In this document: positions 1-37,217 of the stretch, in pieces
Position numbering within the stretch: the stretch's first letter is position 1
Layout of the letters: the number at the start of each line of letters is the position of its first letter
DNA from: an uncultured Bacteroidales bacterium
Lineage (GTDB): Bacteria; Bacteroidota; Bacteroidia; Bacteroidales; ML635J-15
Direction: 5' to 3'
DNA length: 37,217 bases
Assembly: GCA_937982115.1 (NCBI GenBank)
Contig: CALJNE010000015.1
Span: 1-37,217 of the forward strand
The notes under the pieces: model-generated
Seen by the model: only the letters and a program-made list of their open reading frames with translations
What the model was told of the DNA's origin: nothing
Database searches by the model: none
Program-made: the position numbers and the translations under genes

Positions 1-612
1 GCTATCTTTAAAAAGTTTCCATGTAGAATAAAAAATTACAATCACAATAAGCAAACTCATTATCATATCAAGCCAATAGATATGGAACATAGCAATAAAG
101 ACACCGGAAATAACAACCCCAAGCGAAACAGCAGCATCAGCCATTAAATGCAGGTATGCACCTTTAACATTCAAATCATGGTCTTTTGCTTTGAAAAATA
201 ACATGGCAGAAACTGCATTAATAAGAATACCTATCCCGGCAACTACCGAAATGGGAAGACCTTGAATAACCACCGGATGATGCAAGCGGCTGAAACTTTC
301 CCAAATTATGCCGCCAATAGCAACAAAAAGAACTACCGAATTAATTAATGAAACCAGTATAGTTGATTTCCGATAACCATACGTAAATTTATCATTGGCT
401 TTTACTTTTGCCAACCTGAAAGCAAGCAAAGCCAATGACAATGCTGCTACATCGCTTAAATTATGACCGGCATCGGAAATTAATGAAAGCGAATTGTAAT
501 AAATTCCAGCAGCAAATTCAATAATTATATAAATTACATTTATGATAATACCTATGATAAAAGCTCTGTTTATTGAAACAATATTAGAATTATGTTCATG
601 ATTATGTTCCAT
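1..612 (-). CDS. CDF (cation diffusion facilitator) metal efflux transporter, 3' end cut by window edge
   Basis: Inner-membrane antiporter of the CDF/CzcD type, expected to export zinc or a similar divalent metal. About 204 residues are visible and no stop is reached before the left edge, so the last membrane segments and the cytoplasmic domain lie outside the window. The N-terminus has a short His-rich stretch (MEHNHEHN), followed by hydrophobic segments. The metal-site helix motif SDAGHNLSDVAALSLAL and the second one, HLMADAAVSLGVV, carry the HxxxD and HxxxD pairs that bind zinc in CzcD/YiiP. I chose the ATG at 612, 4 nt after the rhodanese stop. An in-frame ATG at 633 would overlap that gene by 17 nt. 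It is the last visible gene of a five-gene co-directional run. The family call is secure; the metal is not known. Confidence 0.88.
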   Translation of the reverse strand, partial: MEHNHEHNSNIVSINRAFIIGIIINVIYIIIEFAAGIYYNSLSLISDAGHNLSDVAALSLALLAFRLAKVKANDKFTYGYRKSTILVSLINSVVLFVAIGGIIWESFSRLHHPVVIQGLPISVVAGIGILINAVSAMLFFKAKDHDLNVKGAYLHLMADAAVSLGVVISGVFIAMFHIYWLDMIMSLLIVIVIFYSTWKLFKDS

Positions 613-616
613 TGAA

Positions 617-1048
617 TTAGCAACAAGAGTCATTTGATTTTGTGGGTTTGCAGCCACATGAACAACCTCTTTGGGGAGATAAATTATTTATAATAAACGG
701 AAGCCCTTTTTGTTTCCACATCATTAACCCTCCATCTAAATTAGCAACATCTGGATATCCTTGTTGGTTAAGCAAATTAGCAACTTTTGTACTTCTTACT
801 CCTAATGGACAAGCTACAATAATACTTTGATCTTTAGAAATATACTCTAATCTGTCAAGTATTTTAGATAATGGATGATACAATACATTGTCCATAGGAA
901 TATATTCTAAATCAATTTCGTCTTTCTCACGAACATCAATAATTACAGTATTGCCATTAATTATTTCTTCATAAGCATATTCAGGAGCAATATGTCTTAC
1001 GCCTTCAATATGAAAGGTTTGCAATGTTGGTTTTTCTGTTGTTTTCAT
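617..1048 (-). CDS. Rhodanese-like protein with a cysteine-rich C-terminal tail
   Basis: 143 residues, a single rhodanese domain, expected to transfer persulfide sulfur in the cytoplasm (no signal peptide seen). The domain starts near residue 17, has the typical 'VIIDVRE' strand near 34-41, and the active-site loop ACPLGVRS with catalytic Cys80. The core ends near residue 118 with a 'LDGGLMMWKQKGLP' type closing motif. Beyond it is a short tail with five cysteines (C129, C131, C133, C142, C143), arranged like a small metal- or sulfur-binding site. The tail is not part of the standard rhodanese fold. The gene sits between a secreted thioredoxin and a CDF transporter in the same direction. A role in sulfide, polysulfide or thiophilic metal handling is inferred. 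Confidence 0.88.
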   Translation of the reverse strand: MKTTEKPTLQTFHIEGVRHIAPEYAYEEIINGNTVIIDVREKDEIDLEYIPMDNVLYHPLSKILDRLEYISKDQSIIVACPLGVRSTKVANLLNQQGYPDVANLDGGLMMWKQKGLPFIINNLSPQRGCSCGCKPTKSNDSCC

Positions 1049-1098
1049 TTTTAATTTTTTTAATATATTATATATTAAATTACTAAGAATGTAAATAT

Positions 1099-1470
1099 TT
1101 ATTTTACATCCTTTGTTTTTAATACTTTTATGACCTCTGCTTCCTCAAAGTATCCTTCGTGTCTATAAAATTCTTTCCCCTGGCTGTCTAAAAATACTTG
1201 TGTAGGAATAAGATTGACGTTGTACTTTTCGGCATATGGTTTACCTTCAGGTGTCCAAACATCGTAAAACTCAATTTTCACCTGATCGCCATACTTTTCT
1301 TCAATGGATTTCATTACGGTCTGCATCTTCTGGCAAGGAATACATTTTACCGAACCCAATTCAACAAAAGTAACTTTATATTTTTTTGGTGTTGAGTTAA
1401 CTTTATCTTGAGCATAGGTAGCAGAAATTGATGTACCCATAAAAATTAAAATAATCATTATTGATTTCAT
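1099..1470 (-). CDS. Secreted thioredoxin-fold protein (CIPC active site)
   Basis: 123 residues. An N-terminal signal peptide of about 20 residues, ending near ATYAQ, sends the protein to the periplasm. The thioredoxin fold follows, with the redox motif KCIPC (Cys43, Cys46) after a 'VTFVELGS' strand, a central 'VKIEFYDVW' strand and the cis-proline segment NLIPTQVF. The CIPC dipeptide differs from thioredoxin CGPC and resembles thioredoxins of anaerobe gene clusters that include permeases and DGC proteins; that comparison is from general knowledge. The gap is 33 nt to the upstream DGC gene and 50 nt to the rhodanese gene, consistent with one transcript. Its partner oxidoreductase is not in the window. 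Confidence 0.87.
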   Translation of the reverse strand: MKSIMIILIFMGTSISATYAQDKVNSTPKKYKVTFVELGSVKCIPCQKMQTVMKSIEEKYGDQVKIEFYDVWTPEGKPYAEKYNVNLIPTQVFLDSQGKEFYRHEGYFEEAEVIKVLKTKDVK

Positions 1471-1503
1471 ATTTAGTAAGCATTTAGTAGAGTTAATATA
1501 ATT

Positions 1504-1860
1504 TTAGTTATGTTCCATTTTTTTTAAAATGTCTTCTGCTATTTCCATTGCCTTTTCTTTGCTAAATGGTGTTTGTCCCTTAACAATCCCATAATCGGTA
1601 GTATGAATATGAACAAATTCAGTGATACCGTTTTCTCTCATTATTTTTTCGGCACAATTGATGGGACATCCATCCAACACTAACAGTTTTTTGATTTCGC
1701 CTTTGGAAGTTTCGGCAAAAGGTTTATCAATGCTAAAACGAGCCAAACAAAGCATTTTAGCATTTCCTTGACTCATTAAAATGCGTGCCACTTCATCGGC
1801 ATATTTTCCTGTATTAGAGGCACCGCTACAACTTACAATGTAAAAATTTTGATTTTTCAT
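1504..1860 (-). CDS. DGC-motif putative zinc-binding protein
   Basis: 118 residues with no signal or membrane segment. It matches the DGC domain family (putative zinc-binding proteins): an early SCSGASNTG segment with Cys11, a central cysteine in MLCLARF, and the family-naming motif LDGCPINCAEK with two cysteines. The C-terminal part ends in a helix (KAMEIAEDILKKM). The biochemical role of the family is not established; members are often found beside thioredoxins, permeases and FmdE-like proteins in anaerobes. The ATG at 1860 begins directly at the conserved N-terminus. The co-directional neighbours suggest a shared metal or redox function. Confidence 0.82.
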   Translation of the reverse strand: MKNQNFYIVSCSGASNTGKYADEVARILMSQGNAKMLCLARFSIDKPFAETSKGEIKKLLVLDGCPINCAEKIMRENGITEFVHIHTTDYGIVKGQTPFSKEKAMEIAEDILKKMEHN

Positions 1861-2015
1861 ATGTTTAAAATTTATATTTAGTTAATATTCATTCAATTAT
1901 TTTTGTTTAAATTTTTATAATTTCAATTCTTGTACTTAATTTTTATTCTAAAAATATTGATATTCCATGAATATTTTTTTGTGCTATTTAGAATTTTTAT
2001 TATTGCAAATCATAA

Positions 2016-2660
2016 TTATATCTTAACACATTCAATACAAATTTTCTTGTCGCCTTTAATACGACCATATTCCATTACGGTTATTTCGCCACATTCTTCG
2101 CAAACAAAACCATCGAAGCTGTCTTTTTTTAGGTTCAAGTTTGTATTCAAAATAGGCGAAATATTTAAAATCTTATCTGCCGGAGCATTCATAACTTCTT
2201 CTACCAAAGGATCAATAATTTCAGCGGGGACAGTGCTTGCCGGTTTTCCTAACATACGATGATCGGTAAAAAACTTCGATTTTTTATTATTAAGCATGGC
2301 TTCTGCTTTGGGTGTTACACGTACGGCTCTGCCTGTGGTTCTATCAAATACAGTACGCGACCATTTACCTTTATGGGTTTTCTTCAGATTTCCTTTACCA
2401 AGGGTTGTCCCCATAATAACTTGTAAACCATCGCCATAGCATGTTGCGCAATGGTCATCGTCCAAATCAACAAATGCTATTAATTGACCTTCTTTTGCAT
2501 GTTCAACGCCCAAAGCGTTCATCGCTGCTGCACCAACTCTTAGTCCCATTGGCATTGCTGGACATTTATGTCCATGAAATTCATAAGCCCAGTCTGGAAT
2601 TTTAAAATTTGTTGTTAACATTTTTTTAATTAAAAATTTGATTATTTCTTTATTAGCCAT
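2016..2660 (-). CDS. FmdE-family protein with C-terminal zinc ribbon
   Basis: About 214 residues from the ATG at 2660; a longer frame begins at TTG 2678 and is less likely. The FmdE domain is recognised by EFHGHKCPAMPMGLRVG near the N-terminus, the metal-site segment DDHCATCYGDGLQVIMG and the GKGNL motif that follows. The last 35 residues form a zinc ribbon (CEEC ... CIEC). FmdE was named from subunit E of formylmethanofuran dehydrogenase, but stand-alone bacterial members are not methanogenesis enzymes; their function is unsettled and may concern molybdenum, tungsten or other metal cofactors. No other fmd gene is in the window. A 155-nt gap separates it from the DGC gene. It is probably the first gene of the cluster. 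Confidence 0.88.
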   Translation of the reverse strand: MANKEIIKFLIKKMLTTNFKIPDWAYEFHGHKCPAMPMGLRVGAAAMNALGVEHAKEGQLIAFVDLDDDHCATCYGDGLQVIMGTTLGKGNLKKTHKGKWSRTVFDRTTGRAVRVTPKAEAMLNNKKSKFFTDHRMLGKPASTVPAEIIDPLVEEVMNAPADKILNISPILNTNLNLKKDSFDGFVCEECGEITVMEYGRIKGDKKICIECVKI

Positions 2661-3280
2661 AATTTTTTTAATGTTCAATAAAATTGATTTATTTATGTAT
2701 GGTATTTTATTATATTCTCCTTTGGAAATTCTTTTAAATCAAATGAAGGAATAGATTTGATAATAAGAAAATTATTAAATAAATTATCACTGCTAAAGAG
2801 AATTATAAGTTTTGAAAATTTTTGTAATCTAAAAAACAGTATAGAATTAATCATTACTATAGCGAAATTTAAAATGTGTCTCTTCCTTACGGTATATTTT
2901 CCCTTTCTAATCATTTAATACTTTTCAAATAAAATTTAAAATAATACATTTTATTATTTCGCAAAATTATGAAATAATATCTCAATTAAGAAAAAAAATA
3001 AATTATTTTAAAAAAATTGCTGATTTTAACAATTTTTTAACTTTAATAATTTTTGGTTTACTCTACATAATATTTCAAAAAACTTAACAATGGTTTTTTA
3101 TCTAAAAATTAATTGTTTATTATTTGGCTTTTGAATTAGTGTGAGAAATAAATTATTGTAAAAATTGCTACAGAACGAACCATGTCGTGCTTTGACAAAA
3201 AAACATTGGGGGATTTGGTGTTTTTTTTGAAATGTTTTACTATTAGTTTTCATGTATTAAAATACATCTTATAAACTTAA

Positions 3281-3409
3281 CTATACTATAAGGGTTTGCG
3301 TGTATATGCCGTAATAGATTTTGAAGTAGTTTTTTTATGGCTTCACAGAAGTTTGAGCAGGACAGAAGTCATTAATTTAATACTAATCTATTTCAAATAG
3401 CCTTTGTTT
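3281..3409 (+). pseudogene. Possible decayed DDE transposase fragment
   Basis: An open stretch of about 40 codons without a start codon of its own, reading VYAVIDFEVVFLWLH then SLSRTEVINLIL. The pattern 'AVID ... W ... SRTE ... lIl' resembles the region around the first catalytic Asp of IS6/IS240-like DDE transposases. In the same frame, upstream of in-frame stops, lies a 30-codon piece at 3182-3274. No terminal repeats or other catalytic segments were found. This is weak evidence; chance is a real alternative. Confidence 0.25.
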
Positions 3410-3630
3410 GCATTTTGTTATTAATTAAAATGTATTTTTAATGAGTAAATATTAATTATTGCTTGTTATTATGGTCGTAAAAAACTTTGGTATGGTTATC
3501 ATAACAACAATCAAAAATTATATAAAATATTTAAATAATAGAGTGTTTGATACAATTTATCAATACCATTATTGAAAAATTACAAGGAGTCGTTTATCAA
3601 TAAGTTAAAATTTTAATGCCTAAAATGGCT

Positions 3631-3655
3631 TGATTTTTTAATGTCTTAAAAATCA
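3631..3655 (-). terminator. Possible terminator after purC
   Basis: Inverted repeat TGATTTTT/AAAAATCA with a 9-nt loop, starting 12 nt after the purC stop. The stem is AT-rich and lacks a strong following T tract on the minus strand, so this is a weak call. Confidence 0.3.
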
Positions 3656-3667
3656 GTCTGTATAAAT

Positions 3668-4618
3668 TTATTTAAAAGAATTTAAGAAATTAGATACGTT
3701 GTTAAAAATTCTTTCTTCGAGATTTGATGCATCGGTTTTGATGAATTTTTCGCCGGTGATCTTTTCGTAAAGTTCAATATATCTTTCAGAAATTGAATTT
3801 ACTATTTCGTTGGTCATTTCCGGGATGGTTTCTCCGGGTTGTCCTTTAAATCCGTTTGCCATTAACCATTCGCGAACAAACTCTTTTGAAAGTTGTCTCT
3901 GAGGTTCTCCTTTATCAAATCTCTCCTGATAAGTATCTAAGTAAAAATAACGTGATGAATCGGGAGTGTGAATTTCGTCAATCAGGTATATTTTGCCGTC
4001 TTTCTTGCCGAATTCGTATTTTGTGTCAACAAGAATAAGTCCCATTTTGCGAGCAATTTCCTGTCCTCTTTCAAAGAGCTTGATGGAGTATTCTTCCAAT
4101 TTTACATAATCTTCTTCATTAACAAGACCACGGCTGATAATTTCTTCACGCGAAATATTTTCATCGTGCAATCCCATTTCGGCTTTAGTAGTAGGAGTGA
4201 GGATAGGTTTTTCGAAGGCTTGATGTTCTCGCATTCCGTCAGGAATTTTAACGCCGCAAATTTCACGTGCTCCTTTCTGATATTCTCTCCAGGAACTTCC
4301 TGTAAGATATGCTCTAACAATCATTTCAACCGGAAAAGGTTCGCATTTATGACCTACTGTTACCATAGGGTCTGGCGATGAAATTTTCCAGTTAGGAACA
4401 ATATCTGCTGTAGCATCCAGAAATTTTGAGGCAATCTGATTTAATACTTGTCCTTTGTACGGAATTCCTTTTGGCAAAACCACATCAAAAGCCGAAATTC
4501 TATCAGTAACAACCATTACCAGCATTTCGTCGCCAATATTGTAAACGTCTCTGACTTTCCCGTTATAAACAGATTTTAGATTCGGGAACTTAAAATTGGT
4601 TTTTACGAGTGCATTCAT
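3668..4618 (-). CDS. purC: Phosphoribosylaminoimidazole-succinocarboxamide synthase (SAICAR synthase)
   Basis: 316 residues. The enzyme condenses CAIR with aspartate, using ATP, in de novo purine synthesis (cytoplasm). Recognised by the N-terminal [19 protein letters not shown] glycine-rich segment, the signature [13 protein letters not shown], the [13 protein letters not shown] motif and the second signature [13 protein letters not shown]. The length fits the longer form (about 300 residues or more) common in Bacteroidota; short forms are near 240. It lies 12 nt downstream of phoH and is probably co-transcribed with it. guaA, another purine gene, is in the window but not adjacent. All key motifs are intact. 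Confidence 0.97.
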
Positions 4619-4630
4619 ATATTTATTTAT

Positions 4631-5593
4631 TTATTGTTTATTGTTTTCTTTTTCGGCTTTTTCGTAAGCGTCCACAATTTTACTAACAACTTTGTGTCGG
4701 ATAATGTCTGATTTATCAAAATCAACGAATGAAATATCCGGAATATCTTTTAAAATTTCTTTAGCACTTAATAATCCTGAGTCTTTTTTGTTTGGAAGGT
4801 CAATTTGAGTGAGGTCGCCGGTGATAATAAATTTTGAATTTTCGCCCATTCTGGTGATGAACATTTTGAGCTGGGTATATGTAGCATTCTGAGCTTCGTC
4901 GAGAATTGCAAAAGCATCGCTCAAAGTACGTCCTCTCATAAAAGCCAGCGGGGCAATTTGAATAACTTTTTCCTCGATGTATTTTTCGAGTTTTTTGTAC
5001 GGTATCATATCAAGTAAGGCATCGTACAAAGGTTGCAAGTATGGGTCGAGTTTTTCGCGTACATCTCCCGGCAGGAATCCAAGGTTTTCGCCGGCTTCTA
5101 CCGCAGGACGACTAAGAATTATTCGTCTCACTCGCATCTCTTTTAGAGCTTTTACAGCCAGAGCAATGGATGTGTATGTTTTTCCTGTACCTGCAGGACC
5201 GGTCGCAAATATCAGGTCGTTTTTGTAAAATTCTTCTGTGAGAATTTTTTGATGTTTTGTTCTTGCTTTTATAGGTTTTCCTGATACAGAATAAAGCAGT
5301 ATATTTTTATCTTCGGACATAGTCTCGTTTGCAATTTCTGCATCCTGAGAAAGAATTATTTGTATGTCTTTAGCTTCAATTTTATTGTATTTATTATAAA
5401 ATTGTATGATTTCAGAAAGTTTGGTTTCAAAAATTTCAATTTCATTTTCTTCGCCGGCAATTTTAATTATATCGCCACGGGCAACAATTTTTAGCTTTGA
5501 AAAATGTCTTTGCAGTAAGGCAAAATTACAATCTCTTATTCCGTAAAATTTATTAAGGTCATCAACTTCAATAAAAATACTTTTTTCAATCAT
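4631..5593 (-). CDS. phoH: PhoH-family ATPase
   Basis: 320 residues, cytoplasmic. An N-terminal domain of about 110 residues precedes a P-loop ATPase core: Walker A GPAGTGKT at about 136-143, the RPAVEAGENLGFLPGD segment, and Walker B AILDEAQN. A third motif, ITGDLTQIDLP, is also typical. PhoH-like proteins are RNA-linked ATPases of the SF1-like type and are often near ybeY in other bacteria; ybeY is not in this window. It is the first gene of a likely phoH-purC operon and is divergent from the DUF62 gene across 93 bp. The family is certain; the physiological role is not well defined. Confidence 0.94.
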   Translation of the reverse strand: MIEKSIFIEVDDLNKFYGIRDCNFALLQRHFSKLKIVARGDIIKIAGEENEIEIFETKLSEIIQFYNKYNKIEAKDIQIILSQDAEIANETMSEDKNILLYSVSGKPIKARTKHQKILTEEFYKNDLIFATGPAGTGKTYTSIALAVKALKEMRVRRIILSRPAVEAGENLGFLPGDVREKLDPYLQPLYDALLDMIPYKKLEKYIEEKVIQIAPLAFMRGRTLSDAFAILDEAQNATYTQLKMFITRMGENSKFIITGDLTQIDLPNKKDSGLLSAKEILKDIPDISFVDFDKSDIIRHKVVSKIVDAYEKAEKENNKQ

Positions 5594-5686
5594 TTAAAAA
5601 TATCAATTTTTTATGTTACAAAATAAAGTAAAAAATTTAATTTTTAATTTTAATTTTGACAAAATAAATTAAAAACTTTTTAACAA

Positions 5687-6466
5687 TTGAAAAAGATTGT
5701 AACATTCACAACAGATTGGCAGGATAGCGACTATTATGCGGGAGCTGTAAAGGCTGTTATAATCTCGCAGGCAGGGGAGACTAATTTTGTGGATATAACT
5801 CATAATATCGAGCATTATAATATTTTTCAAGCGGCATTTATACTAAAGAGAGTTTTCAAAAATTTTCCGCCCGGAACAATTCATATCATTGGTGTTGACA
5901 GTGAACCTGATGTTGATGGTAAAGTGCTTGTTTCAAAATATTTATCTCAATACTTTATTTCGCGTAAAAACTTTTGCCAGGGAATTATTTTTGAATCAAA
6001 ACCGGAAATGGTTATTGAGGTTGATGTTGGTTATGGTCTCGAGGGATATATATTTCCTGAACTCAGTATTTTTTCGATTATTTCGGCTTTTATTTTAAAA
6101 GCTGGGGATTTAAAAGAATTAGGAGTACAAATTGACGACGTTCCTCGTTCTGCTGAACTAAAACCGGAAATCGGTAAAGACTTCATCAACGGATATGTTA
6201 TTTTTAATGATTCTTATGGGAATGCCATTACTAATATAAGTTATGAAGATTTTGCGAATTATGTCGGGGATAAAAAATTTGAAATTAGTTTCAGTTCTAT
6301 TAAACATAAAATTACTGTAATTTCAACTGCGTATCGCGACGAAGAGCGTGGAAGTGCTTTATGCTTATTTAATTCTATGGGACTTCTCGAAATTGCTGTG
6401 CGTGAAGGTAAAGCCTCTTTATTGCTGGGGCTGAAAAAAAAATCTGAAGTACGAATCAAGTTCTGA
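5687..6466 (+). CDS. Divergent SAM hydroxide adenosyltransferase / DUF62 family protein
   Basis: 259 residues from a TTG start at 5687. The conserved N-terminal strand (KKIVTFTTDW) begins immediately after it and there is no nearby ATG. The family (chlorinase/fluorinase/SAM hydrolase) splits S-adenosylmethionine. The fold signature is clear: TTDWQDSDYYAGAVKAVI, VDITHNIEHYNIFQAAFIL, FPPGTIHIIGVDSE, and in the C-terminal domain FNDSYGNAITNIS. However, where relatives carry an 'ADNG' loop this one reads SRKNFCQG, and where relatives carry a 'TRDVF' or 'HGRDIF' segment it reads PELSIF, so several expected active-site residues look replaced. Activity is doubtful. The stop lies 1 nt before the PagL-like gene, so the two are probably co-translated. 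Confidence 0.85.
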   Translation: MKKIVTFTTDWQDSDYYAGAVKAVIISQAGETNFVDITHNIEHYNIFQAAFILKRVFKNFPPGTIHIIGVDSEPDVDGKVLVSKYLSQYFISRKNFCQGIIFESKPEMVIEVDVGYGLEGYIFPELSIFSIISAFILKAGDLKELGVQIDDVPRSAELKPEIGKDFINGYVIFNDSYGNAITNISYEDFANYVGDKKFEISFSSIKHKITVISTAYRDEERGSALCLFNSMGLLEIAVREGKASLLLGLKKKSEVRIKF

Positions 6467-6467
6467 T

Positions 6468-7598
6468 ATGAGGCTGATATTTATTAATATTTTTCTTTTG
6501 TTCTCGGTACTGTCTTTTGCTCAGGAAAAATTGTTTATTGAGTTAAAACCATTTGCAGGCCGAGTTGCTCCCCACAGGATAGGAATGGAATCTCTGGCAA
6601 AAGGGCATTCTTTTGGTACTGAAATCAATTTATTGAGGCAAAATTTTTCGGAAAACGTATTTTCAACAAAATATAATTTCCCGAAAACAGGATTTGGTTT
6701 AAGTTTTCAAAGTCTCGGAAATCCCCAAGATTTAGGAAATGTCTTTGCTACATATCTATTTACTGAATATGAATTCAATAAAACATTGGGGCTTAGAATT
6801 TATAGTGGACTGGCTTATCTTACAAAAAAATACGATAAATTTGAAAATCCTCAAAATATTGCCATAGGCACAAATTTGAATTATTATTTTAATCTTGGTA
6901 TCAGTTTTAAACAGACTATCGGAAATGATATTATTGCTATTTCTCCTGGATTGATACACTTTTCTAATGGGTCTATAAGAATGCCAAATCTTGGTTTAAA
7001 TCAAATAAATTTGTCTTTAGCATATCAATTTAATGTGGCTGAACGAAATAAAATTAAAAAAGTAAATCTGCCCGAAAATCTGTCAAAATCTGAATTTTGG
7101 CTTATGGCTACAGCTATAAATTCCGATGAATACACAATCAGACCGGAAAGCAGGGGAGGAGGATTTTTATGCTCTACGGTTTCTCTCGGTTACAATTACG
7201 CTTATTCTTATACCGGCAAGTTTGGTTGCTCTGTTGACGCTTTTTATAACAGTAATTTTCAATATTATTGGGATACAAATTGGGATGTGTTAGTTTTATT
7301 TTATCCTGATTTTAAGGATGTTGTACGTTACGGAATGAGTTTTGGACATCAGTTTGTTTATTCAAGATTCGAAATGCTCACTTATGCAGGATTTTATTTT
7401 TATAATAACCGTATTAAATCCAATGAATTTGCTTATACACGAATTGGTGTAAGATATTATGTAACAGATTTTTTATTTCTGAATTTAACTCTAAAGGCTT
7501 TTGGCTTTAAAGCAGAATATATTGAATCGGGCGTAGGTTTTTCGTACAGAAAAAAACAAAAAGAAAACTCTCGCGATTATTCTTTAAACAGTTTATAA
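6468..7598 (+). CDS. Acyloxyacyl hydrolase / PagL-like outer-membrane lipid A deacylase
   Basis: 376 residues with an N-terminal signal peptide (cleavage near SFAQ). The first half is a beta-barrel of the PagL/acyloxyacyl hydrolase family: the catalytic His-Ser pair is seen in IHFSNGSIRMPNLGLN (His164, Ser166), followed by the Asn-Leu-Gly-Leu-Asn segment. PagL removes the 3-O acyl chain from lipid A at the outer membrane. The C-terminal half (about 200-376) is rich in alternating aromatic strands and probably forms further barrel strands; this long form is usual in Bacteroidota. It starts 1 nt after the DUF62 stop. Its 3' end overlaps the convergent M43 peptidase gene by 22 bp. Confidence 0.85.
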   Translation: MRLIFINIFLLFSVLSFAQEKLFIELKPFAGRVAPHRIGMESLAKGHSFGTEINLLRQNFSENVFSTKYNFPKTGFGLSFQSLGNPQDLGNVFATYLFTEYEFNKTLGLRIYSGLAYLTKKYDKFENPQNIAIGTNLNYYFNLGISFKQTIGNDIIAISPGLIHFSNGSIRMPNLGLNQINLSLAYQFNVAERNKIKKVNLPENLSKSEFWLMATAINSDEYTIRPESRGGGFLCSTVSLGYNYAYSYTGKFGCSVDAFYNSNFQYYWDTNWDVLVLFYPDFKDVVRYGMSFGHQFVYSRFEMLTYAGFYFYNNRIKSNEFAYTRIGVRYYVTDFLFLNLTLKAFGFKAEYIESGVGFSYRKKQKENSRDYSLNSL

Positions 7599-9643
7599 TT
7601 CAAAGTTTTACCTTCAAAACTTAAATTTATGAAATATAATCCAGAAGATAAATTCTCTATCAGGTGCGAAGCATCATAGCTGATACCGTTAAATTCAGCA
7701 GTTTGAAGCAATTTACCCGAAACATCCATAATGCTTAGTGTGTAATTTCCGTTATGTTCGGTTTCAACAAATAGTTCGTTTTTTGCAGGATTGGGATATA
7801 TGCTTATATCATTTGCAATTTTTTGTTCAATGGAATTTGAGGCAATTTCCTGATAGAAAGTAACATCATCAATGTAGATAGTGTTACCGTTTCCACATTC
7901 GGATTCTATTACCAATCTTAAATTATTACCTCTTAAAGCAATCGGGTTAATTTTAAAAGTATGTGTTTTCCAGTCATTTTCTGAAGGAATATAATTTTCG
8001 TTTTCATTAACATAAGTAGAAGTCAAAGCAGTGCCGGAAACCAACCAAACAATTCTGAGAGAATCTCCGCAAGCTGAAGAAACGTAGAATTTTAATTTAT
8101 CGCTTTGTGTAGTTGAGGGACGTGCATAAGCAGCTTTGAAGCTTACTGTAACAGGAGTTGTGTCATTGTCAATTATAAGGTTAGGTAAATATATTCTGTT
8201 TTTTGTTCCGTAATCATTGTATCTGTTTTGAATTCTGATAGCTTTTCCTGAAATTCCGTAATTGGTTTGTTCCCAGGTTTTATTACCTGATGGAATTACT
8301 ATAAAATCATTTCCGGGATTATTTGTAATTGTCGGAAAGTTTTGTGTTTCAAAGCCTTCTGTATAAGGAATTTGGTATCCATCGTTTTTATCATAAACCT
8401 GAATATAATTATCAAAAAATTTAATGTCTGAATCTGTTGGATTTTCAACATAAAGTTGAGCACTGAACTTTCCGCTTTGAATGTAAGTTACTAATGGGTT
8501 TGCTTCGGAATAGTTTATATATTCTGTACCGGGAAGAGTCCAGTTGTAGGTTTCGATATAATCTGTGTTGTGGGTGAGGTCGTTGTATTGAACTTTAAAA
8601 CCTGTACATCCGATTTTTTTATTTGCTTTAAAGTCTGCAATAGGAGCACATATAGCAGGGACATAATTGTCGTTGGTACCTGTAGCAATTCTGTTAGAAG
8701 CAGACCAAAGATTATTTCTTCCGGCAACGGGAGTATTAAGAATAGCTCTCATTGCATTAGCCTGTCCTTGAGTAAACATTTTACCGCAATAGCTGTATTC
8801 CATAAAGTTTTGCACATTGTCGAGCGAGCCGCAGGTAATTGCCCAAACAGAACATGATGTGTGTCCTATAGTGTTTGGAGTATCTTCTATTCCGTCGTCA
8901 ATATCGCAATTTGATTGCAGTCCGGGTTCGTTGGTACTTCCCCATGGATGAGGTAAGTTTAGATAGTGTCCGGCTTCGTGGGTTAAAGTACTTGCTTTGT
9001 ATGTTGATCCTGTTCCCGTTGGTCCTACATAATCGTGAAGAAGTATTATTCCGTCTGCACCTTGAGGAGCCGTACCCGGATAGTATGACCAACCTGCGGC
9101 TCCGCCACCTAATGATTTTACGACCCAAATATTGAGATATTTATTTGTAGGCCAAGCAGGTGCAGCATATTTTGCCGCTTCGCCTCCGCCGTTGGTGGTT
9201 TCACTTACAGTCCTGGTAACTCCGATTGTGCAATTGCCGTTGGGATCTTTTCGGGCAAGCCTGAATTCTATTTTCACATCAGCCGCTATTGGTTTGAAAT
9301 CTGCTATTATTTGAGATGTATCGCTACGACGAAGTGCAAAATCTCTATTCATAAAATCCACAGCATCAACAATTTGCTGGTAACTGATGTTTTCATCTCC
9401 GTACATGTGTACTACGTGGAAAACTACAGGTATCACATACACCTGGTCATCTTTAGGATTGTTTTTGATATAATCCTTTACAAATTCATCAATTTCCTGA
9501 CGGAGTTTTAAAATTTCAGGATTATTTCTGATTATTTCATTGTAAATCTGGTCGGTCATACAATGCCAAGTTTCGTTCTCATCCTGAGCTGAAAGGTTCA
9601 AAAAAAATAAACCTGAAAGTGCTAAAAAGAATAATTTTTTCAT
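7577..9643 (-). CDS. Secreted M43 (pappalysin-like) metallopeptidase with PKD domain and T9SS sorting domain
   Basis: 688 residues from the ATG at 9643. The frame opens upstream with a TTG, but the signal peptide KKLFFLALSGLFFLNLSAQ begins at the ATG. Domains in order: propeptide, M43 peptidase with zinc motif HEAGHYLNLPH (about residues 222-232) and the later 'NFMEYSYCGKMFTQGQ' Met-turn segment; a PKD-like domain (about 330-420); a jelly-roll/MAM-like domain with 'YIDDVTFY' at its end; and a C-terminal T9SS sorting domain with ISIYPNPAKNELFV. It is expected to cross the outer membrane by the type IX system and remain at the surface or be released. Its 3' end overlaps the PagL-like gene by 22 bp. 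It is probably monocistronic. Confidence 0.93.
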   Translation of the reverse strand: MKKLFFLALSGLFFLNLSAQDENETWHCMTDQIYNEIIRNNPEILKLRQEIDEFVKDYIKNNPKDDQVYVIPVVFHVVHMYGDENISYQQIVDAVDFMNRDFALRRSDTSQIIADFKPIAADVKIEFRLARKDPNGNCTIGVTRTVSETTNGGGEAAKYAAPAWPTNKYLNIWVVKSLGGGAAGWSYYPGTAPQGADGIILLHDYVGPTGTGSTYKASTLTHEAGHYLNLPHPWGSTNEPGLQSNCDIDDGIEDTPNTIGHTSCSVWAITCGSLDNVQNFMEYSYCGKMFTQGQANAMRAILNTPVAGRNNLWSASNRIATGTNDNYVPAICAPIADFKANKKIGCTGFKVQYNDLTHNTDYIETYNWTLPGTEYINYSEANPLVTYIQSGKFSAQLYVENPTDSDIKFFDNYIQVYDKNDGYQIPYTEGFETQNFPTITNNPGNDFIVIPSGNKTWEQTNYGISGKAIRIQNRYNDYGTKNRIYLPNLIIDNDTTPVTVSFKAAYARPSTTQSDKLKFYVSSACGDSLRIVWLVSGTALTSTYVNENENYIPSENDWKTHTFKINPIALRGNNLRLVIESECGNGNTIYIDDVTFYQEIASNSIEQKIANDISIYPNPAKNELFVETEHNGNYTLSIMDVSGKLLQTAEFNGISYDASHLIENLSSGLYFINLSFEGKTLNYKLFKE

Positions 9644-9764
9644 TAAAATAAATTTTTCACAATTAAACCAAAAAAAACTCAAAATAGTTGCTTGCCATTT
9701 TTAAATTATACGAGCCACATTATTTTTTACACAAACCTCTCGTTGCTAACTTTTTGTAAACTGA

Positions 9765-10886
9765 TTATAAATTAGTAGCAAATTCAATTATTTTCTCGGC
9801 AAATACTTCCCAGCTGAGTTCTTTTTTCAGTGTTCTTATATTTTCTTTGAAGATTTCTTTATCACAATTATTAAAATATTTTTGAATTGCTTCGGCTATG
9901 GCATCTGAATTGATTTTTTCAATTATCAAACCGGTTTTATTGTGTTGAATTATTTCCGTTAGTCCTCCTGTTGCAGTAGCTATCATCGGCAATTCAAAGT
10001 GATAAGAAATTCCTGTTATTCCGCTTTGAGTAGCACTTTTATACGGTAAAATGCAAACATCTGCAGCACAGAAAAATTTATTAACCTCGTCATCACTTAT
10101 GTAGCGAACAAATTTATGAATGTTGTTCTTGTTTTTATTCTTAGCAATAATATTATCGTATTTTTCAAAATTTCCATAAACTTCGCCGGCAATAAGTAAC
10201 TGATATGATTCATCCAGCTTGTCGAAGGCTTCAATAAGCAGGTCGAGTCCTTTATAATCTCTGATAAATCCAAAAAATAATATTGTTTTTTTGTTTTGGT
10301 CAATTCCAAGCAGATTTCGTGCTTGTGTTTTATCAATAATTTCACCAAAGTGGTTATAAAGTGGATGAGGCAAAAGCTGAACTTTAGCTTTGGGATAAAG
10401 CTGTAATAAATCACTTTTTACTTTCTCGCTCATAGCTATAAATCCATGATTTTTTGCGAGGAAGTATTTAGTAAGTGATTTGTCGAAAAACTTCTTTTCG
10501 TGAGGAATTATATTATCAAGTATTGATATTATTTTTGTGTGCTTTTTGAGTTTTCCTGACACAAATCCTAACGAGGGAGCAAAATACGGCATCCAGAATT
10601 TCATTATCATCAAATCAGGATTGTATTTTTTTATGATTTTAGCTGATTTATACCAGCTAAGCGGATTTACTGTGCTTAGAATTCTGTGCGAATCAATAAC
10701 TTCGGCTGTGTCGTTTTCTTTTACAAATTGAGTTTCGCCCGGAAATAATATTGATGGATATTGAGTAGTAAATGTAAACGCCTTAGTTTGATGTCCTTGT
10801 CTCAAAAACTGATTGTATAACAGTGCGTTAAATTGTGCAATTCCACCTCTGAAAGGATAAAAAGTTGATAAATATGCAATTCGCAT
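9765..10886 (-). CDS. GT4-family (GT-B) glycosyltransferase
   Basis: 373 residues. The N-terminus has the glycine-rich acceptor-side motif STFYPFRGGIAQFN of GT4 enzymes; the C-terminal Rossmann half has ILFFGFIRDYKGLDLLIEAF, a 'LLIAGEVYG' strand, and the nucleotide-sugar segment CILPYKSATQSGITGISYHF followed by 'PMIATATGGLTEII'. In many GT4 members an E-x7-E motif binds the donor; here the corresponding region reads YKSATQSGITGISYHFELP, so the first Glu is replaced. It is expected to build cell-surface polysaccharide or glycan on the cytoplasmic face. The ATG lies 1 nt after the GT9 stop, indicating translational coupling. The donor and acceptor are not known. Confidence 0.9.
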   Translation of the reverse strand: MRIAYLSTFYPFRGGIAQFNALLYNQFLRQGHQTKAFTFTTQYPSILFPGETQFVKENDTAEVIDSHRILSTVNPLSWYKSAKIIKKYNPDLMIMKFWMPYFAPSLGFVSGKLKKHTKIISILDNIIPHEKKFFDKSLTKYFLAKNHGFIAMSEKVKSDLLQLYPKAKVQLLPHPLYNHFGEIIDKTQARNLLGIDQNKKTILFFGFIRDYKGLDLLIEAFDKLDESYQLLIAGEVYGNFEKYDNIIAKNKNKNNIHKFVRYISDDEVNKFFCAADVCILPYKSATQSGITGISYHFELPMIATATGGLTEIIQHNKTGLIIEKINSDAIAEAIQKYFNNCDKEIFKENIRTLKKELSWEVFAEKIIEFATNL

Positions 10887-10887
10887 T

Positions 10888-11979
10888 TTAAGTTAATTTC
10901 TTTATTTCGTTGAAAACAGTTTCGGCTTTTATGTCGTGCATACAAGATTTTTCGCGTTTACAGGTATTGCCATAAAAGCAATCGCAGCCGGTTTCGGGTT
11001 CAATGATTACACCTTTGCCGTAGAGATAAAATTCGTGTTTATTAAAAATATTGTTCATCAAAATCATTTTCTTTTGCAAGGCAACGGCAATGTGCATCAT
11101 CATCGAAACCTGTGTAACTACAATCTCGCAAGCATCGGTAATAGCAAAAAATTCTTCGAGTGAAAATGTTCCGGGATAGTATGCTCCTGTTTGTGAGGAC
11201 AGAAATTTGTTTTTTTCGTCTTCCTGAGGTCCTCCAAGAACAATTGGAAAATACCCGGAGTTCTCAAGCAGGTTTATGAGTTCAATCCATTTATCTTCTG
11301 GCCATAGCCTTGTTAGCCAGCGATTCCCGCATCCTGTATTTAATCCAACAATTCTTTTTCCTTTAGAAATTTCTTTAAATTTATTTTTCCACTCTTGAGC
11401 AAGAGTTTTATTATAATTCAGAAGGTATGGTTCGTCGTTAAATTCAAGATGACAAATTTCAAAAATTTCCTGAAGATAATGTTTGGTATTTTTTTGAGAT
11501 ATATGGTCGAAAAATCCCGTAATGAGTTTATGTTCTGCTGCAGGTGTAGCTGCTGCAATATGGTTGTTTTTCCAGATAAAGCCGTATTTTTCTTTTGCTT
11601 TCACTTTTTTGAGTAAAATGCAGGCTTCTTCTTCTTTATCGAGATTTATGGCAATATCGAATTTCTTATTGCTCAGTATAAAAATCGAGGTCTCGTTCCA
11701 TGAATATATGCTGTCAATATTTTCTTTTGGCAAAACATCCGGGGATAAAGTTATCCATGAAATATGACAATCGGGATAAAGATTTTTGTATTTAACAGCC
11801 AGAGGAGTTGTTCGTATCACGTCGCCCATGGCACCTAACTTAATTATTAATATTCTTTTCTCGATTTTGGAGTAAAATTCACAATTTTTACAATCAACAT
11901 TATGTTCTTTGTTGGGTTTGCAAGGTATTCCCGCCCTGAAATGTCTGCAATCAAACTTTACTTCTTCTAACTTTATCAT
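10888..11979 (-). CDS. GT9-family (heptosyltransferase-like) glycosyltransferase with cysteine motifs at both ends
   Basis: 363 residues. The GT9 core starts near residue 42 with RILIIKLGAMGDVIRTTPL, the glycine-rich segment of ADP-heptose:LPS heptosyltransferases, and continues to the C-terminal half with NTGCGNRWLTRLWP, 'PIVLGGPQ' and the donor-site region with VSMMMHIAVALQKKMI. Ahead of the core is a cysteine cluster, C11-x8-C20-x9-C30-x2-C33, and near the end are C332, C334, C340 and C346 in CDCFYGNTCKREKSCMHDI. The C-terminal cysteines occur in many GT9 proteins; the N-terminal set is less usual and could bind zinc or an Fe-S cluster. First gene of a GT9-GT4 pair, probably for surface glycan synthesis. 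Confidence 0.88.
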   Translation of the reverse strand: MIKLEEVKFDCRHFRAGIPCKPNKEHNVDCKNCEFYSKIEKRILIIKLGAMGDVIRTTPLAVKYKNLYPDCHISWITLSPDVLPKENIDSIYSWNETSIFILSNKKFDIAINLDKEEEACILLKKVKAKEKYGFIWKNNHIAAATPAAEHKLITGFFDHISQKNTKHYLQEIFEICHLEFNDEPYLLNYNKTLAQEWKNKFKEISKGKRIVGLNTGCGNRWLTRLWPEDKWIELINLLENSGYFPIVLGGPQEDEKNKFLSSQTGAYYPGTFSLEEFFAITDACEIVVTQVSMMMHIAVALQKKMILMNNIFNKHEFYLYGKGVIIEPETGCDCFYGNTCKREKSCMHDIKAETVFNEIKKLT

Positions 11980-12000
11980 GCCTAAAAATCAAAATTCCAG

Positions 12001-12008
12001 CAAAAGTA
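12001..12008 (-). promoter_or_regulatory. Putative -7 box upstream of the GT9 gene
   Basis: TACTTTTG on the minus strand matches the Bacteroidota -7 consensus TAnnTTTG and lies 22 nt ahead of the GT9 ATG. No TTTG is seen at the expected -33 spacing, so support is partial. Confidence 0.4.
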
Positions 12009-12161
12009 AATATTTTTGTGAAATTTAATATTCCACAACAAACAAAAATATAAATAAATTATCAGAAAAATAATTGATAAAAATTTTTAATGTTAAAATG
12101 TTTTGAATAAAAAAGTTTTCAAAAACACTATTTTTAAAGCATATTTGCAAAAAATTTTTTT

Positions 12162-13691
12162 ATGACTGAAAAAATATTGATTCTGGATTTTGGTTCACAA
12201 TATACTCAATTGATTGCAAGAAGAATACGTGAACTAAATGTATATTGCGAAATTGTTCCTTACGACAAAATTCCCGAACTCGACGAAAGCATAAAAGGTG
12301 TAATACTTAGTGGCAGTCCGTATTCGGTTAGGGACGAAAATGCTTTGATTCCTGACTTATCATTGATAAAATCAGGTTTGCCTTTGTTGGGGGTATGTTA
12401 CGGGGCTCAATATTTATCACATTTTTACGGGGGTGAGGTTGCTCCTTCAAAAACAAGGGAATATGGCCGAGCTAATTTAAGTTTTGTTGATAAAACTGAT
12501 ACTTTATTTAAAAATATCTCGCAAAACTCACAGGTATGGATGTCGCATGGTGATACTATTGTAAAGTTACCTGAAAATTATAAAGTTATTGCATCCACTC
12601 ACGATATCCGGAATGCTGCTTTCAAAATTCAGGACGAGAATACCTGGGGTATTCAGTTTCATCCGGAGGTATATCATAGCACCGAAGGGAAACAGTTGAT
12701 TAAAAATTTTGTTGTGGATATTTGCGGGTGCCACCAAACCTGGACACCGGAATCTTTTATTGAAACTACAATCGCCGAACTCAAACAAACTCTTGCTAAC
12801 GACAAAGTAGTGCTGGGATTATCCGGCGGAGTTGACAGTAGCGTTGCGGCGGTGTTATTGCACAAAGCCATTGGAAGCAATTTGCATTGTATCTTTGTTG
12901 ATAATGGTTTGCTTCGCAAAAATGAGTTTGACACAGTTCTGGAATCATATAAAGGAATGGGTCTTAATGTCAGGGGTGTGGATGCCAAAAACAGATTTTA
13001 CGATGCTCTCAAAGGAATAAGCGAACCTGAACAAAAACGTAAGACTATCGGAAGAGTTTTTATTGAAGTTTTTGATGAGGAAGCACATAAAATACAAGAT
13101 GTTAAATGGCTTGCTCAAGGCACAATATATCCTGATGTAATTGAATCTGTTTCGGTAAAAGGTCCTTCAGCCACCATAAAATCTCATCATAATGTTGGCG
13201 GTTTACCGGATTTTATGAAGTTAAAAATTGTAGAGCCATTAAAATTATTGTTCAAGGATGAAGTTAGGGAAGTAGGCAGAAAGCTTGGTATTCCACAAAA
13301 TATTCTTGGACGACATCCTTTCCCCGGCCCGGGTTTGGGAATAAGAATTCTGGGAGATATTACTCCCGAAAAAGTCAGGATACTTCAGGATGTGGACTAC
13401 ATTTTTATAGAAGGATTGAAGGAGTGGGAATTGTATGATAAAGTGTGGCAGGCCGCAGCAATTCTTTTACCGGTGCAGTCGGTAGGAGTTATGGGCGATG
13501 AACGTACCTACGAAAATGTTGTTGCTCTGAGAGCGGTTCAGTCCACCGATGGTATGACAGCAGATTGGGTACATTTACCTTACGAATTCCTTGCAAAGAT
13601 TTCAAATAAAATTATTAATCAGGTTAAGGGGGTTAATCGTGTGGTTTATGATATTTCTTCAAAACCTCCTGCAACTATTGAATGGGAATAA
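12162..13691 (+). CDS. guaA: GMP synthase (glutamine-hydrolysing)
   Basis: 509 residues, the normal length. It converts XMP to GMP using ATP and glutamine. N-terminal class I glutamine amidotransferase: [17 protein letters not shown], the nucleophile in GVCYGAQ and the His-Glu pair in [13 protein letters not shown] pyrophosphatase domain: P-loop [14 protein letters not shown] near residue 220. C-terminal dimerisation domain: [13 protein letters not shown] and the end motif [14 protein letters not shown]. The ATG at 12162 gives the canonical start. No co-directional gene lies immediately upstream, so it has its own promoter in the 180-bp AT-rich region before it; a CATATTTG at 12140-12147 is a possible but imperfect -7 box. 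Confidence 0.98.
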
Positions 13692-13750
13692 TATCTCTTT
13701 GCTCAAGCAGTTTGCAGGATGTTGTTAAATCGCAATAAGTCTGCAAATGT

Positions 13751-13783
13751 TTTTGAGGCATTTTGATTTTTCATTCCTCAAAA
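13751..13783 (+). terminator. Hairpin downstream of guaA, possible terminator
   Basis: Perfect 8-bp inverted repeat TTTTGAGG/CCTCAAAA separated by 17 nt, about 60 nt after the guaA stop. No T tract follows the stem, so intrinsic termination is uncertain. Confidence 0.35.
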
Positions 13784-13836
13784 TGTAATTTCTGAAAATT
13801 TCATATAATTTTGCTCGAAATTTTAATAACTATTTT

Positions 13837-15144
13837 GTGTCATTAAATCTAAAACTAAAAAATAATTTCTATTCCAATCTTAATTATAGGGAGAAAATAA
13901 CCTATAAAATCTATTTGTTTTTCACCATTCTTGAGGGCATAGTATTCGGTTTAACCTTGATGAACGAATTTGTGTTCATTAGAAGTTTAAAAGGTTCCGA
14001 AAGTCTTGTAGGAGTTTTGTTCCTACTTAGCATTACAGTTTATTTTATTCTTTTCATAAGCAACGAGATTACACGTCGTATTCGAAACAAACGAAAACTA
14101 ATAACCATTACCGCAATTATTTCGAGGGCACCTTTGATTTGTTTTTTGTTTTTTCCGGCTTATGTTAATGAATCAAATTATGCCGGTTTACATTTCTTTT
14201 TTCTTATTTTAATGTTTTTATATTATCTGGGGACAGCCATAACACTACCAACCATAAATCAATTATTAAAACACAATTTTCGTAACAATAATTTTGGTAA
14301 ACTTTACGGATACGCCACCTCCTCCAATAAAATCGCTGCAATGCTTGCGACCTTGTTATTTGGAATTTTACTTGATAAAGATTACTTTATTTTCCGCTAT
14401 GTATATCCTGCAATGGGCATTTTGGGGATTTGCGGATATATCATGCTTTCTCGCATACCTTATAATTCACGTGTTGTTTATGTTCGCGAGAAATTGAGTG
14501 CTTCGTTGATAAATTCCGTTAGTAGAATGTTGAAAATTCTCAGAACCGATAAGGCTTTCAGAGATTTTGAGTTAGCTTATTTTTCGTATGGAACGGCTTT
14601 TATGTTTTCTACAACGGTTGTAACTTTTTTTCTGGAATCACACTTGAATCTTTCGTATTCAGTAATTTCAGGATATAAAACATTGGCCGGAGCCATAACC
14701 TTTTTATCTCTGCCGCTGTTTGGAATTATTATGGACAAGGTTGACCAACGCAGGTTCAGCTCTTTTATGTTTAGCTTTATGTTGATGTATATGATTTTTA
14801 TAATACTTACATATTTTTATCCGTTTAGCTTTGCTCTGTATGGACTAAACGTTATTTTGTTTTTGGTTCTCGCCTTTATAATGTATGGATTGTTTTCTTC
14901 ATCGGGAACATTATCATGGAATGTTGGAACAGCCTTTTTTACTAAAGATTCGCAAGATGTTGGAGATTATCATGCCATCCACATCACATTGACAGGTTTA
15001 CGAGGATTTTTAGCTCCACTTGGAGTTATTATTTATCAAACCTGGGGATATGTTGCTACTTTTGGGATTTCAACATTATTTGTGCTATTGGCTCTTTTGA
15101 TAATTGAAATTTCACTCAAAAAAAATCCATTAATTCTCAAATAA
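13837..15144 (+). CDS. Major facilitator superfamily transporter
   Basis: 435 residues with about 12 hydrophobic segments, integral inner-membrane protein. The first segment begins near residue 26 (KIYLFFTILEGIVFGLTL). A short basic loop follows the second segment (TRRIRNKRKLI), as in the MFS A-motif region. Segments 6 and 7 are separated by a cytoplasmic stretch near 205-240. The substrate cannot be told from sequence. The start is GTG at 13837; no ATG occurs before the first membrane segment, which supports a non-ATG start. It is followed after 41 nt by xseB and the radical SAM pair in the same direction, so functional linkage to them is possible but not shown. Confidence 0.85.
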   Translation: MSLNLKLKNNFYSNLNYREKITYKIYLFFTILEGIVFGLTLMNEFVFIRSLKGSESLVGVLFLLSITVYFILFISNEITRRIRNKRKLITITAIISRAPLICFLFFPAYVNESNYAGLHFFFLILMFLYYLGTAITLPTINQLLKHNFRNNNFGKLYGYATSSNKIAAMLATLLFGILLDKDYFIFRYVYPAMGILGICGYIMLSRIPYNSRVVYVREKLSASLINSVSRMLKILRTDKAFRDFELAYFSYGTAFMFSTTVVTFFLESHLNLSYSVISGYKTLAGAITFLSLPLFGIIMDKVDQRRFSSFMFSFMLMYMIFIILTYFYPFSFALYGLNVILFLVLAFIMYGLFSSSGTLSWNVGTAFFTKDSQDVGDYHAIHITLTGLRGFLAPLGVIIYQTWGYVATFGISTLFVLLALLIIEISLKKNPLILK

Positions 15145-15185
15145 ATCATAAATATATTATCTTAGCATTGTAATTTCAAACGATT

Positions 15186-15392
15186 ATGGAACAAAAAGAA
15201 TTTTCATACAAACAAGCGTTGGAAGAACTCGAACAAATACTTTCCGAAATTGAATCCGATGAACCCGACATTGATACCTTAAGCCTTAAAGTCAAAAGAG
15301 CTACTTTTCTTATTAAAGAATGCAAAAAACGATTAAGGCAAACTTCTGAAGAAATTGACAGCATCCTTAACAATTGGGAAGATGAGGAATAA
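15186..15392 (+). CDS. xseB: Exodeoxyribonuclease VII small subunit
   Basis: 68 residues. Small subunit of exonuclease VII, which degrades single-stranded DNA together with the large XseA subunit. The family pattern is clear: FSYKQALEELEQILSEIES at the N-terminus, a middle segment DIDTLSLKVKRATFLIKEC, and CKKRLRQTSEEIDSIL. The whole protein is expected to form two helices. xseA is not in the window, so the two subunits are unlinked here. The stop lies 15 nt ahead of the first radical SAM gene. Confidence 0.92.
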   Translation: MEQKEFSYKQALEELEQILSEIESDEPDIDTLSLKVKRATFLIKECKKRLRQTSEEIDSILNNWEDEE

Positions 15393-15407
15393 AAAGTTTC
15401 AAGAGCT

Positions 15408-16862
15408 TTGATAAATAAAATTTATGAGATATTACCCGAATTTTTGCAAACTCTCCTGTTAAATGCTGTTAAGAGGATTAAGATAGTTTTTTATAAATTG
15501 TCGAAATTGTTTATCCCTTCGCAAAAGTCAAAACCTGAAATAATTCATGAATTTAACTTAAATCGCAAATATGGACCATTGCCACGTGTTTGTTATGCTC
15601 CATACACCTCGTTGTTTTTATCGAGATTAGGATATATTTCTCCGTGTTATGCTTCGTATAATCCGGAATCTTCTCATATAAGCAAAGAATCTCTTAAAAC
15701 AGCCTGGTTCGACGGTTCAATAGAAAGAATACGAAAAAAGCATCTCAATTATGATTTTTCGGAATGTTCTTTATGTAAAACTTTACTGGAACAAAAAGCC
15801 TTTGGTAGTTTGCTTATCAACAAGTATGACCATTATTCCTTTTCCCGGTCATCCTATCCTCGGATTATTGAGTTTGAATTATCTAACAAGTGCAATCTTT
15901 CGTGCATAATGTGCGATTCTAATCTTTCCTCTGGAATTGAAAAAGCGGAGTGTAATAATATTAGTGGAAATCAATTTTACGGCGAAAAGTTTTTTGAGGA
16001 TTTGGAAGAAATTATCCCTCATCTTCATCTGGCAGAATTTACCGGCGGCGACCCTCTTATCATAGGTGAATATTACAGAATTTTAGAATTAATTAAAAAA
16101 CTAAATCCCGACTGTTCAATACTTATAACTACTAATGCAAATACTTATAACCAAAAAGTTGAGTGGATTCTAAATAATTTTAAAAAAATAAATTTTAATG
16201 TCAGCATAGATTCATTAGATGCAGAAAACTATTCGAAAATTCGCCGAAACGGAGATTTAAATAAGGCTATGCAGAACCTTGAACGATTTATTGAGTATTC
16301 CCGAAAAAACAAGACTTATCTAAATATTCTCGTATGCCCAATGACGGTGAATTTTCACGAAATGGCTGATTTTGTAAATTTTGCAAACGAAAAAAATATA
16401 TGTGTGTTTTATCATACTGTAGTGAAACCCAAACACTTATCATTAAAATACAATAAAAACGATTACATTAAAAAAAATATTAAAAACTTTAAGTCTTTGA
16501 AATTTCCTGACAAAACAAAAAATCAAAAAACCAACAAAAAGAATTTTGAAGAACTTGTCAAGCTTGTAGAAATCTGGCAATTGGAGCAAGAACCTCAAAT
16601 GCAAAAAATTCAAAATCAGTACAGTGAACTTTCAATTGGCGAGATTGAGGAGTTATTGTTTAAAAAAATAGGAGGGGAAGAAGAATTTGTTAATTATAAA
16701 TTGCAAACTGTCCTCGAAAAATACAAGAATAGTGATGATTATAAGTTTTTGTTGAGTAAACTTGCAAGGGTCGAAAACCAAAAATTTATAAGATATTTGC
16801 GTGAAAAAGAAACTGATGAATTGTTGCTTATAACAGAAGATATAATAAACAATAAAAAATAA
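15408..16862 (+). CDS. Radical SAM protein with N-terminal cysteine-rich (SPASM-like) domain, paralog 1
   Basis: 484 residues from TTG at 15408; the next Met is residue 168, inside the cluster motif, so a TTG start is needed. The radical SAM motif CNLSCIMC (C162, C166, C169) follows the strand IIEFELSN. SAM-binding glycine segment FTGGDPLI and a 'NFNVSIDSLDAENYSKIRR' strand complete the TIM-barrel core to about residue 335. Ahead of the core are C62, C80, C120 and C123 in a context (VCYAPYTSLFLSRLGYISPC, SECSLC) that looks like a SPASM auxiliary cluster domain placed N-terminally. The C-terminal 130 residues are charged and probably helical. The substrate is unknown; no small precursor peptide was recognised next to it. 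The stop is 1 nt before paralog 2. Confidence 0.85.
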   Translation: MINKIYEILPEFLQTLLLNAVKRIKIVFYKLSKLFIPSQKSKPEIIHEFNLNRKYGPLPRVCYAPYTSLFLSRLGYISPCYASYNPESSHISKESLKTAWFDGSIERIRKKHLNYDFSECSLCKTLLEQKAFGSLLINKYDHYSFSRSSYPRIIEFELSNKCNLSCIMCDSNLSSGIEKAECNNISGNQFYGEKFFEDLEEIIPHLHLAEFTGGDPLIIGEYYRILELIKKLNPDCSILITTNANTYNQKVEWILNNFKKINFNVSIDSLDAENYSKIRRNGDLNKAMQNLERFIEYSRKNKTYLNILVCPMTVNFHEMADFVNFANEKNICVFYHTVVKPKHLSLKYNKNDYIKKNIKNFKSLKFPDKTKNQKTNKKNFEELVKLVEIWQLEQEPQMQKIQNQYSELSIGEIEELLFKKIGGEEEFVNYKLQTVLEKYKNSDDYKFLLSKLARVENQKFIRYLREKETDELLLITEDIINNKK

Positions 16863-16863
16863 A

Positions 16864-18312
16864 TTGAAAACGAAGAATATAGCAGATACAATTGAGTTTT
16901 TGAGACGAAAACTTATTCGTTATCGCAATTTTATTATTTACAAAAATATTTCTCAATATATTCCTGAAGAATACGGAGATAAAACAAAACTGATAGAATA
17001 TCATAAGTCGCGTGTAACCGGTCCGGAGCCATGCGTTTGCCATGCACCTACGCGGAGTCTGTATATTGATATGCAAGGAAAATATACAGCCTGTTGTTTT
17101 AATCGCGTTCATGTTTTTGGAAAATATCCTGAAGATAATTTGAAAGGGATTATAGCGGGCGAAAAACGAAAATTTCTTCAAAAAGAGCTTTGTCGCAGTA
17201 ATTTTATGTATGGTTGTCAGCATTGTCATCGCTTAATCGAATCAGGCAATTTTGAAGGCACCGAAGCTCGGTTGTATGATACCTTGAAAAAACAGGAAAA
17301 CTTCCCATCGGAAATAATTTTTGAACTCGATAACACCTGCAATTTGAGTTGTTTGATGTGTCATGAAGGATTTTCTTCATCAATAGCCCGCAAAAAAGGT
17401 GTTGAGCTTATTAAAGAAAACTTTGATGATAATTTCTTTGAACAACTCAAAAACCTGATACCATACTTAAAAGTAGCCAAATTTTTGGGCGGAGAACCTT
17501 TTTTAATACAGGTTTATTACAGGATTTGGGATTTGATAATTGAAATAAATCCAAAATGCAAAATAATACTCCAAACCAATGGAACAATATTTAACGAAAA
17601 AATCCGAAATTATCTTTTAAAAGGTAATTTCTATATCGGAGTAAGTATTGATTCGCTCGAAAAAGAAAAATTTGAAAGTATTCGGGCTGGAGCAGATTTT
17701 CAAATTGTTTTGAAAAATCTCGAGGAATTTAAGAAAATAAGCCGGAAGAAAAACAATTATATGAATATTTCGGTATGCCCCATGCTGCAAAATATTTATG
17801 AGATTCCTCAAATAATTGAGTTTTGTAATAATAACGGGTTTTTCGTTTATTTTAATACCGTTTACACAAAAGGTTTTGCAATAAATGATGCTGACGAGGA
17901 ACAGTTAAGCGAGATTATTAAATTTTTGAAATCAACAAAAATTACCGGCAAGTCATATATTGGGAAGAGAAATCTAAAATTTTACGCTGATTTAATTCGG
18001 AACATAGAGAATATTTATGAGCAAAAGGAAATCTTGAGTCGCCCCTATAAGCGAGTTTTGAGAATTAGTAAAAATGAGTTTTATAAAGTTTTATCTTCAA
18101 AAGCAAAAGAGATTCAAAATATTCAACTCGACTATGATTTGTTTGGAGACATTCCGGACGAATTTTACATTTCGGAAAAGGATAAGGAAAGGCTTCTCAA
18201 CCTGAATCCACAAAATCTTGCAGATGCTCTTGCAAAAGAATCAAAGGACGAAATAAAAAGCAGACTTATGAATTTTGTTTTAAAGGGTGATTTTTCAAAG
18301 AATGAAATTTAA
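16864..18312 (+). CDS. Radical SAM protein with N-terminal cysteine-rich (SPASM-like) domain, paralog 2
   Basis: 482 residues from TTG at 16864; the next Met is residue 70. It has the same layout as the preceding protein: N-terminal cysteines C57/C59, C77/C78, C110, C118 and C121 (CVCHAPTRSLYIDMQGK, ACCF, GCQHC), then the radical SAM motif CNLSCLMC (C159, C163, C166) after IIFELDNT, and the SAM-binding FLGGEPFLI. A stretch NYMNISVCPM matches 'YLNILVCPM' of paralog 1, showing tandem duplication followed by divergence. The extra cysteines relative to paralog 1 may give it another cluster ligand. Its 3' end overlaps the convergent sugar kinase gene by 47 bp. Function unknown. Confidence 0.85.
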   Translation: MKTKNIADTIEFLRRKLIRYRNFIIYKNISQYIPEEYGDKTKLIEYHKSRVTGPEPCVCHAPTRSLYIDMQGKYTACCFNRVHVFGKYPEDNLKGIIAGEKRKFLQKELCRSNFMYGCQHCHRLIESGNFEGTEARLYDTLKKQENFPSEIIFELDNTCNLSCLMCHEGFSSSIARKKGVELIKENFDDNFFEQLKNLIPYLKVAKFLGGEPFLIQVYYRIWDLIIEINPKCKIILQTNGTIFNEKIRNYLLKGNFYIGVSIDSLEKEKFESIRAGADFQIVLKNLEEFKKISRKKNNYMNISVCPMLQNIYEIPQIIEFCNNNGFFVYFNTVYTKGFAINDADEEQLSEIIKFLKSTKITGKSYIGKRNLKFYADLIRNIENIYEQKEILSRPYKRVLRISKNEFYKVLSSKAKEIQNIQLDYDLFGDIPDEFYISEKDKERLLNLNPQNLADALAKESKDEIKSRLMNFVLKGDFSKNEI

Positions 18313-19135
18313 TGATGTTTCTTAATGGATCTTGAATAAAAATAATATCTTCGATATTAAATTCCTTAGCAACTTCCAGAATAATATCGGAGAAATTTGT
18401 TGCAATACTTCCAACAAGTCCGATTTTGGATTTTTGAGGTTCGGGAAAAATAAAAATAAAAGTATTAAAGAATTTTCTAAAGGAATATTTCACCAGATTA
18501 TTCAATTGCGGGTGAGAGATATTGTTTTTAATAAATGGACAAAAACTTGCCAGATACCTGTTTGGGTGCTGACCTTTATATAATGAAGAGAGTACATTTG
18601 TTAGGTTTGCTCCGGTTTCATTATGAATTTTTTGGGTTAGTTCCTGGTCTAATTTAAATTCGAGATATTGTTTGAGAAAGAGTTTACCGATGTATGCTCC
18701 GCTGCCTTCGTCTCCGAGAATATATCCGAGCGAAACAGCTCCTTTTTCTATGTAATCGCCGTTGTATAAACAGGAATTTGTTCCTGTTCCTATAATTGCC
18801 GCTATGCCGGGTTCTGTTAATAATACTCCTCTGGCCGCTCCGAGCATATCTGAATAAATCTCAACTTTGGAATTATATAAATATTCTTCCAGAGCATTTT
18901 TTAAATGTTCGAAATTGTCTTTATTGCTACAGCCGGCACCGTAAAAAGCTGTATATTTTATTTGTAAAGGGTCGTAATCAGGCGGAAAATTTTCAACCAA
19001 CGACCTAATAATCATTTCCTTAGTAGTAAAATATGGATTCAACCCGATTGTAGAAAAAGTTTTTAATTCTTGATAATCGCTGTTTGTAATAATCCAGTTA
19101 GTTTTGGTAGAACCACTGTCTGCAAAGAGAAACAT
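18266..19135 (-). CDS. BadF/BadG-type ATPase, likely N-acetylglucosamine kinase
   Basis: 289 residues from ATG 19135 (an upstream TTG at 19141 adds two residues and is not needed). ASKHA-fold kinase: phosphate-1 motif FADSGSTKTNWI at the N-terminus, phosphate-2 motif AAIIGTGTNS, then GYILGDEGSGAYIGK, a signature of the GlcNAc kinase/BadF group, and an adenosine motif near 'IGLVGSIATNF'. In Bacteroidota such proteins are usually annotated as GlcNAc kinases for amino-sugar or peptidoglycan recycling. The substrate here is inferred. It overlaps the radical SAM paralog 2 by 47 bp at the 3' ends, an unusually long convergent overlap. Confidence 0.85.
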   Translation of the reverse strand: MFLFADSGSTKTNWIITNSDYQELKTFSTIGLNPYFTTKEMIIRSLVENFPPDYDPLQIKYTAFYGAGCSNKDNFEHLKNALEEYLYNSKVEIYSDMLGAARGVLLTEPGIAAIIGTGTNSCLYNGDYIEKGAVSLGYILGDEGSGAYIGKLFLKQYLEFKLDQELTQKIHNETGANLTNVLSSLYKGQHPNRYLASFCPFIKNNISHPQLNNLVKYSFRKFFNTFIFIFPEPQKSKIGLVGSIATNFSDIILEVAKEFNIEDIIFIQDPLRNIIKFHSLKNHPLKQNS

Positions 19136-19156
19136 AAACAAAATATTTTATTATCA

Positions 19157-19164
19157 CAAACTTA
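19157..19164 (-). promoter_or_regulatory. Putative -7 box of the sugar kinase gene
   Basis: TAAGTTTG on the minus strand is a perfect TAnnTTTG match, 22 nt ahead of the kinase ATG. The nearest upstream TTTG is only 13 nt away, shorter than the usual 19, so the -33 element is doubtful. Confidence 0.4.
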
Positions 19165-19303
19165 ATTAAAATCTAAACAAAATAAAAATTTATCTGATTA
19201 TTTTTTTTAAAAATATCTATCTATTAAATTGATAAAAAAACGAACAAAAAAAATAAATTATTTTCTTTGATTCTAAAAAAATGTTAATTTTACAAAAAAA
19301 TCT

Positions 19304-19900
19304 ATGTTAACTATGGCGAATATAAACAGTTGGTGGAGTGCATTAACCACGGCAGAACAAGTATTTTGGCTTATAGCAATACCGTTTACATTGATTTTTA
19401 TTATTCAGTTGCTGATGACAATTATTGGAGTTAGCACCGACCATGGGCTTGATAATTTTGGGGATTCAGATATGGATGTTGATTCCGATGCAGGTATAGG
19501 TTTTCAATTTATAAGTCTGAAAAATTTCATTGCATTTTTTACAATTTTCGGATGGACAGGCCTAGCTTGTCTCGATGGCGGACTGGGAATAGGACTGAGT
19601 GTATTTATTTCAATTATTGCCGGTTTAATAATGATGGTAATAATGGCAAGTTTATTTTATTTTATGGGAAAACTAACCGAAAGCGGGAATTTTAAAATTA
19701 ACTCTGCAATAGGACATACCGGCACTGTATATTTAAGAATTCCGGCAGCAAAATCCGGTGTAGGTAAAATTCAAATAAATGTAAGCGGGCTAAAAACACT
19801 TGATGCAGTAACAACCCATACCGATGATATAAAGTCTGGAAGTTTGATTAAAGTTGTTGATATTCATGAAGGAAATATTCTCGTAGTAGAACCATTATAA
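19304..19900 (+). CDS. NfeD/YqiJ-type membrane protein with C-terminal OB fold
   Basis: 198 residues (ATG 19304; a second ATG at 19313 is equally plausible). One membrane helix near residues 19-41, a short acidic loop (DNFGDSDMDVDSDAG), then two more hydrophobic helices between about 70 and 120, and a soluble C-terminal domain from about 130 with the OB-fold pattern of NfeD proteins (AIGHTGTVYLRIP ... IKVVDIHEGNILVVEP). This layout, with the following flotillin, is the YqiJ-YqiK arrangement. NfeD-type proteins work with flotillin/stomatin proteins in membrane domains. It is separated by 26 nt from the flotillin gene, so they form an operon. Confidence 0.88.
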   Translation: MLTMANINSWWSALTTAEQVFWLIAIPFTLIFIIQLLMTIIGVSTDHGLDNFGDSDMDVDSDAGIGFQFISLKNFIAFFTIFGWTGLACLDGGLGIGLSVFISIIAGLIMMVIMASLFYFMGKLTESGNFKINSAIGHTGTVYLRIPAAKSGVGKIQINVSGLKTLDAVTTHTDDIKSGSLIKVVDIHEGNILVVEPL

Positions 19901-19926
19901 AAAATATTTAACTAAAAATTATAACT

Positions 19927-21411
19927 ATGGAAGGCGAATATTTAATTATTTTAGTAGTTTTAGCGGTATTTTTTGTATTTATCTTAATCATTACATTTTT
20001 AAGAAGATACAGAAGATGTCCGTCAGATAAGATTTTAGTTGTTTATGGAAAAGTCGGCAAAAAAGGCGATGAAACACGAACAGCCAAATGTATTCATGGT
20101 GGAGCCGCATTTATCTGGCCGATAATTCAAGACTACAGCTATCTGGATTTGACTCCGTTTTCGATAGAAATAAATTTAAAATCGGCACTTTCAAGACAAA
20201 ATATCCGTGTTGACGTTCCATCAAGATTTACCGTAGGTATCAGTACCGAGGATGGAGTTATGCAAAATGCCGCCGAAAGATTGTTAGGTTTATCTCAACA
20301 GGAAATAAGTAAACTTGCCGAGGATATATTGTTTGGTCAATTGCGTCTTGTTGTTGCAACAATGGATATCGAAGAAATAAATTCAAACAGAGATAAGTTT
20401 TTGGAAGCTGTATCTTCGAATGTAGAGGCAGAGTTAAAGAAGATAGGGTTAAAACTTATAAACGTAAACGTAACCGACCTCAACGACGAATCGGGATATA
20501 TAATTGCATTAGGAAAAGAAGCTGCTGCAAAAGCTATTAACGATGCAAAAAAATCCGTTGCCGAAAAGAATAGAGACGGTGAAATCGGTAGAGCAGAGGC
20601 CGAAAAAGAACAAAGGATTAAAGTTGCAAGTGCTTTAGCTCAGGCAAAAATCGGGGAAGCCGATGCTCAACGCGAAGAACGTATTAAAACTTCTGAAGCA
20701 GATTCACGGGCCGTTGAAGGTGAAAATACTGCTAAGATAACAATTGCAAAATCAAATGCTTTAAGAAGAGAACAAGAAGCTGAAGCCGAACGTATTGCAA
20801 TAACAGCAGAAAAAGTTAAACGTGCCAAAGCTCTCGAAGATGCTTATGCCGCCGAAAAAGTTGCTGAAGAAATACGTGCTCAAAGAGATAAAGCAACTCA
20901 ATATGCAAACGTGGTTGTTCCAACTGAAATTGAAAAACAAAAAATCGAAATTGCTGCCGATGCTATTGCTGAACAAACCAGACGTCTTGCTGCAGGGGAA
21001 GCAGATGCTATATTCATCAAGATGCAAGCCGAAGGTAAGGGATTGTATGAAATTCTCAGTAAACAGGCAGAAGGTTTTGAAAAAATTGTTAAAGCTGCCG
21101 GCGACAATACCAGAGATGCTGTAATGTTAATGATTGCCGATAAATTACCGGAAATAGTTAAATCTCAGGTTGAAGCTATTAAGAACCTTAAGATTGATAA
21201 GATTACGGTTTGGGATAATATGAGTGCAGGTAAAAATGGAGACAAACCATTAACCGCTAATTTTATCTCCGGACTGCTCGGTTCTATTCCTCCGTTTGAT
21301 GAATTATTCAAAATGGCAGGTATTGAATTACCCGGCTATCTCAAAGGAAAAACTCCTCCAACAGACCAAGCTGAGTCAACGACATCGGAAGAAACACCAA
21401 AAACTGAATAA
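19927..21411 (+). CDS. Flotillin (SPFH/band 7) family protein, YqiK-type
   Basis: 494 residues. An N-terminal membrane segment (ILVVLAVFFVFILIITF) anchors the protein, followed by the SPFH/PHB domain (about 30-200) with LVVYGKVGKKGDETRT and 'ISTEDGVMQNAAERLL'. Residues about 200-390 are a long Ala/Glu-rich coiled coil with repeated AEA/AEKE units, which drives oligomerisation. The last 80 residues contain a conserved 'NFISGLLGSIPPFDELFKMAGIELP' type end, as in other flotillins of this group (segment at about 440-470), and an unstructured Thr/Glu tail. It probably scaffolds membrane microdomains with the NfeD-type partner encoded just upstream. A strong terminator follows. Confidence 0.93.
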   Translation: MEGEYLIILVVLAVFFVFILIITFLRRYRRCPSDKILVVYGKVGKKGDETRTAKCIHGGAAFIWPIIQDYSYLDLTPFSIEINLKSALSRQNIRVDVPSRFTVGISTEDGVMQNAAERLLGLSQQEISKLAEDILFGQLRLVVATMDIEEINSNRDKFLEAVSSNVEAELKKIGLKLINVNVTDLNDESGYIIALGKEAAAKAINDAKKSVAEKNRDGEIGRAEAEKEQRIKVASALAQAKIGEADAQREERIKTSEADSRAVEGENTAKITIAKSNALRREQEAEAERIAITAEKVKRAKALEDAYAAEKVAEEIRAQRDKATQYANVVVPTEIEKQKIEIAADAIAEQTRRLAAGEADAIFIKMQAEGKGLYEILSKQAEGFEKIVKAAGDNTRDAVMLMIADKLPEIVKSQVEAIKNLKIDKITVWDNMSAGKNGDKPLTANFISGLLGSIPPFDELFKMAGIELPGYLKGKTPPTDQAESTTSEETPKTE

Positions 21412-21420
21412 TATCAAAAG

Positions 21421-21445
21421 TGCCGCTTTTTGCGGCATTTTTTTT
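21421..21445 (+). terminator. Rho-independent terminator after the flotillin gene
   Basis: Stem TGCCGC/GCGGCA with a TTTTT loop (21421-21437) followed by eight T residues, starting 9 nt after the flotillin stop. Confidence 0.9.
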
Positions 21446-21630
21446 ATGAAATTGAATAAACAAAGCTTGTGATATTTTTTCGTTTATAAAGGTTTTCCCA
21501 ATTTTGAACATCCTACAAATTATCTTCGATAATTTGAGGGTCTTTGTACTGATATGAACTTTTAGTTAAGTAGTTGTTCTGTTGACGTTTATCAGTTCGG
21601 TTTGTAGTGGGTTATTTGCGTTGTAGTATT

Positions 21631-21666
21631 TACTTGCCCCTTACTCCTTGTACCTTTTACCTTTTT
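21631..21666 (-). repeat. Purine-rich AAGG-type low-complexity tract
   Basis: On the minus strand this stretch is built of loosely repeated AAAAGG/ACAAGG/TAAGGGG units. It sits just after the stop of the OmpA-domain gene and codes for nothing recognisable. Similar purine-rich decaying repeats occur between genes in some Bacteroidota. Confidence 0.35.
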
Positions 21667-21673
21667 AAAAAAT

Positions 21674-22600
21674 TTATTTAAGAATTTGAATTTCAACTCT
21701 GCGGTTTTGAGACCTTTGAAATTCATTTTTTTCTTCGGGGTATAGCTTTTTTGTTGCAGCAAAACCTTTATAACGAAGTCTGTCAGTTGAAATGCCATTT
21801 AAAACAAGGTAATCGTACACAGCTTTTGCTCTGTTTACGCTTAGATTATAATTTTCGTTCACCATATCCCAACCATCTCCGGCTTCAGGGTCTTGACAAC
21901 AAATATGTCCTTGTATTTCTATTTTTAATTCCGGATACTTTTTCATAACGAAAAGGAGTTCTAAAAGAGCATCCCTTGATTCAGGGAGAAAATTCGGAGT
22001 TCCACCTACAAAATTAATGTTGTTAAGCTTAATGTTTAAATCAGATTCGGAATCATCCTTCATTATCTCTAAAATCTTCTCTTCTATACCTGTTCGGATA
22101 ATTGGAATCGTTGTTTCTTCTGTATTTATTGTTAGATTCTTATTATTGTTGCTAACTTCTTCAAGGTCGGGAGTTATTTCTTTATCTTTCGCAACAGAAG
22201 TATTATATATAATTTTTATTATTCCTATTCTATGTTCCGGAATGCCTCGGTCATTTTTGTTTTTTTGTAATTCTTCGGCAGTACCGGGGAAAAAACCTCT
22301 TCCAATAGATGAAATTACCTCTTTTTCATTAGTAAAACCCTTTATATACTCTTCAATAGTTTTGGCTCTATTTTTTGAAAGATTAAGATTATGATCATAA
22401 GATCCAAGAAAATCACAATATGCTTCAATAATAATCTTTTCTATTGAACTATATTCTTTAATTTTATTTAATTTTTGTTTTTCTGAAGGATTTAACTTGA
22501 ATTCGTTAATTTCAAAATATACAACAACGCTATCAATTTGTTGAGCATAAAAACTGCAACATAACAAAATTGCAAAAAGGGATAAAAATAAATGTTTCAT
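21674..22600 (-). CDS. Secreted protein with two OmpA-like (peptidoglycan-binding) domains
   Basis: 308 residues with a signal peptide (cleavage near CCSFYAQ). The first OmpA-like domain spans about 25-110 (EINEFKLNPSEKQKLNKI, then LNLSKNRAKTIEEYI). A linker of about 80 residues follows. The second domain is at about 195-308, with NENYNLSVNRAKAVYDYL, 'GISTDRLRYKGFA' and the closing RSQNRRVEIQIL. The usual GHTD turn is replaced by GHICCQDPEAGDGWD, a cysteine-containing variant also found in other OmpA-family proteins of the phylum. No transmembrane barrel is present, so it is probably a periplasmic protein touching peptidoglycan. Confidence 0.9.
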   Translation of the reverse strand: MKHLFLSLFAILLCCSFYAQQIDSVVVYFEINEFKLNPSEKQKLNKIKEYSSIEKIIIEAYCDFLGSYDHNLNLSKNRAKTIEEYIKGFTNEKEVISSIGRGFFPGTAEELQKNKNDRGIPEHRIGIIKIIYNTSVAKDKEITPDLEEVSNNNKNLTINTEETTIPIIRTGIEEKILEIMKDDSESDLNIKLNNINFVGGTPNFLPESRDALLELLFVMKKYPELKIEIQGHICCQDPEAGDGWDMVNENYNLSVNRAKAVYDYLVLNGISTDRLRYKGFAATKKLYPEEKNEFQRSQNRRVEIQILK

Positions 22601-22635
22601 TTTTAATAGGTTAAAAATTTTACTAATAAAACATA

Positions 22636-22643
22636 CAAAACTA
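22636..22643 (-). promoter_or_regulatory. Putative -7 box of the OmpA-domain gene
   Basis: TAGTTTTG on the minus strand fits TAnnTTTG and lies 36 nt ahead of the ATG. No clear -33 element is seen. Confidence 0.4.
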
Positions 22644-22654
22644 AAATAATATTA

Positions 22655-22685
22655 TTTGATGCAGAATAAAAAAAAATTATTTTTG
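22655..22685 (+). promoter_or_regulatory. Bacteroidota-type promoter of tRNA-Arg
   Basis: TTTG at 22655-22658, exactly 19 nt, then TATTTTTG at 22678-22685. Both boxes and spacing match the Bacteroidota -33/-7 consensus. The predicted start is about 22692, 7 nt ahead of the tRNA. Confidence 0.8.
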
Positions 22686-22698
22686 CATCATAAAAATT

Positions 22699-22770
22699 GG
22701 CCCTATAGTTCAATGGATAGAACGGAAGTTTCCTAAACTTTAAATCCAGGTTCGATTCCTGGTAGGGCTA
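22699..22770 (+). tRNA. tRNA-Arg (anticodon CCU)
   Basis: A full cloverleaf can be drawn. Acceptor GGCCCTA/TAGGGCT (first pair G-U wobble), D stem GTTC/GAAC with an 8-nt loop, anticodon stem GAAGT/ACTTT around loop TTCCTAA, a 4-nt variable region and T stem CCAGG/CCTGG with loop TTCGATT. Anticodon 5'-CCU-3' at 22732-22734 reads AGG (Arg). Length 72 nt; the 3' CCA is not encoded and must be added. It has its own promoter and terminator, so it is a single-gene unit. Confidence 0.96.
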
Positions 22771-22779
22771 CAAAAAATA

Positions 22780-22806
22780 AAGGGGCTTGTCGCCCCTTAT
22801 TTTTTT
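22780..22806 (+). terminator. Terminator shared by tRNA-Arg and the convergent M3 peptidase gene
   Basis: Stem AAGGGGC/GCCCCTT with loop TTGTC (22780-22798) and a T tract to 22806. On the minus strand the run of A at 22772-22777 reads as a T tract, so it can work in both directions. Confidence 0.85.
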
Positions 22807-24940
22807 AGTTAAGACCTCTGTTTTTCAGTAGAGCATCAATTTTAGGTTCACGACCTCTGAAGTTTACGTACATTGTCATTGGATCGTCTTTATGTCCGTT
22901 CGAGAATATGTATTTTTTGAGTTTGTCAGCAGTTTCTTTGTCGAAAATATCACCTTTTTCAACAAAAGCTTCAAAAGCATCGGAGTCTAAAACTTCGCTC
23001 CAGATATAACTATAATAACCGGCAGAATAACCTCCCGCAAAAATATGGCTAAAATAAGTACTTCTGTGACGTGGTGCAATTTCGGGAATAAGACCAAGCT
23101 TTTTCATTATGTTGTTTTCGGCTTCAACCGGATTTTTAAAATCAACAGTAGTAAGAGTGTGATAATACATATCCAGTAGTGCAGATGCTAAAAACTCTGT
23201 AGTTGCAAAGCCTTGATTGAAATGTGAAGCATCTTCAATTTTTTTTATTAGTTCATCAGGTATAGGTTGATTTGTTTTATAGTGTTTAGCATATTTTTTC
23301 ATAACTTGGGGATGTGTAGCCCAATGTTCCATTAATTGGGAAGGTAATTCTACAAAATCTCTTGGAACATTTGTCCCGCTAACTGAAGGATATGTACAAT
23401 CGGACAGCATGCCGTGTAAAGCGTGTCCAAACTCATGGAACAGAGTTTCAACTTCGTCCAAAGTGAGTAACGAAGGAAGAGTTTGGGTAGGTTTGGTGAA
23501 ATTACAATTAACTGTGATAATAGGAATTACGTTTTTTCCATTGTATTTGAATTGTTCCCTGTATGTATTCATCCAGGCACCTCCACGTTTGCTTTCACGA
23601 GGATGATAATCCATGTATAAAACAGCAATTACTTCATTTTTTTCGTTTAAAACTTCAAATGATTCTACATCAGGATGATAAACGGGAATGTTATTTACTT
23701 TTTTGAATCTTAATCCGAAAAGTTTATTGGCAACTTCAAAAATACCATCTCTAACATTTTCCAGTTTAAAGTAAGGTTTTAATTCTTCTTCGTCGAGGTT
23801 GTATTTTTCTTTTCTTACTCTTTCGGTATAATATCTCCAATCCCAAACTTTTAGTTCATCATTTATACCTTCTTTTTTCATCATGGCTCTATACATATCT
23901 GCTTCTTTTGTGGCAACTTTAAGAGCAGGAGTCCATAATTGATTTAGTAAATTATACACGTTTTCGGTATTTCTAGCCATATTTTCTTCTAAAACATATT
24001 GAGCATGATTTTCATGTCCCAAAAGTTTTGCTCTTTCGATACGTAAATTTAGAATTTCAATAATTATTTTTTTGTTGTCAAATTCATTATTATTGTTGCA
24101 TCTGTTGATGTAGGCTTGTTGAATATTTTTTCTAAGTTCTCTGTTTGAAGCATATTGTAAAAATGGCATTATACTGGGATTGTGAAGCGTGAAGACCCAT
24201 TTTCCTTCATATCCTTTTTCTTTTGCAGTAATAGCTGCTGCTTCAATGGTTGCTGCAGGTAGGCCTGCAAGATCTTTCTCTTTTTCAATTATAAGCTCAA
24301 AATTATTTGTTTCAGCTAACATATTGTCGCCAAATTGCAATGATAAAAGGGAAAGTCTTTCATTTATTTCCATCAGGCGTTTTTTGCTTTTGTCATTGAG
24401 TTTGGCACCATTGCGAACAAAACTTTTGTAAGTAAGTTCCAATACTCTTTCTTGTTCTTTATTTAAATTGAGATTTGATTTATTATTATAAAGTTTCTCA
24501 ATACGTTCAAACAGTTTTTCATTTAATGTTATTTCATCATAATGTTTAGAGAGTTTTGGAGAAATTCTTTGTGCAATTGCCTGCAAGGAATCGTTGGTAT
24601 TTGATGACAGCATATTGTAAAATACACCACTAACTTTCGACAGTAGCAATCCACTATATTCAAGAGCTTCAATAGTATTTTCAAAAGTAGGTTCTTCGGA
24701 GTTGTTAATAATCTTTTCGATATTTTCTTTCTGCTCCTTCATTGCATAATCAAAAGCAGGTTCATAATGTTCGTTCTTGATTTCATCGAAAGGAGGAACA
24801 CCGTAAGGAGTATTCCATTCTTTTAATAGAGGATTGGTTTTTGTAATATCCTCTTTGTCTTTTTGCTTACACGAATTAATCATAAGTGCAAAACTTAAAC
24901 CTAAAACAATAACAAAAAATTTTTGTGTTCTCATAATCAT
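22805..24940 (-). CDS. M3-family metallopeptidase (peptidyl-dipeptidase Dcp-like) lipoprotein
   Basis: 711 residues from the ATG at 24940 (a second in-frame ATG at 24934). The N-terminus is a lipoprotein signal: FVIVLGLSFALMINSC with the lipid-bearing Cys near residue 24, followed by a charged linker. The M3 catalytic domain carries the zinc motif FHEFGHALHGM (HExxH, about residue 500) and the downstream segments typical of Dcp/oligopeptidase A (SGTNVPRDFVELPSQLMEHW; then the C-terminal AGGYSAGYYSYIWSEVLDSD). It probably trims dipeptides or short peptides in the periplasm or at the outer-membrane face. The length matches Dcp (about 680) plus a signal. The terminator shared with the tRNA lies at its 3' end. 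Confidence 0.94.
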   Translation of the reverse strand: MIMRTQKFFVIVLGLSFALMINSCKQKDKEDITKTNPLLKEWNTPYGVPPFDEIKNEHYEPAFDYAMKEQKENIEKIINNSEEPTFENTIEALEYSGLLLSKVSGVFYNMLSSNTNDSLQAIAQRISPKLSKHYDEITLNEKLFERIEKLYNNKSNLNLNKEQERVLELTYKSFVRNGAKLNDKSKKRLMEINERLSLLSLQFGDNMLAETNNFELIIEKEKDLAGLPAATIEAAAITAKEKGYEGKWVFTLHNPSIMPFLQYASNRELRKNIQQAYINRCNNNNEFDNKKIIIEILNLRIERAKLLGHENHAQYVLEENMARNTENVYNLLNQLWTPALKVATKEADMYRAMMKKEGINDELKVWDWRYYTERVRKEKYNLDEEELKPYFKLENVRDGIFEVANKLFGLRFKKVNNIPVYHPDVESFEVLNEKNEVIAVLYMDYHPRESKRGGAWMNTYREQFKYNGKNVIPIITVNCNFTKPTQTLPSLLTLDEVETLFHEFGHALHGMLSDCTYPSVSGTNVPRDFVELPSQLMEHWATHPQVMKKYAKHYKTNQPIPDELIKKIEDASHFNQGFATTEFLASALLDMYYHTLTTVDFKNPVEAENNIMKKLGLIPEIAPRHRSTYFSHIFAGGYSAGYYSYIWSEVLDSDAFEAFVEKGDIFDKETADKLKKYIFSNGHKDDPMTMYVNFRGREPKIDALLKNRGLN

Positions 24941-24956
24941 TTATTTTGAATTTTTC

Positions 24957-24984
24957 CAAATATAAAATATTGAAATAATTCAAA
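24957..24984 (-). promoter_or_regulatory. Putative promoter of the M3 peptidase gene
   Basis: Minus strand: TTTG at 24984-24981, 16 nt, then TATATTTG at 24964-24957, a perfect -7 box 17 nt ahead of the ATG. The spacing is slightly short. Confidence 0.45.
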
Positions 24985-25044
24985 ATAATTTATTAACAAA
25001 ATAATAAGTTTTTTAAAAGGCTTTGATAATGTTAACCAAATAAA

Positions 25045-28000
25045 TTAGTTTTTAACAACTTTAAAAAAATTAGAACATTTATCACTTCTTAATTCCAATA
25101 GGTATAATCCTTCTTTGAAAGATGACATTTCTTTCACAACAAATTTATTCCCTGAATTTTGAGTTACGAGGTCTTTGATTTTTAATAAAGTTTTACCTGT
25201 AATATCATAAACAAATAGGGAGTATTTATCATTAATATTTTCGGTAACATAGATAGTGAAAACGTCGTTGAAAGGATTGGGATAGATTTGAGAATTTGAT
25301 AAGAAATCATTATTTGTTGAAATGTTTTGATCTACGATTAATTCTACCGGAATAATTAAAATTGTTGATGGGTCACTTATTTTTAAATCGGCATAATATA
25401 TTCCGGGTTCAAGTCCGTGAGTGTCGTAAATTAAATCAATGCTTTGGGAGTTGAGGTAAGGAATGGATCCTGTTGATGGAACAGCTCTAAGCCAAAACGC
25501 CGAAGGGTTAGGCAGAATTATGCTGGAGCTTACGGTATGCGGTTCAGAACCATAAATATCTCCATAAATAGTATAATTGATAATTGAGAAATCGTCTGTA
25601 AAATCAGGGTCGAAACTTAAATTTACTGTTGCAACACCTGTCTCGTTTTCACGTATTTCGCCCCATTGTCCGGGTGCATTCCATTCAAGAGTTGTTCCGC
25701 AACCGGTTGAATTGTTGGAAAATAAAGTTCCTGACGGACCAACCATATTTGTGGATGAATTTATACAGATTTCTTCAGAGAAATTTATAACAACTCTTTT
25801 TATCCATTCTAAATCAGGTGAGACACAATTTGCAAAAAACTGAACATCAAGAGTTTGTCCGGGTAAAAATGATTCAATGTTTGTTGTAAGGGTAGAGCCG
25901 GCGATGTTCTTTTTGCCTCCTTGCTGAGGAATCACCTCTATTGTGAAGTTAACTTCTCCTCCGCCAATGTTTTGTATAATTAGTTCATCGGTATCTGTAT
26001 CATCCGGAAGCATGGTTTTTGAAATGTTTTGTGTTTCACACCATAACATAGGAGGTAAATTATTATAGGCAGGGAAAATAATTTTGTCAATCCATGCAGC
26101 ATCTGCTCCGGAACTAATAGAACCATCTTTTCGGTACCGCCATGTGAAAGTATGCTGTCCTGCTGTTACCGGTATTGTGTGAATTGCCCAATTTAAATTA
26201 CCAGACCAATTAGCAACAACAACGTCATCAATCAGAAATTCAAGAAAATCATAATAAGCTTCAGAATCAACTTTTCTGGCAAAAGAAATTTCGCCATCTG
26301 CAACTACATTTAATTCAATCTGCAAAACGCTCATTTGATTATGTGTAATTGCTCCCGATTTTAAACAATAAGCTCCTTCGTAAGGGTTCTGTGAAGATAT
26401 TACCCAGGGAAGATTACCTCCATTAATCCATTGAAAAGCTGATAAGTCTCCGGTTTCAAAATTTTCTTCAAGAATACCAATTACTAATATAACCGGAATA
26501 TCTTGTGTGTAACCATAATCTGCATTTACATGTAAAATAAGATTAAACACATCATTCAAATTGCAACTTGAGCTTGCTGTAATGTTAAAAGTTAACATGG
26601 TATTTGTCCCTGCATTTAAAATATTGATGCTTTGAGGAGCAGTATTTATCGTAATTTTTGGATCATTTGAAACCAATGCGGCAGTTATGTTTGTGGCAGA
26701 AATTAATCCTTGATTTTTTATGTTAAAAATTATGTCAGCTGTTTCATTTGGATATAAACAATTGTCGTTACCATCATTAATAAACATGCTGATGATTTGT
26801 AATTCTGGCATATTGATGGTTAGAGAATTGTTTAATTGGGTTTGGAAATTATTATCGGCAGTTATATTAAGAGTAAATGGTTCAACAGTTGTACTCGGAA
26901 TATTATTAGAAATTGAGATGTTAAAAGTTGCATTTTGAGATGAGTTTTGAGCAATGGCGGTTATGTTAAAGTTGTTTGAAGTAAAACTCAAATAAGGACT
27001 ATTAGATGATGCTGAAACTAAAACATTATTAACCGGACAGCCTCCCGAGTTTAAAATCGGAACGGTAAGTTGAATATTTTCTCCTGCAGTCGCAATATTA
27101 TCGTTTCCATCAATAATAGATACCTGTCCTAAAAATAAGTTTGGAGCATAAGCTGTATAAGTAAAATTATAGTTCCATGTACCTTGATATGAAGTTACAG
27201 TAAAATTCAATTGAAAATTGTGATTATTCGGAATGTTTGCAGCAACATGAAATGAAAAGGCATTATTTAGATTAACATTTCCATCAGTAGGTATATTAGG
27301 AGCTGTATTTGATCCGTCAATTATGCTAATATAAGGGTCATTACTGGTCATCGTTATATTAATACCGGTACAGGTATTCGACATTGGATTAGTAATAGCC
27401 ATATTAACATTAACAGTTTCATTATACTCAATAATAGAATTATTAGGTGTAGTAATAGTTGGGGATAAGATTAAACCGTCAGTAATAAAATATAAAGTCT
27501 TACGATTATGAATTCCATTATTGTCAGTTACTTTTATAGGAATAGGTAAATTAGTATATTGAGTTGTTGGTGTTCCGGAAAGAATACCTGAGGATGTGAG
27601 GTTAAATTCTTCAGGAATTGTTTTTGGTGTAAGAGTATATGTAAAACCATCAGGGACGTTAGATAAATCATTAAAATGAAAATATTGAAAAATTTTTTCG
27701 TCTCCGGCAGAAACTCCGCAAACATAACGGTCTTGAGGAGTGAGGTTAGCATTTTTGTACTGAAATTTTATCCTACCGTCGTTAAATAAAGTCATTGCGA
27801 AATTTATTTTATTGTTTTCCCAGATAATTGTTTTATAATTTGAGCCGGATAAAGTTTTTACAGTTGAGGTTTGTGAATAAATGTAGAAAGGAGCAATACA
27901 TAAGTTATGAATAAAAATAATTGGTTCATTGTTATAATTGTAAGGTAGGTCTTCACTAAAATTTGATTGAAATACTACGAGACCATTGTTTTTTACATAA

Positions 28001-29667
28001 ACGGTATTGTAATTTTTTCCATAATATTTGAAATTAAACCCTAAAGAAACCGGAGTGAACCCGGTAGCAGAAATTGTTGTACCTCCGGATGGAAAAGTTT
28101 CTATGCTCTCACTAACATCAAAATCGTTGTCAAAACTCCATTCATAGGGAGGATTTCCACCGTCGGCATTAAGTTGAGTTGAAAAATAACTGCCGATAGG
28201 AGACATCAAATAATCGTCTCCAATTATCTGAGGTTTAGAGTGTGATGGAGTTAAAATTACACTCATCATTGCTATACCGTTGTTTGGAATATTTTGCGGG
28301 GGATTTGTAGAAACTGTTTCAACAGGGATTCCTGAGCTGTAGTTTATCACAGAAAAACTATTGATAGTACCGCTTCCCCAATAATCATCATCTCTTTCTG
28401 TAACGATTATGAAAAATTTAGCTTGTTGATTTTCATTTATAAAATTCAGAAAAGGAGTTAAGTCCAATCCGAATTCAATAGTTTTGTCGGATTCAGATGT
28501 CCCGCCTGTCATATAACGGTCTCCTCCTTGATAATCAAAAATCGGAAAATCCAAAATGTATTCAGGATATGTTGTTGAAGTATTTAATGACATACCGGCC
28601 ACAACTTTTATTCTTTTACGATTTGTGTAAGTTATGGATGCTTTTGCTGTTAGTTGAGGTTGGTAATTAGGATTAACTTCCATAACATTAACGAGATATT
28701 TCCAGAAAGCACCAACACTACCATTTCCGGCAATGGCTTTGTACATGATATAGCAATATCCGTTGTTAGCCCACGAAGGACCTCCGCTATAAGTATTACA
28801 CATTTTAATACCTCCGATTTCCCAGTCTCTCATATCAACAATTCCATCACCATTTATGTCAATGTGATTAGTGTATTGACCGTCGCCGTTGTAATCGTAT
28901 CTTATTGAGTCATTAAATCCCATTATTGTCATAGCATGCGATGTGCTGGCAGTTAGTTCGGTAAGAACAAATTTTCCGCCTTCTTCCGTTCCTACTGGAA
29001 GGGTTGCATTAGGGTAGGGAACTGTTGAATAAAAAACTGCAGCACCCCCTTTTTCATCACCTCTTGCATGGTCGTATAGCCATTGCTTTAGTAATTGTAG
29101 CCCTTCAGGAGTTGATACATTAATTTTATATGCATTTTTAATACGATTATGCATTGCTGAATAGTAAAGATTGTAACCTGTTATCCATCTAAGGTTTCCT
29201 CCGTAGTCAATAGTCCCTCCATATTCAGCCTGATTTGGAGTTCCAACAGTTCTTAAAACTTCGAAAGTATGATAATAACTTACACCTGAACTTCCCCAGT
29301 CTCCTGCAGCCCAATTGTACACAAAACCTGTAGGATAAAGATTATTATTATTGTTTGCAGGTAAATTTCTTGCAGCATTCATTTCATAAGTAAAACACAT
29401 ACCAGTACTGCTTGCTTGCCCGCAACTCATTCCAGATTGTTGAAAAACAGGTCTCCAATTAGGCGAAGTTGAATTATCTACCTTGTATGGTAAAGGACTT
29501 TTATAACCGGATTTTAATTCTAAATCCGGCAAACTCAATAATAATTGCTGGTCTTTAATTGAAAGTTCTTCGGGAGAAGAAAACTTTTCTGTGTTTTGTG
29601 CAAAAATTGAAAGACAATTCAGCATTAAAAATGATGCAAAGACTAAAAATTTTGCTGATAGTTTCAT
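25045..29667 (-). CDS. Large secreted papain-like (C1A) cysteine peptidase with repeat domains and T9SS sorting domain
   Basis: 1540 residues. Signal peptide to about residue 24 (FAQ). The peptidase domain (about 65-330) has QQSGMSCGQASSTGM with Cys82 as nucleophile and Gln77 as oxyanion residue, His244 in TSHAMTIMGFND, and Asn291 in NTYSGGPSWANNGYCYIMY. Between His and Asn is an Asp/Gly-rich insert, DYNGDG then DINGDGIVDMRDWE, that looks like two calcium loops. After that come a beta-rich domain to about 700, three CARDB/Ig-like repeats with 'IIDGNDN' or 'FINDGNDN' starts, a jelly-roll domain ending 'AAWIDKIIF', further beta domains, and a C-terminal T9SS sorting domain with NSQIYPNPFNDVFTIYV. 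It is expected at the cell surface or outside the cell. It probably has its own promoter and no operon partner. Confidence 0.9.
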   Translation of the reverse strand: MKLSAKFLVFASFLMLNCLSIFAQNTEKFSSPEELSIKDQQLLLSLPDLELKSGYKSPLPYKVDNSTSPNWRPVFQQSGMSCGQASSTGMCFTYEMNAARNLPANNNNNLYPTGFVYNWAAGDWGSSGVSYYHTFEVLRTVGTPNQAEYGGTIDYGGNLRWITGYNLYYSAMHNRIKNAYKINVSTPEGLQLLKQWLYDHARGDEKGGAAVFYSTVPYPNATLPVGTEEGGKFVLTELTASTSHAMTIMGFNDSIRYDYNGDGQYTNHIDINGDGIVDMRDWEIGGIKMCNTYSGGPSWANNGYCYIMYKAIAGNGSVGAFWKYLVNVMEVNPNYQPQLTAKASITYTNRKRIKVVAGMSLNTSTTYPEYILDFPIFDYQGGDRYMTGGTSESDKTIEFGLDLTPFLNFINENQQAKFFIIVTERDDDYWGSGTINSFSVINYSSGIPVETVSTNPPQNIPNNGIAMMSVILTPSHSKPQIIGDDYLMSPIGSYFSTQLNADGGNPPYEWSFDNDFDVSESIETFPSGGTTISATGFTPVSLGFNFKYYGKNYNTVYVKNNGLVVFQSNFSEDLPYNYNNEPIIFIHNLCIAPFYIYSQTSTVKTLSGSNYKTIIWENNKINFAMTLFNDGRIKFQYKNANLTPQDRYVCGVSAGDEKIFQYFHFNDLSNVPDGFTYTLTPKTIPEEFNLTSSGILSGTPTTQYTNLPIPIKVTDNNGIHNRKTLYFITDGLILSPTITTPNNSIIEYNETVNVNMAITNPMSNTCTGINITMTSNDPYISIIDGSNTAPNIPTDGNVNLNNAFSFHVAANIPNNHNFQLNFTVTSYQGTWNYNFTYTAYAPNLFLGQVSIIDGNDNIATAGENIQLTVPILNSGGCPVNNVLVSASSNSPYLSFTSNNFNITAIAQNSSQNATFNISISNNIPSTTVEPFTLNITADNNFQTQLNNSLTINMPELQIISMFINDGNDNCLYPNETADIIFNIKNQGLISATNITAALVSNDPKITINTAPQSINILNAGTNTMLTFNITASSSCNLNDVFNLILHVNADYGYTQDIPVILVIGILEENFETGDLSAFQWINGGNLPWVISSQNPYEGAYCLKSGAITHNQMSVLQIELNVVADGEISFARKVDSEAYYDFLEFLIDDVVVANWSGNLNWAIHTIPVTAGQHTFTWRYRKDGSISSGADAAWIDKIIFPAYNNLPPMLWCETQNISKTMLPDDTDTDELIIQNIGGGEVNFTIEVIPQQGGKKNIAGSTLTTNIESFLPGQTLDVQFFANCVSPDLEWIKRVVINFSEEICINSSTNMVGPSGTLFSNNSTGCGTTLEWNAPGQWGEIRENETGVATVNLSFDPDFTDDFSIINYTIYGDIYGSEPHTVSSSIILPNPSAFWLRAVPSTGSIPYLNSQSIDLIYDTHGLEPGIYYADLKISDPSTILIIPVELIVDQNISTNNDFLSNSQIYPNPFNDVFTIYVTENINDKYSLFVYDITGKTLLKIKDLVTQNSGNKFVVKEMSSFKEGLYLLELRSDKCSNFFKVVKN

Positions 29668-29684
29668 ATAAATGGAATTTTTTG

Positions 29685-29718
29685 TAAATATAATTAAAAA
29701 ATATTATAAGTTTGCAAA
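29685..29718 (-). promoter_or_regulatory. Putative promoter of the 1540-residue peptidase gene
   Basis: Minus strand: TTTG at 29718-29715, 22 nt, then TATATTTA at 29692-29685 (one mismatch to TAnnTTTG), 18 nt ahead of the ATG. Confidence 0.4.
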
Positions 29719-29741
29719 AATTTTAATTATACAAATTTTTG
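29711..29741 (+). promoter_or_regulatory. Putative promoter of the IS1595-derived gene
   Basis: TTTG at 29711-29714, exactly 19 nt, then AATTTTTG at 29734-29741 (one mismatch to TAnnTTTG). The predicted start is near 29748, about 29 nt ahead of the ATG at 29777. It overlaps the divergent promoter of the large peptidase gene. Confidence 0.5.
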
Positions 29742-29776
29742 TGGGTGCTTTTTAATTTTTTATTTAATTGCTAAAA

Positions 29777-30772
29777 ATGAAACACTTCAATAAAAATATT
29801 ATAGATTTATATCGAAAGGTTTTACAAGTTAAAACTTGTCCCTGGTGTGGGAGTGAGCATTTTATCAAGCATGCAAAGTATCATTATACTTACCGTTATA
29901 AATGTAAAAGCTGTAACAGAACTTTCTTGCCCAGTACAGGAACCTGTATTCATTACATTCATAAGAAAGTTCAGTTTTATGATTATGCTAATGTTCTGAA
30001 AAATGAGGGATTATTATCTTTATCTACAATGTGTAAAAAATTTGATATTGCTCCATTGACTTCTTTTGACTGGCGCCATAAACTTATAATGTCAATTCCG
30101 AGAAATGATAAGTTTTTGGGGAATGAAGTTATTGGTTATAATTTACAATTTAACTTTAGCCGAAAGGGACGTAAAGGAATTCTGAATCCATTATCAAGTA
30201 TTAAAGCAAAAGGATTACTTACTGATGAAAAATACAAAAGTCAGGTATTTTCTTTAAGTAATTCAAAGGAATTAGTATCTAAATTAGTTACAGTAGGGGA
30301 AGTGAAACTACAAGACATTGAAAGGACTATTGCTAAAAATATTTGTCTAACAAAAAATTTGTCGTTTAATCAAGAAATTCATGGACTGACAGAATTTGCA
30401 AAGAAAAAGAGATTTAATTTAATTGATACGACAAAAAAATCTTTAGATAATAAAAAAAACATATTCAAAAATAATTTCAGTAGTTTGAATTTGGAATTTA
30501 AAGTATTGATAAATAAAATTAAGAAAGGAGTTGCCACAAAGTATTTGCCCTTATACTGTAATTATTTTGTGACGTTCTATTCAAAGAAATTCTCTCCTTT
30601 TGCAAAAAAGATTATAAATCAAAAATTTACATGGGCTTTTTACACTTTGACAGAACAATTTTATAAAGAATTCATTCTGAACTACACAGAAATGAATTAT
30701 GCAAAGCCAACAAAACGAAAGTGGAAAACTTCGAACAAATATTATTTTAAAAAAGAAATGTTTCCTTATTAA
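29777..30772 (+). CDS. IS1595-type transposase-derived protein, apparently catalytically dead
   Basis: 331 residues from ATG 29777 (the frame opens at TTG 29768). The N-terminal zinc ribbon of IS1595/IS1-type transposases is intact: CPWC (C21, C24) and CKSC (C43, C46). A helix-turn-helix follows, ending in TSFDWRHKLIMSI, close to the 'TAFRWRHKIL' element of IS1595 proteins. The C-terminal landmark GVATKYLPLYCNYF (251-264) is also retained. However, where active members carry D-E-T, this reads Y-N-L-Q-F (about 121-125), and the second Asp (about 193-200) and the Asn/Glu region (about 235-240) are not recognisable. No stop or frameshift breaks it and no terminal inverted repeats were found. It may be a domesticated DNA-binding protein; a recently dead element is the alternative. 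Confidence 0.75.
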   Translation: MKHFNKNIIDLYRKVLQVKTCPWCGSEHFIKHAKYHYTYRYKCKSCNRTFLPSTGTCIHYIHKKVQFYDYANVLKNEGLLSLSTMCKKFDIAPLTSFDWRHKLIMSIPRNDKFLGNEVIGYNLQFNFSRKGRKGILNPLSSIKAKGLLTDEKYKSQVFSLSNSKELVSKLVTVGEVKLQDIERTIAKNICLTKNLSFNQEIHGLTEFAKKKRFNLIDTTKKSLDNKKNIFKNNFSSLNLEFKVLINKIKKGVATKYLPLYCNYFVTFYSKKFSPFAKKIINQKFTWAFYTLTEQFYKEFILNYTEMNYAKPTKRKWKTSNKYYFKKEMFPY

Positions 30773-30810
30773 AAAATAAAAGCATAAGGATTTTGGGTTA
30801 GAAACAAGCA

Positions 30811-31317
30811 TTAATTATTTTCAACTTCTAATAAATGAAAGAATTTTTTGTCATCAATTGTTTTTATTGCAGCTTTAAGTTTTACAAATTTTCCAATGCA
30901 TGGTTGTTTTTCAGGAGTATTGTAAATTTCTTTAGTTTGTTCATCAACAAACATATCTGGAATGTCAGTATTGCATTTTAAAAACTCTAATAAATTGTCT
31001 CCGCCATCGTCAGCATAAACTTCAAATTCAACTACCGAATATTTTTTTGAACTTAATGAAATTGTCTCAGCATCTAGAGTACTTAAACTTTTATTCTCCT
31101 CAAAAATTCCAAAAACGAATACGTATGATTGTTTTCTTTTACCGGTTGGAATTACTTGTAATAATTTGCCTTCCGATGTGAAAATTTGTTCTTCAGAAAA
31201 ATCATTAGTTAAAAGTTCTGCAAATTTTGGTTTCCAGATTTTATTGTAACTTTCATCTTGCGAGAATATAACACTAACGGACAAGCACAAGAAAAATATT
31301 AACATAATTGATTTCAT
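30811..31317 (-). CDS. Small secreted protein of unknown function
   Basis: 168 residues with an N-terminal signal peptide (MLIFFLCLSVSVIFSQ). I do not recognise a family. The mature part has mixed alpha/beta character, two cysteines (in LKCNTDIPD and KQPCIGKF) that could form a disulfide, and ends in a short strand (FFHLLEVENN). It follows the S41 peptidase gene by 37 nt in the same direction and so is likely the third gene of that operon. The stop lies 38 nt from the end of the convergent IS1595-derived gene. Confidence 0.75.
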   Translation of the reverse strand: MKSIMLIFFLCLSVSVIFSQDESYNKIWKPKFAELLTNDFSEEQIFTSEGKLLQVIPTGKRKQSYVFVFGIFEENKSLSTLDAETISLSSKKYSVVEFEVYADDGGDNLLEFLKCNTDIPDMFVDEQTKEIYNTPEKQPCIGKFVKLKAAIKTIDDKKFFHLLEVENN

Positions 31318-31354
31318 AGAATTTAATTTTAAGACATTTCAACCATTTCAAAAA

Positions 31355-32377
31355 CTATTCCAGTATTTTTGCTGCTGCAAATTCAATAACATTATCAATT
31401 CCATTTTGCCTGTCGGTTTCCGAAAGTATTACAGTGTAATCAGGAGGAACTCCGTTTTCATAGTTTTCCCCATTAACGGCAATAGTTCTGGTAATAGAAA
31501 ATCTGTATGTCCACCCGTTTGGTAATTGCCCTCCGTTTGGTAAGCCTAAACCACCTCCGGTAGTATCTCCAACCAATTTAATGTTTTCGGTAGCATAGGT
31601 GCTGACAGAAAAGAATGATGACGCTGAATATGAACCTCTATCAGTTAAAACAAAAACTTTCTTTAGATATTTAGAGCCATTTCGGGGTTTTATCTTAACT
31701 TCTTCTAAAACTGAAAAATCATCTTTGCCCGGTCCTGTTTTTATTTGTGTTTCATATATTTTTGTGTTGTCTTCAATAAAGGCCGATAATAATTTAAAAA
31801 CATTGCTTACATATCCTCCGCCGTTTTGTCGAATGTCAATGATTAAACCTTTAGTATCTTTATAACGATTTATCAAGTAATCAAGTTCATAATCACTAAT
31901 AAGTGAATTACTGAAAGAAGAATAGAGAATATATCCGATTTGTCCGTCTTTAATGAAATTATGTTTAAAGTAGCCTGTAATCATATAATTGTCTTTGAGA
32001 TAATTAATTCTTATCACATCGAAATCAGCATTTGAACGTCCAACATAAAATCTATCATATCTTGAGATATTAAAAGGAGATTTTAAATTCACATGTCCGT
32101 CTCGCAATTCGTTGAGCATTGCTGCTAAAACATTGAATAAACTGTCATCGCTGATATCATCATTAACCAGAGGTCTGTAAACATTATAAACGCTGTCCCA
32201 ATTTATTCTTTTATAATCCAAAAATGCATATTTTTGATTAATTTCATTCCATAAATATTCAAAATTATTAACAGGATTATTTTCTATTTCTTTCTCAAAA
32301 AATAATTTTTCGCAGGAATTAAAAACTAATGCAAAGGCGATTAAAAATAAAAATATTATGTATTTATTTTTTTTCAT
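31355..32377 (-). CDS. S41-family serine peptidase, lipoprotein
   Basis: 340 residues. Lipoprotein signal FLFLIAFALVFNSC with lipidated Cys22. A helical N-terminal domain (about 36-97, ending LNELRDGHVNL) is followed almost directly by the peptidase core (IGYILYSSFSN; TKGLIIDIRQNGGG; KKVFVLTDRGSYSASSFF). The nucleophile is probably Ser251 in GSYSASS. There is no room for a full PDZ domain between the two, in contrast to CtpA-type proteases; this resembles tricorn/IRBP-like S41 lipoproteins common in Bacteroidota. It starts 2 nt after the barrel gene stop, so the two are coupled. Periplasmic or outer-membrane location is inferred. Confidence 0.9.
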   Translation of the reverse strand: MKKNKYIIFLFLIAFALVFNSCEKLFFEKEIENNPVNNFEYLWNEINQKYAFLDYKRINWDSVYNVYRPLVNDDISDDSLFNVLAAMLNELRDGHVNLKSPFNISRYDRFYVGRSNADFDVIRINYLKDNYMITGYFKHNFIKDGQIGYILYSSFSNSLISDYELDYLINRYKDTKGLIIDIRQNGGGYVSNVFKLLSAFIEDNTKIYETQIKTGPGKDDFSVLEEVKIKPRNGSKYLKKVFVLTDRGSYSASSFFSVSTYATENIKLVGDTTGGGLGLPNGGQLPNGWTYRFSITRTIAVNGENYENGVPPDYTVILSETDRQNGIDNVIEFAAAKILE

Positions 32378-32379
32378 GA

Positions 32380-33225
32380 CTATTTACTTTTAAAAATTAA
32401 CGAAAAATACAACGAGTGATATGAGACATTCAATGTCGAGGGTTTTTGCTTTGAATAAACTCCTACCTGCCACCTGTAACCATAGCGAAACATATTGCCG
32501 TTTGATAAAACTTCGTTTAATGAAAAATCTGTTTGTAATCCGGTAAATAACCCTATATTCATCTTATATCCGTTAAAAATCGCCGAATTATTTAATGTGG
32601 CATTTCCAGGATTTGTAAATTCAGGACGATAAATGCCGCTAATAACAGGAATGGAAAGGTCAAAATCCATCCTGTATTTACGATCTTTAGTTTTATATTT
32701 TATTAACCAAAGAAGTTTCTTTTCCTTTGATGCTTTTATAAACAGCAACTTGTATTTAAAATCGAAATTTAGATTTGAAATGTTGCTGAAAGTAAAAGCT
32801 GCATTACCAAAAGCCTCGTTTACCCAAATTATTGAATGATTTTGCAAACTGCTTCCTATATAGTATCTATAACTAACCGAAGATAATTCTTCTAATAAAC
32901 GAGAATAATTGAAATTAAATATAAACTGTTGAGTACTTGAAATAAAAAAATCATCGTTTGTGGAAAGATTATACATACCGCCATAGTAGTCAATTCCGTA
33001 ATTGTAAATACCTTTTGGTCTCTGTATGGTTCTTGATAAATTTATCCTTGCAGCAGTTAAATTATAAAATAATGGTGTTGTAAGTCGGTCATGGATTTTA
33101 CCTGTGCTAAATCCTGCAGAAGTCTCAATGTATGAAGACTTTTCAGGAAAAGTAAAAATGTCCTCTTGAGAACTTAATGATAGTCCAACAACGCAAAATA
33201 GTATTATCGAACAGAGCTTTTTCAT
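32380..33225 (-). CDS. Probable outer-membrane beta-barrel protein of unknown function
   Basis: 281 residues with a signal peptide (CSIILFCVVGLSLSSQ). The mature protein is made of alternating hydrophobic and polar residues with many aromatic residues at strand ends (IYNYGIDYYGGMYNL; YRYYIGSSLQN; FRYGYRWQVGVYS), and the final strand ends in Phe (LYFSLIF-KSK), as in outer-membrane barrels. About ten to twelve strands seem possible. No named family was recognised. First gene of a three-gene unit with the S41 lipoprotein and the small secreted protein. Confidence 0.75.
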   Translation of the reverse strand: MKKLCSIILFCVVGLSLSSQEDIFTFPEKSSYIETSAGFSTGKIHDRLTTPLFYNLTAARINLSRTIQRPKGIYNYGIDYYGGMYNLSTNDDFFISSTQQFIFNFNYSRLLEELSSVSYRYYIGSSLQNHSIIWVNEAFGNAAFTFSNISNLNFDFKYKLLFIKASKEKKLLWLIKYKTKDRKYRMDFDLSIPVISGIYRPEFTNPGNATLNNSAIFNGYKMNIGLFTGLQTDFSLNEVLSNGNMFRYGYRWQVGVYSKQKPSTLNVSYHSLYFSLIFKSK

Positions 33226-33267
33226 GTATTTTTTTTGTCAATTTTAATAATTTTTTGGGATAAAAAC

Positions 33268-33275
33268 TATTTTTG
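33268..33275 (+). promoter_or_regulatory. Putative -7 box of the PfkB-family kinase gene
   Basis: TATTTTTG is a perfect TAnnTTTG match, 25 nt ahead of the kinase ATG. TTTG sequences upstream are at 10 and 30 nt, not at the usual spacing. Confidence 0.4.
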
Positions 33276-33299
33276 TTAAAAATTTGTAAGAAAGTAAAG

Positions 33300-34244
33300 A
33301 TGAGAAAAATCTATTGCGTCGGAGAAACTGTTTACGATATTATCTTTAAAGATGAAAAACCTGTTGAGGCCAGACCTGGAGGTCCTGTTCTTAATACTGC
33401 TGTCTCGCTTGGAAGGTTGGGAGAAAAAGTTTATGTAGTTGGTGACCAGGCTGATGATGTTATAGGAAATTTAATCGCAGATTTTCTTGTGGAAAACAAT
33501 GTTTCTACAAAATATTTAACTTTGTATAGTGGAGCAAAATCAAGACTTTTATTGGCCTTTCTGAATGAGTTGAGTGAACCGGATTATAGTTTTTATAAAA
33601 TTAAAGTTAATGGCGAAATTAAAATTATTTTTCCCGAACCTAAAAAAGAAGATATTATCGTTTTCGGGTCCTTTACTTCTATAAAAAAGGAGGTTAGAGA
33701 TGATTTAGTGAAATTTCTAAAGACAGCAAAAGAAAATAATTCGCTTGTTATTTATGACCCTAATTTCAGACCAGTTCATAAAAAAGTTTTGAACGAGGTA
33801 AAAGATTATATCGTCGAAAATATTGCATTTGCTGACATAGTAAAAGGTTCAAACGAGGATTTTAATAATATTTTTGAGTCAAACTCTGCATTATCAACAT
33901 GGAAGTTATTAAAGGAATTTGATTGTAAAAACTTGATTTATACAGCAAATAAGTATGGAGTAAATCTTTTTACGGAAGATTTTCATAAGGTTTTTGATGT
34001 GCCTCGTATTGAACCGATTTCAACAGTGGGAGCAGGAGATAATTTTACGGCAGGTTTAGTGTATGCATTAATCAGGGAAAATATTTTTGCTGAAGATTTA
34101 ATCCACCTCGACCCTGATATTTGGAGACGAATAATCCGGGTAGCAATAGATTTTGCCATCAGCGTTTGTCTAAGTTATGATAACTATATTGACCAGAATT
34201 TTGTGATAGATTATCTCCGAAATAATAGATATAAAGGATGTTAA
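33300..34244 (+). CDS. PfkB-family carbohydrate kinase (fructokinase/ribokinase-like)
   Basis: 314 residues from ATG 33300; the frame extends to a TTG at 33273, but that triplet forms part of the -7 box TATTTTTG, so it is unlikely to be translated. N-terminal PfkB signature: RPGGPVLNTAVSLGRLG, in which the sugar-binding GG is present. C-terminal signature: STVGAGDNFTAGLVYAL with the catalytic Asp. The lid segment and 'VIYDPNFRP' strand are as expected for fructokinase-like members. The sugar substrate is not determined. Monocistronic; it converges with the MEMO-AMMECR1-radical SAM gene. Confidence 0.92.
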   Translation: MRKIYCVGETVYDIIFKDEKPVEARPGGPVLNTAVSLGRLGEKVYVVGDQADDVIGNLIADFLVENNVSTKYLTLYSGAKSRLLLAFLNELSEPDYSFYKIKVNGEIKIIFPEPKKEDIIVFGSFTSIKKEVRDDLVKFLKTAKENNSLVIYDPNFRPVHKKVLNEVKDYIVENIAFADIVKGSNEDFNNIFESNSALSTWKLLKEFDCKNLIYTANKYGVNLFTEDFHKVFDVPRIEPISTVGAGDNFTAGLVYALIRENIFAEDLIHLDPDIWRRIIRVAIDFAISVCLSYDNYIDQNFVIDYLRNNRYKGC

Positions 34245-34273
34245 TTCCAGCCTTCTAATTATAGTTAAAAAGC

Positions 34274-36763
34274 CTACCAAACTCCTGAAATTTTCTCTCC
34301 ACATTTCGGACATTTTCCTTTAAAATCCTTGCTGCTTTGAGTATTATATCCAATCCTGCGAATTATTCTTTCTCCACACTTAGGACAATATGTATTTATT
34401 TCAGAATTTCTAACATTGCCTAAATAAACATATTTAATTCCTTTAGATTTAGCAATTTCAGCAGCCTTTTCAACTGTCTCAACCGGAGTGGGAGGTACAT
34501 CCGACATTTTGTATGCCGGAAAAAAACGACTGAAATGTAAGGGAACATCCTGCAAGTTGTTTTCTACCATCCAATCACACATTTTAGAAATCATTTCCAT
34601 ATCATCTGTATATCCCGGTATAATGAGATTTGTAATTTCAACCCAAACATTATGCTTTTTTAACAGTAAAATTGTTTCTAGAACCGGTTGAAGACTTCCT
34701 CCCGTTATTTGCCGGTATAATCTGTTGTCAAAGCATTTTAAATCTATATTGGCAGCATCCAAGTAGGGGATAAGTTCAAGTAATGGTTCTTTATTTATGT
34801 ATCCGTTAGAAACCATAATATTTTTTAATCCTGCCTCGTGAGCAAGTTTTGCCGTTTCGAGCATAAATTCATAAAAAACCGTTGGCTCAGTATATGTGTA
34901 AGAGATTGATTTGCTGTTGTATTTTAATGCTAATTCAACAATTTGTTGCGGACTTGCTGATGTATATTCAATTTCTAACGGAGAAGCTTGTGATATTTGA
35001 TAGTTCTGGCAGTTCTTACAGCTGAAATTGCATCCTGCAGTACCTAATGACATAGTGTTGGAGCCCGGCATAAAATGATACAAAGGTTTTTTTTCTACCG
35101 GGTCGTTATGAAGAGCTACAATTTTACCGTAACTTATAGATTCAAGTTCTCCATTTATATTTTTTCTTGCATTGCAAATTCCTACTTCATCTTTTTCCAA
35201 TGTGCACTTGTGAGGACACAATTCACACCTTACTTTCTTTTCTTCTAGTTTGGTGTAGTATTTAGTTTTTTTTTTCGGAAATAAACCAAAGTCTTTTTCT
35301 GAAAAAACTATGGCTTCATAGGTGTAAATATCTGCATCTTTCCAACCTGTCCAACCTATTCCTGCTTTATCGCGAGCACAATGTCCCAGAAATTCTTCAA
35401 GCGACCAACCTGTTTCTGTTGCAACTTGAGGTAAAAATGTTCCGCCTCTGCCGTTTTTGATAATGTAAATTCCGTGTTTTCCCAGTACAATTTCGTCTAT
35501 TGAACTGATTTTTTTCATTGGCGTGAGAACAGAAATCTCAATATCAATTTCATCTAATTCATTTTTAGTAACTGGGCTAAAACGGGGGTCGCGAGTAGCT
35601 GCAGAAATAGCCATATCTATAACTACTTCATAAAGAGGAACTTTGGGCTCGAATTGACCGATACATCCTCTTAAAGCTCCGTTTTTATGGAGGGTAACAA
35701 AGGCTCCACACTGATTTTTCAGATTATCTGTAATGTTTATAGAGCTTATATTGGGTCTTTTATTATTATTAATTTTTTCTTCAACCGTTAGACGAGCTAA
35801 TTTTAATAATTCAATTTTCTCTTCATCAGATAAACTGAAATCGTTGTTTTGATTTTTTATAACAGAAATAGCCCAATAACCAACAACTTTGTCCTTGCTG
35901 CCATAAGGAGAATCTCCGGAATTTTTGTAATCAATAGGAAGATATGTATAATTGTTGTCGGTTAGATACATTAAAGTTAAAACAGCCGACCATCCGCAAC
36001 AAGTAGTAGCTAAATTATTAACCTTATTTTTCTCATACTTTGAAATCAGATTAATTAAACTGTCGGGTTTTCCGCTTAATATTGCTTCTGCAGTTTCGTT
36101 GTCAATCCTTAAAGCATCTTCATAAGACGGGTAATGAGAAAAATCGCTGGAGATTACAAAAATGTTATTTTTATTGAAATAAGGTTTTAATGCTTTAGCA
36201 ATTTTTTTTGCTGTATTTATAGCATCCTGTCCTATAACTATTGGAATTATCTGGAAATCATTTTTTAAATGTACCTGTAAAAATGGCAGTTGTACTTCGA
36301 TACTATGTTCTGTTTTGTGTGCTTCGGGTAGAAACTTAAAAAAGTCGTTTTCGTTTATCAATTTATTTGCTAAATCAATATTTACTTTCACTTCGCCTAA
36401 TGGAGTTAAGTAACTTCCTGCACTGTATATTGAAGCTCCGTCAAAGTAAGTGGTATGACTAGCAGCAATTATGAAAACATTTTCATATTTTTTATCCGGA
36501 TTTATCTGATTAATTGCCGAAGCAGCAATTTGTCCACTGAAAACATAGCCGGCATGAGGAGAAATTACTGCAATAGCATCAGACTTTCGACTTTTAGCAC
36601 TCGAAAAATAGTATTTTACATCATTTAGTAAATCATTTTTATTAGCAGGATAAAATCTGCCGGCAACAGCTGCATCGCGATTCATAAGCTCTTGTTTTTT
36701 AGATTGTTGTGCACATCCGTTATAAAATAAAAATAATAATATTGGAATAAGGATTATCCTCAT
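34274..36763 (-). CDS. MEMO-AMMECR1-radical SAM three-domain fusion (AmmeMemoRadiSam system) with lipoprotein-like signal
   Basis: 829 residues from ATG 36763 (an in-frame TTG lies at 36769). Residues 1-20 are a hydrophobic signal with a Cys at 17 (LLFLFYNGCAQQSKK), lipobox-like. MEMO domain about 28-300: RDAAVAGRFYP, HAGY (His70), ASHT (His103), SSDFSHYPSYEDALRID and TTCCGW (Cys255/256); His, His and Cys match the metal ligands of human MEMO1. AMMECR1 domain about 310-490: LRGCIGQFEP and ATRDPRFSPV. Radical SAM domain about 500-829: a preceding CELCPHKC motif, SAM cluster CNFSCKNC (C578, C582, C585) and a C-terminal zinc ribbon (CPKC twice). These three families form the AmmeMemoRadiSam system, usually as separate genes. 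All motifs look intact. The substrate is unknown. Confidence 0.93.
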   Translation of the reverse strand: MRIILIPILLFLFYNGCAQQSKKQELMNRDAAVAGRFYPANKNDLLNDVKYYFSSAKSRKSDAIAVISPHAGYVFSGQIAASAINQINPDKKYENVFIIAASHTTYFDGASIYSAGSYLTPLGEVKVNIDLANKLINENDFFKFLPEAHKTEHSIEVQLPFLQVHLKNDFQIIPIVIGQDAINTAKKIAKALKPYFNKNNIFVISSDFSHYPSYEDALRIDNETAEAILSGKPDSLINLISKYEKNKVNNLATTCCGWSAVLTLMYLTDNNYTYLPIDYKNSGDSPYGSKDKVVGYWAISVIKNQNNDFSLSDEEKIELLKLARLTVEEKINNNKRPNISSINITDNLKNQCGAFVTLHKNGALRGCIGQFEPKVPLYEVVIDMAISAATRDPRFSPVTKNELDEIDIEISVLTPMKKISSIDEIVLGKHGIYIIKNGRGGTFLPQVATETGWSLEEFLGHCARDKAGIGWTGWKDADIYTYEAIVFSEKDFGLFPKKKTKYYTKLEEKKVRCELCPHKCTLEKDEVGICNARKNINGELESISYGKIVALHNDPVEKKPLYHFMPGSNTMSLGTAGCNFSCKNCQNYQISQASPLEIEYTSASPQQIVELALKYNSKSISYTYTEPTVFYEFMLETAKLAHEAGLKNIMVSNGYINKEPLLELIPYLDAANIDLKCFDNRLYRQITGGSLQPVLETILLLKKHNVWVEITNLIIPGYTDDMEMISKMCDWMVENNLQDVPLHFSRFFPAYKMSDVPPTPVETVEKAAEIAKSKGIKYVYLGNVRNSEINTYCPKCGERIIRRIGYNTQSSKDFKGKCPKCGEKISGVW

Positions 36764-36789
36764 AATCAACCGAAATGTAATTTGCTTTA

Positions 36790-36820
36790 CAAATATAATA
36801 AAATTTTTCTTGAAATCAAA
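36790..36820 (-). promoter_or_regulatory. Bacteroidota-type promoter of the MEMO-AMMECR1-radical SAM gene
   Basis: Minus strand: TTTG at 36820-36817, exactly 19 nt, then TATATTTG at 36797-36790. Both boxes are perfect. The predicted start near 36783 lies about 20 nt ahead of the ATG at 36763, favouring the start that includes the signal sequence. Confidence 0.75.
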
Positions 36821-36831
36821 TTAACATTTAG

Positions 36832-37217
36832 TTAAATTGTATTGCGAGGTTTTACGAGATTGTAAATTTTATTTAATAAAATCTCTTCTTTTATGGGTTT
36901 TGTTATATAATCGTTACATCCTGCATTTAATGCTCTAGAAATATCCTCGTGAAGAGCATAAGCTGTTTGAGCGATTATTGGAATTTTAGTGTCAATTTTT
37001 CTGATTTGTTTCACAGTTGCAAAACCATCAAGTTCCGGCATTTTCATATCCATTAAAATACAATCTATATCTCCGGAATATTTATTAAATTTTTCGAAAG
37101 CTTCTACTCCTGATTCAGCAACAATTATCTCGAATTTGTCTTCAGGCAAAATCTCACGATAAAACAAATGATTTATTTCTTCATCGTCTGCAATAAGTAT
37201 TTTTATTCTATCATTCA
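36832..37217 (-). CDS. Response-regulator receiver (REC) domain protein, 5' end at window edge
   Basis: About 128 codons are visible and the frame stays open to the right edge. The REC fold is complete: acidic pair in KILIADDEE, phospho-acceptor Asp in CILMDMKMPELDG, the conserved Thr in AQTAYA and Lys in YITKPI. The bases at 37217-37216 are TG in frame, so one more base (A) just outside would make an ATG giving a stand-alone CheY-like regulator starting M-N-D-R-I-K-I-L; otherwise it is the C-terminal receiver of a hybrid histidine kinase. A shorter start at TTG 37167 would delete the acidic pocket and is rejected. There is no output domain after it. Confidence 0.88.
   Translation of the reverse strand, partial: NDRIKILIADDEEINHLFYREILPEDKFEIIVAESGVEAFEKFNKYSGDIDCILMDMKMPELDGFATVKQIRKIDTKIPIIAQTAYALHEDISRALNAGCNDYITKPIKEEILLNKIYNLVKPRNTI

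Follow-up and report, generated by a model that had tools for sequence, protein, structure and literature searches.

A Bacteroidales Memo-AMMECR1-radical SAM fusion with a predicted Sec signal peptide points to an extracytoplasmic form of the AmmeMemoRadiSam system

INTRODUCTION

The components of the AmmeMemoRadiSam system (Memo, AMMECR1, and a radical SAM protein) are usually assumed to be cytoplasmic, and radical SAM enzymes in general are taken to be cytosolic because SAM, the reductant, and Fe-S cluster assembly are located there. Human MEMO1 is reported to bind metal. To our knowledge, no Sec-exported radical SAM protein has been described.

An excerpt of PMC10924467 presents Fe-S proteins as normally Tat dependent because the cofactor is inserted in the cytoplasm, and an excerpt of PMC5837995 states that most signal peptidase I substrates in Bacteroidota have Gln at the new N terminus. 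A search of open-access full text returned, among the matches listed, no title or abstract opening that dealt with an exported radical SAM enzyme or with the function of AmmeMemoRadiSam; the word AmmeMemoRadiSam occurred in five papers, a single time in each. A portion of PMC7159879 cites "recently-described Memo-Ammecr1 systems" from Burroughs and colleagues (2019); since that work may mention exported forms, the novelty of those described here is provisional.

Here, we analyze a stretch of Bacteroidales DNA of 37,217 nucleotides (the window), in which a radical SAM fusion had been predicted to start with a lipoprotein-like signal. We consider it likely that the Memo-AMMECR1-radical SAM fusion encoded there is exported through Sec and represents an AmmeMemoRadiSam system of extracytoplasmic type.

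RESULTS

Domains, distribution, and neighborhood of the fusion

An hmmscan search found Memo, then AMMECR1, then radical SAM in one chain of the window protein (Table 1). The NCBIfam AmmeMemoRadiSam cut-offs, those for protein B, protein A, and the radical SAM enzyme in this order, were passed for all three (236.9 versus 26, 173.2 versus 99, and 382.8 versus 220 bits), the Pfam matches (PF01875 and PF01871) agreed with this assignment, and the next radical SAM profiles after TIGR04337 were TIGR04041 at 68.1 bits and TIGR02493 at 58.7 bits. When all 31 genomes sampled from the family were searched, the triple fusion was found in 13, spread over three genera, and the other twelve proteins were 56 to 93% identical to that of the window. 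There were no further triple fusions among the matches listed from 396 genomes of the class or among the frames listed for loci L076 to L167, and in the relatives examined outside the family, Memo-AMMECR1 and radical SAM were separate proteins. One family genome with TatC (G010) matched the fusion in two short fragments (residues 762 to 831 and 20 to 80, at G010:C2:115146-115352 and G010:C33:28-219), possibly a lost or split copy; these were left out of the fusion count.

Comparison of the window with five larger loci (L066 to L070) revealed no conserved operon around the fusion. A response regulator gene similar to that of the window adjoins the fusion in L066 and not in L067 to L070, and a PfkB-like kinase near the fusion recurs in L066 and L067 only. 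The window also holds two tandem radical SAM ORFs (PF04055; 15408 to 18312, plus strand), which are unrelated to the fusion finding, and, far from the fusion, a thioredoxin-like protein (1099 to 1470, minus strand) with an N terminus that looks signal-like by eye.

Table 1. Features of the fusion gene and its surroundings, in window positions
Feature	Position	Strand	Details
Response regulator receiver gene upstream of the fusion	36832..37215	minus	runs off the window
Predicted Bacteroidota-type promoter, TTTG-N19-TATATTTG	36790..36820	minus	
Memo-AMMECR1-radical SAM triple fusion gene	34274..36763	minus	829 aa from the outer ATG
Predicted Sec signal peptide, residues 1-18	36710..36763	minus	signal peptidase I predicted to cut at NGCA|QQ
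Cys17, in the YNGC put forward as a lipobox	36713..36715	minus	sequence deviates from the lipobox pattern
Internal ATG (Met27)	36683..36685	minus	candidate second start, directly ahead of the Memo domain
Memo domain	35870..36673	minus	PF01875, also TIGR04336
AMMECR1 domain	35303..35806	minus	PF01871, also TIGR04335
Radical SAM enzyme domain	34277..35266	minus	TIGR04337, 382.8 bits versus cut-off 220
N-terminal Cys cluster of the radical SAM part, C513/C516/C520/C530	35174..35227	minus	invariant in 13 fusions
Radical SAM cluster motif CxxxCxxC, C578/C582/C585	35009..35032	minus	invariant in 13 fusions
C-terminal two-CxxC ribbon, C793/C796/C818/C821	34301..34387	minus	

The signal and promoter at the outer start

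From the ATG at 36763, the N terminus of the window fusion reads MRIILIPILLFLFYNGCAQQSKKQELMNRD; the hydrophobic stretch and the Y-N-G-C behind it are both there as originally described, and there is no twin-arginine motif. By our own hydrophobicity and motif rules, which define all signal classes used here, an N-terminal signal is present in 13/13 triple fusions, and the best 12-residue hydrophobicity of the window signal is 2.99. Base-shuffled stretches between the outer and internal ATGs of the 13 fusions stayed open in 6 to 15% of draws; they were both open and equally hydrophobic in 0.0008 of 4,000 draws for the window and in at most 0.0063 of draws for each of the 13 fusions, the window included. 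The natural stretch is open and hydrophobic in 13/13 fusions, which, being related, are not independent trials.

Of the lipoprotein-like signal put forward in the original prediction, the hydrophobic signal held up and the lipoprotein character did not. The YNGC of the window fails the PROSITE-style lipobox, which one fusion of the 13 satisfies (L012, with FASC). A strict rule for signal peptidase I sites that asks for Gln at +1 fits 11/13 fusions, with NGCA|QQ in that of the window, and misses L004 and L007. Export through Sec with cleavage by signal peptidase I is thus the better reading of these N termini, and lipidation of the window fusion appears the weaker one.

The -33/-7 promoter with 19-nt spacing that had been predicted before the outer ATG was confirmed in the sequence. 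Its TAnnTTTG box ends 17 to 28 nt before the outer ATG in 11/13 fusions (it is missing in L012 and L013), compared with 37 of the 2,374 ATGs counted over the two strands of these loci, a number that may include the 11, and the 75 nt ahead of the internal ATG hold no such box in any of the 13. Over the whole window, the promoter motif alone occurs 2 times versus 3.0 expected, no excess over chance, and we therefore used only the ortholog footprint as evidence for the promoter. In 13/13 fusions, the 20 codons that precede the outer ATG include an in-frame stop. Orthologs do not all begin at the Memo domain: the fusions carry signals, and it is three unfused family members, with no signal on either Memo-AMMECR1 or radical SAM, that start there.

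The internal start

A Met lies within 5 residues before the Memo domain in 13/13 fusions (2, 3, or 4 residues before a conserved Arg) versus 3/35 unfused signal-bearing Memo proteins, although the 13 are not independent cases because the fusions form one clade. A makes up 0.48 of the 18 nt upstream of this Met, compared with 0.32 at 137 other Met codons, and folding around it is weak (-2.7 kcal/mol, against -6.4 kcal/mol at those codons). AAAA precedes it in 12/13 distinct fusions versus 3/24 unfused proteins tested, a comparison that covers 24 of the 35, counts five fusions twice (18 rows for 13), and is registered on the conserved Arg, with an offset of one or two codons in four fusions. A counterpart of the ATG at 36685 that had been offered as an alternative start recurs throughout the fusions, and the conservation of signal and promoter argues against its being the only start used.

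Export signals in relatives and the presence of Tat

Across all loci, we sorted 123 distinct radical SAM domains into 13 fused, 36 Tat-type, 8 anchored (with an N-terminal anchor or Sec-like stretch), and 66 signal-less; because the best 80 of 591 matching stretches from one scan of genome contigs were kept, these counts describe the set gathered and not natural frequencies. Four labels were reassigned by eye: L125 and L152 became Tat, L127 became anchor, and L098 became signal-less. Some Tat-type loci come from records that bear the names Altiarchaeota and Aenigmatarchaeota; as these records are metagenome bins, the archaeal origin of the loci is only apparent. The motif CxxxCxxC is retained in 13/13 fused, 35/36 Tat-type, 8/8 anchored, and 65/66 signal-less radical SAM proteins, and a T[YF]xEP stretch is retained in 13/13 fusions and 33/36 Tat-type proteins; together, the conserved cysteines and this stretch favor a putatively active radical SAM site.

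Where it was readable, Memo carried a signal in 21/21 cases with Tat-type radical SAM, 3/3 with anchored, 13/13 with fused, and 10/28 with signal-less radical SAM; pairing with Memo was possible for 21/36 Tat-type and 3/8 anchored rows. Elsewhere in the set, then, a Sec signal stands on Memo-AMMECR1 and a Tat signal or anchor on a separate radical SAM protein. The ten loci with a signal on Memo and none on radical SAM are exceptions to this pattern. In L088, L089, L100, and L105 (Prevotella/Prevotellaceae), Memo-AMMECR1 has a signal, the adjacent radical SAM protein has none, and TatC is present, a combination for which the export model offers no explanation. In L055 (318-2489), two radical SAM genes, of which the one encodes a Tat signal and the other does not, stand in tandem next to the genes for Memo-AMMECR1 and the membrane protein considered below. 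The family member at L168 (G030:C194:2111-5232) has signal-less Memo-AMMECR1 and radical SAM genes plus a second radical SAM gene, which encodes an N-terminal anchor and adjoins a relative of that membrane protein.

A TatC match was found in 34/36 genomes with Tat-type radical SAM, 2/8 with anchored, and 0/13 with fused radical SAM (2/21 for the last two combined). The exceptions are two Tat-type genomes without TatC, for which gaps in draft genomes may account, and two anchored genomes with it. The association between radical SAM type and TatC is strong in counts. Among the 31 family genomes, TatC was matched in two, G025 (no fusion match) and G010 (the two fragment matches), and searches of the window genome for TatC and TatA/B/E gave no match. 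The predicted export routes (Tat, anchor, and Sec fusion) appear largely to follow the presence of Tat in the genome. The suggestion that the enzyme is exported thus gains support from the signal in all 13 fusions, from the -7 box in 11, and from the Tat signals and anchors of related proteins.

A candidate membrane partner

A gene-by-gene reading of five Tat-type loci showed the genes for Memo-AMMECR1, a membrane protein of 793 to 831 residues, and the Tat radical SAM protein side by side on one strand. A spermine synthase domain lies between long hydrophobic stretches in 5/5 of these membrane proteins, and one of the two tested passed the NCBIfam cut-off for "fused MFS/spermidine synthase." In an alignment to a solved spermidine synthase, DLTDP corresponds to NLPEP in the profile consensus of the membrane protein, so that the usual catalytic aspartate seems to be lost. 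Sub-threshold matches of the N terminus to DUF4405 in 4/5 are no more than a hint of a haem-b part.

The gene is present in the locus for 26/36 Tat-type, 3/8 anchored, 2/66 signal-less, and 0/13 fused radical SAM proteins, counts in which some loci are cut by contig ends. It was absent from all 13 fusion genomes searched, and the family genomes gave one clear match (G030) and one weak match (G025). Tree-aware pairing yielded few independent contrasts, 2 to 4 for TatC and 3 to 6 for the membrane protein, and neither pattern reached significance.

Phylogeny of the radical SAM domains

The large tree held 113 of the 123 radical SAM rows, with ten short or odd ones left out (L030, L049, L050, L079, L080, L124, L142, L150, L155, and L162). 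On it, 9 changes account for the four N-terminal types, compared with 48.7 in shuffles, and the fusions fall in a single clade (support 84). In a more careful tree of 46 rows, with 8 of the 13 fusions, the fusions join the three family members that are unfused and signal-less (99/95) and next, weakly, with other signal-less Bacteroidales radical SAM proteins (89/47; 80/52). This weak grouping suggests that the direct ancestor of the fusions may have been cytosolic, and a cytosolic ancestor that gained a signal on fusion is as possible as a Tat-exported ancestor that changed route. We had considered a history in which Tat was lost and fusion then rescued export, and we make no claim for it, since the 46-row tree weakly places the fusions with signal-less proteins.

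DISCUSSION

From the comparisons of signals, promoter position, conserved cysteines, and the pattern of Tat signals and fusion, we infer that the window fusion is exported, is cut at the predicted site, and is active in the periplasm. Transcription would begin some 20 nt ahead of the outer ATG, the chain would pass through Sec by means of its signal peptide, and signal peptidase I would cut after Ala18, probably leaving a pyroglutamate, after which the three domains may act together outside the membrane. In lineages with Tat, a Tat-signal radical SAM protein would be exported folded beside a Sec-exported Memo-AMMECR1; in the window genome, which gave no Tat match, the radical SAM part would travel fused, behind a Sec signal. 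The most speculative steps come after export, when the [4Fe-4S] cluster would have to be built, perhaps from iron and sulfide in an anoxic habitat, and SAM and electrons would have to be delivered to it. The Tat dependence of Fe-S proteins (as excerpted from PMC10924467) counts against Sec export of such an enzyme; assembly of the cluster after export, a cytosolic isoform, and a metal-handling domain without SAM chemistry are the options that would reconcile the two.

Several other explanations for the N terminus of the window fusion deserve weight. An outer ATG called in error, with an ordinary cytosolic AmmeMemoRadiSam fusion starting at Met27, would fit the unfused family members, which begin at that place, and the cytosolic setting of known radical SAM chemistry. 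We rejected it and regard it as very improbable, given that the open frame with its hydrophobic signal and the upstream in-frame stop are kept in 13/13 fusions and that the -7 box is set for the outer ATG in 11/13. A lipoprotein anchored at Cys17 is improbable to a lesser degree: the cysteine is suitably placed behind the hydrophobic stretch, the lipobox of L012 is a good one, a Cys sits near the end of the signal in several unfused Memo proteins, and the lipobox of Bacteroidota can be looser than the PROSITE-style rule, but 12/13 fusions, including that of the window, fail the pattern, and a Gln+1 signal peptidase I site is found in 11/13. Better placed than either, if still somewhat unlikely, is the production of two proteins from one gene, an exported form from the outer ATG and a cytosolic form from the internal one. 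The near absence of the internal Met from unfused signal-bearing Memo proteins, its place at the start of cytosolic relatives, and its A-rich, weakly folded context with AAAA speak for this, and a cytosolic form could receive its Fe-S cluster normally, which would solve the cluster problem. The context is, however, confounded by the linker codons (Lys, Asn, and Gln) and by higher A content of the gene (0.35 against 0.29), the internal ATG lacks a promoter box in all 13 fusions, and the Met may be left over from an ancestral start or serve in packing. An exported form and a second cytosolic product can both be true.

It is also conceivable, though in our judgment unlikely, that the domain is exported and serves beside Memo in handling metal or electrons, with no SAM chemistry. 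No obvious source of SAM or reductant is expected outside the cytoplasm, and the metal binding reported for human MEMO1 would suit such a role; the retention of CxxxCxxC and T[YF]xEP in 13/13 fusions and in 35 and 33, respectively, of the 36 Tat-type proteins argues against it, as does the radical SAM score of 382.8 bits versus a cut-off of 220. Export signals on the window fusion and on many relatives suggest that radical SAM chemistry can occur outside the cytoplasm, and the predicted signals of the fusions argue against the usual placement of AmmeMemoRadiSam components. A wider reading, which we offer tentatively and would not favor as a whole, joins radical SAM chemistry outside the cytoplasm in bacteria, and possibly in some archaea, with a role for the membrane protein, whose aminopropyltransferase-like domain appears to lack the usual catalytic aspartate: in Tat lineages, it might pass SAM or its products across the membrane, and in Bacteroidales it may also pass electrons through a haem-b-like part at its N terminus. 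For the family of the window, as one without Tat, this reading would have the radical SAM part leave through Sec and its cluster assembled after export.

AmmeMemoRadiSam is a widespread uncharacterized system related to human MEMO1 and AMMECR1, and one branch of it apparently works outside the cytoplasm, a site reached by three routes (Tat, anchor, and Sec fusion). The system thereby gains a likely location and a candidate membrane partner, both useful toward its function, and periplasmic SAM chemistry, the supplier of SAM, and the maturation of an Fe-S enzyme after Sec export become testable.

Among described systems, hydrogenase small subunits, HybA, and other Fe-S proteins that leave through Tat (in the excerpt of PMC10924467) resemble the window protein in having cluster cysteines and being bound for the periplasm; they use Tat, whereas the window protein has a predicted Sec signal and is a putative radical SAM enzyme. 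Bacteroidota substrates of signal peptidase I that follow the Q rule (in the excerpt of PMC5837995) share with it a signal that is followed by a small residue and Gln at +1, and it differs from them in its cargo, a multidomain putative Fe-S enzyme. The nearest other radical SAM profiles are those of pyruvate formate-lyase activating enzyme and YjjW-type activases, and the window protein scores far below their cut-offs. The Tat-exported AmmeMemoRadiSam set, which comprises Memo-AMMECR1, the fused MFS/spermidine synthase-like protein, and the Tat radical SAM protein, has the same domains as the window fusion and signals that likewise point out of the cytoplasm; the window genome differs from it in having no Tat match, no membrane partner, and a fused radical SAM part. 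Lastly, the window fusion has all three parts of AmmeMemoRadiSam as defined by TIGR04335, TIGR04336, and TIGR04337, together with the radical SAM cysteines, and is set apart by joining them in a single polypeptide behind a predicted Sec signal, in a genome that gave no match to TatC or TatA/B/E.
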